From Bacilli bacterium (GTDB lineage: Bacteria; Bacillota_I; Bacilli_A; RF39; UBA660): a stretch of DNA of 59,507 nt. The translations under genes were made by a program, and so were the position numbers. Location: assembly GCA_017622175.1 (NCBI GenBank), contig JAGARQ010000009.1:1-59507 (forward strand), in the 5' to 3' direction. The notes below the pieces were generated by a model. That model saw only the letters and a program-made list of their open reading frames with translations, made no database searches and had not been told where the DNA came from. Positions 1-59,507 of this stretch are shown piece after piece (positions within the stretch are counted from its first letter, which is position 1; each line of letters opens with the position of its first letter).

Positions 1-89
1 ATTGCCAATCTAATTTTATCAATATCACTTAAATTATCATATTTTTGAATTAAGTCTATAACTTTTTTTGAATTTTTATCTAATAACAT
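1..89 (-). CDS. 5' end of an unidentified gene, cut by the window edge
   Basis: An ATG at 89 on the minus strand is preceded by AGAGGT at a normal distance and opens a frame with 29 full codons before the window ends. The visible protein starts MLLDKNSKKVIDLIQKYD and is charged, helical-looking and without a signal peptide. I do not recognise it. It lies where the rest of the ABC ATPase gene and a permease gene would be expected, so it probably belongs to unrelated DNA joined after that operon was truncated. Confidence 0.5.
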   Translation of the reverse strand, partial: MLLDKNSKKVIDLIQKYDNLSDIDKIRLA

Positions 90-140
90 AATATACCTCT
101 TTTCTTTTATTTATAAGGGTTATAAGCCACTTGTAAGTAA

Positions 141-584
141 TTATTTGTGTGTATACAGTATTCGTAGAACTCTCTGTCTCATTCCACCAGACAAACTAGA
201 AGGATACATATCTTTAAAATCATATAAACCATAAGTCTTTAATAAAGAAATAACATAATCATATGATTCACTATTTAAAGCACCTTTTGTTTCAAGCCCA
301 ATTAGACAATTATCTAAAATAGTCTTCCAAAAAAACAAGGAATCATCTTGTAGCATATAACCAATACTAATATTGTTTTTTAATATGATTTCACCACTTG
401 TTTTATTTTCTAATCCAGAAAGAATAGATAAAATAGTAGACTTACCACAACCACTAGGGCCAACAATTGAAATAAATTCATTTTTATAAACATTAAAAGA
501 AACATCTTTTAAAGCAACTATATCATTTTCTCTAGTATGATAAATTTTATTTAAATTAATTACTGTTAATAATTTATTATTCAT
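141..584 (-). pseudogene. ABC transporter ATPase, truncated after the signature motif
   Basis: This is the N-terminal 147 residues of an SsuB/TauB/ThiZ-like importer ATPase. The Walker A motif GPSGCGKST is present, as are a Q-loop region (GYMLQDDSLFFW) and the signature LSGGMRQRV. The frame then leaves the family sequence (LRILYTHK) and stops. Walker B, the D-loop and the H-loop are missing, so it cannot hydrolyse ATP as it stands; full-length relatives are about 250 residues. Its start overlaps the stop of the substrate-binding protein gene by 8 bases, the normal operon layout. No permease gene follows. The break is separate from the insertion at 979. Confidence 0.85.
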
Positions 585-978
585 TATAAATCAACTGTTC
601 ATATGATACTTTTTTGTCAATAGCACCATAATCTAACATAATATCTTGTAAATGATTAAAAGATTCTTTACTAAAATCGGTAGTAATTGGCCAAGCATCA
701 ATTTCTCTATATCTTTTAATTGCATTTTCTAAATCAACAAGCGACGTATCTGGAAATTGTTTAACAATTATTTCAGCAATTTCTTTATCGCTATGTGAGT
801 GTACAAAGTCTAATCCCTTTTGAATAGCATTTGTAAAATCTTTAATAATCTCACTATTATTTTTTATATAACTATCTCTTGCAGAATAAGAAGTATAAGG
901 AACAATACCACCAATTTCTCCTATACTTGCAACCACATATCCATATCCATTATTTTCAATATCTGATGCATTAGGTTC
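577..978 (-). pseudogene. ABC substrate-binding protein, C-terminal part (codons 196-328), displaced by an insertion
   Basis: The fragment begins in frame at the element junction with EPNASDIENNGYGY and continues to the stop at 577. It has no start codon or ribosome site of its own. The matching N-terminal part lies at 6332-6916. When the bases between the two TC copies are removed, the frames join as ...GDFVSLF-EPNAS..., a sequence typical of NMT1/THI5-like (ThiY/RibY/SsuA-type) binding proteins. As the sequence stands this half is not translated as part of a lipoprotein. It overlaps the ATPase gene start by 8 bases. Confidence 0.9.
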
Positions 979-993
979 TCTTAATGCAACAAA
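961..993. other. attL: left junction of the serine-recombinase element
   Basis: Host DNA runs through GCATTAGGT to the core TC at 977-978. Element DNA then starts with TC and the inverted repeat TTAATGCAACAAA (981-993). The mirror copy of that repeat is at 6315-6327. Read outward from the core, both half-sites carry TAATGCAWCA at the same offset of three bases, as expected for two recombinase subunits bound on either side of the crossover dinucleotide. Confidence 0.88.
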
Positions 994-1017
994 TATAAAA
1001 AAAACACAAAAAAGTAT

Positions 1018-1045
1018 TTAACAAAAAGAATAAATTTGTTATAAT
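1018..1045 (+). promoter_or_regulatory. Promoter of the TasA-like gene
   Basis: TTAACA (1018-1023) and TATAAT (1040-1045) are separated by 16 bases, and the -10 has an extended TGT before it. It is the first promoter inside the left end of the element, so the cargo brings its own promoter. Confidence 0.7.
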
Positions 1046-1096
1046 CAATATGTATAACATATAAAGATAGGAAGTATGTTAGGAAAGGAAATTTAT

Positions 1097-1747
1097 ATGG
1101 AAAGAAATAGAAGTTCAAAAATTATTGCAGTAGTAGCTCTAGTAGTTGCTGTGTTTGGTCTTACATTAGGATTCGCTGCATTCTCAAACACATTAACAAT
1201 TTCATCTAGTGCATATGTTAGCCCTAGTAGTGAAAATTTCAAAATCGGATTTTCAAAAAGTGCCTCAAGTGCAACAGAAACAGGTGCATTAGCAGGATCT
1301 CCAACAGGAGCTGCAACAGCAGGAAGTGCTACACTAGCAGGAACAACTGTAAGTGGTCTTAAAGCAAATCTTACAGCACCAGGAGAATCAGTATCATATA
1401 CATTCTATGTACATAATACTGGAGAATATGATGCATTCTTAAATAGTATCACATTCGAAAACGTAGCTGGAGGATCTGCTCCAAAAACTTGTACAGCAGT
1501 AGACCCAACTAAAACAACTGCAGCATTAGTAAGTGCAGCTTGTGAAGATATCTCTGTATCAGTAAAAGTTGGTAATGATGCAGCAGTAGCTGGTTCAGTA
1601 GCTGCTGTTACAGGACACTCTTTATTAAAAACAAAGAATGAAACTGTAGTTGTAACAATCTCATATGCATCAGATGGTGACAGAGCCGATGGTGACTTCA
1701 ATGTAGCATTTGGTGACTTAAAACTAGTTTACGGAACAGTTGATTAA
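1097..1747 (+). CDS. TasA/camelysin-like secreted protein (SipW-type signal peptide)
   Basis: A 216-residue exported protein. The N-terminus MERNRSSK is followed by a hydrophobic stretch ending LTLGFAAFSNTLTISSSA, the pattern of TasA/camelysin proteins processed by SipW. The mature part is rich in Ala, Ser, Thr and Val, looks all-beta, and contains SYTFYVHNTGEYDAF near the middle, a segment type common in these fibre-forming proteins. Two cysteines (KTCTA and AACED) could form a disulfide. ATG 1097 is preferred over ATG 1076 because AAAGGA lies 8 bases before it, whereas the earlier ATG has its purine tract almost adjacent. A terminator-like hairpin separates it from the signal peptidase gene, which should make it the most expressed gene of the cassette. 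Fibre formation is inferred from the family. Confidence 0.78.
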   Translation: MERNRSSKIIAVVALVVAVFGLTLGFAAFSNTLTISSSAYVSPSSENFKIGFSKSASSATETGALAGSPTGAATAGSATLAGTTVSGLKANLTAPGESVSYTFYVHNTGEYDAFLNSITFENVAGGSAPKTCTAVDPTKTTAALVSAACEDISVSVKVGNDAAVAGSVAAVTGHSLLKTKNETVVVTISYASDGDRADGDFNVAFGDLKLVYGTVD

Positions 1748-1754
1748 AATAACT

Positions 1755-1790
1755 AAGGCACAAATCAAAATTTGATTTGGTGCCTTTCCT
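1755..1790 (+). terminator. Hairpin between the TasA-like and SipW genes
   Basis: AAGGCAC-AAATCAAA pairs with TTTGATTT-GTGCCTT, with one unpaired G, a minimal loop and a short T-rich tail. No promoter is visible in the 26 bases before the next start, so it probably attenuates rather than ends transcription. Confidence 0.65.
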
Positions 1791-1816
1791 AGTATATTAG
1801 ATATAGGAGGGAAAGG

Positions 1817-2944
1817 ATGAAAAGAGGGTACAAAAAATTATTAATCTTTCAACTTATCATGTTTTTCATACTTATACTAAATAGCTTTGTTCATAATATA
1901 CTAGGTAATTATTCAACAATAATATTCTTAGTATTAACGTTAATTATTTTTAAATTCTTATTTGGTATAGAAAAAGATAGACATCGATTTACTAAAGATA
2001 TTATTTTTGACATAATTATATTTTTATTAGTGTTTTTCCTACTTTATTATTTATCAGGAATAATAATTGGCTTTGCCAGAACAGATAATTACTATAACTA
2101 TACTGGATTTACAACATTTATAATCCCTATAGTCGCAACAACAATACTAAAAGAACTATTGCGATACCAAGTAATTATGAAGTCTGAAGGAAGTAAAATA
2201 TTAACAGTACTAACTTGTTTACTATTCATTTTCTTAGATGTAACAAATCCAATTTTCTATAATGGATTCTTATCTAAGTATGATGCATTTATTTTCTTTG
2301 CACTTACACTTTTACCGGCAATAAGTTCTAACGTTGTTTGTACATATTTATCTTATAAAGTAGGTTATAAACCTAATATATTATATTTATTAGTAATTAA
2401 CTTATATCAATATTTATTACCATTAGTACCAAATCCAAATGAGTATTTAGCATCATTAATTAATTTCTTATTGCCAATACTTTTAGGATACAAATTAAGT
2501 GGTTTCTTCCGTCTAACAATAGATGAAGAAATAGAAAGAGATTATAATAAAAAAACTATGATTTCTTTAATAATTCCCACAATAATAGTAATAATATTAG
2601 TATATTTTACCTCTGGATATTTCCACTACTATGCAGTAGCAATAGCTTCTGGAAGTATGGAAAAAGTAATATCAAAAGGGGACGTTGTCATCATAGAAAA
2701 AATTGAAGAAAAATATGATGAACTAAAAGAAGGACAAATAATTGCTTATACATATAATGGTGTATTAGTTGTCCATAGAATCGTAAGAATAATAGAGGAT
2801 AAAGGTGAATACTACGTATATACCAAAGGAGACGCCAATCCAAATGAAGATAACTACGTAGTTGAACAAGATACCATAATGGGAACAGTCAGATTTGTTG
2901 TTCCATATGTTGGATTACCAACAGTATGGTTAAATGAAATATAG
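1817..2944 (+). CDS. sipW: SipW-type (ER-type) signal peptidase I with a large membrane N-terminus
   Basis: A 375-residue membrane protease. The S26 domain is at the C-terminus: nucleophile Ser280 in SGSME, His320 in VVHRIVRI in place of the bacterial lysine, and Asp339 in KGDANPNED. The Ser-His arrangement is diagnostic of the ER-type/SipW group that cleaves TasA/camelysin signal peptides. Unlike standard SipW (about 190 residues), it has roughly 230 extra N-terminal residues with about six to seven membrane segments of unknown role. GGAGGGAAAGG precedes the ATG. It is most likely dedicated to the secreted protein encoded just upstream. Confidence 0.88.
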   Translation: MKRGYKKLLIFQLIMFFILILNSFVHNILGNYSTIIFLVLTLIIFKFLFGIEKDRHRFTKDIIFDIIIFLLVFFLLYYLSGIIIGFARTDNYYNYTGFTTFIIPIVATTILKELLRYQVIMKSEGSKILTVLTCLLFIFLDVTNPIFYNGFLSKYDAFIFFALTLLPAISSNVVCTYLSYKVGYKPNILYLLVINLYQYLLPLVPNPNEYLASLINFLLPILLGYKLSGFFRLTIDEEIERDYNKKTMISLIIPTIIVIILVYFTSGYFHYYAVAIASGSMEKVISKGDVVIIEKIEEKYDELKEGQIIAYTYNGVLVVHRIVRIIEDKGEYYVYTKGDANPNEDNYVVEQDTIMGTVRFVVPYVGLPTVWLNEI

Positions 2945-2954
2945 GAGGTTGACT

Positions 2955-4403
2955 ATGATTGATAATAACGAACAAGAAATAGAAGAATTATTAGAAGAAG
3001 AACCAATTGTCGAAGAACAACCAATACTTGAAGAAACTGATGAAGTATATGATATTCAACCAGAACAATCTTCACAAGCATTAAACGAAGAAACATCTTA
3101 TCAAACAGAAGTAGTTGAAGAAGAAAATTTATCAGAAATTCAACCTGAAATACCAGTGTTTGAAGAAAAAGTAATTTCTTCAGAAGAAATAGTAGACTTT
3201 AATGAAATAGTACAAGAAACACCTCAAGAAGTACTTCCACAATACGAAGAAACATACACTAATGAAGTTCATATTGAAGAAGTTCCACAAGAAGAACTTC
3301 CAACAGAAAAGAAAGGTTTTCTATCAAGCGTAACATATAATAAGGACCGTTATGTTGATTACAGAACAAGACTAATTGGACATTCTTTAATGTTTATTGC
3401 ACTATTTGTATTAACTGTTATCTTCTTACAAGGAGCATTTGGCGTAGCAGCTTCTAAAACAATTCAATATAATGAAACAAGTAATCTAGATTATAGAGTA
3501 TATTTAAAAGAAAATAATTTCTATGACACAGATTATCTTGGTAAAAATAAAGTATATATAGCTAACTTAATTGATAATATCGAAATTAACTTCAGATATA
3601 ATTACAATATAGTTGAACCTGCAAATGTAGATTTTAATTACAATGTTGTAGCTAAACTTACAATTGCAGATGGTTCAGGAAAAAATAATTATTATGAAAA
3701 AGAATATGTTTTACTTTCAAACAAAACAGCTTCCATCAAAAACGGTACATTCTATAATTTAAATGAAAAAGTAAAAATAGATTATTCATATTACAATAGT
3801 TTAGCAAATAGCTTTAAACAACAATATGGAGTAGATACTTCTAGTAATCTAACTGTATATTTAAAAGTTAATAAGAAAACAGATATTGAAAATGCAACAA
3901 ATGCTTATGAAAATAGTACAATGTATGTAAAAATACCACTATCAGAAAAAGCAATTAATATTGAATTAAACTACCAAGATATTAATAATTCAAATTATAT
4001 TATTCAAGGTGTTGATTCAAAAACTGATAATATTATATTTGGAGTTCTATCAGCAATTAGTATTATCGCCGCATTGGTTTTTGCAATAAAAATAATTAGA
4101 TTACTTACACTATTAAGAGGAAAAAAATCAATTTATGATAAGTATGTTGATAAGATTCTAAATGAATATGATAGATTAATAGTAGAAAATGGTACTGGTC
4201 CAGATACAAAAAATAATAAAGTAATCAAAATATCAAGATTCGAAGAACTACTAGATGTTAGAGATAATTTAAAATTACCAATTATGTACTATGTAATTAC
4301 AAAACACACAAAATGTTGTTTCTACATTAAACATAATGATGATTTATACTTAATGACAATTAAAGCAGTAGATTTAGAACATGAATTAGATTCGAATAAA
4401 TAA
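2955..4403 (+). CDS. DUF5305-like two-pass membrane protein with an acidic N-terminus
   Basis: A 482-residue protein. Residues 1-130 are low-complexity and rich in Glu, Gln, Val and Pro. Then come a membrane helix (about 145-165), an extracytoplasmic domain of about 190 residues, a second helix (about 355-380) and a cytoplasmic tail. The outer domain opens with IQYNETSNLDYRVYLKEN and YLGKNKVYIANLIDNIEI, which match my recollection of DUF5305, a family often found beside SipW peptidases in archaea and Firmicutes. ATG 2955 has AGGAGG seven bases upstream and starts just after the peptidase stop, so the two are co-transcribed. The molecular role is unknown; a partner in assembling or anchoring the TasA-like product is plausible. 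Confidence 0.72.
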   Translation: MIDNNEQEIEELLEEEPIVEEQPILEETDEVYDIQPEQSSQALNEETSYQTEVVEEENLSEIQPEIPVFEEKVISSEEIVDFNEIVQETPQEVLPQYEETYTNEVHIEEVPQEELPTEKKGFLSSVTYNKDRYVDYRTRLIGHSLMFIALFVLTVIFLQGAFGVAASKTIQYNETSNLDYRVYLKENNFYDTDYLGKNKVYIANLIDNIEINFRYNYNIVEPANVDFNYNVVAKLTIADGSGKNNYYEKEYVLLSNKTASIKNGTFYNLNEKVKIDYSYYNSLANSFKQQYGVDTSSNLTVYLKVNKKTDIENATNAYENSTMYVKIPLSEKAINIELNYQDINNSNYIIQGVDSKTDNIIFGVLSAISIIAALVFAIKIIRLLTLLRGKKSIYDKYVDKILNEYDRLIVENGTGPDTKNNKVIKISRFEELLDVRDNLKLPIMYYVITKHTKCCFYIKHNDDLYLMTIKAVDLEHELDSNK

Positions 4404-4410
4404 TAAATAA

Positions 4411-4442
4411 AAATCATATCCTAAACTAGGATGTGATTTTTT
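4411..4442 (+). terminator. Terminator after the DUF5305-like gene
   Basis: AATCA-ATCCTA pairs with TAGGAT-TGATT, followed by T6. It ends 19 bases before the recombinase start and no promoter is visible in between, so the recombinase appears to depend on read-through. Confidence 0.75.
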
Positions 4443-4461
4443 ATGTACAAAAAAGGTTTAT

Positions 4462-5385
4462 ATGGATCTATATAAAGTAAGACAAGAATTAATGTTAGGA
4501 AAACAGATAACGAATGTACCATTAAGAGTAACATATTATTCAAGAGTATCCACAGATTCAAAAGAACAAATAAACTCATTAACTAATCAAGAAAATCATT
4601 TTAAGGAAATGATAAATAATAATAAAAATTGGATTTATATAGATGGATATAAAGATGAAGGCCTATCAGGAACATCATCCCAAAAAAGAAATAATTTTAT
4701 AAAAATGATAAATGACGCTAAAGAAAATAAATTTGATTTAATAATAACAAAAGAAATATCTCGTTTTTCTAGAAATACTTTAGATAGTATAAAGTATACA
4801 AGAGAATTATTATCATACGGAGTAGGTATACTGTTTTTTAATGACAATATTAATACAATTCTTCCAGATAGCGAACTTCGTTTAACATTAATGTCATCAC
4901 TTGCACAAGAAGAAATAAGAAAATTATCAGACAGAGTTAAATTTGGTATGCATGAGTCAATCAAAAAAGGGAATATATTAGGTAATCAAAAATTATATGG
5001 TTATAAAAAAGATAAAGTATTAAATAAATATATAGTAAATAAAAGACAAGCTAGTATTATTAAAGAAATATATGAATTATATGCAAATCATAATAAAACC
5101 CTAAGAGATATAATAAAAATACTTGATAGTAGAAATATTAAAACTATTAATAATAAGAATTTTTCTCCATCATCATTATCAAGATTAATTAAAAATCCAA
5201 AGTATAAAGGATATTATGTTGGTAGAAAAAGTGAAGTAATTGATTACATCACAAGAAGAGTAAAACAACTTCCAAAAGAAGAATGGATAATATATAAAGA
5301 AGAAAACATAGTCCCATCAATTGTTTCAGAAGATTTATGGAATAAAGCAAATATACGTCTAAATAAAAGAAAGAAGTTTGACTGA
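4462..5385 (+). CDS. Serine recombinase without the C-terminal zinc-ribbon region
   Basis: A 307-residue site-specific recombinase of the large-serine-recombinase type. The catalytic domain starts with YYSRVSTD (nucleophile Ser30) and continues through DEGLSGTS, ITKEISRFSRN and SLAQEEIRKLSDRVKFGMHE. A recombinase domain follows (LYGYKKDK ... SPSSLSRLIKNPKYKGYYVGR). It ends at DLWNKANIRLNKRKKFD, where relatives usually continue into a zinc ribbon and coiled coil for a total of 450-700 residues. No remnant of that region is visible in the 47 bases downstream. It is the only recombinase in the element and the likely cause of the 2-bp core duplication at its ends. The ribosome site (AAAAGG) is modest. 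Confidence 0.9.
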   Translation: MDLYKVRQELMLGKQITNVPLRVTYYSRVSTDSKEQINSLTNQENHFKEMINNNKNWIYIDGYKDEGLSGTSSQKRNNFIKMINDAKENKFDLIITKEISRFSRNTLDSIKYTRELLSYGVGILFFNDNINTILPDSELRLTLMSSLAQEEIRKLSDRVKFGMHESIKKGNILGNQKLYGYKKDKVLNKYIVNKRQASIIKEIYELYANHNKTLRDIIKILDSRNIKTINNKNFSPSSLSRLIKNPKYKGYYVGRKSEVIDYITRRVKQLPKEEWIIYKEENIVPSIVSEDLWNKANIRLNKRKKFD

Positions 5386-5406
5386 CAAATAGTTATATGT
5401 TATAAT
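5378..5406 (+). promoter_or_regulatory. Promoter of the last element gene
   Basis: TTGACT (5378-5383), 17 bases, TATAAT (5401-5406), with TGT before the -10. The -35 overlaps the recombinase stop codon. This is one of the strongest promoters in the element. Confidence 0.8.
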
Positions 5407-5432
5407 ATGCCTCGATTTAGGGGTGAATCATT

Positions 5433-6305
5433 ATGAAAAGTTTATTAGATTTTGAATTAATAACAAATGAAGTGTTTTACAGAGGTTGGCATATTTTAGA
5501 ATATATTGAACATCATCCAGATATGCCACCATTAGAAAGAGAATCAATTGAAGCAACAATTATGGAAGCATTAGTTTCAAAAAAACTAATTGATCCTAAA
5601 AAAGAGTCATTAGATTTAAGTAACTTATCAATTGTTCTAGACAAAGACCATTACTGTTATGAAGAACACCCAAGAATAAGTGGAATTCCATTATGGATGA
5701 AAGAAAAGTTTAGAAATAAAGCGGTTTATATTATTGGAAGCGTACCAATATCTTTAAGATTATCTAGACCACCATCAAAAGTAAGTAGATCATGTGTATA
5801 TGATCCAAACTATGCCATAAGTTCAATTTTTGATGATGCTACCTTTATAGAAGCAATTTATGATTCTCCAACAAGACCAGGTATCAGATTAGAAGAAACA
5901 AGACCATTTGTAGAAGTAAAAATTGATGGAGTAGACTATTTAGTTGATGTATTAACAAAAAGAATTTTAAGAACAGACTGGTTTACTAAAGAATTTAATA
6001 TGGAAATAAAAAGTTCTATAACTGTAAGTAAAGCAGATAAAGAAAGTAAAAGAAGATATCAAAATGCAATTGCAAATTCAAATAAATTAGGAGAAATGAT
6101 TCCTCTTCTTGAACCACTAATTGATACAATATCACCAAGTATGGCTGAATACCGTTATGAGTTTGAAAAAACTAAAGAAACATTTCCAGAAGAATGGAAA
6201 ATTGCCGATGCAGTTAAACAAGATATGCAACTAAGAATGTCCGAAGGTTTAGACTTTAATTTAAACTTCTTACAAAAAATCCATGAAAAGAAAAAAGATG
6301 AATAA
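5433..6305 (+). CDS. Unrecognised 290-residue protein at the right end of the element
   Basis: A soluble-looking protein with no signal peptide or membrane helix. It has a charged helical N-terminus, a central segment with RLSRPPSKVSRSCVYDPNY and FVEVKIDGVDYLVDVLTKRI, and a charged C-terminus (LQKIHEKKKDE). I do not recognise the family. It has its own strong promoter and its terminator runs into the right inverted repeat, so it is an element gene. A recombination-accessory or regulatory role is only a guess from position; it could equally be cargo. The ribosome site is AGGGGTGA. Confidence 0.7.
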   Translation: MKSLLDFELITNEVFYRGWHILEYIEHHPDMPPLERESIEATIMEALVSKKLIDPKKESLDLSNLSIVLDKDHYCYEEHPRISGIPLWMKEKFRNKAVYIIGSVPISLRLSRPPSKVSRSCVYDPNYAISSIFDDATFIEAIYDSPTRPGIRLEETRPFVEVKIDGVDYLVDVLTKRILRTDWFTKEFNMEIKSSITVSKADKESKRRYQNAIANSNKLGEMIPLLEPLIDTISPSMAEYRYEFEKTKETFPEEWKIADAVKQDMQLRMSEGLDFNLNFLQKIHEKKKDE

Positions 6306-6317
6306 TCATCTTTTTTT
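6292..6317 (+). terminator. Terminator overlapping the right end of the element
   Basis: AAAAAGATGA pairs with TCATCTTTTT around a 3-base loop and is followed by more T. The T-tract runs into the inverted repeat at 6315, so transcription from the element should stop just before the disrupted host gene. Confidence 0.8.
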
Positions 6318-6345
6318 GTTGCATTAACATCAAATAATGAAACAA
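6315..6345. other. attR: right junction of the serine-recombinase element
   Basis: The inverted repeat TTTGTTGCATTAA (6315-6327) is followed by CA and the core TC (6330-6331), then host sequence AAATAATGAAAC. The inner half-site carries TAATGCAACA and the outer half-site TAATGAAACA at the same spacing from the core as in attL. Confidence 0.88.
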
Positions 6346-6916
6346 AATCTCCAACTCCTCCGATAAAAGTCCCACTCATTGCTGCAAAAGCAACGGATGT
6401 ATCTAACGTTAATTCTGTATCAGGATTAATTCCATTTTGTTTAAGAGAATATTTAAGTGTCATTTCTGGCATTCCATAAGCACGCCCTGCAATAATTGTT
6501 TTTCCTTTTAAATCATCTAAAGTAAAATTATCTATCTTTTCTCTAGATACTAAAAATGAACCATCTCTTTGAGTTAATTGTGCAAACGTTTTTAAATAAT
6601 CTTTTTCTCCACCATTATAGACATAAATAGTTGCTTCACTTCCGGAAAAACCAATATCAGCATCTCCAGACAAAACAGCTGCAGTAACTTTGTCAGCTCC
6701 ATTAGCAAGTATTAGTTCAACATCCAATCCAACTTCCTCAAAATAGCCAAGTTCTAATGCAACATATTGTGGAGCATAAAAAACAGTATGTGCAACCTCA
6801 GCAACAGTAATTTTTTTTAGATTTGAGTCTTTATTATTAAAGTTAAATAACACAGAACATGCAATAATAAATAATAATAAACACCCCAAAATATATAAAA
6901 TAATTTTCTTTTTCAT
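6332..6916 (-). pseudogene. ABC substrate-binding lipoprotein, N-terminal part (codons 1-195), split by an insertion
   Basis: The fragment starts with a lipoprotein signal (MKKKIILYILGCLLLFIIAC, lipobox Cys20). The NMT1/THI5-like fold follows: HTVFYAPQYVALELGYF, ANGADKVTAAVLSGDADIGF, and AQLTQRDGSFLVSR. The closest relatives are ThiY/RibY-type binding proteins for thiamine, pyrimidine or flavin precursors. Family sequence ends at GDFVSLF exactly at the element junction. Beyond it, translation would run antisense through the element's last gene and stop at 6155. AGGAGAG precedes the ATG. The transcript should still be made, so a truncated lipoprotein is possible. Substrate cannot be assigned. 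Confidence 0.9.
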
Positions 6917-6987
6917 AACTCTCCTTTCTAACTAAAGTATTATATGAAGAATAAATATTTATGTTATACTAAAATAGAGGTGGAAAT

Positions 6988-7530
6988 ATGAAAATACTAT
7001 TTATATCAGATATTCATGGAATAAAAACAAATTTACCAAAAATAAGACAAAGATTCGAAGAATTAGAATGTGATAAATTAGTTGTTTTAGGTGATTTATA
7101 TTATATTGGACCAAGAAATAAAATGATTGATGGTTATGATATAAACTATGTAAAAGAATTTTTAGAATCATTTCAAGACAAATTAATTTGTATAAAAGGA
7201 AACTGTGATTCAGAAGTTGATAAAATGATTTCAAACTTTCCAATAATTTCAGAACTTAGTTTAATAGCAACTATAAATGAAGATTTATATTTAACACATG
7301 GACATATATACAATGAAAGTAATTGGAATAAAACAAATTCATATTTAATTTATGGTCATCTTCACACACCATTCATAAAAGAAATTGAGTCAAATACTTA
7401 TATCAATCCAGGATCGATTTCTTTACCGAAAACAGAAGATGGACCAAGTTATTTATTCTATAATGAAGAAGAATTCATCATTTATGATATAAATGATAAT
7501 ATAATTGCTAAAAAAACAATAAAATTATAA
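6988..7530 (+). CDS. YfcE/MJ0936-type metallophosphoesterase
   Basis: A 180-residue protein with the full metal-binding motif set of small calcineurin-like phosphodiesterases: SDIHG (residues 7-11), LGDLYY, KGNCDSEVD, THGHIY, and YGHLHTP near the C-terminus. The length and motif spacing fit the YfcE/MJ0936 group, which hydrolyses phosphodiesters with a two-metal centre in the cytoplasm. The start has AGAGGTGG upstream. It is transcribed away from the disrupted lipoprotein gene and followed by its own terminator, so it is a single-gene unit. The physiological substrate is unknown. Confidence 0.9.
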   Translation: MKILFISDIHGIKTNLPKIRQRFEELECDKLVVLGDLYYIGPRNKMIDGYDINYVKEFLESFQDKLICIKGNCDSEVDKMISNFPIISELSLIATINEDLYLTHGHIYNESNWNKTNSYLIYGHLHTPFIKEIESNTYINPGSISLPKTEDGPSYLFYNEEEFIIYDINDNIIAKKTIKL

Positions 7531-7538
7531 AAAAACAT

Positions 7539-7567
7539 AAAAAAAGGTTCAAAATGAGCCTTTTTTT
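7539..7567 (+). terminator. Terminator after the phosphoesterase gene
   Basis: AGGTTCA pairs with TGAGCCT (one G-T pair) inside A-rich and T7 flanks. Confidence 0.85.
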
Positions 7568-7598
7568 GATTATAATAGTGTGTCGAGGCAGATAAAAC

Positions 7599-7627
7599 TT
7601 GCCAAAATCGACTTTTTGTGTTATAAT
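7599..7627 (+). promoter_or_regulatory. Promoter of the pilin-like adhesin/sortase operon
   Basis: TTGCCA (7599-7604), 17 bases, TATAAT (7622-7627), with TGT before the -10. It lies about 30 bases before the ribosome site GAAGGGGG of the adhesin gene. Confidence 0.8.
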
Positions 7628-7657
7628 ATAGCCACATTTAGTGAAGGGGGAAATAAT

Positions 7658-9178
7658 ATGAAAAAGTTAACACAATTAACAAAATCAATTCTATTAGTAT
7701 TAATTAGTGCAGCAATCTTATTTACATCTCTTAATACTAGCGCAGTTGCTTCATCAATTCAACTAGGTGGAGCAGAAACAGTACCAGGTTATGTAGCTGG
7801 AGTAAAATTTACTACAAAAACAAAGACTGATGGTACATTATTATACTGTCTTAACATGAATAAGAAGACAGCAAAATATATCACTGCAAATTTAGCTGGT
7901 GAAAAAGATGCCGGAGTAGCATATATTGTTACAAATGGTTATCCAAATAAGTCTTTTACAGGAGATAGATTAAAAGACTATTACATCACTCAAACAGCAC
8001 TTTGGTGGTATTTAGATAACACTGCAGGTGGAACAAACCTTAGTGAAAAATTCAAAGTTACAGGTTCTGATGAACATAATTTAAGACCAACTATTAAGAA
8101 CTTAGTAGCAAAAGCAGAAGAAGCTAAAAAAGCAGGATATGCTAAAACATCATTAGCCTTAACTGCATCAAATTTCGGAATGAAATTAGATGGAAACTAT
8201 TATGTATCTGAAGAAATTTATGCTAAGTCATATAGCAATATTTCAACATATACAGTATCTGCAACAGGAGCAAACAATATTCAAGTTGTAGATGCAAATG
8301 GAAAAGCTAAAACATCATTTGGTGTTAAAGAAAAATTCAGAGTTAAAGTTCCAGTAAGTTCAGTAAGTGGAACATCATTAACTATTAATATTGCAGCATC
8401 TGCAACAGGAGTTGTTTATAAAGCGTATGAATATAAACCAACTGATAGCAGTATGCAACCAGTTACAGTTTCAATTCCAGAAAAGGAAACAGTAAATGTA
8501 ACTGCTAAGTTAGCATTAGAAATTGAATCATCAAAAGTAAGTATTGTAAAAGTAGATAAATTAACACAAAATTCAATTGCAGGTGCAACACTAGTTGTAA
8601 AAGATGCAAATGGAACTGTAAAAGCAAAATGGGTATCTACAACAAACTATCATGTAATTAGAAACTTACCAAATGGTACTTATACAGTTGAAGAAACTAA
8701 AGCACCAGCAGGATACTTATTAAATAGTAATCCAGTTAAGTTTACTATTACAAATACAAATAGAGACATCAAAATTAAATTTGAAAATACTCCAAGAGAA
8801 ACAGTAGTAAACATCATCAAAATAGATGCATCTACTGGTAATCCATTAGCAGGAGCAGTATTACTTGTAAAAGATTCAGCTGGTTCAACAGTAGCACAAT
8901 TTACATCAACTACAGAACCATATGTTTTAACAGATTTAGATAACGGAACATATACAGTAGAAGAAGTAAGTGCACCAGCAGGATATAAACATAGTACTGA
9001 AATAAAAACATTTACAATTACAGATGAAAACTTATCACATCAAATAACATTCGAAAACCATCCTGAAGTACCAGTGCCAGACACTGCATCTTCATCATTA
9101 ATTATGACATTATTAGGTATTGTAATAATTGGAGCAGGAATTAGTTTTGTTTACAAGAATGGTAAGAAAGCAAGATAA
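7658..9178 (+). CDS. TQXA thioester-domain pilin-like surface protein with two Cna-B/SpaA domains
   Basis: A 506-residue secreted protein. A Sec signal covers residues 1-32. The N-terminal thioester domain has Cys64 (LLYCLN) and the literal TQTA motif (Gln112), the pair that forms the internal thioester in TQXA adhesins. After a beta-rich middle come two Cna-B/SpaA domains (about 316-390 and 400-470), each with a VEE-APAGY segment whose Glu normally promotes isopeptide bonding. The C-terminus has a sorting signal: VPDTA (473-477), a hydrophobic helix and a Lys/Arg tail. The sortase gene overlaps its 3' end. It is likely a covalently anchored adhesin or tip pilin. ATG 7658 has GGGGG upstream; the earlier in-frame start crosses the promoter and is rejected. 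Confidence 0.9.
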   Translation: MKKLTQLTKSILLVLISAAILFTSLNTSAVASSIQLGGAETVPGYVAGVKFTTKTKTDGTLLYCLNMNKKTAKYITANLAGEKDAGVAYIVTNGYPNKSFTGDRLKDYYITQTALWWYLDNTAGGTNLSEKFKVTGSDEHNLRPTIKNLVAKAEEAKKAGYAKTSLALTASNFGMKLDGNYYVSEEIYAKSYSNISTYTVSATGANNIQVVDANGKAKTSFGVKEKFRVKVPVSSVSGTSLTINIAASATGVVYKAYEYKPTDSSMQPVTVSIPEKETVNVTAKLALEIESSKVSIVKVDKLTQNSIAGATLVVKDANGTVKAKWVSTTNYHVIRNLPNGTYTVEETKAPAGYLLNSNPVKFTITNTNRDIKIKFENTPRETVVNIIKIDASTGNPLAGAVLLVKDSAGSTVAQFTSTTEPYVLTDLDNGTYTVEEVSAPAGYKHSTEIKTFTITDENLSHQITFENHPEVPVPDTASSSLIMTLLGIVIIGAGISFVYKNGKKAR

Positions 9179-9812
9179 TAAAAAACAAAAAAGAATCTCT
9201 TCTAGTACAATAGCTGTAATCGGTTCGGTTATCCTATTAACAGGAGGATTCTTTCTTTCATATAATTACATGCAATCTAAAAAAGTAAAAGCATTTGATT
9301 ATATGGCCAATGTCTTCTATCAATCAGAGGAAGTAGAAATATTAGAACACGATGGTGAATTACAACAAGAACAAAAAGAAGAAGAACTAGGGGAAGTAAC
9401 TAATGACTATATTGGTTATTTAACAATACCAAAATTAAACCTAACAAAAGGTTTCTTAGATATGAGATCCGAGTACAATAATATAGAACAAAATATTACA
9501 GTAATTAAGGGTTCTTCTTATCCTGATAAGGAGAAAGGCAACTTTATAATTGCTGCACACTCTGGATCGGGATGGAAAGCATTCTTTAATGATCTATATA
9601 AATTATCAACTGGAGATATAGCAGAAGTATCATATAAAGGAAAAAAATATACATATAAAATTGTTAATATCTATAAACAAGATAAAACAGGAACAATTGC
9701 TATATATAGAAATTATGATAAAACAACTTTAACATTAGTAACATGTACTAATTTTGATAGTAAAACTCAAACAGTATATATAGCTGAACTACAAAACGTT
9801 GTAGAAGAATAA
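9159..9812 (+). CDS. Sortase with no arginine at the usual catalytic position
   Basis: A 217-residue membrane-anchored cysteine transpeptidase with a helix at about 16-36. The sortase core has His134 in IIAAHSG and Cys196 in LTLVTCTN. Sortases normally have a catalytic Arg shortly after the Cys strand; here that segment reads FDSKTQTVYIAEL, with Gln/Thr where Arg is expected. The gene overlaps the adhesin gene by 20 bases, so adhesin and sortase are translationally coupled and VPDTA is the probable substrate motif. ATG 9159 is my choice; a TTG at 9129 would add ten residues. A linker of about 30 Glu/Gln-rich residues separates the anchor from the catalytic domain. Confidence 0.88.
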   Translation: MVRKQDNKKQKRISSSTIAVIGSVILLTGGFFLSYNYMQSKKVKAFDYMANVFYQSEEVEILEHDGELQQEQKEEELGEVTNDYIGYLTIPKLNLTKGFLDMRSEYNNIEQNITVIKGSSYPDKEKGNFIIAAHSGSGWKAFFNDLYKLSTGDIAEVSYKGKKYTYKIVNIYKQDKTGTIAIYRNYDKTTLTLVTCTNFDSKTQTVYIAELQNVVEE

Positions 9813-9834
9813 AAACTTCATGGGGGTGAAGGTT

Positions 9835-11106
9835 ATGACACAAACAACGATACTAGATAAACTAAAAGTAATATTAGATGTATCAATGTCATCTAAGTTA
9901 TTTATAGCCGTTATTTTATTCATAATCTTAATAACTTTAGTTTCATTAACAACAAATAGAAAAAATGTTAGAAGAACTAAAATAATATATGGATTAACAT
10001 ATTTAATCATAATAGCTGCAATTATTGTTTTCTATTATGATTCGCTAGGGAAAATGTTTGACTATATGATGAACAACTTCTTCATAGTCTTATATTTTCC
10101 AAACGTAGCAGTATACCTAGCGGCTATCATCGTTACAAATATAATTGTACTAGTAAGTGTATTTAATTTTAAAACACCTAAACTAGTAAGAAATATAAAT
10201 GTAATAATATATGGAATTATAAATTATTTATTAGCATTAGTTTTAAATGTTGTTACGAAAAACAATCTTGATATATTCTCACAAACATCAGTTTATGGAA
10301 ACGCAAATGCTCAAGCTATCATTGAAGTGTCAAGTACTATATTTATGATATGGTTAGCATTCTTAGTTATCTACAAAATGATTAGAATGTATCAGAAAAA
10401 AGATGAACCAGTAAAACGAAAAGTAATTGTTAAAAAAGTAAGAAAATTACCAGAAGGAATTGTTGAAGTTCCTGTACCACTTTTTGTTAAAGGTCAACCT
10501 AAAAAAGTAGAAGAAGCAAAAACAAAAGAAGACCCCGTTATTGTCGCTACTTTTACAGATGACTTAAAATTAGAAAAAGAAGCATTAGAAAAGCAACTAG
10601 AAGAAGCAGAAAAAAAATTAAAACAAGCAGAAGAACAAATAAAGGTTCACGAAACAACAATAAAAATAAAAACAGATGAAGTTGAAGAAAAATTAAGACT
10701 TGCAGAAGAACAAATCAAAGTTCATGAAGAAACAATAAAAAATAAAGAACAAGAAAATAGTAAATTAGAACAAGAACAAATTGCTCTTCAATATGAACAA
10801 GTTCAATTACAACAAGAAAAAGCAAAACTACAACAAGAAAAAACAAAACTTCTACAAGAAAATCAAAAATTACAAGATGCAAAAGTTGAAGTGCTAGAAG
10901 TAAAAGAAGAAACTAAAGTAGATGCAACAGCAGCAATTATGAAAAACTTAGACAATATGTTTACTTTAGAAGATTACAAAATTTTAGCAACAATTCTTAA
11001 AGATAGACAAAAAAAGAAAAATGAACAAAAACTAAAAGAAGAAATCAGAAAACAAGAACAACTAAAATTTGCACAAATCCATGAAGCATATAGAAGCACA
11101 AGATAA
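9835..11106 (+). CDS. Five-TM protein with a long cytoplasmic coiled coil
   Basis: A 423-residue protein I cannot assign to a family. Five hydrophobic helices lie within the first 185 residues. A basic linker (KRKVIVKKVRKLPEGIVEVPVP) and a Glu/Lys/Gln coiled coil of about 120 residues follow. The coiled coil contains a near-repeat, LKQAEEQIKVHETTIK and LRLAEEQIKVHEETIK. It follows the sortase gene with a 22-base gap and no terminator, so it is probably in the same transcript. ATG 9835 is preferred over 9820 because GGTGAAGG sits at the right distance. A scaffold for the surface-protein machinery is a guess from context. Confidence 0.75.
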   Translation: MTQTTILDKLKVILDVSMSSKLFIAVILFIILITLVSLTTNRKNVRRTKIIYGLTYLIIIAAIIVFYYDSLGKMFDYMMNNFFIVLYFPNVAVYLAAIIVTNIIVLVSVFNFKTPKLVRNINVIIYGIINYLLALVLNVVTKNNLDIFSQTSVYGNANAQAIIEVSSTIFMIWLAFLVIYKMIRMYQKKDEPVKRKVIVKKVRKLPEGIVEVPVPLFVKGQPKKVEEAKTKEDPVIVATFTDDLKLEKEALEKQLEEAEKKLKQAEEQIKVHETTIKIKTDEVEEKLRLAEEQIKVHEETIKNKEQENSKLEQEQIALQYEQVQLQQEKAKLQQEKTKLLQENQKLQDAKVEVLEVKEETKVDATAAIMKNLDNMFTLEDYKILATILKDRQKKKNEQKLKEEIRKQEQLKFAQIHEAYRSTR

Positions 11107-11120
11107 TCTTGTGCTTTTTT
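11094..11120 (+). terminator. Terminator overlapping the end of the coiled-coil gene
   Basis: AAGCACAAGAT pairs with ATCTTGTGCTT and is followed by T-rich DNA. The stop codon lies in the hairpin. Confidence 0.9.
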
Positions 11121-11175
11121 ATTTTACTTATCACTATAAAGTGCGATATAATGTTAATAGGAAGTAGGTAGGAAA

Positions 11176-13272
11176 ATGGACATATCAAGTTTAAATGACA
11201 GACAAAAAGAAGCAGTATTATATAATGATGGACCACTTCTAATTATTGCAGGAGCAGGAGCAGGAAAAACAAAAACACTTACAACAAAAATTGCTTATTT
11301 AATTGAAGAAGAAAATGTAAATCCTCATAACATTTTAGCAATTACCTTTACTAATAAAGCAGCTAAAGAAATGAAGGATAGATTATATATGTTAGTAGGA
11401 GACTTATCAAAGAAGTTACAAGTATCAACATTCCATAGTTTTGGTCTTAAACTATTAAGAGAAAATTATGAAAAATTAGGATATGACAAAAACTTTGTTA
11501 TTATGGATAGTGATGACTCACTAACAGTAGTAAAAAAAATTATAAAAGACATGGGCTATGATCCGAAAATCTATAACCCACGTGCAATTCGTAATAAAAT
11601 AAGTAGTTGTAAAAATGAAATGACTTCTCCAGAAGCATATGAAAAATATGCAGTAAGTGATTATGAAAAAGTAGTTCAACAAGTATATGCAAAGTATGAA
11701 ACAAAACTACAAAGAAATAATTCAGTAGATTTTGATGACTTATTACTATTACCAATAGAACTATTTAAGAAAAATCCTGACGTATTAGATAAATACCAAG
11801 ATTTATATCAATATTTACTTATAGATGAGTATCAAGACACAAATGAAGCACAATATATTTTAACTAAACTATTATGTGCAAAAAATAGAAAAATTACTTG
11901 TGTAGGAGATGATTCACAAAGTATTTATAGTTTCCGTGGAGCAAACTATAAAAATATTTTGAACTTTGAAAATGACTACAAAGATGCCAAAACAATTTTA
12001 CTAGAAGAAAACTATCGTTCAACTAGTACAATTTTAGATGCAGCTAACCAAGTAATTAAAAATAATAAAATGCGTAAAGATAAAAATCTTTGGACAGCTC
12101 GTGGAGTAGGAGATAAAATAAAATACTATCGAGCATATAACGAAAAAGATGAAGCACAATATGTAATTAGAAAAGTAAAAGAATTAGTAAATCGTGGAGT
12201 AGAATATCAAGACATAGTAGTTCTATATAGAACTAATGCTCAATCACGTGTTATAGAAGATGAATTTCTAAAAGAAAATTTACCATATCGTGTAGTAGGA
12301 AGTTTATACTTCTATGCTAGAAAAGAAATTAAAGATTTAATAGCTTACTTAAGATTAATTCATAACTCAAGAGACAACATTAGCTTATTACGTGCAATTA
12401 ATACTCCTAAAAGAGGCATTGGCTTAAAAACAATTGAAAATCTACAAGAAAAAGCTGACTTAGAAGGAATAAGCATCTATGATGCAATTACTTCTGGAAA
12501 AGAAATGGAATTTAAAAACATAATTGAAAAATTAAAAGTTATTTCAGAAGACTTAACATTAACAGAATTAATTGATAAAGTATTAGATGCATCTGGTCTA
12601 AGACAAGACTTAGAAAGTGAAAAAACACTAGAAGCAGAAGTAAGATTAGAAAACTTAGAAGAATTCAAATCCATTACAAAATCTTTCGAAGAAAGAGAAG
12701 GTTTAATTTCCCTAGAAGACTTCTTACTTGAAATAAGTTTAATCAGTGATGTTGAAGAATATAAAGATGATCCAAATAGAGTAAGTTTAATGACAGTTCA
12801 CTCAGTAAAGGGGCTTGAATATAATCATGTCTTCGTAGTTGGTATGGAAGAAGGAATATTCCCACATATGAATTCACTTATGGAAAATTCTGAACTAGAA
12901 GAAGAAAGAAGATTATGTTATGTAGCAATAACTCGTGCTAAAGATGATCTTCATTTAGTAAATGCAAGACGTAGAACTTTATTTGGTAAAGAACAAATAA
13001 ATCCAGTAAGTAGATTCTTAAGTGAAATTCCAAAAGACTTAATGGAATCAAATGCAAAAGAAGAACTTCCACAACATGAAGAAAAAATCCAAGTAGGAGA
13101 AATGTTTAGAGAAGAAGCTGTTGACTACCAAGTAGGAGACTACGTATACCATGAAACATTTGGTACTGGACGTGTAACAGAAGTAACAAATACACTTGTA
13201 AGTGTTGCCTTTAAACATCCACATGGAATTAAAAAATTAATGAAAAATCATAAAAAGTTATCAAAAGTATAA
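11176..13272 (+). CDS. pcrA: UvrD/PcrA-type DNA helicase
   Basis: A 698-residue superfamily 1A 3'-5' helicase, near the usual length of PcrA. The Q-motif LNDRQKEAV and Walker A GAGAGKT are at the N-terminus. AITFTNKAAKEMKDR (Ia), LLIDEYQDTNEAQY (Walker B), GDDSQSIYSFRGA (III), LEENYRST (IV), TVHSVKGLEYNHVFVVGMEEG (V) and RRLCYVAITRAKDDL (VI) follow in order. The C-terminus ends in the small beta domain of PcrA (YHETFGTGRV...). It unwinds DNA in nucleotide excision repair and in removal of replication blocks. It has its own start region after the previous terminator and directly precedes the nucleotidyltransferase gene. In many Firmicutes pcrA is next to ligA; here they are 5 kb apart. Confidence 0.97.
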   Translation: MDISSLNDRQKEAVLYNDGPLLIIAGAGAGKTKTLTTKIAYLIEEENVNPHNILAITFTNKAAKEMKDRLYMLVGDLSKKLQVSTFHSFGLKLLRENYEKLGYDKNFVIMDSDDSLTVVKKIIKDMGYDPKIYNPRAIRNKISSCKNEMTSPEAYEKYAVSDYEKVVQQVYAKYETKLQRNNSVDFDDLLLLPIELFKKNPDVLDKYQDLYQYLLIDEYQDTNEAQYILTKLLCAKNRKITCVGDDSQSIYSFRGANYKNILNFENDYKDAKTILLEENYRSTSTILDAANQVIKNNKMRKDKNLWTARGVGDKIKYYRAYNEKDEAQYVIRKVKELVNRGVEYQDIVVLYRTNAQSRVIEDEFLKENLPYRVVGSLYFYARKEIKDLIAYLRLIHNSRDNISLLRAINTPKRGIGLKTIENLQEKADLEGISIYDAITSGKEMEFKNIIEKLKVISEDLTLTELIDKVLDASGLRQDLESEKTLEAEVRLENLEEFKSITKSFEEREGLISLEDFLLEISLISDVEEYKDDPNRVSLMTVHSVKGLEYNHVFVVGMEEGIFPHMNSLMENSELEEERRLCYVAITRAKDDLHLVNARRRTLFGKEQINPVSRFLSEIPKDLMESNAKEELPQHEEKIQVGEMFREEAVDYQVGDYVYHETFGTGRVTEVTNTLVSVAFKHPHGIKKLMKNHKKLSKV

Positions 13273-13303
13273 ATTGATTCAAAAATTAAAAGGAGATGAT
13301 AAT

Positions 13304-14203
13304 ATGAATCAAGATTTAACATTATTAGTACTTGCTGCAGGAATGGGTAGTCGTTTTGGAGGATTAAAACAAATTGAACCAATCGGACCATCAGGAGAAT
13401 TCATGATTGATTATTCAGTATATGACGCAATAAAAGCTGGATTCAATAAAATAGTATTCTTAATAAAAGAAGAAAATTATGATGTGTTTAAAGAAACAAT
13501 TGGCGCAAGAGTAGAAAATCGCATTAAAGTAGAATATGCTTTCCAAAAAAATGATAATATTCCAGCAGGATATGAAGTACCAGCTGACAGAGTAAAACCA
13601 TTTGGTACAGGACATGCAATTTATTGTGCTAAAGAAAAAATCAATGAAAAATTTGCTATTATTTCAGCAGATGATTTCTTCGGAGCAGATGCATTTAAAC
13701 AAGCAGCCGATTTCGCAAGAGAAAGTGATGATTTCTGTGTTGTAGGATACAAAATTGGTGGAACACTATCTGATAAAGGTACAGTAAAACGTGGCGTATG
13801 TATGGAAAAAGATGGTTACTTAACAGATGTTATTGAAAGTAAAGCAGAACGTGTAGGTGATATTGTAAAATGTGAACCACTAAGTGGAGCACCATCATAC
13901 GAGATTGGATTAGATCATCCAGTATCAATGTTAATGTTTGGATTAACACCAGTAATATTCGAAGAATTAGAAAAACAAATGTATGAATTCTTTGAAGCAA
14001 ATAAAGATGACTTATCTACATGCGAGTTCTTATTCCCAGATGTACTTGATAGAATGATAAAAGAAGGAAAAATAAAAATCAAAGTATTACCAACATCTGC
14101 AAAATGGTTTGGAGCAACATATAGAGAAGATTTAGATAATATTAAAAAGTCAATTAAAGAATTAATTGCAGAAGGCGCATATAAAGAAGATTTATGGAGT
14201 TAA
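13304..14203 (+). CDS. Sugar-phosphate nucleotidyltransferase family protein
   Basis: A 299-residue protein with the Rossmann-like nucleotidyltransferase fold. The signature is LVLAAGMGSRFGGLKQIEP near the N-terminus, with a downstream ISADDFFG metal site and a FGTGHAIYCAKE substrate segment. These fit GalU/RmlA-related enzymes that make NDP-sugars, but the specific sugar cannot be told. A role in supplying precursors to the wall or capsule pathways is likely. ATG 13304 has AAAAGGAGATGA upstream and follows pcrA by 31 bases, so the two probably share a transcript. A terminator follows at once. Confidence 0.85.
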   Translation: MNQDLTLLVLAAGMGSRFGGLKQIEPIGPSGEFMIDYSVYDAIKAGFNKIVFLIKEENYDVFKETIGARVENRIKVEYAFQKNDNIPAGYEVPADRVKPFGTGHAIYCAKEKINEKFAIISADDFFGADAFKQAADFARESDDFCVVGYKIGGTLSDKGTVKRGVCMEKDGYLTDVIESKAERVGDIVKCEPLSGAPSYEIGLDHPVSMLMFGLTPVIFEELEKQMYEFFEANKDDLSTCEFLFPDVLDRMIKEGKIKIKVLPTSAKWFGATYREDLDNIKKSIKELIAEGAYKEDLWS

Positions 14204-14215
14204 ATCTTCTTTTTC
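14183..14215 (+). terminator. Terminator after the nucleotidyltransferase gene
   Basis: AAAGAAGATTTA pairs exactly with TAAATCTTCTTT; the stop codon is inside the hairpin and T-rich DNA follows. Confidence 0.9.
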
Positions 14216-14252
14216 TTTTTGTATAATGTTATACTTATAATAGGTGAAATAA

Positions 14253-15536
14253 ATGATAACAAGAGAAATGATTAGCGATATAATAGCAAAATATTTAATA
14301 AGCAAAATAATTGACTATATTCCAATGAAAACAAAATTAAAAAGAAAAACTATTGAAGGAATTATTCAAAGAAATTTAACTCCAGAGGAGCAAAAAAAAC
14401 TATCACTAAATGAATGTTTAAATCAAAAAGAAAATAATTATATAATCGAAAGATTCTATAATGTTTTAGAAACACAACTATCACATTGTGATACATCATC
14501 ATTTTTCAGAAATATCCAATCGCTAACCATTACAGAAAAACCAAAAACACTTCGAGAAAGATTAGATGAATTTTTATCTATCAAAGCATCAGGATATTAT
14601 TATCCGAGAAGCAATAATATTAGAATATTTTCACCACATACAGATCCAAATAATGAACATATTAATAGAACAAAAACCCACGAATTAATTCATATGGCTA
14701 CCACAAGAACAGACGGTGATATGACATTATGCGGTTTCGAAAGAACCAGAAATAGAATTAGTTTCGCAACAGGATTAAATGAAGCATATACAGAAATAAT
14801 TAATAGAAGATATTTTACAAAAAGAGAATTAGATAGTTATGAGGAATTGCAGCCAATCGCAGAACAAATAGAAAACTTAGTAGGCCGAAAAAAAATGGAA
14901 CAATTCTTTTTCTCGAATGATTTAGATGGATTAATAGACGAAATGGCAAAATATTCATCAAGAGAAGATGCCATGCAATTAATTCAAAAAATGGATTATA
15001 TTTATAAATGTTATGGAACTCCAGCAGAAAAAATTATCCAAGAAACTCTATGTAGACAAGCGAGAGTTGATATAGCAAATATACGTTTAAATTATTTCAA
15101 AGAAAGATTCAAATCAGGAAAAACAAATGAACAACAGTATAAGGCCGAGTTATTTTATTTAGAACTATTTACTCATAATTTAAGTCCATATTTTCATTAC
15201 CCACCCGGTTCAAAAAAAGCAGACGAAGCCTATATCAGCAGAACACTTATTTTTGAACCTAGATTAGTAATACCAATAGAAAGATATGAAGAGATTATTG
15301 ATGAATATTATGATTCAAAAAAAGATAATCTAACATTTACATACAAACCATGGAAAAGTAAAAAAGGTTTAGGTATTGAAAATATAATTATTAGAGAATC
15401 CAATGCAAATTATATAGCTGCTCAAGAATGTGCAAAAGGTAGAGACCCTCAAGAAGTCTCTATAGAAATTCAAACAATGCTTAGAGAAAATTCACCAGCT
15501 ATTCCAACAAACGAAACTATCGGAAAAAAATGGTAA
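14253..15536 (+). CDS. Putative zinc metallopeptidase-like protein (HELIH)
   Basis: A 427-residue protein with no signal peptide or clear membrane helix. It has a zincin-type motif, His143-Glu144-Leu-Ile-His147 (THELIHMAT), followed about 30 residues later by GLNEAYTEI, where Glu177 or Glu181 could be the third zinc ligand as in gluzincins. The rest is highly charged and helical and matches nothing I recognise. It stands alone between terminators, so its context gives no function. Cytoplasmic location is inferred from the missing signal. Confidence 0.65.
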   Translation: MITREMISDIIAKYLISKIIDYIPMKTKLKRKTIEGIIQRNLTPEEQKKLSLNECLNQKENNYIIERFYNVLETQLSHCDTSSFFRNIQSLTITEKPKTLRERLDEFLSIKASGYYYPRSNNIRIFSPHTDPNNEHINRTKTHELIHMATTRTDGDMTLCGFERTRNRISFATGLNEAYTEIINRRYFTKRELDSYEELQPIAEQIENLVGRKKMEQFFFSNDLDGLIDEMAKYSSREDAMQLIQKMDYIYKCYGTPAEKIIQETLCRQARVDIANIRLNYFKERFKSGKTNEQQYKAELFYLELFTHNLSPYFHYPPGSKKADEAYISRTLIFEPRLVIPIERYEEIIDEYYDSKKDNLTFTYKPWKSKKGLGIENIIIRESNANYIAAQECAKGRDPQEVSIEIQTMLRENSPAIPTNETIGKKW

Positions 15537-15577
15537 GAGAAAAAAAGAGAAACAAATATTTTCTTTTTTCTTTTAAT
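15535..15577 (+). terminator. Probable weak terminator after the HELIH gene
   Basis: A purine-rich arm (AAGAGAAAAAAAGAGAAA) can pair imperfectly with a pyrimidine-rich arm (TTTTCTTTTTTCTTTT) across a short loop. Confidence 0.5.
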
Positions 15578-15609
15578 TTTATATACTTATATTAGGATGT
15601 GAATAATAA

Positions 15610-16848
15610 ATGAAACGAAATAAAAAACAAAAGTACAATGACAAATTTATTGTCTATGCATTTATGGGAATAATACTTTTATGCTTAATTCATATACCTA
15701 TATATTTTGTTTTACTATATACAGGTACTATTACTCTTAGAATTGAAGACAATTTTAAATCAGCCAATCACAAAGAAAGTGGACTACTAATAGACTTAAC
15801 AAACAAACTAGAAGACCTTAAAATTGATATAGAAAATAGGGCAACAAATTATTTTCCTTTTTATGCTGACATAAACCTTATGATGAGAAAAATAGATAAT
15901 GCATCAAATCATCTTATTTATAATAAATCATTACCATTAAAACTTGATGCTGGAGAGTATATATTTAAAAATATAGAAAATGATTTTTATTATACAATTA
16001 CAACAGAAACAAAAGAAACTTTAAAAAATAAGTTGAATACACAAGTTAAATTATTTAATGAATTATCTACAGCAACAACAGCTAAAGTAAACTTATATAT
16101 GATTCCAAGTTATGAATATTTAGAATTTTCAAATCAAGATAGATATCAAAATATGTATCAATATGTTGATGAATTCAAAGAAAAATTAAATGACGATATA
16201 AATGTATCAGAGTTAAAAATTAATGATCTAAAAAAATACCAAGAATATTTATTTAAAACAGATCATCACTGGAATTCCAAAGGAGCTTATCAAGGTTATT
16301 TAGACATACTATCAATGTTAAATGAAAATAATCCGAAAGAATACAAAGAAGGAATTATTAAAAATCAAAAAATGTATGGTAGCTATGCAAAAAAAGCATT
16401 TGATAAGTCAATTAGTGATACATTTACATATCCAAATATAGAATTAGAAGAACATAAAACACTAATCAATCAAAAAGATAAAACAGAAGTAATATACAAA
16501 CCAAAAAGTACAAAGAAACCAATTACATCAAATGAATTTTATGATTATTATATAAAGTTCTATCAAGGACAATATAGTGAGGTTATTTTTGATTACAATA
16601 ATTCTTCTAAAAAGAATCTTTTAATTATTTCAGATTCGTATATATGGCCAATTGATGAAGTAATTGCCAGTCATTTTAATAAAACACATCTTATCAATCT
16701 AAGATATCCACCATATGATAAGAATAAATTCAATTATAAAGAATACATTAAAAATAATGATATAGATGAAGTGTTATTTGTTTATGGAATGGGTACAATG
16801 GTCTTAGATGGAAATAATTATCAAATAGAAAGTAAAATAGAAAGGTGA
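15610..16848 (+). CDS. DHHW-family (AlgX/AlgJ-like) acyl-transfer partner protein
   Basis: A 412-residue protein with one N-terminal membrane helix (about 13-38) and an outward-facing SGNH-like domain. The family-defining DHHW is present (Asp218-Trp221, in FKTDHHWNSKGAY), with an ISDSYIWP segment near residue 340 as the serine-containing block. Such proteins complete O-acetylation of extracellular polymers after an MBOAT protein brings the acyl group across the membrane. The MBOAT gene begins four bases downstream, so the pair is an operon. The polymer is unknown; peptidoglycan, teichoic acid or capsule are candidates. TGA is the stop codon, which supports the standard code. Confidence 0.85.
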   Translation: MKRNKKQKYNDKFIVYAFMGIILLCLIHIPIYFVLLYTGTITLRIEDNFKSANHKESGLLIDLTNKLEDLKIDIENRATNYFPFYADINLMMRKIDNASNHLIYNKSLPLKLDAGEYIFKNIENDFYYTITTETKETLKNKLNTQVKLFNELSTATTAKVNLYMIPSYEYLEFSNQDRYQNMYQYVDEFKEKLNDDINVSELKINDLKKYQEYLFKTDHHWNSKGAYQGYLDILSMLNENNPKEYKEGIIKNQKMYGSYAKKAFDKSISDTFTYPNIELEEHKTLINQKDKTEVIYKPKSTKKPITSNEFYDYYIKFYQGQYSEVIFDYNNSSKKNLLIISDSYIWPIDEVIASHFNKTHLINLRYPPYDKNKFNYKEYIKNNDIDEVLFVYGMGTMVLDGNNYQIESKIER

Positions 16849-16852
16849 TAAT

Positions 16853-18259
16853 ATGGTATTTTCAAACATAGTATTTTTAGTTTTGTTTCTTCCAATATTT
16901 TTAATATTCTACTTTACTTTCAAAAAAAGAAAATTTAGAAATATTATATTGCTAGTATTTAGTTTAATATTTTATGCATGGGGAGAACCAATATATATTA
17001 TTTTAATGATATTTAGTATTCTTCTTAATTACTTTTTGGCTAAAAAGATAGATGATACTAGAAAAAACAAAAAAGAATCAAAAACATATTTAATAATTGC
17101 TTTAATATTAAATATAGGTTTACTAATATTCTTTAAGTATAGTAATTTCCTAGCGGAGATAATAAACATTTTTGGCTTTAAATTACCATATTTTAATATA
17201 GCTCTTCCAATAGGAATATCATTTTATACATTTCAAGCACTATCATATGTTATTGATGTATACTGGAATAATGTTAAGGTTCAAAGAAATCCGTTATATT
17301 TAGGTTGCTACATAACTGCATTTCCTCAGTTAATTGCAGGACCAATTGTTAGATATGAAACAATTGAAGATGAATTAGATAATAGAAAAGAAAATATCTC
17401 CTTGTTTAGTGAAGGTATAAGAAGATTCATATTAGGTTTAGCAAAAAAGGTTTTAATAGCTAATTCAGTTGCTTATATAGCAGATACTTTATTTAGCTAC
17501 AGTGCAAGTGAACTTGGTTTACTTGGAACTTGGATTGCATTAAGTTCATATACATTACAAATATATTTTGATTTTTCTGGATATAGTGATATGGCAATAG
17601 GTTTAGGAAAAATGTTAGGATTTAATTTCTTAGAAAACTTCAATTATCCATATATTGCTAATAGTATTACAGATTTTTGGAGAAGATGGCATATATCACT
17701 ATCTTCATTCTTTAAGGACTATGTATATATTCCATTAGGAGGAAATAGAGTAAAAAAATATAGACATATAATTAATATAATGATAGTATGGGCACTAACT
17801 GGTTTATGGCATGGCGCATCATGGAATTTTGTTATTTGGGGAATATACTATGGCATTTTACTTCTAATAGAAAAATATATATTAAAAAAACATCTAGAAA
17901 AATGGCCAAAACTATTAAGACATACCTATGCCATACTAATAATAATGATAGGCTGGTTAATATTTAGACAAACATCAATAGTCGAAATACTTGATTATTT
18001 AAAAGCTATGGTAGGTGTTTATGGAGTAGGTTCAACTAAACTACTAAAAATAACACAAATATTCCAAATGAAATATATAATCTTCTGGACATTAGGAATT
18101 ATCTTTTCAACACCAATATACAAAAAAATATCAGATTATTTTAATAAAAGTAATAAAAGAAAATATATCTTTGACATACTATTAATTCTACTTTTTATAG
18201 TAACAATTTTTTATGTTGTTGTTGGTAGTTATAATCCATTTATATATTTTAGATTTTAA
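16853..18259 (+). CDS. MBOAT-family O-acyltransferase (AlgI/DltB-like)
   Basis: A 468-residue polytopic membrane protein with the AlgI signature. It contains YFDFSGYSDMAIGLGKMLGF, FWRRWHISLSSFFKDYVYIPLGGNR and the catalytic His320 in TGLWHGASWNFVIWG. The length is standard. It moves acyl groups across the membrane to an acceptor on the outer face and works with the DHHW protein encoded immediately upstream. There are no dlt genes nearby, so O-acetylation is more likely than D-alanylation. Confidence 0.93.
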   Translation: MVFSNIVFLVLFLPIFLIFYFTFKKRKFRNIILLVFSLIFYAWGEPIYIILMIFSILLNYFLAKKIDDTRKNKKESKTYLIIALILNIGLLIFFKYSNFLAEIINIFGFKLPYFNIALPIGISFYTFQALSYVIDVYWNNVKVQRNPLYLGCYITAFPQLIAGPIVRYETIEDELDNRKENISLFSEGIRRFILGLAKKVLIANSVAYIADTLFSYSASELGLLGTWIALSSYTLQIYFDFSGYSDMAIGLGKMLGFNFLENFNYPYIANSITDFWRRWHISLSSFFKDYVYIPLGGNRVKKYRHIINIMIVWALTGLWHGASWNFVIWGIYYGILLLIEKYILKKHLEKWPKLLRHTYAILIIMIGWLIFRQTSIVEILDYLKAMVGVYGVGSTKLLKITQIFQMKYIIFWTLGIIFSTPIYKKISDYFNKSNKRKYIFDILLILLFIVTIFYVVVGSYNPFIYFRF

Positions 18260-18266
18260 TATTAAT

Positions 18267-20314
<2,048 letters not shown>

Positions 20315-20355
20315 ATAAAATATGATACAATTGAAATAATCAGAAGGGATTAATT

Positions 20356-20622
20356 ATGGGAAAAATAAAAGTTAAAGTTGGGCCAAAAGCCTTTAAAATG
20401 TTTACAACATTTATTACATCAGCAGCACTATATGATGGACCATCAGAACTAGAAACTACGAAGACTAATGTGATTCATAATGAAACAACAAATGAGACAT
20501 ATGTAGAAGTAGAACCACAAACTGTTGTAATAAACAAAAGCGTAAGTCAACGTCTAGCAGGGCGAGTAGCCAGATTCCTAATGGAACATGTAGAACTAGA
20601 AAAAAAGTCACAAGCAAAATAA
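20356..20622 (+). CDS. Small unrecognised 88-residue protein
   Basis: A short soluble protein starting MGKIKVKVGPKAFKMFTTF, mixed alpha/beta in character, with no signal peptide. The 22-base gap to the next gene and the good ribosome site (GAAGGGA) support a real gene co-transcribed with the acidic membrane protein. I do not recognise a family, and no function can be inferred from the neighbours. Confidence 0.6.
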   Translation: MGKIKVKVGPKAFKMFTTFITSAALYDGPSELETTKTNVIHNETTNETYVEVEPQTVVINKSVSQRLAGRVARFLMEHVELEKKSQAK

Positions 20623-20643
20623 AAAAGATAAGTAGGTGAAACA

Positions 20644-21423
20644 ATGTCAAAAAAAATAAAAGCAGAAGAATATAAGGATGAATTTGACGAAGAAGTAGAA
20701 GATGACTATTACGAAGACGAAAATGAACCAGAAAAAGAAGTAGTCGAAGAATCACCAAATAACTTTAAGGCAATAGAAGATGAACAAGAAGACGAAGAAT
20801 ATTATGAAGATGCAAAAAAAACGTTTAGAAGAGTAAATACATCTAAATTTATGAGTATATTTAATGTAATGTTTATATTAATTATGATTATAATGCTAAT
20901 AATTAGTGTAGATGTAATTTGTATTACAAGATATAATATTGGTCCGTTCTTTGCAATAAATACCAAAACATATAAAGATGGTGGAACCAAAGAATATTAT
21001 GGTTTGGGCTATAAAGTAATTAAATATAGTGAAATAGCAGGAAGAAGAGATACTCAAATAGGTTTTTGGAATATGAAATATTCAACTGAACCACTGATGT
21101 TAGAAGATATCGATCTAGCAATAGAATTTCAAAATAATCCAGAACCAACGGCTAATAAATACTATAAAAAATATGTAAAAATATTATCTACAATTAAAGA
21201 AATAGATAATAAAAATAATATAATAATTTTAGAGTACACAGATCCAGATGGAAAATATACTTTAGAAATAACTTGTAAAATGGTATCCAGAAAAGATTCA
21301 TTAGTAAATTATAAAATAAACGATAAAGTATCTATAAAGGGAACAGTTTTTAGTTTTTCTATAAAAGAAGATACTAAAACAAATAAAGTTATACTAGAAA
21401 ACTGTTTTGTAGAACAAAATTAA
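20644..21423 (+). CDS. Single-pass membrane protein with a strongly acidic N-terminus
   Basis: A 259-residue protein. The first 55 residues are mostly Glu, Asp and Tyr, a disordered cytoplasmic tail. One membrane helix (about 75-97, FNVMFILIMIIMLIISVDV) is followed by an extracytoplasmic domain of about 160 residues without cysteines. I do not recognise it. AGTAGGTGA precedes the ATG, and it probably shares a transcript with the 88-residue gene upstream. The terminator at its stop separates it from gatCAB. Confidence 0.65.
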   Translation: MSKKIKAEEYKDEFDEEVEDDYYEDENEPEKEVVEESPNNFKAIEDEQEDEEYYEDAKKTFRRVNTSKFMSIFNVMFILIMIIMLIISVDVICITRYNIGPFFAINTKTYKDGGTKEYYGLGYKVIKYSEIAGRRDTQIGFWNMKYSTEPLMLEDIDLAIEFQNNPEPTANKYYKKYVKILSTIKEIDNKNNIIILEYTDPDGKYTLEITCKMVSRKDSLVNYKINDKVSIKGTVFSFSIKEDTKTNKVILENCFVEQN

Positions 21424-21447
21424 CACACTAAAATAGTGTGTTTTTTT
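21422..21447 (+). terminator. Terminator upstream of gatC
   Basis: AACACACTA pairs with TAGTGTGTT around a 3-base loop and is followed by T-rich DNA. Confidence 0.9.
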
Positions 21448-21456
21448 AGCATAGTA

Positions 21457-21465
21457 TGTTATAAT
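21457..21465 (+). promoter_or_regulatory. Extended -10 of the gatCAB promoter
   Basis: TGTTATAAT lies between the preceding terminator and the gatC ribosome site (AAAGGAGG). I see no convincing -35, which is tolerated when TGn precedes the -10. Confidence 0.6.
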
Positions 21466-21491
21466 AAGTAAAGTTAAAGGAGGAATCCGCA

Positions 21492-21794
21492 ATGGATGAC
21501 AGATTATCAAAAGAAGAAGTATTACATGTTGCAGAACTAGCAAGAATTGCTATAAGTGAAAGTGAATTAGAAAAATATCAAATTCAATTAAAACAAATTA
21601 TGGATAGTGTAGATAAAATTAAAGAAGTAGAAGTAAATGATGAAAAAATGTTAATTGCTAATTGGAGTGAACCAACTAAATTAAGAGAAGATACAGCAGG
21701 AGAAATGCTAAATCCAAAAGAAGTAATTGGTAATGCGCCTCGTCATAGTGGAAACTATATAGAAGTACCTGTAGTAATTGGGGAGGAATCATAA
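21492..21794 (+). CDS. gatC: Asp-tRNA(Asn)/Glu-tRNA(Gln) amidotransferase subunit C
   Basis: A 100-residue GatC of standard length and sequence (LSKEEVLHVAELARIAISESELEKY at the N-terminus, LREDTAGEM and NAPRHSGNYIEVPVVIG at the C-terminus). It wraps around GatA and stabilises the GatCAB complex that converts misacylated Glu-tRNA(Gln) to Gln-tRNA(Gln). First gene of gatCAB; gatA starts one base after its stop. Confidence 0.97.
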   Translation: MDDRLSKEEVLHVAELARIAISESELEKYQIQLKQIMDSVDKIKEVEVNDEKMLIANWSEPTKLREDTAGEMLNPKEVIGNAPRHSGNYIEVPVVIGEES

Positions 21795-21795
21795 T

Positions 21796-23244
21796 ATGAA
21801 ATATTTAAATAAAAGCGTATTAGAATTACATGAATTATTAAAAGATAAAAAGATTAAACCAATTGACTTGGTAGAAGAAGCATTTGCTAATATTGAAGAA
21901 AATAAAGAATTAAATGCATACATTACTCTTAATAAAGAAGAAGCAATTAAACAAGCAAAAGAACTAGAAAATAAAGAAGTAGATAATGTATTATTTGGTA
22001 TGCCAATTGCTATCAAAGATAATATTGTTACAAAAGACTTACTAACAACATGTGCCTCACATATGTTAGAAAACTTTACTCCTATTTATGATGCAACTGT
22101 AATTGAAAAAATAAAATCAAAAAATATGATTATTATCGGAAAAACAAATATGGATGAATTTGCAATGGGTTCCACAAGTAGAACAAGTTACTTTGGATCT
22201 CCATTAAATCCATGGAACAAAGAAAGAATTTCTGGAGGTTCATCAGGTGGTTCAGCCGTAACAATAGCTGCACGTGATTTACCATTTGCATTAGGTTCAG
22301 ATACAGGTGGTTCTATTAGACAACCATCTAGTTATTGTGGAATAGTTGGAATGAAACCAACATATGGAAGAGTATCAAGATATGGTCTAATTGCCTTTGC
22401 ATCAAGTATGGACCAAATTGGACCAATGACAAAAAATGTTTACGAAAATGCTCTTCTTTTAAATGCAATAGTAGGAAAAGATAATAAAGATTTAACATCA
22501 GCAAATAAAGAAGCAGAAGATTTTACAAGATTAATAGGTAAAGATATTAAAGATATGAAAATAGCAGTACCTAAATACTTTATGAGCGACATTGTATCAA
22601 ACGAAGTAAAATTAAAAATTGAAGAAACAATTAACTTATTAAAAAATGCTGGAGCAGTCGTTGATTACGTAGATATGAAATATTTAGATCAAGCAGTAAC
22701 TCTATATCAAGTCATTGCCCTTGGAGAAGCAAGCTCAAATCTAGCAAGATTTGATGGAATAAGATATGGATTCTCTGCAGAAAATCCTGAAAATATTAAA
22801 GATGTTTATTTTAAAACAAGACAAGAGGGATTTGGAACAGAAGTAAAAAGACGTATCATGGTTGGAGCACACATTCTAAGTGGGGAAAATGCAAAAGTTT
22901 ACTATGACAAAGCAATGTCCGTAAGAGCTGCAATGCGTGATGAGTTTAAACGCATTTATAAAGATTATGACTTAATAATTGGACCAACAGCAACAACAAC
23001 AGCATATGCTCAAACAGAATCATTAGATGATCCATTAAAGAGTTTCTTAGATGACGTTTTAGTAAATCCAGCTAACATGGCAGGACTACCAGGACTAAAT
23101 GTACCAGTTGGATTTGATAATAGTAATATGCCAATTGGAATGCATATCATTGGAAATGATTTTGATGAAGCAAGAATGTATCAATTAGCTAGTTACATTG
23201 AAAAAGAACTTAATTTAGATCTTACACCAGGAGGTGAAAAATAA
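21796..23244 (+). CDS. gatA: Asp-tRNA(Asn)/Glu-tRNA(Gln) amidotransferase subunit A
   Basis: A 482-residue amidase-signature protein that releases ammonia from glutamine for the GatB site. The Lys of IAIKDNI, the Gly/Ser loop ISGGSSGGSAV and the GSDTGGSIRQPSSYCG segment supply the Ser-cisSer-Lys triad. The start at 21796 follows GGGGAGGA and sits just after the gatC stop. The stop overlaps the gatB start by one base, a coupled operon. Confidence 0.98.
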   Translation: MKYLNKSVLELHELLKDKKIKPIDLVEEAFANIEENKELNAYITLNKEEAIKQAKELENKEVDNVLFGMPIAIKDNIVTKDLLTTCASHMLENFTPIYDATVIEKIKSKNMIIIGKTNMDEFAMGSTSRTSYFGSPLNPWNKERISGGSSGGSAVTIAARDLPFALGSDTGGSIRQPSSYCGIVGMKPTYGRVSRYGLIAFASSMDQIGPMTKNVYENALLLNAIVGKDNKDLTSANKEAEDFTRLIGKDIKDMKIAVPKYFMSDIVSNEVKLKIEETINLLKNAGAVVDYVDMKYLDQAVTLYQVIALGEASSNLARFDGIRYGFSAENPENIKDVYFKTRQEGFGTEVKRRIMVGAHILSGENAKVYYDKAMSVRAAMRDEFKRIYKDYDLIIGPTATTTAYAQTESLDDPLKSFLDDVLVNPANMAGLPGLNVPVGFDNSNMPIGMHIIGNDFDEARMYQLASYIEKELNLDLTPGGEK

Positions 23245-24665
23245 TGTCAAATTATATACCAACAATTGGTGTAGAAGTACACGTAGAATTAAAAACAAAA
23301 ACAAAAATTTTCTCAAATTCAACTAATGGATATGGAGAAATGGCTAATTCATTAACAAATGTAATTGACTTAGGTTATCCAGGAACATTACCAACATTAA
23401 ATGAAGAAGTAATAAACTTAGCTATAAAAGCAGCAACAGTCTTAAACTGTAAAATAAGAAGAGAAATGCATTTTGATAGAAAAAATTATTTCTATCCTGA
23501 CAATCCAAAGAACTATCAAATTACACAAAGCAGAACTCCGATTGGATACGATGGATATGTAGAAGTTGAAGTTAATGGAGTTAAAAAGAAAATAGAAATA
23601 GAAGAAATGCATATTGAAGAAGATACATGTAAATCAACTCATAGAGGAACAAAAACTTTATTAGATTTTAATAGAGCAGGAGTTCCACTTATTGAAATAG
23701 TTACAAAACCATGTATGACAAGTGGAGATGAAGCAAAAGCTTATCTTGAAAAATTAAGAGAACTATTATTTTATTGTGATGTATCAGATTGTAAAATTGA
23801 AGAAGGTTCAATGAGAGCTGATGCTAATGTTTCAATTAGAAAAAATGAATCCGATCCATTTGGTACAAAAGCAGAAATTAAAAATATTGGTTCAATTACT
23901 AATGTTGCAATCAGTATTAATAAAGAAATCGAACGTCAAAGTAAATTATACGATAACGGAGAAACATTTAAACCTCAAACAAGACGTTATGATGATAAAC
24001 TAGGAGATACTGTTCTTATGCGTGTAAAAGAAACTGGAAATGATTATCGATATTTTCCAGAACCAGATATCCCATTTGTTTATGTAACTGATGAAATGAT
24101 TGAAAATGTAGTTAAAACAATCCCAATGCTTCCAGATGAAAGAAGAACAATTTACATTGAAAAAGGTGTACCTGAAGTAAATGCTAATAAAATTGTTCAA
24201 AATAGAAGTTTAAGTGATTACTTTAATACATTATTAGACGAAAATACTAACTTCAAAATTGCAAGTAATTTACTTTTAGGTGATATTGCAGCGTATTTAA
24301 ACAAAGAAGAAAAATTAATAACAGATACAACTTTAACTAAAGAAAGATTCGTAGAATTAATAAAAAATATGGAAGATAACACACTAACAAGTAAAAACTT
24401 AAAAGATATTTTAAATAAAGTTTTAGAAGAAACATCATCAATTTCTGAAATTATCAAAGCATCAGGAATTGAGAATATTACAGATGACTCTGCAATTAGA
24501 GAAGTTATTAAGAAAGTAATAGAAGAAAACCCAGGTTCAGTAGAAGATTATAAAACTGGACATGATAGAGCAATAAAGTTCTTAATGGGACAAGTAATGA
24601 AAGCATCACGTGGTTCAGCAAATCCAAAAATAGCAATGGATATACTAATGGAAGAACTAAAATAG
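23244..24665 (+). CDS. gatB: Asp-tRNA(Asn)/Glu-tRNA(Gln) amidotransferase subunit B
   Basis: A 473-residue GatB, full length. The catalytic cradle starts with IGVEVHVELKTKTKIFS and contains HFDRKNYFYPDNPKNYQITQ and EGSMRADANVSIR, with the YqeY-like helical tail domain at the C-terminus ending GSANPKIAMDILMEEL. It activates and transamidates the tRNA-bound Glu or Asp. No strong terminator is seen directly after it. Confidence 0.98.
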   Translation: MSNYIPTIGVEVHVELKTKTKIFSNSTNGYGEMANSLTNVIDLGYPGTLPTLNEEVINLAIKAATVLNCKIRREMHFDRKNYFYPDNPKNYQITQSRTPIGYDGYVEVEVNGVKKKIEIEEMHIEEDTCKSTHRGTKTLLDFNRAGVPLIEIVTKPCMTSGDEAKAYLEKLRELLFYCDVSDCKIEEGSMRADANVSIRKNESDPFGTKAEIKNIGSITNVAISINKEIERQSKLYDNGETFKPQTRRYDDKLGDTVLMRVKETGNDYRYFPEPDIPFVYVTDEMIENVVKTIPMLPDERRTIYIEKGVPEVNANKIVQNRSLSDYFNTLLDENTNFKIASNLLLGDIAAYLNKEEKLITDTTLTKERFVELIKNMEDNTLTSKNLKDILNKVLEETSSISEIIKASGIENITDDSAIREVIKKVIEENPGSVEDYKTGHDRAIKFLMGQVMKASRGSANPKIAMDILMEELK

Positions 24666-24685
24666 TTTACAAATAAAAGTGTAAA

Positions 24686-24715
24686 TTGAAAAAAAACTAT
24701 TGCATAGTGTATAAT
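24686..24715 (+). promoter_or_regulatory. Promoter of the 24738 gene and the GGDEF gene
   Basis: TTGAAA (24686-24691), 18 bases, TATAAT (24710-24715), just before the ribosome site of the gene at 24738. Confidence 0.65.
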
Positions 24716-24737
24716 TATAGTACTAGGATGTGACAAT

Positions 24738-25178
24738 ATGAAATTTATAAAAAGAAATAGAAGTATCATTGTATCAGTAGTAGTATTCTTTATATTGATA
24801 TTACTTTGCTTACAAGTAAAAAATATTTTATTCCCAAATGATGGTTTAGCAGTATATGGTAATCGTTTAGAGGGAAAAGTTGCAATAACAAAAAATTTAA
24901 ATAAAAAAATCCAAGAATTATTACCAGAAGGAGCAACAAAAGTAACTGTTAGAGACTCTGGAAGAATTCTTAACATAACAATTACTGTAACAGATACAAT
25001 TACAAGAGATACTGCTAAGAGTTTTGCAACACAATCATTAGCTGCTCTAAGTGAAGAAGAAGCTAATTATTATGATATACAATTTTTCTTAGTAAAAAAT
25101 GCTGAATCAAATGACTTTCCAATTATTGGATACAAAATTCCAAAAGCAGAAACAATAGCATGGACAAAGGATAGATAG
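24738..25178 (+). CDS. Membrane-anchored protein of unknown function beside a GGDEF receptor
   Basis: A 146-residue protein with one N-terminal membrane helix (about 9-30) and an extracytoplasmic alpha/beta domain (VTVRDSGRILNITITVTD). No cysteines in the outer part. I do not recognise the family. The 12-base gap to the GGDEF gene and the shared promoter suggest the two act together, but that is inference. AGGATGTGA precedes the ATG. Confidence 0.65.
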   Translation: MKFIKRNRSIIVSVVVFFILILLCLQVKNILFPNDGLAVYGNRLEGKVAITKNLNKKIQELLPEGATKVTVRDSGRILNITITVTDTITRDTAKSFATQSLAALSEEEANYYDIQFFLVKNAESNDFPIIGYKIPKAETIAWTKDR

Positions 25179-25190
25179 GGGATTAGATAA

Positions 25191-27233
25191 ATGAAAAAGA
25201 AAATATTAATAATTGTTGTTCCTATTATAATTGCCCTAGTAGCCTTCGTAGGTGTATATCGTTATTATAATAAAGAAGATAAAACAACAACACTAACGGT
25301 AACAGAAAAAAGATGGGTAGAAGAAAACAAAGAACAAGCATTTGATTTTGAAATTGTAAACGACTATCCACTATATGGAACAGATGGAGAAGGGGTAATC
25401 TTTAATTTCGTTAATGATTTTGAAGAAAAGATTGGACTAACTTTCAATAAAATACCATATTTAAAATCAGCAGAACCTTCAACATCAGGTCTAAAAATAA
25501 GAATTCTAGATCAAGATGAAAAATTAACTGAAAATGATTTACCACTATTTACAGATTACTATATTGCAATTGGTAAAGAATACCAAAGAATAAATCATAT
25601 TAAAGATATGAAAAATATAACAATTGGTGTATTCAAAGAAGATAGTGAAGATTTAAGTTACTATTTAAAAAGTGGTACTAACTTATCATATAAAACATAT
25701 GACAAAATAGAAGAATTATATGCAGCTCTAGATAGTAATGCTGTAGGTATGATTATAGTACCAAATATAATGTATTTAGATAGAATAATTAAAACAGAGA
25801 ATTATTCAATTAATTATTTCTTTACTGAATATCAAAAACAAATAGTATTAACACTAACAGGAACAGATGAAAAACTAGATACAATTGTAGAAAAATACTA
25901 TAATAAATGGCGTTATACTAAGTATGTAAGTGAATATAATGCAGCATATATGAATTATTACTTATTAAAAAATGAATTAAGTGCTAAAGAAAAATCTGCA
26001 TTAGTATCAAAAACATATGTATATGGATACGTTGAAAACGAACCATTTGAAGTAAAAGTACATGGTAAACTTGCCGGTATTGCTGGAGAATATATTAATA
26101 GAATGTCACGCTTAAGTGATATCGAATTTAAATATAAAAAATATTCATCAAGAAAAGCACTAGAAAAAGCAGTTGATCAAGGTAAAGTAGATATATACTT
26201 TGACTATTATAACTATACTAATGAAAACTATGTACCAACAGTATCAACATTTGTTGAAGACTATGTAGTTTTAGGAAAACAAGAAGATAATCATGTAATT
26301 AATTCATTTGAAAGTTTAAGAAATAAAAAAGTATTAATGTTAGATGATGATGCTTTACATAATTATTTTGAAACAAACTCAAAAGCAAAAATAAAAACAT
26401 ATAAAAATGTAGATGAATTAATTAAAGCATCAAAATCAGATTTAATAGTAGTAGATTATGAAATATATTCATACTATCAAAATAATAAATTTAAAAATTA
26501 TAAATTATTATATAAAGATACAATGATGAATGATTATAAATTCATGGTTCATAAAGATAATAAAGAATTCTATGATTTATTTAACTATATTATTAACACA
26601 AACTCTTATTATAATTATAGAAATACAGGTATAGAGAACTTACATGCTTCTATTTTAGAAGATTCAACATTTGAACAAGTATATACAATTATTTTAATAA
26701 TTATCTTTGTACCGTTAATAATCTTAGGAATATCATATCTAATTATTAAGAAGAAAAATGAAGTTAAAAAGATAAAAGCAACGGATCGTCATAAATATAC
26801 AGATATGTTAACATCACTAAAAAATAGAAATTATTTAAATGCTAAAATGGCAGAATGGGAAGATTCAAAAGTATTCCCACAATCAATAGTAATGGTTGAC
26901 TTAAATAACGTAAAATATGTTAATGATAATTATGGTCATGAAGAAGGAGACCAATTAATTATTAAAGCAGCTGGTATTTTAGTAAATACTCAATTAGAAA
27001 ATAGTGAAGTTATAAGAACCGACGGAAATGAATTCTTAATTTACTTAGTAGGATATAGTGATAGACAAGTTTCAACATATACTAAAAAGTTAGAAAAAGA
27101 GATGAAGTCATTACCACATGAATTTGGTGCTGCAGTAGGATATAGTATGATAACTGATGAAATAAAAACATTAGATGATGCTATTAATGAAGCAACACTA
27201 GAAATGATAACAAACAAAGAAGAATATAAGTAG
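25191..27233 (+). CDS. Membrane receptor with two SBP-like sensor domains and a degenerate GGDEF domain
   Basis: A 680-residue protein. An N-terminal helix (about 4-22) is followed by two periplasmic-binding-protein-like domains (about 35-245 and 265-490). Each has the FxF-VND or DIYFDYYNY type segments of the bacterial SBP_3 family. A second helix (about 500-525) leads to a cytoplasmic GGDEF domain (about 540-675). The active-site loop reads Asp611-Gly-Asn613-Glu-Phe615 instead of GGDEF, while the upstream SLKNRNYLN and VDLNNVKYVNDNYGHEEGD segments are normal. Family knowledge says the third position should be Asp or Glu for catalysis, so cyclase activity is doubtful. It is the only GGDEF protein in the window and no EAL domain is present. 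Confidence 0.85.
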   Translation: MKKKILIIVVPIIIALVAFVGVYRYYNKEDKTTTLTVTEKRWVEENKEQAFDFEIVNDYPLYGTDGEGVIFNFVNDFEEKIGLTFNKIPYLKSAEPSTSGLKIRILDQDEKLTENDLPLFTDYYIAIGKEYQRINHIKDMKNITIGVFKEDSEDLSYYLKSGTNLSYKTYDKIEELYAALDSNAVGMIIVPNIMYLDRIIKTENYSINYFFTEYQKQIVLTLTGTDEKLDTIVEKYYNKWRYTKYVSEYNAAYMNYYLLKNELSAKEKSALVSKTYVYGYVENEPFEVKVHGKLAGIAGEYINRMSRLSDIEFKYKKYSSRKALEKAVDQGKVDIYFDYYNYTNENYVPTVSTFVEDYVVLGKQEDNHVINSFESLRNKKVLMLDDDALHNYFETNSKAKIKTYKNVDELIKASKSDLIVVDYEIYSYYQNNKFKNYKLLYKDTMMNDYKFMVHKDNKEFYDLFNYIINTNSYYNYRNTGIENLHASILEDSTFEQVYTIILIIIFVPLIILGISYLIIKKKNEVKKIKATDRHKYTDMLTSLKNRNYLNAKMAEWEDSKVFPQSIVMVDLNNVKYVNDNYGHEEGDQLIIKAAGILVNTQLENSEVIRTDGNEFLIYLVGYSDRQVSTYTKKLEKEMKSLPHEFGAAVGYSMITDEIKTLDDAINEATLEMITNKEEYK

Positions 27234-27246
27234 AAGGAAGTAAAAA

Positions 27247-28089
27247 ATGGAAAAAGCAAGAGTTTTCTTTAGTAAATTCATATCACTAATGAGAAAGCCA
27301 GAGCTTAGGATATTACCTGGGCAACTTGCTTTTTTTCTTGTCTTATCTTTAATACCATTAATTGCTCTTATTGGAACAATAGCTTCAGCTTTATCCATTC
27401 CGGTAGGAACAATCAGAAGTGTTATTGGTAACTCAGTACCAGATGCAGTAGCTGACATCATAGTAAGTGTAATGTCTGCCAAAGGATTAAGTTTTAACGT
27501 AGTAGCCTTCTTTGTCGCAGCATTCATTCTAGCATCAAATGGTACAAATTCAATGATTATTACATCAAATGAAATATATAAGATAAAAGCAGATAGCTTT
27601 TTTAGAAGAAGACTAAAAGCCATAATGATGACACTATCATTAGTAGGATTATTTTTCTTCCTATTAGTAGTACCTATTTGGGGAGATACAATATTTGCTA
27701 TTATAAAATTATCTGCATCAAAAAAAGTCCCAATAGACTTTATATATAGAATATTTAAATTATTACAATACCCACTGACAATATTAGTTTTATACTTCAA
27801 TATAAAACTTATGTATATAACAGCGCCTGATGAAAAAATAGAAAGTAAAGAGACAACTAAAGGAGCAATATTCACAACAGTAGGTTGGATACTTGCATCA
27901 GAAATATACTCATTCTATATTTCAACATTCTCTAACTATAGTATGTTTTATGGAAGTATATCAAACGTAGTAATCCTTCTATTATGGGTATACATATTAT
28001 CATATATTTTCGTATTGGGTATGATAATAAATGCAGGATCTTATTCTGAGAAAGACACTGAAAAAGACAAAATAAAAACACTTGAATAA
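27247..28089 (+). CDS. YihY/BrkB (UPF0761) family membrane protein
   Basis: A 280-residue integral membrane protein with about six helices. LRILPGQLAFFLVLSLIPLIAL at the N-terminus and VGWILASEIYSFYISTFSNYSMFYGSI near the C-terminus are typical of the YihY/BrkB family. The family was once called ribonuclease BN by mistake; its transport role is not settled. It follows the GGDEF gene by 13 bases and ends at a terminator shared with the convergent MFS gene. Confidence 0.88.
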   Translation: MEKARVFFSKFISLMRKPELRILPGQLAFFLVLSLIPLIALIGTIASALSIPVGTIRSVIGNSVPDAVADIIVSVMSAKGLSFNVVAFFVAAFILASNGTNSMIITSNEIYKIKADSFFRRRLKAIMMTLSLVGLFFFLLVVPIWGDTIFAIIKLSASKKVPIDFIYRIFKLLQYPLTILVLYFNIKLMYITAPDEKIESKETTKGAIFTTVGWILASEIYSFYISTFSNYSMFYGSISNVVILLLWVYILSYIFVLGMIINAGSYSEKDTEKDKIKTLE

Positions 28090-28099
28090 GTGTTTTTTT
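28075..28099. terminator. Terminator between convergent YihY and MFS genes
   Basis: AAAACACTT pairs with AAGTGTTTT around GAAT, followed by T on the plus strand and preceded by A-rich DNA, so it may work both ways. Confidence 0.8.
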
Positions 28100-29288
28100 A
28101 TTTTATACTATCATATCTTTTAACTTTACCAGTTAATATACTCGCAAGTAAAATTGTAAATGTATACATAAATAGTAATACATATAATAACCATTTCTTA
28201 CTAAGAATTCCAGCAATTAATAATAACGTAAACCCTGTAACTCTACCAATATTTAATACAACCTCACGAATTGACCAAAATTCAAGTAAATGTTTTTCTT
28301 TAATTAATTTACAATTAGAAATATTAAATAATCTAACATCAAATATTAAAGCTAACATATTAATCATAATCATATAACTGAAATAATAAATCATTAAAGT
28401 TATATCATTGTTGAAAAATAACATAATAACTAATGCAATAAGAGGAATAATAGAACTTATTATAGCTAAAACTTTATCGTACTTCTTATTAAAAATTTTA
28501 GCATACAAATATTGCATAACAATAACTAATACAGATGATAAAGAAGTAAATAATCCTAAACTAAAATCAGAATTAAAAGCTCCTACAATTAACACAACCA
28601 TTAATATATCAAGAGCACTATCTGATAAATTCATTCCCTTAAAGAAATCAACAAATAACATATTTCTAATATCTTTATTTTTAAATAATATCTTAGCTGA
28701 TTTAAATGGAGTATACTTATTATTCTTCATATCAAGAGGTTCTATTAATAAAGATAAAATAATTTGTAGTATTGAAACAATTAATATAATAACTGCAGTT
28801 AATTGGAAGTTAGTAGTAGAAATAATACTACCAAGTAATATAGGAATTACAATACTAACAAAAGTCATTAGAACTTTTCTTGCCATTTCATAAGCATCTC
28901 TTTCAACATTCTTAACCTTACTAGATGCAAATAAATTATAAGGATAATAATATGTACAAGAAGACATTCCTGATAATAATGAAATTAAAGGTATATAATC
29001 AATTATCTTTTCTTTAAGAATAACAATTACCAATATATAAATAAAGTTAATTACTATACCAGTACGAAATGTTTCTAAATGATGTCTTTTCTTTAAGAAC
29101 CAACCTAGAATAAAAAATCCAATTCCTAATATTAAATAGTTAAATATATAATACAAAGATATATCTACTAATGAATCAGCTGATACTTTAATAAAGTATG
29201 CGGTAAGAAACGGTCCTAAAAATATTTTTATTATTTTTTTTAAAGCCTCAATCATTAACAATATATTCGATTCTTTATATTCAAACAT
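28098..29288 (-). CDS. MFS-type transporter
   Basis: A 396-residue protein with about 12 hydrophobic helices and an MFS-like layout, including a central charged loop (about 185-205). I cannot assign a substrate. I start it at 29288 because AAGGAG lies nine bases before that ATG. The longer frame start at 29348 has no ribosome site and adds a non-hydrophobic extension. Plus-strand frames over this gene are shadows. Confidence 0.8.
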   Translation of the reverse strand: MFEYKESNILLMIEALKKIIKIFLGPFLTAYFIKVSADSLVDISLYYIFNYLILGIGFFILGWFLKKRHHLETFRTGIVINFIYILVIVILKEKIIDYIPLISLLSGMSSCTYYYPYNLFASSKVKNVERDAYEMARKVLMTFVSIVIPILLGSIISTTNFQLTAVIILIVSILQIILSLLIEPLDMKNNKYTPFKSAKILFKNKDIRNMLFVDFFKGMNLSDSALDILMVVLIVGAFNSDFSLGLFTSLSSVLVIVMQYLYAKIFNKKYDKVLAIISSIIPLIALVIMLFFNNDITLMIYYFSYMIMINMLALIFDVRLFNISNCKLIKEKHLLEFWSIREVVLNIGRVTGFTLLLIAGILSKKWLLYVLLFMYTFTILLASILTGKVKRYDSIK

Positions 29289-29392
29289 TAAAACCCACTC
29301 CTTATCTTCAAATAATATTCTATCATAAAACATGTTAATTACACTCATTAAACTATGTCAATAGTGTCAATAAAATAGCACTTTTAAGAACA

Positions 29393-29421
29393 TTGAAAAA
29401 ATAATAATAGAGTGTTATAAT
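29393..29421 (+). promoter_or_regulatory. Promoter of the LTA-synthase-like gene
   Basis: TTGAAA (29393-29398), 17 bases, TATAAT (29416-29421), with TGT before the -10. Confidence 0.8.
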
Positions 29422-29441
29422 TAAATAAGCGAGGTATGGAT

Positions 29442-31517
29442 ATGAAAAGAATAAAAATTGGCATAAAAAAGCTAAAAACAATGATTCAAAAAACAATAAA
29501 AAGAATTAAAACAGAACAACTAATAGAAAAATATATGAAAGATAATGTTTTATTTATTATGTTTGTTATAACAGGTGTACTAAATGCAAGTTTACTTCGA
29601 ATTTTATGTATGCCAACAGTAGAAAGCATTTTTTCTATACAAGCATTCTTAGCAGACTTTGCAGTAGTTACAATAATAGGATCGTTTGCTTACTTTTTAA
29701 AACCAAAACATAGATTTATTTATTATATATGTTTTAATATATTTTTAACTGCAATATGTATGATTAATTCAGTATATTATACTTACTATACATCATTTGC
29801 ATCAATCTCAATGTTATCATTAACACAATATGTAGGTGAAGTAGGCGATGCAGTAACAGAAAATGTTATTCAATTAAAAGACCTAATATATATAATTGGT
29901 CCAATTATAATGCTAGTAGTAAACAGAAAATTAAAAAAACAAAACTATTATAAAAGAATTGAAGTAAAATCAGAACGTAAGAAAAAAGCTTTTGTCACAT
30001 TAATAACAGGTGCTTGTATTGCTGGGGTATTCTTATTAACATTAACTCCAACAGATATAAGTAGATTATTAAAACAATGGAATAAAGAATATATTGTACA
30101 ATGCTTTGGAATATATGTTTATCAAGGTAACGACGTAATTTCAACAATTCAACCAACTATTAATTCTATGTTTGGTTATGATAAAGCTTATAAAAATTTT
30201 ACTGAATATTTTGAAGGAAAAGAAACAGTACATACAAACGAATATACAAATATTTTTGAAGGTAAGAATGTATTGGTAATCCATGCTGAAAGTATGCAAA
30301 CAAATCCAATGTACTTACAATTCAATGGACAAGAAGTAACACCAAACTTAAATCATTTAGCAAGACAAGGAATGTTCTTCTCAAATTATTATTCACAAGT
30401 TAGTGTTGGAACATCATCAGATGCTGAACTTACATTTAATACATCACTTATGCCAACAAAGAGTGGTACAGCATTTGTCTCATATCCAGAAAGAACTTAT
30501 ATTTCAACACCATCAATGTTAAAAGAAAAAGGATATTACACTTTTAGTATGCATGCCAATAACGGAGATTTCTGGAATAGACGTGTAATGCATCAAAGTT
30601 TAGGTTATGATAAATTTTACAGTAAATCAGAATATGAAATAGCTGATGAAAATATCATTGGTTTAGGACTAAATGATAAAGAGTTTTTCACACAATCTGT
30701 GGAAAAACTTAAAAAGATTGATTCAAAGCATGAGAAATGGTATGGATTAATGATTATGTTATCAAATCATACACCATTCTCAGATACAGAAAAATATGGT
30801 GAATTTCCTGTAGATATAAAAGAAACAATTACTAATCCAGATGGTACAACAGAAGAAGTTGTATATCCATACTTAGAAGGAACAAAACTAGGAAACTATT
30901 ATAAATCATTACACTATGCAGACTCTGCATTAGGTGTTCTAATAGAAGAACTTGATAAAGCAAATTTATTAGAAGATACAGTATTAGTAATTTATGGAGA
31001 CCATGATGCAAGAATCTCTAAAAAAGAATATAATTATCAACAAAATTATGATAAAGAAGAAGATGATTTATTAGATAGAGATGATGAAAATTACGTTGAA
31101 TTTGATTCATATCAACAAGAACTTGGTAGAAAAGTACCATTTATTATCTGGACAAAAGATATGGCTGGTACAAATCTAAATCAAGAAATAAGCAACGTTA
31201 TGGGAATGTATGATGCAATGCCTACATTAGGTAATATGCTAGGATTCTATAACGAATATGCTTTAGGACATGATATATTTAATATTAAAGATCAAAATAT
31301 AGTAGTATTCCCTAATGGTAACTGGTTAACAAATAAAGTTTATTATAACAGTCAAAAAGGTGAACACTTATCACTAGTAAATGAAGCAATTAGTGAAGAA
31401 GAAATAAAGAATAATAATGAATATGCTACAAAATTATTAGACGTATCAAATGACATAATTGTATTTGATTTATTAAAACCAAAAGATATAGAACCAGAAG
31501 AAGAGAAGGGGGAATAA
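29442..31517 (+). CDS. LtaS-type lipoteichoic acid synthase / phosphoglycerol transferase
   Basis: A 691-residue enzyme with five N-terminal membrane helices and an extracellular sulfatase-fold domain. The catalytic set is visible: Glu283 in VIHAESMQ, nucleophile Thr324 in SVGTSSDAELTFN, and Asp520-His521 in VIYGDHDARI. It would polymerise glycerol-phosphate from phosphatidylglycerol onto a lipid anchor outside the cell. ATG 29442 is preferred over 29436 because GAGG sits seven bases upstream. The next gene starts one base after its stop, so they are coupled. S. aureus LtaS is about 45 residues shorter. Confidence 0.9.
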   Translation: MKRIKIGIKKLKTMIQKTIKRIKTEQLIEKYMKDNVLFIMFVITGVLNASLLRILCMPTVESIFSIQAFLADFAVVTIIGSFAYFLKPKHRFIYYICFNIFLTAICMINSVYYTYYTSFASISMLSLTQYVGEVGDAVTENVIQLKDLIYIIGPIIMLVVNRKLKKQNYYKRIEVKSERKKKAFVTLITGACIAGVFLLTLTPTDISRLLKQWNKEYIVQCFGIYVYQGNDVISTIQPTINSMFGYDKAYKNFTEYFEGKETVHTNEYTNIFEGKNVLVIHAESMQTNPMYLQFNGQEVTPNLNHLARQGMFFSNYYSQVSVGTSSDAELTFNTSLMPTKSGTAFVSYPERTYISTPSMLKEKGYYTFSMHANNGDFWNRRVMHQSLGYDKFYSKSEYEIADENIIGLGLNDKEFFTQSVEKLKKIDSKHEKWYGLMIMLSNHTPFSDTEKYGEFPVDIKETITNPDGTTEEVVYPYLEGTKLGNYYKSLHYADSALGVLIEELDKANLLEDTVLVIYGDHDARISKKEYNYQQNYDKEEDDLLDRDDENYVEFDSYQQELGRKVPFIIWTKDMAGTNLNQEISNVMGMYDAMPTLGNMLGFYNEYALGHDIFNIKDQNIVVFPNGNWLTNKVYYNSQKGEHLSLVNEAISEEEIKNNNEYATKLLDVSNDIIVFDLLKPKDIEPEEEKGE

Positions 31518-31518
31518 T

Positions 31519-32139
31519 ATGAAATTAAAGAAAAAACCAAAAATAATTATAACTTTAGTTGCATTACTTTTAATTGCTGCCTTAGCAATCGTACTAGTAA
31601 TAAGTTTTAAACCAAAAGAGAAAAAAGTAACAGAAGTAAAAGTATTAAAGTCAATTGATGAATATGGTTATCAATTAAAAGATAATAAAACAAAAAAATA
31701 CAAGGATATGTTTAAAGAATTAGAAGAAATTCTAAGAGCTGATACAGTAGATGAAGAAGCTTATGCTAAAAAAATATCTGAAATGTTTGTTTATGACTTT
31801 TTCTCATTAGAAGATAAAGCAGCTAAAACAGACGTTGGAGGAGTAGAATTTGTTCATCCTAATGCAGTAGCCAATTTCCTACTAAATGCAGAGGATACGT
31901 ATTATAAATATGTAGAAAGCAATATATATGGTGAACGAAAACAAGAACTTCCAGCAGTAGATAAAGTTACAGTAGAAAGTATTGAAAAATCAGAATTTGC
32001 TTGGAACAATGCAATTCATGAAGCTTATGAAGTAAAGCTATCATGGACTTATACAAATGAAAAATTTGCAGACTACCAAAAAACAGCCTTAGTAATTCTA
32101 ATTAAGAGTGATCTTAACTATTACGTAGTACAAATATAA
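31519..32139 (+). CDS. Membrane-anchored protein of unknown function coupled to the LtaS-like gene
   Basis: A 206-residue protein with a basic N-terminus, one membrane helix (about 9-30) and an extracytoplasmic domain of about 170 residues with no cysteines. No lipobox. I do not recognise the family. It begins one base after the LtaS-like stop with its own ribosome site (AAGGGGGAA), which suggests a joint role in teichoic acid synthesis or localisation; this is context only. Confidence 0.7.
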   Translation: MKLKKKPKIIITLVALLLIAALAIVLVISFKPKEKKVTEVKVLKSIDEYGYQLKDNKTKKYKDMFKELEEILRADTVDEEAYAKKISEMFVYDFFSLEDKAAKTDVGGVEFVHPNAVANFLLNAEDTYYKYVESNIYGERKQELPAVDKVTVESIEKSEFAWNNAIHEAYEVKLSWTYTNEKFADYQKTALVILIKSDLNYYVVQI

Positions 32140-32164
32140 GAAGACAATAAGTCTTCTTTTTTTT
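32138..32164 (+). terminator. Terminator of the LtaS-like operon
   Basis: AAGAAGAC pairs with GTCTTCTT around AATAA, followed by a T-tract. Confidence 0.9.
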
Positions 32165-32165
32165 G

Positions 32166-32196
32166 CAAAAAAAAGATGCTTTCTAAGAAGCATCTT
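32166..32196 (-). terminator. Terminator of the LCP gene (minus strand)
   Basis: Read on the minus strand, AAGATGCTT pairs with AAGCATCTT and is followed by a T8 tract. It overlaps the stop of the LCP gene. Confidence 0.85.
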
Positions 32197-34285
32197 CATT
32201 ATCATCACTTGGTGTAGTTGGAGTAGTAGGTGTTGTAGGAGTACTTGGAGTACTACTATCACCACTACCAGAATTATTATCTTTATCACCAGAATCTTCC
32301 TTATCTTCAGTAGATTCCTTATCATCTTTATCTTCATCTTTTGGTTTTTCTGTTTTAGCAGGACCAGATAATGTTAAATATAATGGTCCTCCAATTTTAT
32401 CCATACGTTTATTAGCAGGATAATTTTGTTCAATAACTGTACCTTCTTCACCGGCAAATATAACAGATAAACCTAGGCTTTTAGCCTTTGCTTCAGCAGC
32501 ACTAGCGCTCATACCAATAAAGCTTGGCAATAATTGATATAATCCAGAACCTGTTCTATATGGTCCTTTACCAATGACATTTTTCTCATAATTAACATTT
32601 ATTGAGAAACTAAATGTTTTTATATCATTATGACCTGTTAGTTCAAGATTTTCTTTCATCGCTTGAACAATATCTGCTTTACTTGATTTATTTGGAACAT
32701 AGTTATATAAAACCATTCTCATTCCTTCATCATAAATCATTTGACTATTTCCAGATAAATATAATTGTTGGATATTAATTAAATTAGACTCTTCAGCATT
32801 TGAACTCTTTTTAATAATATCCTTTCCAACGTTATAAAATTCTAATATTTGTTTAGTAGTTAAGTTAGTATCTAAACTATTTGATACTGTATCAAGTATA
32901 GTAGTAAATTGACTAACCTTTGTAATTGTTTTCATTTTATTAATTAATGCCATTATAATTTCTTGTTGGTGTTGAGCTCTACCAAAATCACCATTAGCAA
33001 GTTGTTTTCTATTTCTTGCAAATACTAATGCTTGTTCACCATTAAGAACTTGTCTTCCTGCCTCAATACAAACAGTTCCGTATCTAGAAGAATCATCTGT
33101 ACATAAACGAGAAGGAACATCAACTTCAACTCCACCAACAGCATTTACTAATTTTACTAATCCTTTAAAATTAATTTTTGCATAATAATCAATTGTAATA
33201 CCAAAATAATTTTGAATTGTATTAATCATACAATCGTTACCATATCCAGCTGCATGTGTTATTTTATTTTCTGCTTTATTAGCCCAACATGCAATTGGAA
33301 CATAACTATCTCTTGGAATAGATAACATTGTAGCATTTAATGTTTTCGGATTAAATGTAATTAAGATTAATGTATCTCCATTCGCAACAGCATTTTTTGA
33401 TAACACCTCAGCAGTAGAATCAATTCCCATCAATAATATTGTAAATGGTTCAGTAACTGATTTATTAGCAGAAGCAATCTCAATATCAGATGTTTCTGAT
33501 TTCTTCATTTCTTTTTCTTTACTAATAATAACTTTAGTATCAGTAGCAATATCTTCATATCCAGTAATATCTGAATACATATCTACATAATTACTTGTAA
33601 TAAATAATGCATCAAGTTCACCAGCATACATGTCAACTAACATTTCTGAATAGTTTTCATAAGACTTAATAACGTTTGTATCATGTAATGTATATTCTTT
33701 AACAATCTCTTGTGGGATTATATAACCTTCAGGAGATTTTTCATCTGTAAGTATACCAATTTCATAATCAACAATATCTTCAATCTTAGTAGCCTTATCA
33801 TCACTCATAACAAGTAAGCTAGAAGAGTAAGTAACCAAATCCTTATTAATATTATCAACTTTACTATAAAGATAATTTATTACAAAACCTCCAGCAAAAC
33901 AAATTGCAGCAAACAAGAACATAAATAATCCAAATAAAATATGTTTTTTTCTTTTCTTCTTACGAGTCTTTGCAATAACAAATAATCTAATTAAAAATAT
34001 AAAATCAATTAAACCAAGTATCACTATAACAATATATCTAACTAGATTTTCAATACCATCTAATAGGAGTAACTGATAAGAAAGATATCCACTAAATGCA
34101 ACTACCAAAATTAAAAGTATTGCTAATACTAATAAACCAAATGAAAACTTTTTAGTCTTTACTTGTTCATCAGCAGGAACATTTTCTTTAACTTTCTTTT
34201 CTTTAACATTTTTAGTTTTAATCTTCTTTTCCTTAATTTTTTCTTCTTTAACTTTTTTTTCTTTAGGTTCTTTTTTCTTTAACAT
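32183..34285 (-). CDS. LytR-CpsA-Psr (LCP) ligase with a PASTA-like tail
   Basis: A 700-residue protein. A Lys-rich cytoplasmic tail (about 1-45) precedes three membrane helices (about 50-150), an accessory outer domain, and the LCP catalytic domain (about 270-500) with ILLMGIDST, DTLILITFNP, LSIPRDSYV, KITHAAGYG and ALVFARNRKQLANGDFGRAQHQQ. The Arg/Asp residues in these blocks bind the polyprenyl pyrophosphate. A PASTA-like module (LPSFIGMSASAAEAKAKSLG ... EQNYPANKRM) and an acidic Ser/Thr/Pro tail end the protein. LCP enzymes transfer glycopolymers from lipid carrier to peptidoglycan, so it likely attaches the polymer made by the nearby capsule locus. Start has GGAGGT upstream. Confidence 0.92.
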   Translation of the reverse strand: MLKKKEPKEKKVKEEKIKEKKIKTKNVKEKKVKENVPADEQVKTKKFSFGLLVLAILLILVVAFSGYLSYQLLLLDGIENLVRYIVIVILGLIDFIFLIRLFVIAKTRKKKRKKHILFGLFMFLFAAICFAGGFVINYLYSKVDNINKDLVTYSSSLLVMSDDKATKIEDIVDYEIGILTDEKSPEGYIIPQEIVKEYTLHDTNVIKSYENYSEMLVDMYAGELDALFITSNYVDMYSDITGYEDIATDTKVIISKEKEMKKSETSDIEIASANKSVTEPFTILLMGIDSTAEVLSKNAVANGDTLILITFNPKTLNATMLSIPRDSYVPIACWANKAENKITHAAGYGNDCMINTIQNYFGITIDYYAKINFKGLVKLVNAVGGVEVDVPSRLCTDDSSRYGTVCIEAGRQVLNGEQALVFARNRKQLANGDFGRAQHQQEIIMALINKMKTITKVSQFTTILDTVSNSLDTNLTTKQILEFYNVGKDIIKKSSNAEESNLINIQQLYLSGNSQMIYDEGMRMVLYNYVPNKSSKADIVQAMKENLELTGHNDIKTFSFSINVNYEKNVIGKGPYRTGSGLYQLLPSFIGMSASAAEAKAKSLGLSVIFAGEEGTVIEQNYPANKRMDKIGGPLYLTLSGPAKTEKPKDEDKDDKESTEDKEDSGDKDNNSGSGDSSTPSTPTTPTTPTTPSDDNEDAS

Positions 34286-34317
34286 AAGTAACCTCCAATC
34301 ACTAAATTCTATAATAA

Positions 34318-34346
34318 ATTATATCTAATTTCTATTAATTTATCAA
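34318..34346 (-). promoter_or_regulatory. Promoter of the LCP gene
   Basis: On the minus strand, TTGATA (34346-34341), 17 bases, TATAAT (34323-34318). It is back-to-back with the glucosaminidase promoter in a 200-base divergent spacer. Confidence 0.65.
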
Positions 34347-34423
34347 GGTTCCAAGAACTGCTAATCAAATAAAATAATATCTTTGTAAAAAAATGTAAAA
34401 TAATGGGAAATGCCTCAGTATTA

Positions 34424-34453
34424 TTCAAATAGAAATAATAAATTTGTTATAAT
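34424..34453 (+). promoter_or_regulatory. Promoter of the glucosaminidase gene
   Basis: TTCAAA (34424-34429), 18 bases, TATAAT (34448-34453), with TGT before the -10. The 15 bases TAAATTTGTTATAAT are identical to the promoter of the TasA-like gene at 1031-1045. Confidence 0.6.
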
Positions 34454-34485
34454 ATAATTGAATTATAAGATGGAGGTCTATGCAT

Positions 34486-37400
34486 ATGAAAAAGAAATTC
34501 TTATTTTTTACACTATTCACATTATTAAGTTTCTTATGTATAACAGATACTTATGCATATGATCAAAATAATTATGCATCTCGTGCACTATGTGGGAACT
34601 TTGAGGTGGCTTTATTTAAAGCAGATGGTACCATAGAAACAAAAACATGTCATTCTAACTATGATGAAGCAAATGCTGCTATGAAAGCAGATGGAAATAA
34701 AGACTTAGCTGTTCTTGGTAAATGGGATGGCAGAACAAAAATATTTAATGCCAATGCGGCCTTAGTTGACTTAACTGGTCCTACGGATACATTTAATATT
34801 TACCCTGATTCACAAATTATCACAAAACAAGAACATACTTACATGTATGGAGGAAGTGGATATGGTGGAGTAGATGCTCCGTTATTAGCAGTAGGATATT
34901 CATCACATGCAAATACCTTTACTGCTAAAATTAAAATAAGTGGATATGCGGGATGGATTAGACTAGGTATAGTAGAAATTGTTCCTCTCGTTTGGGTTAA
35001 ATCATCAAATAGTTATACAATTACAGATGAAATAATTAGACATAATTATGTATTAAAAATTCAAGAAACTTATTCTGGATCATCAGGAAGTACAATAGGA
35101 CCAAAACCACCAATGTTAAATCCAGGAAATTATTATAGCTATGATGGTCACTATTTTTATACAGACAGATACCAAATGATTGAAGATTATAAAAATGAAA
35201 CATATAACAATTCAGTTAATAAAGATAAACCATACTATAACTATTACCAATTCCTACCACAACATACAAAAACAACGTATTCTAGTATTAATATAGATGA
35301 ATATGTTAGAAACATGGGTTACCTTCAAGATGTTTATGGTAGTAAAGCAGTAAATCACGCAGGTTATCAAACATCAAGATTATATGGAAAAGGAGCATTC
35401 TTCTATAACGCTCAAGAATTATATGGTGGAAATGCCTTGCTTGCCTTTGGTGTAAGTAGAAATGAAACTGGAAATGGAACAAGTAATTTATCAATAAATA
35501 AAAATAATGGTTTTGGACTAAATGCAGTAGATTCAAATCCTACAGAAGAATCTGACTGGTTCCCAACATTTGCTCAAAGTATTTATGATTATAATAATTC
35601 ATGGGTAACTTATGGATATTCACATCCAGATGTTTGGAAATACAACGGTGCCCAAAACGGAAATAAATATGTAGGTATGAACGTTAGATATGCTTCAGAT
35701 GTAAACTGGGGAGAGAAAATGGCATCTCATTATTACTTCCTAGATAAAGCTTATGGATTGCAAGACTATAACTATTATCAACTTGCAGTAACTACCAAAG
35801 CAACAGCAGCATATGCATCAACATCAACAACCGCAAGAGAACCAATATACTACTATAAATCATCTGACGTTGCTTTAGTATTATTAGGAGAAGTAGAAGG
35901 TGAAGAAGTAGACGGAAATAAATTATGGTATAAAGCAGTATCTGACATGAATATCGATAAGAATTTTAATGAGATATCATCAGGATATTACAATTGGGAT
36001 TCTTATGTATATGTTCCTGCTGCTCATGTTTATAAAATAAATGAAGGAAAGAATGGTTACATCTCTCCAAATGATGTTCCAAAACATAAAGATAGCGGGT
36101 ATACATATGACTTACATACTGAAGGCTCTATTTTAAAACCAAAAGTAGCAGTTTCAGTAAAAGACTCAAGTTATTATTATGATTCAGCACTAACTAGTAA
36201 AACAGGACAAATATTACTAAATAATCGTTATGTAATGGTATATGCAACTACATATGATGAAAATAAAAAAATTATTTCATATTTAATATCTTCAGATTAT
36301 AAATATGAACAAAAGCACTGGATAAGTGCAGATGCAATTAAATTTGTTACATCTGCATATGGCCAAGCCAGTGTAACAGTACCAGGACAAAACCTATATA
36401 CAACAATAAATCCTACAACAGTAGATGATTTAGCAACTCATATTAGTGGGCTATATCATTATGGATATACACCAATACTAGACGAAAAAATAGTAAGTGG
36501 ACAACTATGGTACAAAGTACCAGTGAACTTAAGTGGATCAGTAAACATTTATGGTTGGACTTTAGCAGAAGCAGAAAATGTAAAAATAACAAAATATCAA
36601 TATACTGCGACAAATCAAGCTCCAGTAATATCTGCTAATGATAAAACAATTATTCAAGGTCAAAAATTTAATGAAAAAGAAAATGTTACTGCTCAAGATG
36701 CCGAAGATGGAAATATTACAGATTCAATAATTGTAACAGCAAACAATGTAAAAATAAATGAGCCTGGAACTTATCAAGTAACATACGAAGTAACAGATAG
36801 TGGAAATTATAAAACAACTAAAACAATCACAGTAACAGTTGTTAAAGATGAAGAACCAGTTATAAATGTAACTGATAAAAAAATTAATTTAGGAGATGTC
36901 TTTGATCCTAAAAAAGACGTAACAGTTGAAGATAAAGAAGACGGTCCAATTACTGAAATTTCAGTAGATGATAGCAAAGTTAACTATCAAGAAGCAGGAA
37001 CTTATCAAATAATCTACACTGTAAAAGATAGTTTTGGACACACAGTTACAAAAACTATATCTTTAACAATTGAAGATAATCAATCAAACGATGATAATGA
37101 AGAAGAGGAAGATGAAGCAGAAGAAAGAGAAGGTTCATTCTATTTTGACTACTTAGATAACAAAGATAATAAACTTATGTTAAGAGGATATTTAACAATA
37201 AGTGGAATGAATAACACTCTTGAAGAAGATATTACATATTATATAGGCTATATTAATACCAAAAATATAGAAGATGTTATTATTCAAGAAGCAACAAGAA
37301 TTACAGACTTAACAGGAATAGAAAGACCAATATATTCTGCAGACGGTTACAAATATACTCATTCATGGTTTGAAGCAGAAATTGATATAGATAGTCTAAA

Positions 37401-38055
37401 AGTAGGAAATTATATCATGGCAATTGTTGCCTCAACAGAAGATGCAATTTCCTCAGCCTTAGTAACAAACAAGTTATATAAGACAGAAATTACAGGATTT
37501 CAAACTGATGAAAAAACTGTAAATATTAAGAATAACTACAGCGATAGAACAAGTGCTGTAACATTGTATATAAGAGATAAAGAAATACCAACTAAAAATG
37601 TCGGTAGTTATTATAATCAATATGATATCTGGAGAACGTTTGAATTTGTAGACAATAAACTTCATTTAAAAGGTGCTACATATTCTTATGGAATGAATCT
37701 TGCAGAAAATCAAACAGTTTCAAGAACATTAATTATTGAAAATAAAGAAACTTATGAATCATATAAATATGATATTGGCAGTATTGCCAATGGATTATAC
37801 ACAGTAGCTTTACCAGTATCAGATAATTTAGACAAAACAAGAGCATGGTATGATGCAACAATTGACATAGCAAATATTCCAAAAGGTACATATAAGTTAT
37901 ACATCACAACAACTTCAAATGTCACAGATTATTCAGAATTTACTGATAGTCTCGGTAGAGATTTATCGGATAAAAAGATAGTTATTAATGATAAAACATA
38001 TCAATTTAGTCTAAACAGACAAGAAGGAAATACAATAGAATTAGAGGTATCATAA
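34486..38055 (+). CDS. Secreted multidomain glucosaminidase with Ig-like and twin C-terminal domains
   Basis: A 1,189-residue secreted protein. The signal peptide ends near TDTYA. An N-terminal beta region precedes the glucosaminidase domain (about 265-430), with YNAQELYGGNALLAFGVSRNETGNG, where Glu327 is the expected catalytic acid, and NNGFGLNAVDSNP. SH3-like segments follow. Two DUF5011-type Ig-like domains come next (about 711-785 and 787-865, each with GTYQ-YTV-DS). An acidic linker leads to two related domains of about 150 residues (about 882-1030 and 1046-1189), which share NKL-L-GATYS/LTISGM and W-A-IDI motifs. It should cut peptidoglycan glycan strands. ATG 34486 is favoured over 34480 by the spacing from GGAGGT. 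No sorting motif or membrane tail, so it is probably held by wall-binding domains. Confidence 0.88.
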   Translation: MKKKFLFFTLFTLLSFLCITDTYAYDQNNYASRALCGNFEVALFKADGTIETKTCHSNYDEANAAMKADGNKDLAVLGKWDGRTKIFNANAALVDLTGPTDTFNIYPDSQIITKQEHTYMYGGSGYGGVDAPLLAVGYSSHANTFTAKIKISGYAGWIRLGIVEIVPLVWVKSSNSYTITDEIIRHNYVLKIQETYSGSSGSTIGPKPPMLNPGNYYSYDGHYFYTDRYQMIEDYKNETYNNSVNKDKPYYNYYQFLPQHTKTTYSSINIDEYVRNMGYLQDVYGSKAVNHAGYQTSRLYGKGAFFYNAQELYGGNALLAFGVSRNETGNGTSNLSINKNNGFGLNAVDSNPTEESDWFPTFAQSIYDYNNSWVTYGYSHPDVWKYNGAQNGNKYVGMNVRYASDVNWGEKMASHYYFLDKAYGLQDYNYYQLAVTTKATAAYASTSTTAREPIYYYKSSDVALVLLGEVEGEEVDGNKLWYKAVSDMNIDKNFNEISSGYYNWDSYVYVPAAHVYKINEGKNGYISPNDVPKHKDSGYTYDLHTEGSILKPKVAVSVKDSSYYYDSALTSKTGQILLNNRYVMVYATTYDENKKIISYLISSDYKYEQKHWISADAIKFVTSAYGQASVTVPGQNLYTTINPTTVDDLATHISGLYHYGYTPILDEKIVSGQLWYKVPVNLSGSVNIYGWTLAEAENVKITKYQYTATNQAPVISANDKTIIQGQKFNEKENVTAQDAEDGNITDSIIVTANNVKINEPGTYQVTYEVTDSGNYKTTKTITVTVVKDEEPVINVTDKKINLGDVFDPKKDVTVEDKEDGPITEISVDDSKVNYQEAGTYQIIYTVKDSFGHTVTKTISLTIEDNQSNDDNEEEEDEAEEREGSFYFDYLDNKDNKLMLRGYLTISGMNNTLEEDITYYIGYINTKNIEDVIIQEATRITDLTGIERPIYSADGYKYTHSWFEAEIDIDSLKVGNYIMAIVASTEDAISSALVTNKLYKTEITGFQTDEKTVNIKNNYSDRTSAVTLYIRDKEIPTKNVGSYYNQYDIWRTFEFVDNKLHLKGATYSYGMNLAENQTVSRTLIIENKETYESYKYDIGSIANGLYTVALPVSDNLDKTRAWYDATIDIANIPKGTYKLYITTTSNVTDYSEFTDSLGRDLSDKKIVINDKTYQFSLNRQEGNTIELEVS

Positions 38056-38067
38056 TACCTCTTTTTT
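38043..38067 (+). terminator. Terminator after the glucosaminidase gene
   Basis: AGAGGTAT pairs with ATACCTCT around CATA and is followed by T. The stop codon is in the loop region. Confidence 0.9.
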
Positions 38068-38077
38068 GTTGATATAA

Positions 38078-38106
38078 TTGACAAAAAACATGATTTGTGG
38101 TATAAT
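38078..38106 (+). promoter_or_regulatory. Consensus sigma-A promoter of the transglutaminase-like gene
   Basis: TTGACA (38078-38083), exactly 17 bases, TATAAT (38101-38106). It is the only fully consensus promoter I found in the window. Confidence 0.9.
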
Positions 38107-38138
38107 GTATGCACCATTGAGGGTAGGGGGGTAAAAAT

Positions 38139-39554
38139 ATGAAAGGTAAGTTAGTAATACAATATCAAGATAATTGTAAAAGAGTAGACTATCAATTTGA
38201 AGAATCATTAAGTTATGACTTATCTTCAGATTATTTAGTGTGGGTTACCTTGCCTAGAGGAAGAACAATAAACCTAAAAGAAATAAAATTAGGATTAAAT
38301 AAGTACCTTCTAAGAAAATTAAATGGTAAGACATATCAAAGAGACTTCCCAGATAGAGTAGAACTATTAAAAGAGGCATACTCAAACGATATAGACATTT
38401 TAGATAATTGTGATTCAGTTGAAATAATCGACTTAGCTGATGAAAGTATTGATTCAATTATGGCTCACCCATCTAGTAAAATTATTATTAAAGATAAAGA
38501 ACATCCATTAACTATTGAAGAGGTAGAACGTCTTGAAAGAAAATATGCTGGTAAAGATAATATTTATGTATACGTAGATGAAAACGAATCACCTGTATCT
38601 TTAGAAGATTATAGAACTACAGTAGAGGAGATTACAGCAATTGCCAATAGAATTAAAGCATATGGATTATCACCTTTAGAAGCAGCTATTTATGCATACG
38701 ATTATGCAAGAGATAGATTATATGTTGAAGAACAAAGTAATGATTACACAGATTCAAGAGACTTAACTAAAGTACTATTAGGAGACGAAATTGTTTGTGT
38801 AGGATATTCAAGAATCTTAAATGCAATATTAAAAAAATGTGGAATAACTTCATCATTATATAGAGTAAACAGTGAGGATGGTTCTCATGCACTTACAATT
38901 GCCAGAATTACAGATGAAAAATATGATATAGATAGTGTTTATTATATTGACGCTACAAAAGGTAGAAAACACGACGATACAAATAATCATTTTTATAGTT
39001 ATAAATCATTTGCTATGACAAGAGGTGAAGCTCTTGCCTTTGGATATTATGAAGATGAAACATTTGGAAAAATAGATATAGATGAATATAAAAGAGTAGC
39101 ACAAGCTATTCTAAATGGAGAGCTTGTTCGTACATATCTTCCAGATGCTAGACAAAGTATTTCTAATATAATAAAATTCTTAGATGGAAAATCAGTTTAT
39201 GAAATACCATTTGCAGGTAATAGTGTATCAATAAAAGAAGTGCCAGATGCAGTAGAAAAACTTGAGTTAATGTATCAATTATTAAGTACACAAATTGAAC
39301 CAACTAAATTAGTTTCTGCAATCGAAAGGGTAAGACAAGTTGAATACTATGAAAATCCATATAAGTTTCCATATTCAAAAGACACAATAAGAGCAATTGG
39401 AACTATGTCAAAATCAGATTTTTCATTTTATCCATATGCAGATAAACAACTAGAAAAAATGTATCAAGAACATGAAGAAGATTATGATAAAACAAGATTA
39501 AGAATAGACTTAGTAAAAGTACTAAAAAAAGTAAAAGAACAAAAAGAAAAGTAA
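38139..39554 (+). CDS. Transglutaminase-like cysteine protein, cytoplasmic
   Basis: A 471-residue protein with a transglutaminase/protease-like core in the middle: Cys220 (DEIVCVGYSRILNAIL), His250 (DGSHALTIAR) and Asp271 (YYIDATKG) in the correct order and spacing for the papain-like triad. No signal peptide or membrane helix, so it appears cytoplasmic, unusual among wall genes. The N-terminal 170 residues and the helical C-terminus (DLVKVLKKVKEQKEK) match nothing I recognise. It has a consensus promoter and the ribosome site TAGGGGGG, which predicts high expression. The substrate is unknown. Confidence 0.75.
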   Translation: MKGKLVIQYQDNCKRVDYQFEESLSYDLSSDYLVWVTLPRGRTINLKEIKLGLNKYLLRKLNGKTYQRDFPDRVELLKEAYSNDIDILDNCDSVEIIDLADESIDSIMAHPSSKIIIKDKEHPLTIEEVERLERKYAGKDNIYVYVDENESPVSLEDYRTTVEEITAIANRIKAYGLSPLEAAIYAYDYARDRLYVEEQSNDYTDSRDLTKVLLGDEIVCVGYSRILNAILKKCGITSSLYRVNSEDGSHALTIARITDEKYDIDSVYYIDATKGRKHDDTNNHFYSYKSFAMTRGEALAFGYYEDETFGKIDIDEYKRVAQAILNGELVRTYLPDARQSISNIIKFLDGKSVYEIPFAGNSVSIKEVPDAVEKLELMYQLLSTQIEPTKLVSAIERVRQVEYYENPYKFPYSKDTIRAIGTMSKSDFSFYPYADKQLEKMYQEHEEDYDKTRLRIDLVKVLKKVKEQKEK

Positions 39555-39578
39555 GCATTTAGCTTACTTTTTATTTTT
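39547..39578. terminator. Terminator between the transglutaminase-like gene and the convergent PASTA gene
   Basis: AAAGTAAGC pairs with GCTTACTTT with a short loop and T-rich DNA on the plus strand. Confidence 0.85.
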
Positions 39579-41448
39579 ATCTAACAATCTCTAATACAAT
39601 AGTTGTACAATAGGAAATCCATTTAGCATCATATGTTGCACTATTACATACAGAACCAGGAGAAGTAGAACCATTAGAACATTTATCTACAAACTTAGCA
39701 GTAATATTAAATCCTGCATTTGAAATCATGTTCTTTGTAGCACTTAATACTTCATTACCATTACCACCAGGAGCTATATAAAACATAGCGCCTTTAGATG
39801 TATCACAAGTAGGTGTAACAGGAGTAGATGGTTTAGGTGCCGCAGGCTTAGGACCATTACTAATTGTAACAGTAATAGTTGTACCTTGTGCAACCTTAGA
39901 ACCAGCACTGATTGATTGTCTAATAACTTTTCCTTGTGCAACACTATCACTATAACTATATACAAAACTATACCCAAATCCAGCATTTTTTAATTTAGCC
40001 GTAGCATCTGCTTTAGTAAGACCAGTAACACTTGGTACACTTGCAGATTTACCATTTGAAATAGTTACAACCACTGGATCATTATTTCTTATTGTATCAC
40101 CAGTTTTATATGAATAACTAATTACTTCACCAGCTTTTATTGATTCACTAAATTCTCTTTGCTCTTCATATAAAATACCATACTTATCAGCCCATTCCTT
40201 AAATTCATAATATGAATCAAATTCAGGCATTGTAAGTTTACCACGAGAAATTACTACTTCGATAACAGTACCTTCTGCAACAATATCTCCTTCTTTATAA
40301 TTAGCACTAATAACAGAATTTTCATCAATAGAATCATCATACTTATCAGTAAATTCTAATTTCAACTTATTTTTAATTACCCATTCAGTAATAGCAGTCA
40401 TACTCATTCCTTTTAAATTAGGAATTTTAATTTCAGGACCTTTACTAATACTAACAGTAATCTTTGTATCCCCAGTATTAATCATTGTACCAGCTTTGAT
40501 ACTTTGTTTAACTACATATCCTCGTTTAACTTTACTAGAGAATACTTCCTCAAATTCATAATTAATACGATTTTGCTTTAAATAGAAAGTAGCTTCAAAC
40601 TTACTCATTCCACTTAAATCGCGTAATTTAATTTCTTTTCTTTCTTCATCTTTTCCATAAGAGAATGTTAATTTTAATTCTTCATCTCTTCTCATATTAC
40701 CGCTTTTATTTTGTTCAATCACAGTATTAATTTCTTTAGTTGACTCAACAAACTCAACATTAACATTTGATAAATAATTATTCTTAACAAATTCTAAAAC
40801 TCTTTCACTATCCCAAGATACCATATTTGGAATAACAATTTCTTTTGATGGATTAGGACCTTCACTAACAGCAACCGTAATGCTTTCAACATCTTTAAGC
40901 TTAGTCCCAGCTTTAACATCTTGACTAATTATATGATATTCATTAATCATGTCACTAAATTCATAATCTTGAACTATATTTATTTTGTTTTTTTCACTCC
41001 ATTTAATTACTTCAGTTAATTCCATATTAGTAAAATCAATAACATTTTTATTTGGAAAACTAACAATTCCAGCTGTTAACAAACAACCATATACATAATA
41101 ACAAAGTAAAAATAAACTACCCAAACAAACTAATGATTTATTCTTTCTATTAGTAGTCATAGAAAAAGTTACAAACAATAAAGTAAATATAACTAATAAT
41201 AATCCACTAATTAATGCATCTATTGGATTAGTTTTATCAAAAAACAATCCAAATATAAATAAAACAACACTACTTAATAAAGTTAATATAAGAATAAGAT
41301 TAGTAAAAGGATGTTTATAAATCTTTCCCTTAGGGATATCAGTCTTATTAATAACTTTCTCCTCCTTAGTATTATCTTTTTTATCTACAACTTCATGAGT
41401 TTTTTCTTCTATCATTATATAATCATCTTTATTTTTCTTTTTTGCCAT
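39577..41448 (-). CDS. Six-PASTA membrane protein without a kinase domain
   Basis: A 623-residue protein. A charged cytoplasmic tail (about 1-45) is followed by three to four membrane helices (about 47-130) and six consecutive PASTA-type repeats (about 135-545), recognisable by the recurring G-x-I/V-x-V-SxG-P ends and the preceding two-strand units. A Pro/Thr linker and a Cys-containing C-terminal domain (CDTSKG ... DKCSNG ... SVCNS ... SYCTT) close it. PASTA domains bind muropeptides or beta-lactams and are usually attached to PrkC/Stk1 kinases or PBPs; neither is present. It may be a kinase-free muropeptide sensor or a structural wall-binding protein. GGAGGT precedes the ATG. Confidence 0.85.
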   Translation of the reverse strand: MAKKKNKDDYIMIEEKTHEVVDKKDNTKEEKVINKTDIPKGKIYKHPFTNLILILTLLSSVVLFIFGLFFDKTNPIDALISGLLLVIFTLLFVTFSMTTNRKNKSLVCLGSLFLLCYYVYGCLLTAGIVSFPNKNVIDFTNMELTEVIKWSEKNKINIVQDYEFSDMINEYHIISQDVKAGTKLKDVESITVAVSEGPNPSKEIVIPNMVSWDSERVLEFVKNNYLSNVNVEFVESTKEINTVIEQNKSGNMRRDEELKLTFSYGKDEERKEIKLRDLSGMSKFEATFYLKQNRINYEFEEVFSSKVKRGYVVKQSIKAGTMINTGDTKITVSISKGPEIKIPNLKGMSMTAITEWVIKNKLKLEFTDKYDDSIDENSVISANYKEGDIVAEGTVIEVVISRGKLTMPEFDSYYEFKEWADKYGILYEEQREFSESIKAGEVISYSYKTGDTIRNNDPVVVTISNGKSASVPSVTGLTKADATAKLKNAGFGYSFVYSYSDSVAQGKVIRQSISAGSKVAQGTTITVTISNGPKPAAPKPSTPVTPTCDTSKGAMFYIAPGGNGNEVLSATKNMISNAGFNITAKFVDKCSNGSTSPGSVCNSATYDAKWISYCTTIVLEIVR

Positions 41449-41646
41449 CTGTTACCTCCATTATCTTATATAAATCATTATATAATAAATAACTTAAAAT
41501 ATAAATAATTACTATAAATGACATTGTAAAAATATGTCTAAAAAAAGAAAAATAAATCTATCTAATTTTCTGGTTTATATCTAAATAATTGTACAAGTAA
41601 CAATCACTTATGTTACAATAATATAAAGAAAATGCAGGTGATATAG

Positions 41647-43419
41647 ATGAGACTAATCTTAGGAACAATAATCTTTTGGATAATGATCTTAGGAATAAAG
41701 AAATTCTTAGAAAATAAGCTAAATATAGATAAAAACTTTACACTTGTAATTACATTCTCAACTATAGGTCTATTAATATTTATAGCTGGTATTTTAAATA
41801 TAATGAAAATTGTCTCATTATTACTTATAATATCTTCAATATTATATTTCTTTTATTCAATTTACAAAGAAAAACCAAATATAAAAAAAATAAAAGATAA
41901 TATTTTAAAACCAAGTAATATAATTCCAATAATTATTTTTACATATATAACTATAATTGGTATGAATATGCATCTAACTCATTATGATAACTTTTCTCAC
42001 TGGGGATTAATTATAAAGAATATGTTATTAGATAATGCCTTACCAAACTTTGAAGATACAATGATAATGTTTAAAGGTTATCAACCGGGTAGTGCTTGTT
42101 TTATTTATATTTATGGTCTACTAGCAGGAAAAACAGAATCAGCTATGATAGTAGGACATAACTACCTAACATTTGCCTTTCTAACACCATTATTTGCCTT
42201 TATCAAAGGAAAAAATAAAGTATTAAAAAATTTAATTATTACAATGTTTTATATCTTTATAATGACTATATCTATTAAATTTAATGATTTATTAGTAGAT
42301 AGTATGATAGCCTGTATGGCAATATCATCACTTGGAATAATTCACTATTACAAAAACGATTTAAAAAAAGCCTTTTTATATGCATTACCAATTACAATAT
42401 TTACATTTTTAGTAAAAAATACAGGCTTTCTAATTGGAATTATAAATTGTATTTATATATTATATCTTTCATATAAATCAAAAAATATAAAAGAAGGCTG
42501 GAAGTACACACTTATTACTATCTTAACATTAGTAGTAACACTTCTAATATGGCAAGGCCATGTTAAACTAGTATTCGGAGAAATGTCTTTGTATTCAAAA
42601 CACTCTTTAAGTTCTGATAATATAATTTTATCTTTAAGAACAAAGGGTTGGGATAAAATATTCTTACTTATTAAAGAATACGCTCTACACTTATTTACTT
42701 TTAAAAATAATATTACGAATATTTATATATTAATTATTAATGCTCTTTTACTATTATTTGCCTTTACAAATAAAAATAAAACAGAAAGAAAAGAAATACT
42801 TTTTCTAGCAGGAATAGTAGACATATTGTATTTATTCTATTATTTAATTATTGGAGGAATGTATTTATTTTCAATGCCCTGGGAAGAAGCAATTGTTTTC
42901 GCTGGTTATGAAAGATATATGACTACAATTATAATTGTTATAGTTGGTATTGTTTTAATGTATTTACTTTCATATGATAAAAAGAAATATAATTTAAAAC
43001 TTATTTTAGTACCAACACTATTATTAATGATTTTATCTATGAATATATTCCCAGGTAATGTAACTGCATTATTAGGACAAGATGGTTATCAAGGAACCTT
43101 AGCAAACAAGTACGACATAATATAAAAAAACTACAAACCATCAAAAGAAGAAATATATTATATATACTCACCATCTTCTAAAAATGATTATTCTTATTTA
43201 GAATTTATGTCAAAATATAAACTAAATACAGGAAATATTAAAATGATTTATAGTAAAGAAGAACTTAATCTAAAAACAACAGGAACAATTATTTTTATTG
43301 ATGAAGATAAATATTTAATAGAGGAAGCCATTAAATCAGGATGGAAAAGTAAAACACAATTAATTTTAGAAAAAAAGGTGATAACGTGCATAAATTTATT
43401 AAACAAAACTTTAATATAA
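41647..43419 (+). pseudogene. GT-C-like polytopic glycosyltransferase interrupted by an in-frame ochre codon
   Basis: The first 492 codons encode about ten membrane helices with an early outer loop reading HYDNFSHWG, like the Asp-containing loop of GT-C enzymes. A TAA at 43123-43125 interrupts it. The same frame then continues open for 97 more codons (KNYKPSKEEIYYIYSPSS ... LILEKK) to 43419. That tail matches in position and character the soluble C-terminal domain of the paralogue at 48860, so the intact protein would be about 590 residues against 606. One substitution (for example AAA to TAA) explains it, since no frame shift is needed. Truncated activity, read-through or a sequencing error remain possible. 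Confidence 0.8.
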
Positions 43420-44684
43420 TTTTAGTATTATTTATATTACTCCAACCAGTACTAGATTTAATTACTGGAATATGTGTTAATTTATTAAATCTAAATATCA
43501 CTTTAGGTATAATTATAAGAATAATATTTTTAATATTCCTTATGTATACAACAGTATTTATTTATAAAAAGAAATTATCTTTTTATTCATATTTAGTATT
43601 AGGAATATATTCAATATTCTATTTAATAGGTATAATTATATATAAAGATGGAGTAGTCTTTTATGAGTTACAAGGTTTATTAAAAGCCTTATACTTTCCA
43701 CTAATACTAGTATCACTATATGATTTAAAAGAAGAAATATTAATTACTAACAAAGTCTTATTTATAACACTATTTACATACATAATATTGATAATTATCC
43801 CAAATACCTTCGGATTGGGCTTCGAAACGTATAAGATTACCAAGTCGGGCAATTTAGGTTTCTTCGGAGCAGCTAATGAAATTAGTGGTATAATTTCATT
43901 ACTAACTCCATTAATGTTTATTATCTTAAAAAATCTAAAAAATAATATTTTAAAAATAATATATGTTATTCTTTATTTGGTTGTAATTTTAACAATTGGA
44001 ACAAAAACACCGTTATTAACACTTTTAATAACAATAGGTTTTTCATATTTATATTACATGTTTTATTGTATAAAGAAAAAAACATATAAGCCATTAATTA
44101 TAACTGGCAGTATTATTGTAGTAGCATTTGCAAGTTTATTATTAATACTTCCTAAAACAAACTTTTACAAAAACATTAAAGTTCATTTAGAATATTTAGA
44201 AGTAGATAACATAGTAGATATTTTTAAAGAAGAAGCATTAATAGATCATTTTATTTTTAGTCAAAGACTTACATTCTTAGAAGCAAAATCTAAAGACTAT
44301 AACAAAGCATCAACATATGAAAAAATATTTGGAATTGGATATACAGAAGATAAAGAACAAACCAAACTAATTGAAATGGACTACTTTGATATTTTTTATA
44401 GTCATGGACTTGTAGGTTTTTTAACTATAATTGGAATATATTTTTACATACTATATAGAGTTTTAATAAATAGTAAGAAAAGTTTCTTTGATTCATATAT
44501 GAAAAAACTAAGTTTATTCTTAATACTATTATTATCATTATTGACTGGTCATATTATTACTGCGCCAGCTGTTTCAATAATTGCTATTATTTTAATAATA
44601 GATATTGAAGATTATAAAAAGAAAAAAATAAAGATAAATAAATATCCTAAACTAATAAAAGAAATGTTTAATGAGGTGATATAA
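43386..44684 (+). CDS. O-antigen ligase/polymerase (Wzy-like) membrane protein
   Basis: A 432-residue protein with about ten to twelve helices and the O-antigen-ligase layout. There is a large outer loop before the last helices (about 270-330, ending IFGIGYTEDKEQTK ... EMDYFDIFYSHGLVGFL), where the FxxxGYxxD and D-x-F/Y-SxG elements recur in this family. It begins with GTG at 43386, with AAGGTGAT upstream, overlapping the end of the interrupted gene's frame by 34 bases. It likely polymerises or transfers the polysaccharide assembled by this locus. The stop overlaps the next start by one base. Confidence 0.8.
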   Translation: MHKFIKQNFNIILVLFILLQPVLDLITGICVNLLNLNITLGIIIRIIFLIFLMYTTVFIYKKKLSFYSYLVLGIYSIFYLIGIIIYKDGVVFYELQGLLKALYFPLILVSLYDLKEEILITNKVLFITLFTYIILIIIPNTFGLGFETYKITKSGNLGFFGAANEISGIISLLTPLMFIILKNLKNNILKIIYVILYLVVILTIGTKTPLLTLLITIGFSYLYYMFYCIKKKTYKPLIITGSIIVVAFASLLLILPKTNFYKNIKVHLEYLEVDNIVDIFKEEALIDHFIFSQRLTFLEAKSKDYNKASTYEKIFGIGYTEDKEQTKLIEMDYFDIFYSHGLVGFLTIIGIYFYILYRVLINSKKSFFDSYMKKLSLFLILLLSLLTGHIITAPAVSIIAIILIIDIEDYKKKKIKINKYPKLIKEMFNEVI

Positions 44685-45604
44685 TGCCAAAATTTAGTGT
44701 AATTATTCCAGTACACAATGTGGAGAAATATTTAAAAAAATGTCTTGATAGTGTAATGAATCAAACATATAAAAACTATGAAGTAATAGTTATTGATGAT
44801 GGTTCAACAGATGGTAGTAAAAAAATAGCAAAAAAATACAAAGTAAACTTAATTGAAACAGAATTTGTTGGTGTAAGCGAAGCTAGAAATATGGCTATTA
44901 AAAAAGCAACAGGAGACTATTTGGTATTTTTAGATAGTGATGATTGGTGGGATGAAGAACTATTAGAAAAGTTAAATGAAAATAGTGAAAACAATCCGGA
45001 TTTAATTCGTTATCAAATGCGTACAGTAACAGATGGTGGAGAAATAACAGATTATGTTGAAGAACCATTTGAATCGAAAAAAGGTGAAGAAGCATTTGAA
45101 CTAGTAACTAAATTTCACTTTGTTGATGCAGCTTGTTGTTATTCTATAAAGCGTTCATATTTTGAAAAAGAAAAATTTAAATTTGCTAAAGGAAGAATCC
45201 ATGAAGACTATGGATTAATGCCACTTTTAATAATTAAAGCCAAAAAAGTTAATTGTATTTCTTATGTAGGTTACAACTATTATAGAAGAAGTGGAAGTAT
45301 CATGACTAATGAAAATTATGACTGGACTAAAAAGAAAGTAGAAGACTTTTTCTATCACTACAAATTTTTAATAAGTGAAATTGATAAAACAAAAATAAAC
45401 AGTAAATGTTTTAAAAGTTTTTTAGCTAATAGTATGATTTTAAAAATATGTTCTTTAAAAGGAAAAGAATATAAAGAATACAAAAAAATGTTAAAGAAAG
45501 AAAAAGTGTTTAATAATATTTTAACCGATACATTACCAAGAAAAGTAAAAAATATATTACTTAGAATATCTCCAAAATTATATTATAAAACGCTAGGGAA
45601 GTAG
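44684..45604 (+). CDS. Family 2 glycosyltransferase
   Basis: A 306-residue GT-A enzyme of the EpsJ/WcaA type. FSVIIPVHNVEKYLKKCLDSVMNQTY opens the fold, VIDDGSTDGSKK binds the nucleotide, and FLDSDDWW is the DxD metal site. A CxxC-free C-terminal helical part ends KILLRISPKLYYKTLGK, likely membrane-associated. It adds one sugar to the lipid-linked repeat unit. The start overlaps the stop of the previous gene (TAATG), and the next GT gene follows after eight bases. Confidence 0.93.
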   Translation: MPKFSVIIPVHNVEKYLKKCLDSVMNQTYKNYEVIVIDDGSTDGSKKIAKKYKVNLIETEFVGVSEARNMAIKKATGDYLVFLDSDDWWDEELLEKLNENSENNPDLIRYQMRTVTDGGEITDYVEEPFESKKGEEAFELVTKFHFVDAACCYSIKRSYFEKEKFKFAKGRIHEDYGLMPLLIIKAKKVNCISYVGYNYYRRSGSIMTNENYDWTKKKVEDFFYHYKFLISEIDKTKINSKCFKSFLANSMILKICSLKGKEYKEYKKMLKKEKVFNNILTDTLPRKVKNILLRISPKLYYKTLGK

Positions 45605-45612
45605 GTGAAAAT

Positions 45613-46560
45613 ATGGCAGATATAAGTATAATTGTTCCAATATATAATGCAGAAAAATATTTAAAAAAATGTATTGACTCTTTACTAAATCAAACAAAAA
45701 AAGAATTAGAATTTATCTTAATAAACGATGGTTCTACTGATTCAACCCATGACATCATAAAAAAGTATAAAGATAAAAGAATAAAATACTTTAAAAATAA
45801 AAATCAAGGTATTGGAAAGACAAGAAACTTTGGTATTGAAAAAGCAACAGGCAAATATATAATGTTTGTCGATAGTGATGACTATTTAACTGAAACAGCA
45901 TGTGAAGAATTATATGATAAAGTAATAGAAACAAAAGCTGATTTAGTTATATGTGATTTTTATAAAGTATACGATGATGGTAGTAAAGAAAAAATAAAAC
46001 TTCCATCATTCAAACCAACAAAATTAAAAGACATGCCTAACATGTTACTAGATGTAAACCTAGCACCATGGAATAAGATATATAAAACTAAGTTAATAAA
46101 AGATAATAATATTAAGTTTGTAGAAGGTATAAAATATGAAGATGTTCCGTTTGTTGCAGAGGCAATAGATAGGGCAACTAAAATAGCAAAACTTGATAGT
46201 TACATAAATTATTATGTAATTCATGGAAATAGCGAAACAACAGTTAGAGATAAAAGAATATTTGATATCTTAAAAATTGTTGATAAAGTAAGAACTTATT
46301 TCAAAAGCAAAAAATATATGAATGATGTAGTAGATAGATTAACTGTAAGAATTTTAACAAATTACAATATTCAACAACGCAATCAAAAAGATAAAAAAGT
46401 TGGAATGGAATTTTTAGATACATCATTTGCTTACTTAAAAAAAGAAGTACCTGATTATAAAAATAATAAATATTATGAAAATAGAAGTTTCTTAAAACGT
46501 ACGATTGAAAAGAGTAAATTATTATCTAAAATATATTGTAAATTATATAAGAATAAATAA
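45613..46560 (+). CDS. Family 2 glycosyltransferase
   Basis: A 315-residue GT-A enzyme similar to its neighbour: ISIIVPIYNAEKYLKKCIDSLLNQT, LINDGSTDSTHDII, and MFVDSDDYLTETA as the DxD site. An internal duplication or older paralogy with the gene upstream is likely. The C-terminus is strongly basic (SKIYCKLYKNK), as in peripheral membrane GTs. TAGGTGAA precedes the ATG. A strong terminator follows, so the first half of the polysaccharide locus ends here. Confidence 0.93.
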   Translation: MADISIIVPIYNAEKYLKKCIDSLLNQTKKELEFILINDGSTDSTHDIIKKYKDKRIKYFKNKNQGIGKTRNFGIEKATGKYIMFVDSDDYLTETACEELYDKVIETKADLVICDFYKVYDDGSKEKIKLPSFKPTKLKDMPNMLLDVNLAPWNKIYKTKLIKDNNIKFVEGIKYEDVPFVAEAIDRATKIAKLDSYINYYVIHGNSETTVRDKRIFDILKIVDKVRTYFKSKKYMNDVVDRLTVRILTNYNIQQRNQKDKKVGMEFLDTSFAYLKKEVPDYKNNKYYENRSFLKRTIEKSKLLSKIYCKLYKNK

Positions 46561-46593
46561 AAGACTATAAATTTAAATTTATAGTCTTTTTTT
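46559..46593 (+). terminator. Terminator ending the first half of the polysaccharide locus
   Basis: AAAGACTATAAATTT pairs with AAATTTATAGTCTTT (perfect, minimal loop) and is followed by a T-tract. Confidence 0.9.
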
Positions 46594-46614
46594 GTTGAAA
46601 AATAAGTCAAAAGT

Positions 46615-46643
46615 TTTACATTCGTTTTTATATGTGCTAAAAT
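46615..46643 (+). promoter_or_regulatory. Promoter of the capEFG operon
   Basis: TTTACA (46615-46620), 17 bases, TAAAAT (46638-46643) with TGC before it. About 60 bases of leader follow before the capE ribosome site GAAAGAGG. Confidence 0.65.
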
Positions 46644-46715
46644 TAAAGTGTCTATTATCAATAATGAACACAAGAAAACTAAGATAATAGTTTTTATAGG
46701 GAAAGAGGTAGAAAA

Positions 46716-47723
46716 ATGAAAAAGGATATATTTAAAGACAAAGTATTATTAATTACAGGAGGAACAGGTTCTTTTGGTAATGCTGTTTTAAAAAGATTTT
46801 TAGATAGTAGTTTAAAAGAAATTAGAATTTTCTCAAGAGATGAAAAGAAACAAGAAGATATGAGAATTCAATATAATAATGAAAAATTAAAATTCTATAT
46901 CGGTGATGTTAGAAACTATAGAAGTATTGAAGATGCTATGGATGGAGTAGATTACGTATTCCATGCAGCAGCATTAAAACAAGTTCCATCATGTGAATTT
47001 TTCCCAATTCAAGCAGTTGAAACTAATGTACTAGGAACAAACAATGTATTAGAAGCAGCAGTAAATCATAATGTAAAAAAAGTAATCGTATTAAGTACAG
47101 ATAAAGCAGCATACCCAATTAATGCTATGGGAATGAGTAAAGCTTTAATGGAAAAAGTGGCAGTTGCTAAAGGAAGAAACTTAAGAGATGACCAAACTAT
47201 AATTTGTAGAACAAGATATGGAAATGTTATGGCATCACGTGGTTCTGTAATTCCATTATTCTGTGACCAAATTGCTCAAGGAAAACCACTAACAATTACA
47301 AATCCAGAAATGACAAGATTTATGATGACTTTAGAAGATGCTGTAGACTTAGTAATTTATGCATTTGAAAATGGTAACCAAGGAGACTTATTTGTACAAA
47401 AAGCTCCAGCAGCAACAATTGATGTATTAGCTCAAGCTGTTAAAGAATTAAAAAATTCAGATGCTCCAATCCAACACATTGGTTCAAGACATGGAGAAAA
47501 ACTATATGAAGTTTTAGTAACAAAAGAAGAAATGATTGGTGCAGAAGATTTAGGAGATTATTTCAGAGTTCCAGCAGATAACAGAAACTTAAATTATGCT
47601 AAATATGAAAATGATGGAGATAAAAAACTAGATACAGTTGAAGAATATAATTCACATAATACAAAAAGACTTGATGTTGAAGGTATGAAAAAACTATTAT
47701 TAAAATTAGATTTATTTAAGTAG
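46716..47723 (+). CDS. capE: UDP-GlcNAc 4,6-dehydratase/5-epimerase (CapE/FnlA)
   Basis: A 335-residue short-chain dehydrogenase of the FlaA1/CapE type. LLITGGTGSFGNAVLKRFL binds NAD(P), FYIGDVRNYRSIEDAM binds the adenine, and the catalytic region STDKAAYPINAMGMSKALMEK has Met in place of the usual Tyr of YxxxK, as known for this subgroup. It makes the 4-keto-6-deoxy intermediate from UDP-GlcNAc, the first step toward UDP-N-acetyl-L-fucosamine. capF follows after seven bases and capG two genes later. Confidence 0.93.
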   Translation: MKKDIFKDKVLLITGGTGSFGNAVLKRFLDSSLKEIRIFSRDEKKQEDMRIQYNNEKLKFYIGDVRNYRSIEDAMDGVDYVFHAAALKQVPSCEFFPIQAVETNVLGTNNVLEAAVNHNVKKVIVLSTDKAAYPINAMGMSKALMEKVAVAKGRNLRDDQTIICRTRYGNVMASRGSVIPLFCDQIAQGKPLTITNPEMTRFMMTLEDAVDLVIYAFENGNQGDLFVQKAPAATIDVLAQAVKELKNSDAPIQHIGSRHGEKLYEVLVTKEEMIGAEDLGDYFRVPADNRNLNYAKYENDGDKKLDTVEEYNSHNTKRLDVEGMKKLLLKLDLFK

Positions 47724-47730
47724 GTGAAAC

Positions 47731-48834
47731 ATGAAAGTATTAATTACTGGATCAAATGGGTTTATAGGAAAAAATTTAAAAACTCATTTACAAGAAAAAG
47801 ATAATATTGAAATTATTGATTATGATAAAGAAGATACTTTTGATAAAATTGAAAATGCTATAGATGAAATCGACTTTATATTTCATTTAGCAGGAGTAAA
47901 TCGTCCTCAAACTCCAGAAGAGTTTTATGAAGGTAATTCAGATTTAACAAAAAAAATTGTTGATTTAATTAAAGACAAAAATATTCCATTAGTAGTAACA
48001 TCTACAATTCATGCCGATAAAGATACAGACTATGGAAAAAGTAAAAAGATAGCAGAAGAATATATTAAAGATAATTTAAAAAATTATTATATTTATAGGC
48101 TTCATAATGTCTTTGGAAAATGGTGTCGTCCAAACTACAACTCTGTAGTTGCAACATTCTGTCATAATATAGCAAATGATTTAGAAATTACTATTAATGA
48201 TGAATCAACTGCCTTGGATTTAATTTATATTGACGATATTTGTTATGAATTTGAAAATATTTTAGCAGGGCAAAAGCCAGGAGAAAAAGCAAAAGGAATT
48301 TGCTATATTAATCCACGTTACAATGTAACACTTGGATATATTGCTAAAAGATTATATGAATTTAAAGATAGTATGAATTCAATTTATGTTCCAAACACAG
48401 GTGATGACTTTACTAAAAAGTTATACTCAACATATATAAGTTATTTGCCAATGGAAAAAACATATTGTTCAGCAACAAAGAATGTTGATGAAAGAGGTAG
48501 TTTTACCGAACTAGTTAGAACAAATGAATGTGGACAATTTTCAGTTTCATTTAGTAAACCAGGAATAGTAAGAGGTAATCACTACCATCATACAAAACTA
48601 GAAAGATTTATTGTTATTAAAGGGAAAGCAAAAATCGGTTTTAAGAGTGTAGTTGATGGTTCATATTACGAATTTATAGTTGATGACTCAGATATTAAAG
48701 TTGTTACTATTCCAGTTGGTTATACACACAATATTGAAAATATTGGTGATGACGAAATGATTTTAGCAATCTGGTGTAATGAATTATTTGATAAAGAAAA
48801 ACCAGATACATATTTCAAACCAGTAAGTGAATAA
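47731..48834 (+). CDS. capF: CapF/FnlB: bifunctional epimerase-reductase with a C-terminal cupin
   Basis: A 367-residue protein with an N-terminal Rossmann reductase domain (MKVLITGSNGFIGKNL, IFHLAGVNRPQ, STIHADKDTDYGKSKKIAEEY, with the YxxxK-type catalytic pair) and a C-terminal cupin (about 255-360: VDERGSFTELV, VRGNHYHHTKLERFIVIKG) with the His/Glu metal site. This fusion is diagnostic of CapF. The cupin epimerises and the reductase reduces the CapE product. It is encoded between CapE and the GT-C-like gene, in the same transcript. Confidence 0.93.
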   Translation: MKVLITGSNGFIGKNLKTHLQEKDNIEIIDYDKEDTFDKIENAIDEIDFIFHLAGVNRPQTPEEFYEGNSDLTKKIVDLIKDKNIPLVVTSTIHADKDTDYGKSKKIAEEYIKDNLKNYYIYRLHNVFGKWCRPNYNSVVATFCHNIANDLEITINDESTALDLIYIDDICYEFENILAGQKPGEKAKGICYINPRYNVTLGYIAKRLYEFKDSMNSIYVPNTGDDFTKKLYSTYISYLPMEKTYCSATKNVDERGSFTELVRTNECGQFSVSFSKPGIVRGNHYHHTKLERFIVIKGKAKIGFKSVVDGSYYEFIVDDSDIKVVTIPVGYTHNIENIGDDEMILAIWCNELFDKEKPDTYFKPVSE

Positions 48835-48859
48835 AACTCCACTAGAGAAGGAGAAAAAA

Positions 48860-50680
48860 ATGATTAATTTAATACTAGTATATTTAATTATACAAATCTA
48901 CAGTATATTCTTCTCAATTAAATTTAAGAAGAATATAGGAAATACATTTGTCATTTCAATACTATCAATAATAGCAATCATTTACTTATTTGGACTACTT
49001 AATATACTTCCATTCGGAGTATATTTTGTCGAATTAGCATCATTAGGATTATTGATATATGAAATAAAGTATTTTATTAAAAATAAAGATAAATTAAAAA
49101 CTACAATTATAAATAAAGAAAACGTAATTTTTACAACATTATTTATTGGATTGTCATTAATACATCAAGGAAGAATGTTATCAGAATGGGATGAATTTTC
49201 TCATTGGGGAGATGTAGTTAAAGCTATGTTTACCATAAATGACTTTTCAACAGATGCCCAGTCAATGAGTGCTTTCCAATCATATCCACCAGCAATGAGT
49301 ATATTTCAATACTTCTTTGTAAAGGTAGGAAATACATATAATGAAAGTAATCTTTATATTGCATATCAAGTAATGTTTTTAAGTTTGATAATGCCATTTA
49401 TCAGTAAAAACAAGAAAGTATTTGATTCAATAATAATGTCCATAATTTTTATGTTAGTACCAATAATTATTACAAATAAATTCTATACATCTATCTATAT
49501 AGATACAATTCTTGGTTTACTATTTGGTTATATTTTATCAACTATCATGGTTAATGAATATGACAAGTATCAATATATTAACTTATGTTTATCATTATTT
49601 ACATTAATATTATTAAAAGATGTAGGAATGTTCTTAGCATTGATTGCCATTGCTATGATTGCAACTGACTTAATATTTGTAAAAAAGAAAGTAGTTTTTT
49701 GTAAAGATTTCTATAAGAAAAATAAAAAATATATTTGGATTATCCTTGCAAGTATTATTGCAGTATTAGTTGCAAAATTTACATGGAATTTAGATATAAA
49801 AATTAATGATGCAGAAGTTGCATTTTCAAATAAAATAACATTTAAAGAAATAATTAACCTAATTACATTTAGAAATCTAGGTTATAGAGCAACTGTAATT
49901 TCAAACTTTGCTAAAAACTTATATAATGAAAACATTATCAATTCAATTGTTAACTTCAATACAATAACTCTTAGTATAGTTTTTATGATTTTATTACTAC
50001 TAGGATTAAATAAACAAAAAAAGTCTAAATATTATATTGGATGTATAATGGGAGGATTAGCAATTTATGTTGCCGGTCTAGCATTTATATATTGTTTCAA
50101 ATTTACTGAATATGAAGCTGTGAGATTAGCGTCATATTCAAGATATATATCTATATATATGATAGCAGTACTATTTGTAATAGCGGCGGTAATTATTAAT
50201 CAAAAAGAAAAAACAATACCACTATTATTAATATTATTATTTGTTCCATATAATTCTTTATTAGGAATTAGATATACAGTAGGAGAATCAGTTGCTTTTC
50301 GTGAACCATATGAAAGTGCAATTGATGCGATAGACGAAAAAATAGATGACGATGATAAAGTATATATAATTTCTCAAAATACAAGTGGTTATGATTATTG
50401 GGTTTTAAGATATACATTAAGACCAAATATGATTAACGAAGCATCAACATGGAGTATTGGGACAAAATACGGAGAAGAAGATATTTGGACAAAAGAATTT
50501 ACTCAAGAAGAGTGGATGGATAAATTAGTAGAAGATGATTATGATTTTGTTTATTTATACAAATGTGATAATCAATTTAAAGATGAATTCCAAAGTTTAT
50601 TTGTTGATGCAAGTGATATTGAGGAAAGATCATTATTTAAAGTAGAAACTGAAACAAGAAAACTAGAATTAGTTGAATAG
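48860..50680 (+). CDS. GT-C-like polytopic membrane protein with a soluble C-terminal domain
   Basis: A 606-residue protein with about eleven helices. The first large outer loop reads LSEWDEFSHWGDVVKAMF, matching the HYDNFSHWG loop of the interrupted paralogue at 41647, and is consistent with a GT-C acidic catalytic loop. After residue about 485 a soluble outer domain follows (DDKVYIISQNTSGYDYWVLRY ... DYDFVYLYKCD). It probably uses lipid-linked sugars outside the membrane, or acts in polymer assembly. ATG 48860 has GAAGGAGA upstream. It lies between capF and capG, which is unusual because those are normally adjacent. Confidence 0.75.
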   Translation: MINLILVYLIIQIYSIFFSIKFKKNIGNTFVISILSIIAIIYLFGLLNILPFGVYFVELASLGLLIYEIKYFIKNKDKLKTTIINKENVIFTTLFIGLSLIHQGRMLSEWDEFSHWGDVVKAMFTINDFSTDAQSMSAFQSYPPAMSIFQYFFVKVGNTYNESNLYIAYQVMFLSLIMPFISKNKKVFDSIIMSIIFMLVPIIITNKFYTSIYIDTILGLLFGYILSTIMVNEYDKYQYINLCLSLFTLILLKDVGMFLALIAIAMIATDLIFVKKKVVFCKDFYKKNKKYIWIILASIIAVLVAKFTWNLDIKINDAEVAFSNKITFKEIINLITFRNLGYRATVISNFAKNLYNENIINSIVNFNTITLSIVFMILLLLGLNKQKKSKYYIGCIMGGLAIYVAGLAFIYCFKFTEYEAVRLASYSRYISIYMIAVLFVIAAVIINQKEKTIPLLLILLFVPYNSLLGIRYTVGESVAFREPYESAIDAIDEKIDDDDKVYIISQNTSGYDYWVLRYTLRPNMINEASTWSIGTKYGEEDIWTKEFTQEEWMDKLVEDDYDFVYLYKCDNQFKDEFQSLFVDASDIEERSLFKVETETRKLELVE

Positions 50681-50695
50681 AAAGAAGGTAATAAA

Positions 50696-51817
50696 ATGGA
50701 AAAATTAAAAGTAATGGTTGTAGTAGGAACAAGACCAGAAATTATCAGATTATCAGAAGTTATTAAAGCAATAGATAAATACTTCAATCTAGTATTAGTT
50801 CATACAGGACAAAATTATGATTACACACTTAATGAAATATTCTTTAAAGAATTTGGTTTAAGAAAACCAGATTATTATTTAGATGCTCCTGGAAAACATT
50901 TAGGTGAAACAGTAGGAAACATTATTTCAAAAACATATGAAGTAATTTCAGAAGAAAAACCAGATGCATTATTAGTATTAGGAGATACAAATAGTTGCTT
51001 AGCAGCATACTCTGCAAAAAGATTAAAAGTGCCTATATTCCATATGGAAGCAGGTAATAGATGCTTCGACTTTAATGTTCCAGAAGAAATCAATAGAAGA
51101 GTAGTAGACCACGTAAGTGATGTTAACTTAGCATACACAGAAAATGCCAGACGTTATTTAATTAATGAAGGAATTAAAAATGACTTCTTATACGTAACTG
51201 GTTCACCAATGAAAGAAGTATTATTTAAAAATATGGATGGAATTAAAGCATCAACTGCTCTAAAAGATTTAGAAATCGAAAAAGGCAAATACTTTGTAGT
51301 AAGCGCTCACAGAGAAGAAAATGTAGATATTCCTAAAAACTTTGAAAGTTTAATGAATAGTTTAAATAAAGTAGCAGAAACATATAATATGCCAATTATT
51401 TTCTCAACACATCCAAGAACTGCAAAAAGAATTAAAGAAAGTAATATTAAACTAAATCCACTAATTAGAAATTTAGAACCACTTGGATTCTTTGACTATG
51501 TAAACTTACAAATGAATGCATACTGTGTTTTATCAGATAGTGGAACAATTCCAGAAGAGAGTGATATCTTAAACTTCCCAGGAATTTCCATGAGAACAAG
51601 TACAGAAAGACCAGAAGCATTAGATGCTGGAAGTATTGTACTAGGTGGAATTAATGAAAGAGATATTTTAAATGCAATTGAATTAGCAGTAAATGCTAAA
51701 GAAGAAAGATCTGAAAATTTAGTAAGAGATTATAAAGATACAAACGTATCACTTAAAGTAGTTAAGATAATCCAAAGCTACTATAATATCGTAAATATGA
51801 GAACTTGGAAAAAGTAA
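50696..51817 (+). CDS. capG: UDP-N-acetyl-sugar 2-epimerase (CapG/FnlC)
   Basis: A 373-residue non-hydrolysing 2-epimerase with the WecB/FnlC fold. VVGTRPEIIRLSEVIKA is at the N-terminus, GDTNSCLAAYSAKR and HMEAGNRCFDFNVPEEINRRVVDH in the middle, and LSDSGTIPEESDILNFPGISMRTSTERPEA near the C-terminus. The TERPEA end and the capE-capF context favour the last step to UDP-N-acetyl-L-fucosamine rather than UDP-ManNAc synthesis. It follows the GT-C-like gene by 15 bases. Confidence 0.92.
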   Translation: MEKLKVMVVVGTRPEIIRLSEVIKAIDKYFNLVLVHTGQNYDYTLNEIFFKEFGLRKPDYYLDAPGKHLGETVGNIISKTYEVISEEKPDALLVLGDTNSCLAAYSAKRLKVPIFHMEAGNRCFDFNVPEEINRRVVDHVSDVNLAYTENARRYLINEGIKNDFLYVTGSPMKEVLFKNMDGIKASTALKDLEIEKGKYFVVSAHREENVDIPKNFESLMNSLNKVAETYNMPIIFSTHPRTAKRIKESNIKLNPLIRNLEPLGFFDYVNLQMNAYCVLSDSGTIPEESDILNFPGISMRTSTERPEALDAGSIVLGGINERDILNAIELAVNAKEERSENLVRDYKDTNVSLKVVKIIQSYYNIVNMRTWKK

Positions 51818-51868
51818 AATATAAAAAAAGGCAATAATAATTAATAAGACATGAAAGGAAGTAAGAAC

Positions 51869-53665
51869 ATGAAAAAACCAAAAGTAACCATTGTAATACC
51901 TGTCTATAAAGGTAAAAAATATATGAGAAAAGCAATTGATAGTGCAATTGCACAAACATATGAAAACTTAGAAATATTAGTAATTAATGATGGAAGTCCA
52001 GATGATGGAGCAACAGATACAATTGCAAAATCATATGGAGATAAAATTCGTTACATATATAAAGAAAATGGTGGAGTTTCTACAGTTTTAAATTTAGCTT
52101 TAAAAGAAATGAAGGGTGAATATTTTTCATGGCTAAGTCATGATGATGTTTATTATCCAGAAAAAGTAGAAGAAGAAGTAAATTACCTAATAGAAAATGA
52201 TTTAGTAGGTAAAAAAGTAATACTATATTCAGACTATGATTTAATAGACAAACATGGTTCTTTAATTGCTAGATCAAAGAAACCTCATCAAGAAACAGTA
52301 GACAAACCAGAGTATGCAATGTTAAGAGGACATGTAAACGGAATCACATTATTAATTCCAAAAATTGCCTTTGATGAATGTGGTAATTTTGATGAAAAAT
52401 TAATTTGTGCTCAAGATTATGAATTATGGTATAGAATGATGAAAAAAGGATACAAGTTCATTCACATTCCAAAAATTCTAGCAAAATCAAGAGTACATAA
52501 TAAACAAGTAACAAATACTAATCCAAGAGTTGAAACAGAAGGAAATAAATTCTGGATTGACATGATTGATGATATTCCACAAAAAACAAAAATAAAATTA
52601 GAAGGTAGTGAATATAACTATTACAAAGAAATGGAAATATTCTTAAAAACTACCCCATATAAAATAGCTGAAAAACATTGCTTAGATAAAACTAAAGCAA
52701 TGGAAGAAAAAGCAGAAAAAGATTTACCAAATACAAAAGTATCAGTAATTATCCCATTTTATAATAGAGTTGATTTAGTTTTAAGAGCAATTAATTCAGT
52801 ATTAGCTCAAACTCATAAAAACTATGAATTAATATTAGTAAATGATGGTTCAAAAGATGATATTAGTAAAATAGAAAATATGGTAAAGAAACATGAACAA
52901 ATGAAACTAATTCATGTAAAACCAAATAAAGGAGCATCTAATGCCAGAAACGTTGGTATTGATAATGCAACAGGTGACTATATTGCCTTCTTAGATTCAG
53001 ATGATGCCTTTCTACCAAATAAACTTGAAGTTCAATTAAAACAAATGCTTGCAACAGGTGACAAGGTTAGTCATACATCATACTATAGAGAAGGATTTGA
53101 CAAAAAAGTTTTATTTGATAGTGGAAAACAAAATGGAGATGTGTTATCAACACTTATTTGGTCATGTCGTGTAGCAACACCTACAGTAATGATAGAAAGA
53201 AAATATCTAAATGATAATAATTATAGATTTGATACAGATTTAGTTATTGGAGAAGATACTTGTTTCTGGTTAACAATTTTAATGAATCAAAAACTACTAG
53301 GTATTGATATCCCACTAACAACAGTATATTCTAATGATGACAGTGCTGCTTATAACATTGAAAAACAAATTATCGGTGTAAAAACAATTTTAAGATTTGT
53401 AATTAATCATCCAGAACTACAAAAATATGATTACGAAATCGCCAAATTAGTTAACTATTATCAAATAGTAGTTAATGACTTAGCCATGGAAAGAGGCGAT
53501 GATTTAATTGATATTTTCTGTATGTATGGTAATCAAAAAGAAGGATTAATAAGAAAAATCAAAAGATTAACAAAGAAAACACTTAAATCAATTAAGGAAG
53601 ATGGAATCATGTGTACTACTAAAAAAGTAGTAAGAAAAGTTATTAGTAAACTAAAAAAACAATAG
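51869..53665 (+). CDS. Bifunctional two-domain family 2 glycosyltransferase
   Basis: A 598-residue protein with two complete GT-A domains. The first (about 1-235) has VTIVIPVYKGKKYMRKAIDSAIAQTY, VINDGSPDDGAT and a degenerate DxD (WLSHDDVYY). The second (about 285-520) has VSVIIPFYNRVDLVLRAINSVLAQTH, VNDGSKDD and FLDSDDAFL. Two domains suggest addition of two sugars, or an alternating polymerase. A basic helical tail (RKIKRLTKKTLKSIK ... RKVISKLKKQ) suggests membrane association. ATG 51869 has AAAGGAAG upstream. A terminator follows. Confidence 0.9.
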   Translation: MKKPKVTIVIPVYKGKKYMRKAIDSAIAQTYENLEILVINDGSPDDGATDTIAKSYGDKIRYIYKENGGVSTVLNLALKEMKGEYFSWLSHDDVYYPEKVEEEVNYLIENDLVGKKVILYSDYDLIDKHGSLIARSKKPHQETVDKPEYAMLRGHVNGITLLIPKIAFDECGNFDEKLICAQDYELWYRMMKKGYKFIHIPKILAKSRVHNKQVTNTNPRVETEGNKFWIDMIDDIPQKTKIKLEGSEYNYYKEMEIFLKTTPYKIAEKHCLDKTKAMEEKAEKDLPNTKVSVIIPFYNRVDLVLRAINSVLAQTHKNYELILVNDGSKDDISKIENMVKKHEQMKLIHVKPNKGASNARNVGIDNATGDYIAFLDSDDAFLPNKLEVQLKQMLATGDKVSHTSYYREGFDKKVLFDSGKQNGDVLSTLIWSCRVATPTVMIERKYLNDNNYRFDTDLVIGEDTCFWLTILMNQKLLGIDIPLTTVYSNDDSAAYNIEKQIIGVKTILRFVINHPELQKYDYEIAKLVNYYQIVVNDLAMERGDDLIDIFCMYGNQKEGLIRKIKRLTKKTLKSIKEDGIMCTTKKVVRKVISKLKKQ

Positions 53666-53674
53666 AAATCAAAT

Positions 53675-53702
53675 AAAAAGTACTATAAAAGTACTTTTTA
53701 TT
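53675..53702 (+). terminator. Terminator after the two-domain glycosyltransferase
   Basis: AAAAAGTACT pairs with AGTACTTTTT, followed by ATT. Confidence 0.85.
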
Positions 53703-53734
53703 GACTTATAGAAGTAGACAAACAATTAGTCAAA

Positions 53735-53764
53735 TTGACTATCATAAAGACAATATGATATAAT
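53735..53764 (+). promoter_or_regulatory. Promoter of the polysaccharide ABC exporter
   Basis: TTGACT (53735-53740), 18 bases, TATAAT (53759-53764), about 35 bases before the permease start. Confidence 0.75.
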
Positions 53765-53798
53765 CAACGAGAGAGAAATAATAAAGCGAGGTAAAAAA

Positions 53799-54611
53799 AT
53801 GACAGCGATTAAAAATATAATGGCTAATTTTAAAAAATATAAATTCTTAATGAGTCAATTAATATTGAGAGACTTCAAAATTAAATATAAAAGATCTGTA
53901 TTAGGAGTTGTTTGGAGTTTACTATATCCAATCTTAATGATGGCAGTAATGGCTTTAGTATTCTCAAATATGTTCCGATTCCAAGTTGAAGGAGTAAGTT
54001 ACTTAGTATACTTATTAACAGGAATTATTACATTTCAATATTTTAGTGAAGCATCTAACCTAGCAATGACATCAGTAGTTAATAACTTTACTTTAATAAA
54101 TAAAGTATATATACCAAAATACATTTTCCCATTAGCTAAATGTTTATTTGTAGGTATTAACTTCTTATTATCATTAATACCGTGGTTCTTAATAATTGTA
54201 TTAACACAATTTGGATTAGGAAATTATCCTGCCTCAATTAATATATATTATTTAATATTACCATTTATATTCGTATGTTTATTATTATTCACAGTAGGAA
54301 TGGGATTCTTCTTATCATGTGTATCAGTATTCTTAAGAGATGTATTTTACATTTATGGAATCGTTCTAACTATTTGGCAATATTTCACACCAATCTTTTA
54401 TAGTATAGAAATTATTCCAGCAAAATTACAATTTTTCTTCCAATTCAATCCAATATATCAATTCTTAGAAGCTTCAAGAACAATTGTCCTATACGGACAA
54501 TGTCCAACAGCCCTAAACTTAATTTTATGTGCAGTATATGCAATTATAGCAATGGCTGTAGGTTGTATTGTATTTAAGAAAAATCAAGATAAATTTATTT
54601 ATTATATTTAG
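53799..54611 (+). CDS. ABC-2 type polysaccharide/teichoic acid export permease (Wzm/TagG-like)
   Basis: A 270-residue permease with six helices. SQLILRDFKIKYKRSVLGVVWSLLYPILMMAVMALVF at the N-terminus and VFLRDVFYIYGIVLTIWQYFTPIFYSIEIIP in the middle are the signature segments of the Wzm/TagG family. With the ATPase encoded 14 bases downstream it exports a complete lipid-linked polymer across the membrane. Its presence together with a Wzy-like protein means either two pathways or a mixed system. Confidence 0.93.
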   Translation: MTAIKNIMANFKKYKFLMSQLILRDFKIKYKRSVLGVVWSLLYPILMMAVMALVFSNMFRFQVEGVSYLVYLLTGIITFQYFSEASNLAMTSVVNNFTLINKVYIPKYIFPLAKCLFVGINFLLSLIPWFLIIVLTQFGLGNYPASINIYYLILPFIFVCLLLFTVGMGFFLSCVSVFLRDVFYIYGIVLTIWQYFTPIFYSIEIIPAKLQFFFQFNPIYQFLEASRTIVLYGQCPTALNLILCAVYAIIAMAVGCIVFKKNQDKFIYYI

Positions 54612-54625
54612 AAAGAGGGAAGACA

Positions 54626-55363
54626 ATGATAAAATTAGAAAATGTTTCAATGAGATTTAATCTTGGAATTGAAAGAAACTATTCCATAAAAGAAGCCTTC
54701 ATCTCTATATTTGATAAAAAAAGAAGACTAAAGAAAACAGACTTTTGGGCATTAAGTGATGTTTCATTTGAAGTAAAAAAAGGTGAAGTTATTGGTTTGA
54801 TAGGAAGTAATGGTGCTGGTAAAAGTACATTACTAAAAGTTGTAAGTGGAGTTATGAAACCAACAAAAGGTAAAGTAACAGTAAATGGCCAAATATCTCC
54901 AATGATTGAATTAGGAGCAGGATTTGACATTGAGCTTACAGCAAGAGAAAATATATATTTAAATGGCGCAATTTTAGGATATTCAAAAGAATTTATTGAT
55001 GAAAAATTCGAAGATATCGTTGAATTTTCAGAATTAAGAGATTTCTTAGATGCACCAGTAAAAAACTTTTCATCAGGTATGATTGCAAAACTAGCATTCT
55101 CAATCGCAACAGTTGTAGACCCAGAAATACTAATTGTTGATGAAATACTTTCAGTAGGAGACATAAAGTTCCAAGAAAAAAGTAAAAACAAAATGATGGA
55201 AATGATTAAAGGTGGAACAACTGTACTTTATGTATCACATTCACTAGAATCAATAGAAGAATTGTGTGATAGAGTAGTATGGTTAGAACATGGAAAAGTA
55301 GTAAAAGCAGGTAATACAAAAGAAATCTGCAAAGAATATTATAAGAAACAATTGAATAAATAA
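54626..55363 (+). CDS. ABC exporter ATPase (Wzt/TagH-like), short form
   Basis: A 245-residue ATPase. YSIKEAFISIFDKKRRLKKTDFWALSDVSFEVKKGE at the N-terminus is typical of the Wzt/TagH group. Walker A is GSNGAGKST, the signature is FSSGMIAKLAFS, Walker B is EILIVDEILSVGD and the H-loop is VLYVSHSLES. It lacks the C-terminal carbohydrate-binding domain found in some Wzt proteins, so export need not depend on a terminal sugar modification. It forms the exporter with the upstream permease. Confidence 0.93.
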   Translation: MIKLENVSMRFNLGIERNYSIKEAFISIFDKKRRLKKTDFWALSDVSFEVKKGEVIGLIGSNGAGKSTLLKVVSGVMKPTKGKVTVNGQISPMIELGAGFDIELTARENIYLNGAILGYSKEFIDEKFEDIVEFSELRDFLDAPVKNFSSGMIAKLAFSIATVVDPEILIVDEILSVGDIKFQEKSKNKMMEMIKGGTTVLYVSHSLESIEELCDRVVWLEHGKVVKAGNTKEICKEYYKKQLNK

Positions 55364-55364
55364 T

Positions 55365-55390
55365 AAAGAGAACTAAATAGTTCTCTTTTT
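55365..55390 (+). terminator. Terminator after the exporter ATPase
   Basis: AAAGAGAACTA pairs with TAGTTCTCTTT around AA, followed by T. Confidence 0.9.
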
Positions 55391-55471
55391 CAATTATGTG
55401 AAAATATGGTACATCTAGTAATTTATATAAAAATATGATATGATAAGCGTATATCGAGGAGATGATGTATC

Positions 55472-56404
55472 TTGAGAAAGTGCGTTATTATCATAAATCC
55501 CGAAAGCGGAAAAAAGAAAAAACTAAAAAACTATAATATATTTTATGATACATTAAGAAAACACGGTTATGATACAGAAATAATATTTACAAAAAGAAAA
55601 GGTCATGCAACAGAAATTATGCAAGAATTAGATAATAGAATTGATCTTGTAATTAGTGCTGGAGGAGACGGAACATTAAATGAAGTAGTAACTGGAAATA
55701 TGTTAAGAAAACACAAACTACTTGTAGCAAATCTTCCTCTAGGAACAACAAATGATGTAGGAAACATGTATGGTTATACAAAAGATATAAACACAAATCT
55801 TGAAATACTATTAAATGGTAAGCCTAAAAAAATAGATGTTTGTTATATTGATGATACAGCATTTGTATATGTAGCCTGTTTAGGTGATTACATAGACATG
55901 GCGTATAATACTCCAAGAGAATTAAAGAAAAAATATGGTAAGTTAGCATATATATTATATGGTTTAAAACAATTAAGACCCAAAATAAGATCATATAATG
56001 TAAGATATAAAATTAATGGTAAACAACATGAGGGGGAATATTCATTCTTCTTTATAACAAACTCTTCAAGAATTGCTGGAGTATCTGATGTTTACTATGA
56101 TGTAAAACTTGATGACAATAAATTTGAAGTTGCATTTGCCAATGTAAAAAACTACCGAGATATTGTTAAAATGTTTATTTTAATGAATCTTGTAGATATT
56201 AAAGATATACCAGGAATAACTTACTATAAGACAAATAACTTAGAATTAGAATTCCTTGATCCACCAAAAACATCATGGTGTATAGATGGTGAAGAATTCA
56301 CAAGTCCTGTACACAAATATAAGTTTCGTGTAGAAAAAGACATGAAAATGCTAATGCCAAAAAAGAATCTACAAGACTTATTTGAAGAAGAAAAGGCAGA
56401 GTAA
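55472..56404 (+). CDS. Diacylglycerol/lipid kinase family protein (YegS/DgkB-like)
   Basis: A 310-residue cytoplasmic lipid kinase. IINPESGKKKK, SAGGDGTLNEVVTG (nucleotide-binding GGDGT) and LPLGTTNDVGNMYG follow the standard order, and the C-terminal beta domain contains FFFITNSSRIAGV and TSWCIDGEEF. It likely recycles diacylglycerol released by the LTA-synthase reaction to phosphatidic acid, though sphingosine-type substrates cannot be excluded. It starts with TTG at 55472, with GGAGATGATG upstream; the nearby ATG codons are followed by a stop. The next gene begins two bases after its stop. Confidence 0.9.
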   Translation: MRKCVIIINPESGKKKKLKNYNIFYDTLRKHGYDTEIIFTKRKGHATEIMQELDNRIDLVISAGGDGTLNEVVTGNMLRKHKLLVANLPLGTTNDVGNMYGYTKDINTNLEILLNGKPKKIDVCYIDDTAFVYVACLGDYIDMAYNTPRELKKKYGKLAYILYGLKQLRPKIRSYNVRYKINGKQHEGEYSFFFITNSSRIAGVSDVYYDVKLDDNKFEVAFANVKNYRDIVKMFILMNLVDIKDIPGITYYKTNNLELEFLDPPKTSWCIDGEEFTSPVHKYKFRVEKDMKMLMPKKNLQDLFEEEKAE

Positions 56405-56405
56405 T

Positions 56406-57209
56406 ATGAAAAAAGAAAAGAAACCAAGTTTTACAAAAAAACTTCTAGCTGGAAAAGAAAAATCTACTATTACAGTGTATTTGATATTAAGACTTTTAGT
56501 AATCATCTGTATGGTTGCTCAAGCAATGCATAAAAACTGGGAAAATGTTTTTCTATGTGTACTAACACTAGTAATGTTCACAGTTCCAACCCTAATAGAA
56601 AATAAATTAAAAATAGATTTCCCATCTACATTAGAAATAATAGTATACTTATTTATTTTCTCCGCAGAAATATTAGGAGAAATTCAAAACTTCTATGGTA
56701 TATTCAAAACATGGGATACGATGCTACACACATTAAACGGTTTTTTATGTGCTGCAGTAGGATTTTCACTGATTGATATTATTAATAGAGAGGAAAGATT
56801 TAAAATCAAATTATCTCCATTATTCTTATCTTTAGTCGCTTTTTGCTTTTCAATGACAGTTGGTGTAATGTGGGAATTCTTTGAATTTTCAGCAGATAGA
56901 TATTTATCACTTGATATGCAAAAAGATAGAGTAGTAGAAAAAATATCTTCAACAAAATTAAATGATGAAAACAAAAATGAAGTAGTAACTATCAATGATA
57001 TAGAAAAAACAATTATTTATACTAAAGATAATAAACAAATAGTAATTGAAAATGGTTATTTAGAATTAGGCATTATTGATACTATGAAAGATTTATTTGT
57101 AAACTTCATAGGAGCAGTAGTATTTTCAATATTTGGATATTTATATGTAATAAATAGAGAAAAATACAAAGGATTAGAAAAAATAATTCCACAAGTAAAA
57201 AGAGATTAA
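56406..57209 (+). CDS. Polytopic membrane protein, DUF2238/YjdF-like
   Basis: A 267-residue protein with about five or six helices. FKTWDTMLHTLNGFLCAAVGFSLID and MTVGVMWEFFEFSADRYLSLDMQ resemble the YjdF/DUF2238 family, where Trp-Glu-x-x-Glu segments recur; I assign it from memory and with caution. A hydrophilic insertion of about 65 residues precedes the last helices. ATG 56406 follows the kinase stop by one base, so the two are coupled. The function is unknown. Confidence 0.65.
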   Translation: MKKEKKPSFTKKLLAGKEKSTITVYLILRLLVIICMVAQAMHKNWENVFLCVLTLVMFTVPTLIENKLKIDFPSTLEIIVYLFIFSAEILGEIQNFYGIFKTWDTMLHTLNGFLCAAVGFSLIDIINREERFKIKLSPLFLSLVAFCFSMTVGVMWEFFEFSADRYLSLDMQKDRVVEKISSTKLNDENKNEVVTINDIEKTIIYTKDNKQIVIENGYLELGIIDTMKDLFVNFIGAVVFSIFGYLYVINREKYKGLEKIIPQVKRD

Positions 57210-57271
57210 TTAAAATTTCTTTTTTTTATCAAATGTGATATCATATTAGATAGAATAAGAGGTAGTTGTAA

Positions 57272-57943
57272 ATGAAAAAAGTAAATAAAGAAAAAACAGA
57301 AAAACAATTAACTATAAAACTATGTTTATGTATTGTTTACTTAATTGTAATAACAATACTATTTGTCTGTTCTTATAAACTATTCCAAGCCAAGTATTAT
57401 GCAAGACCATGGGGAGAAGTTGAAAGTGTAGATGAATATTCATATATAAAAGTATCAAGAATGTCAGAAAAATTTGCTTATTATGAAAAAGAAAACATTG
57501 GAATACATTTTGTTATTGAAAAGGAAGAAACTGGTGTTTGGCATACTTATCTAATTGCTATAGACGAAAATGATTATCATAAATATAAAGAAATAATAGA
57601 CTATACATACGAACGTACAAAAGAAGAACCAAAACCATTAAAAGTATATGGTTATCCAGAAATCATTAAAACAGATTTAAAAAATCTTGCTATTAAAAAC
57701 ATTGTTAATTTTGTTCCATCAGAAAATGAAATTACAATTACTGAAGATAATTTTGAAACATATATTACAAATAGTTATTTAGATACAACAAAAGAAAAAA
57801 AAGATTACTTTAGTATTATTTTATTTATAACACTAATACTATTATTTGTAATGATTGCACTATTTATTTTTACAATATTTGATAAAGATAAATTACTAAA
57901 AAAAAGAAAAAGAAAAACAAAAAAACAAGATAATAAAGACTAA
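57272..57943 (+). CDS. Two-pass membrane protein of unknown function
   Basis: A 223-residue protein with helices at about 15-37 and 184-206, an outer domain between them and a very basic C-terminal tail (KKRKRKTKKQ). It contains GIHFVIEKEETGVWHTYLIAIDEND and no cysteines after the first helix. I do not recognise the family. AGAGGTAG precedes the ATG. The hairpin at its 3' end overlaps the start of the FemAB-type gene. Confidence 0.65.
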   Translation: MKKVNKEKTEKQLTIKLCLCIVYLIVITILFVCSYKLFQAKYYARPWGEVESVDEYSYIKVSRMSEKFAYYEKENIGIHFVIEKEETGVWHTYLIAIDENDYHKYKEIIDYTYERTKEEPKPLKVYGYPEIIKTDLKNLAIKNIVNFVPSENEITITEDNFETYITNSYLDTTKEKKDYFSIILFITLILLFVMIALFIFTIFDKDKLLKKRKRKTKKQDNKD

Positions 57944-57944
57944 T

Positions 57945-57994
57945 AAATTCCATATATCCTCATATACTACTAAAAGGAGGCATATATGGAATTT
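57945..57994 (+). promoter_or_regulatory. Hairpin covering the ribosome site and start codon of the FemAB-type gene
   Basis: The arm at 57945-57961 pairs with 57977-57994: thirteen A/T-rich and C/G pairs (AAATTCCATATAT with ATATATGGAATTT) plus CCTC with GAGG, with one bulged C at 57981 and a 15-base loop. The pairing takes in half of the Shine-Dalgarno AAAGGAGG (57973-57980) and the ATG at 57986. The right arm is followed by a run of T, so it also has the shape of an intrinsic terminator for the upstream gene. Confidence 0.75.
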
Positions 57995-59221
57995 TTTGAA
58001 TTAACAGAACAGGAATACCAAGAATATTGGGATAATCATCCCTTAAAAACATTTTTATCTTCTGTAGAAATTGCTAAATTAAGACAAAAAAGAAATTGGA
58101 ATGTTAACTATGTAGGACTAAAGGAAAATAATATTATTTATGGCGCAGCCATGCTTCTAAGTAAAAAGAAAAAACTAAATAGCTATGAATTCTATAGTCC
58201 AAGAGGTTTCCTAATAGACTACAATAATCAAGAACTATTAAATTTCTTTGCTAAAGAAATAATAAAATATATAAAAAATAAAAAAGGGTATATTCTAAGA
58301 ATAGACCCTTATATTATTAATAAAGAAAGAGATATAAATGGAAATATCGTTTTAAATGGAATCGATAACAATAAAATAAAAAATGCATTAGAAGATATTG
58401 GCTTTAGAAAAAATATATCGTCAAAGCCAGAACAAGTAACATGGATGTTTTCCTTGGATTTATCAAATAAAACAGAAGAAGAAATATTAAAAAATATGAA
58501 ACCAAATACAAGAAATATTATAAAAAAAACATTAAAGTCTGGAATAACAATAAAAGAATTATCTTATGATGAATTAAATAAATTTCATAATATCTTAAAA
58601 GAAACTGGTGAAAGAAAGAAGTTTAATGTAAGAGATATATCATATTATCAAGATATGTATAATCTATTTTCACCCAAAAATGAAGTTAAGTATCTAATTA
58701 CTGAACTTGATTTAAATCATTATGTCGAAAATCTTGAAAAAGAAAAGAAAGAAAAAAATGATAAGTTATCTTCAAATATAAAACCAACAAGAAGACAAGA
58801 ATTAGAAAAAGAAATAACAAATATTGAAAACAAAATAAAAGAAGCAAAAGATATCAAAGAAAAAACAAATAGTGATATAATAACATTATCAGGTTCAATG
58901 TTTATATTAACAAAACCAGAAATAGTTTACTTATCTAGTGGAAATTATGAAGAATATTTAAAATTTAATTCACAATATTTACTTCAATGGGAATTAATTA
59001 AATATGGATTAAAAAATGGTTATAAAAAACATAATTTTTACGGAATACCAGAAAATATAAATGAACGTCCTGACAATTATGGAATATATGAGTTTAAGAA
59101 GGGTTTTAATGGATATGTTGAAGAATTAATAGGAGAGTATGAAATACCAATTTGTACTAAATATTATTTGTTCAAAATAATAAAAAAACTCAAGGAGGTA
59201 AAATATGCATTACACTTATAA
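57986..59221 (+). CDS. FemAB-type aminoacyltransferase (peptidoglycan interpeptide bridge)
   Basis: A 411-residue protein of normal FemA/B/X length. It begins FFELTEQEYQEYWDNH, and contains KENNIIYGAAMLL and EFYSPRGFLIDY with RIDPYI in the first GNAT-like domain. MKPNTRNIIKKTLKSGI and the later SGNYEEYLKFNSQYLLQWELIKYGLKNGY belong to the second. A lysine-rich coiled-coil arm (about 245-295) lies between, as in FemA. It uses aminoacyl-tRNA to add residues to the lipid II stem peptide. Residue specificity cannot be read. The start is embedded in a hairpin. The next gene overlaps its end by 17 bases. Confidence 0.9.
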   Translation: MEFFELTEQEYQEYWDNHPLKTFLSSVEIAKLRQKRNWNVNYVGLKENNIIYGAAMLLSKKKKLNSYEFYSPRGFLIDYNNQELLNFFAKEIIKYIKNKKGYILRIDPYIINKERDINGNIVLNGIDNNKIKNALEDIGFRKNISSKPEQVTWMFSLDLSNKTEEEILKNMKPNTRNIIKKTLKSGITIKELSYDELNKFHNILKETGERKKFNVRDISYYQDMYNLFSPKNEVKYLITELDLNHYVENLEKEKKEKNDKLSSNIKPTRRQELEKEITNIENKIKEAKDIKEKTNSDIITLSGSMFILTKPEIVYLSSGNYEEYLKFNSQYLLQWELIKYGLKNGYKKHNFYGIPENINERPDNYGIYEFKKGFNGYVEELIGEYEIPICTKYYLFKIIKKLKEVKYALHL

Positions 59222-59453
59222 GACAAAAGGAACTTGTTCTACGCAAATAGACTTTGATGTTAAAGATAATAAAATTTATAATGTAGAATATACAAGAGGA
59301 TGTAATGGTAACCTAAAAGCCATAGCATCGCTTGTAGAAGGACAAGAAGTAGATGAAGTAATAAAAAAACTAAGTGGTATTACTTGCGGATTTAAAAACA
59401 CTTCATGTGGAGATCAATTAGCTAAAGCATTAGAAGAAATAAAAGTAAAATAG
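59205..59453 (+). CDS. TSCPD-domain protein
   Basis: An 82-residue protein matching the small TSCPD family: MHYTYKTKGTCSTQIDFDV at the N-terminus, EYTRGCNGNLKAIASLVEGQ, and the TSCGDQLAKALEE motif near the C-terminus. Four cysteines in two pairs (TCS, RGCN, ITCGF, TSCGD) suggest metal binding. The domain also occurs at the end of some ribonucleotide reductases; the free-standing form has no established role. AAGGAGG precedes the ATG, inside the FemAB-type gene, so translation is coupled. Confidence 0.9.
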   Translation: MHYTYKTKGTCSTQIDFDVKDNKIYNVEYTRGCNGNLKAIASLVEGQEVDEVIKKLSGITCGFKNTSCGDQLAKALEEIKVK

Positions 59454-59455
59454 AC

Positions 59456-59483
59456 TTTACAATGAATAAGTCTATGTTATAAT
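59456..59483 (+). promoter_or_regulatory. Promoter at the window edge
   Basis: TTTACA (59456-59461), 16 bases, TATAAT (59478-59483), with TGT before the -10. The transcript would run out of the window after about 20 bases; no open reading frame or RNA can be assigned to the 24 bases that remain. Confidence 0.65.
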
Positions 59484-59507
59484 GAATTCATCAACTGACT
59501 TACCGTG

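Follow-up and report, generated by a model that had tools for sequence, protein, structure and literature searches.

An NMT1/SsuA-type ABC substrate-binding-protein (SBP) gene on the minus strand of the window, that is, the whole stretch of 59,507 nucleotides analyzed here, is interrupted by an element that carries five genes: those for a secreted protein, an ER-type signal peptidase, a DUF5305 protein and a serine recombinase, and an ORF of no known family. With a probability of about 0.7, it is an integrative gene-interruption element with exchangeable cargo, which is precisely excisable by its own recombinase and has become a long-term resident in its genus. The element itself is probably excisable; that excision takes place in cells and can be reversed we infer from sequence. 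The element and its surroundings are composed as follows.

141-584, minus strand: first part of the ABC ATPase gene, cut near residue 141
577-978, minus strand: C-terminal half of the SBP, with a weak Pfam NMT1 match, aligned to intact homologues
979-6331, no strand: whole element, 5,353 bp between the core dinucleotides; the LFEP motif and a single reading frame are recovered on rejoining
981-993, no strand: left arm of the attP inverted repeat, TTAATGCAACAAA, symmetric in sequence with 6315-6327
1097-1747, plus strand: secreted protein of 216 aa, an N-terminal hydrophobic helix followed by a beta-rich domain; candidate signal-peptidase substrate
1817-2944, plus strand: ER-type (Ser/His) signal peptidase (TIGR02228) with a long hydrophobic N-terminal extension
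2955-4403, plus strand: DUF5305 membrane protein (PF17231; AF2 model)
4462-5385, plus strand: serine recombinase of 307 aa with Resolvase (PF00239) and Recombinase (PF07508) domains; PHROG integrase, 4e-81
5433-6305, plus strand: protein of 290 aa without known family, conserved in each of the genus's three species
6315-6327, no strand: right arm of the attP inverted repeat, TTTGTTGCATTAA, with perfect 13-bp symmetry around the core
6332-6916, minus strand: N-terminal half of the SBP, with its start at 6916 (Pfam NMT1, 1.5e-17)

The core dinucleotide (TC on the plus strand, GA on the minus strand) is found at 977-978 and again at 6330-6331, and the element lying between separates the C-terminal half of the SBP from the gene's own start. 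When the two halves are rejoined at GA by in-silico excision, a single intact, gap-free frame of 327 aa is obtained, which carries GDFVSLFEPNA as the intact homologues in the alignment do. The reconstructed attP, TTTGTTGCATTAA-GAGATG-TTAATGCAACAAA, is an inverted repeat that is perfect over 13 bp and has GA exactly in the middle, a symmetry far beyond chance. An inverted repeat centered on the core dinucleotide is the geometry expected of a serine recombinase. Perfect attP arms of 11-15 bp are also present in the two congeners; in one of them, G001, the arms read ...GTTACATTA / TAATGTAAC..., and the change from the window genome in one arm is mirrored in the other. The preliminary description had placed a cassette of three genes between element ends: the ends are real, but the element is larger and holds five genes, and both the interruption of the SBP gene and the role of this gene as a family-wide landing pad with multiple sites had been missed. 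Among the five genes, no relaxase, conjugation or phage structural gene is recognized by Pfam, NCBIfam or PHROG, and gene content and profile scores led us to reject a prophage, an ICE/IME or an SCC as the identity of the element.

The interrupted gene belongs to an importer operon. PDB matches of the SBP include THI5-type and thiamin-precursor-binding proteins, and its NCBIfam matches are of sulfonate/taurine types, below cut-off; at the gathering threshold, no known RNA or riboswitch is found near the gene. The remainder of the window genome's ATPase gene and the permease gene are on another contig, C25, and both C25 and the window contig, C61, end at the ATPase cut, so that a second insertion is likely in this genome.

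Interruption of this operon is widespread in the same bacterial family. The SBP gene was detected in 190 of 243 genomes, the other 53 having no detectable SBP, and is split into two to four pieces in about 54 of the 190 (about three in ten), a count that excludes a few genomes showing just one truncated piece. The pieces lie on one contig in 37 genomes and on separate contigs in 17. The breaks recur at four sites, residues ~69, 94, 143 and 192, and more than one site can be occupied in the same gene: it is in three pieces in G210, G089, G214 and G160, and three elements reside within it in G216. The downstream genes are also cut, the ATPase gene at residues ~139 and ~194 and the permease gene at ~205. 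A serine recombinase gene lies within nearly every SBP gap of the fetched loci, mostly antisense to the SBP gene, and inside or adjoining most of the ATPase and permease gaps. As a control, the conserved gene MBOAT (16853-18256) of the window, present in 112 of the 243 genomes, is nowhere broken on a single contig by an insertion of kilobase scale. On the recombinase tree, five site classes are explained by 4 changes, which is the minimum, versus a mean of 24.1 after shuffling. Identical or near-identical recombinases of the site-143 type are shared by different genera (G065/G216 and G174/G089), indicating recent horizontal movement.

When all elements are excised in silico, the 48 loci with both gene ends yield, without exception, an uninterrupted SBP ORF of 323-334 aa; rejoining used a motif-based junction finder, and four loci with unclear alignment at the junction were left unjoined. 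All sequences come from MAG assemblies, and two contigs of the window genome stop at the same ATPase cut, so that the split genes might be thought to come from contigs misjoined at repeats. Such an artefact is highly improbable, since separate assemblies across many genomes and sequencing projects (goat, sheep, rabbit, deer and others) arrive at this split structure, with exact in-frame junctions.

The elements range from about 1.4 to 13 kb in size, and those at the same site in other genera carry different cargo. The cargo, some of it defence-like, includes OLD/Gabija-like ATPases, kinase plus SMC-like genes, and proteins resembling GmrSD and HipA; among the other cargo are a SpaA/TED adhesin, giant surface proteins with NPCBM/F5-F8, a CoA transferase, a xanthine/uracil permease and parts of ABC-2 exporters.

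In the window, the cargo is mainly a secretion cassette. The three genes named in the preliminary description are all present on the plus strand where it located them, and two of its three assignments are borne out. First, the signal peptidase scores 80.9 bits against TIGR02228, above the cut-off of 51.85, and contains the motifs SGSM and VVHRIV, which provide the Ser/His pair typical of ER-type enzymes; its score against the Bacillus SipW equivalog NF046067, 58.2 bits, does not reach the cut-off of 190. Second, the DUF5305 protein scores 50.4 bits against PF17231, for which the gathering score is 29. In its model, it has a beta domain flanked by two long helices, probably transmembrane, and then a small C-terminal domain; fold search with it gave weak matches only. 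The third assignment, that of the secreted protein as TasA/camelysin-like, is not supported by any of three approaches: PF12389 matches nothing in the genome at E 0.001 and, for the secreted protein, nothing at E 1; NCBIfam gives it no TasA family match; and PDB fold search with its AF2 model, which is beta-rich with a pLDDT of 79, has no TasA among the matches listed, all of which are weak. On these results, the protein is not classed as TasA. By analogy with Bacillus TasA-SipW, the product of the operon may be a surface fibre. The 290-aa protein has no Pfam, NCBIfam or PHROG match and is also found in a few relatives; the count is 7 of 60 genomes.

Each of the three species of the window's genus has the cassette, with the secreted protein, the signal peptidase and the DUF5305 protein, within its residue-192 element. 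Comparison of cargo among other copies of the element, which had been proposed as a check, revealed not only that cargo varies but also that the cassette is inside elements in two further lineages. In one of them (L129, sheep rumen), a 6,906-bp element holds a recombinase gene, the three cassette genes and a gene for an 896-aa surface protein, with both SBP halves present; in the other (L148), the cassette adjoins a full-length recombinase gene beside the C-terminal half of the SBP, the N-terminal half being outside the fetched stretch. The signal peptidase and DUF5305 genes also occur as a pair without a neighboring recombinase gene at many loci in other genera, and in the recombinase-free loci covering both genes, that for the peptidase is directly upstream. 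An arrangement in which most relatives have the three genes at a fixed locus without element ends was not found. The element-borne peptidases form two groups on the tree, mixed with two recombinase-free copies of G028, and the recombinases of L129 and L148 stand apart from those of the window's genus; the cassette has therefore probably joined or left elements more than once. The idea that it moves as cargo is largely upheld, and the wider interpretation in part, by its position with a recombinase between attachment sites in the window, the different cargo of related elements at the same site and its presence inside elements of two further lineages, but in the window's genus it has the look of vertically kept DNA.

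The genus is represented by the window genome (G000), a 1.43-Mb assembly of 66 contigs, and by G001 and G002, which match the goat-gut 'Bacilli bacterium' MAGs RGIG1688 and RGIG2101. As the element occupies the same site in all three genomes, each from a different species, no empty site is seen within the genus; the elements of G001 and G002 have additional genes at the right end. The dS values are 0.7-1.0 for the element genes, 0.7-1.0 for the SBP gene, 1.0-1.2 for the ATPase gene and 0.7 for the nearest outside gene, with a similar species pattern. The element thus resembles its surroundings in dS, fitting inheritance from a common ancestor, and has the appearance of an old insertion passed on vertically, not of one that moved recently; separate insertion in each species of the genus retains a residual probability. 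Both SBP halves are under purifying selection: dN/dS is about 0.14-0.19 in the genus (about 0.17-0.19 for the C-terminal half), and dN/dS between G000 and G001 is 0.10/0.74 for the N-terminal half and 0.16/0.97 for the C-terminal half, all rough values as NG86 estimates at fairly high divergence, and no stops are present. Since the C-terminal half is conserved in spite of having no start, the simplest reading of this low dN/dS without stops is that the joined SBP is used at least sometimes.

These observations bear on a reading in which the elements are parasites of an ABC operon dispensable in the gut, whose conserved motifs serve as att sites and offer a safe harbour, with fast turnover, recent insertions and no host role for excision. 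It is a real contender, at somewhat less than even odds. Many genera hold both intact and split SBP members, near-identical recombinases are shared between genera, some genomes have no detectable SBP gene, and the cargo is ordinary accessory material, defence-like genes included, all as this reading would have it. However, the insertion in the window's genus apparently predates the split of the species, and yet the SBP halves have dN/dS of ~0.15-0.2 and no stops. Also, 48 intact and 0 decayed genes among 48 rejoined loci are hard to explain by recent insertion alone, although repeated loss followed by re-insertion could account for them.

The recombinase in the window lacks the zinc ribbon and the coiled coil, as judged by Pfam and by alignment with its full-length relatives, which are mostly of 505-586 aa and have the zinc ribbon PF13408 in both cases tested. 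Its best NCBIfam recombinase match is CcrC, at 108 bits, far under the 900-bit cut-off. The recombinase of each of the three species in the genus ends at the same place after the Recombinase domain (~305 aa), and other short recombinases are found in L129, L153 and L169; on well-supported branches of a quick tree, at least three changes between the short and full-length states are counted, including L166, which is apparently frameshifted. An ORF of 45-65 aa lies just upstream of the full-length recombinase gene in 45 of 74 loci but is absent beside every short recombinase gene examined, and the residue-143 elements have a distinct conserved ORF of about 36-43 aa at the same upstream position. 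Serine integrases are controlled in directionality via the coiled coil (PMC3783163), and this suggests the 45-65-aa ORF as a candidate for a directionality factor, one that the short enzymes may not need.

Having neither zinc ribbon nor coiled coil, and no known recombination directionality factor, the window recombinase could also be inactive. The element would then be a fossil fixed in the genus, with a dead short recombinase, a domesticated operon that is plain chromosomal DNA and a lost transporter. The shortening of the recombinase at one place in three of three species, the lack of a candidate directionality-factor ORF adjoining it and the additional cut in the ATPase gene of the window genome are in line with this account, which is nevertheless unlikely, because the recombinase gene itself has dN/dS of about 0.2 in the genus and no stops, the start-less C-terminal half of the SBP stays conserved, the att arms change together between species, and the shortening took place several times, with the host gene of those elements likewise intact on rejoining.

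In the favored mechanism, that of an excisable gene-interruption element, the serine recombinase would have acted at a short inverted-repeat site that it recognizes, placing the element in a matching half-palindromic sequence of the SBP gene, CATTATTTGAACCTAATG, which encodes LFEP. The exchangeable cargo would here be the ER-type signal peptidase, its DUF5305 partner and the surface protein as the likely substrate. In the integrated state, the surface-protein operon is present and the transporter subunit broken; if the same recombinase excised the element precisely, the transporter gene would be whole again and the operon lost or set free. Within the window's genus, the element would have turned into a long-term resident with a shortened recombinase. 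No excised form, circular form or empty chromosome of the same population was seen in the MAG assemblies, and no attP junction pattern was found in viral contigs. A stronger version, to which we give rather little credence, regards the importer operon as a set of DNA-rearrangement switches, in which three genes hold about seven att sites, most of these served by a recombinase family of their own, so that cells of the window's genus would flip between a state with the surface-protein operon present and the transporter off and another with the transporter on; the recombinase without zinc ribbon and coiled coil would then possibly be independent of a directionality factor.

Split genes that are restored by DNA excision are best known in sporulating and nitrogen-fixing lineages. 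Here, in an uncultured family of gut Bacilli, one importer operon is repeatedly split at precise shared positions with differing recombinases and cargo, which makes it testable why this operon is targeted and whether excision regulates it. As a complete, presumably signal-peptidase-dependent surface-protein operon is the cargo of a 5-7-kb element, surface traits could change in one step. In addition, the zinc ribbon and coiled coil have been lost several times independently, each time with no small partner ORF adjacent, which provides a natural test of direction control in serine integrases.

Several known systems are comparable. In Bacillus tapA-sipW-tasA, too, a gene for a secreted protein is beside that for an ER-type signal peptidase, but the window operon has no TasA/TapA family match and differs in the long hydrophobic extension of the peptidase, the DUF5305 partner and the recombinase-bearing element around it. 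SCC elements, mobilized by CcrA/B/C, likewise insert a cargo cassette into a conserved gene, and Ccr proteins are the best NCBIfam matches of the recombinase; nevertheless, the site is different, and the single recombinase here is a much smaller protein scoring far below cut-off. In the open-access literature, covered largely at the level of titles and abstracts, nothing describes the SBP gene as a landing pad or a TasA-SipW-type operon mobilized by a recombinase of its own. Bacillus has skin, which lies in sigK, and SPbeta, which lies in spsM, and Listeria has the comK prophage; on excision of each, a split gene becomes whole again (PMC4191935, PMC8987985). These are prophages or prophage-like and linked to particular developmental or infection stages, whereas the window element is small and without recognizable phage structural genes. 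In heterocyst-forming cyanobacteria, 101 interruption elements are distributed over 22 ortholog groups, with as many as four in one gene; their recombinases mostly group by position, and their cargo is not conserved (PMC4874684). Like those in nifD, fdxN and hupL (PMC4874684), the elements described here have their own recombinase and lie inside ORFs at fixed positions, several per gene. Unlike them, they belong to another phylum with no known cell differentiation, use sites in three neighboring genes of an ABC importer operon, have only serine recombinases among those found, and are predicted, from sequence, to be excised. Therefore, the closest known kind is that of gene-interruption elements such as skin and those of heterocyst-forming cyanobacteria, and what is new here is the clade, a target spread over three adjacent genes of an importer operon, and cargo in the form of a surface-secretion cassette.

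In the relatives that cover both genes (loci L013-L022 and L025-L029), a DUF5305 gene directly follows the gene for an ER-type signal peptidase whose hydrophobic extension is long. This adjacency suggests that DUF5305 is a dedicated partner of the long-extension peptidase. In several species, a DUF5305 gene is located outside the element, close upstream of the substrate-binding-protein (SBP) gene (each locus in its own coordinates):

L132 12226-13266, DUF5305 gene
L120 19541-20656, DUF5305 gene
L153 17202-18299, DUF5305 gene

In the window genus, a trio of SpaA/TED-type adhesin, sortase and membrane protein lies immediately outside the SBP gene, whereas in L153 the trio is within a residue-143 element. 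Sets of surface proteins may thus move back and forth between the element and the DNA flanking it:

window 7580-11106, SpaA/TED-type adhesin trio, outside the SBP gene
L153 11949-15283, SpaA/TED-type adhesin trio, within a residue-143 element
L089 8984-10780, adhesin resembling the SpaA/TED-type one, within a residue-143 element

The right end of the element in the congener G002 carries additional genes (L034 9769-13576). Among their products are several WXG100-like proteins of small size and one protein that has a C39-peptidase-like domain.

Full-length residue-192 recombinases often have a conserved ORF of 45-65 aa directly upstream, which is absent from elements with short recombinases; it has no Pfam match and is a candidate directionality factor. 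Residue-143 recombinases are immediately preceded by a distinct conserved ORF, about 36-43 aa long. Examples among others are:

L085 7609-7803, 45-65-aa ORF
L086 4340-4534, 45-65-aa ORF
L073 3197-3376, 45-65-aa ORF
L074 4221-4337, 36-43-aa ORF
L070 3004-3132, 36-43-aa ORF
L076 7480-7602, 36-43-aa ORF

In the window genome, the ABC ATPase gene is interrupted at about residue 141 (window 1-160; end of contig G000:C25, L211). Both contigs terminate at or near this cut; the assembly gap therefore probably contains a second element. Two IMG/VR contigs classed as viral, L178 and L179, contain split SBP genes with a recombinase of this kind; they have the appearance of bacterial chromosomal DNA carrying an integrative element, not of a virus.
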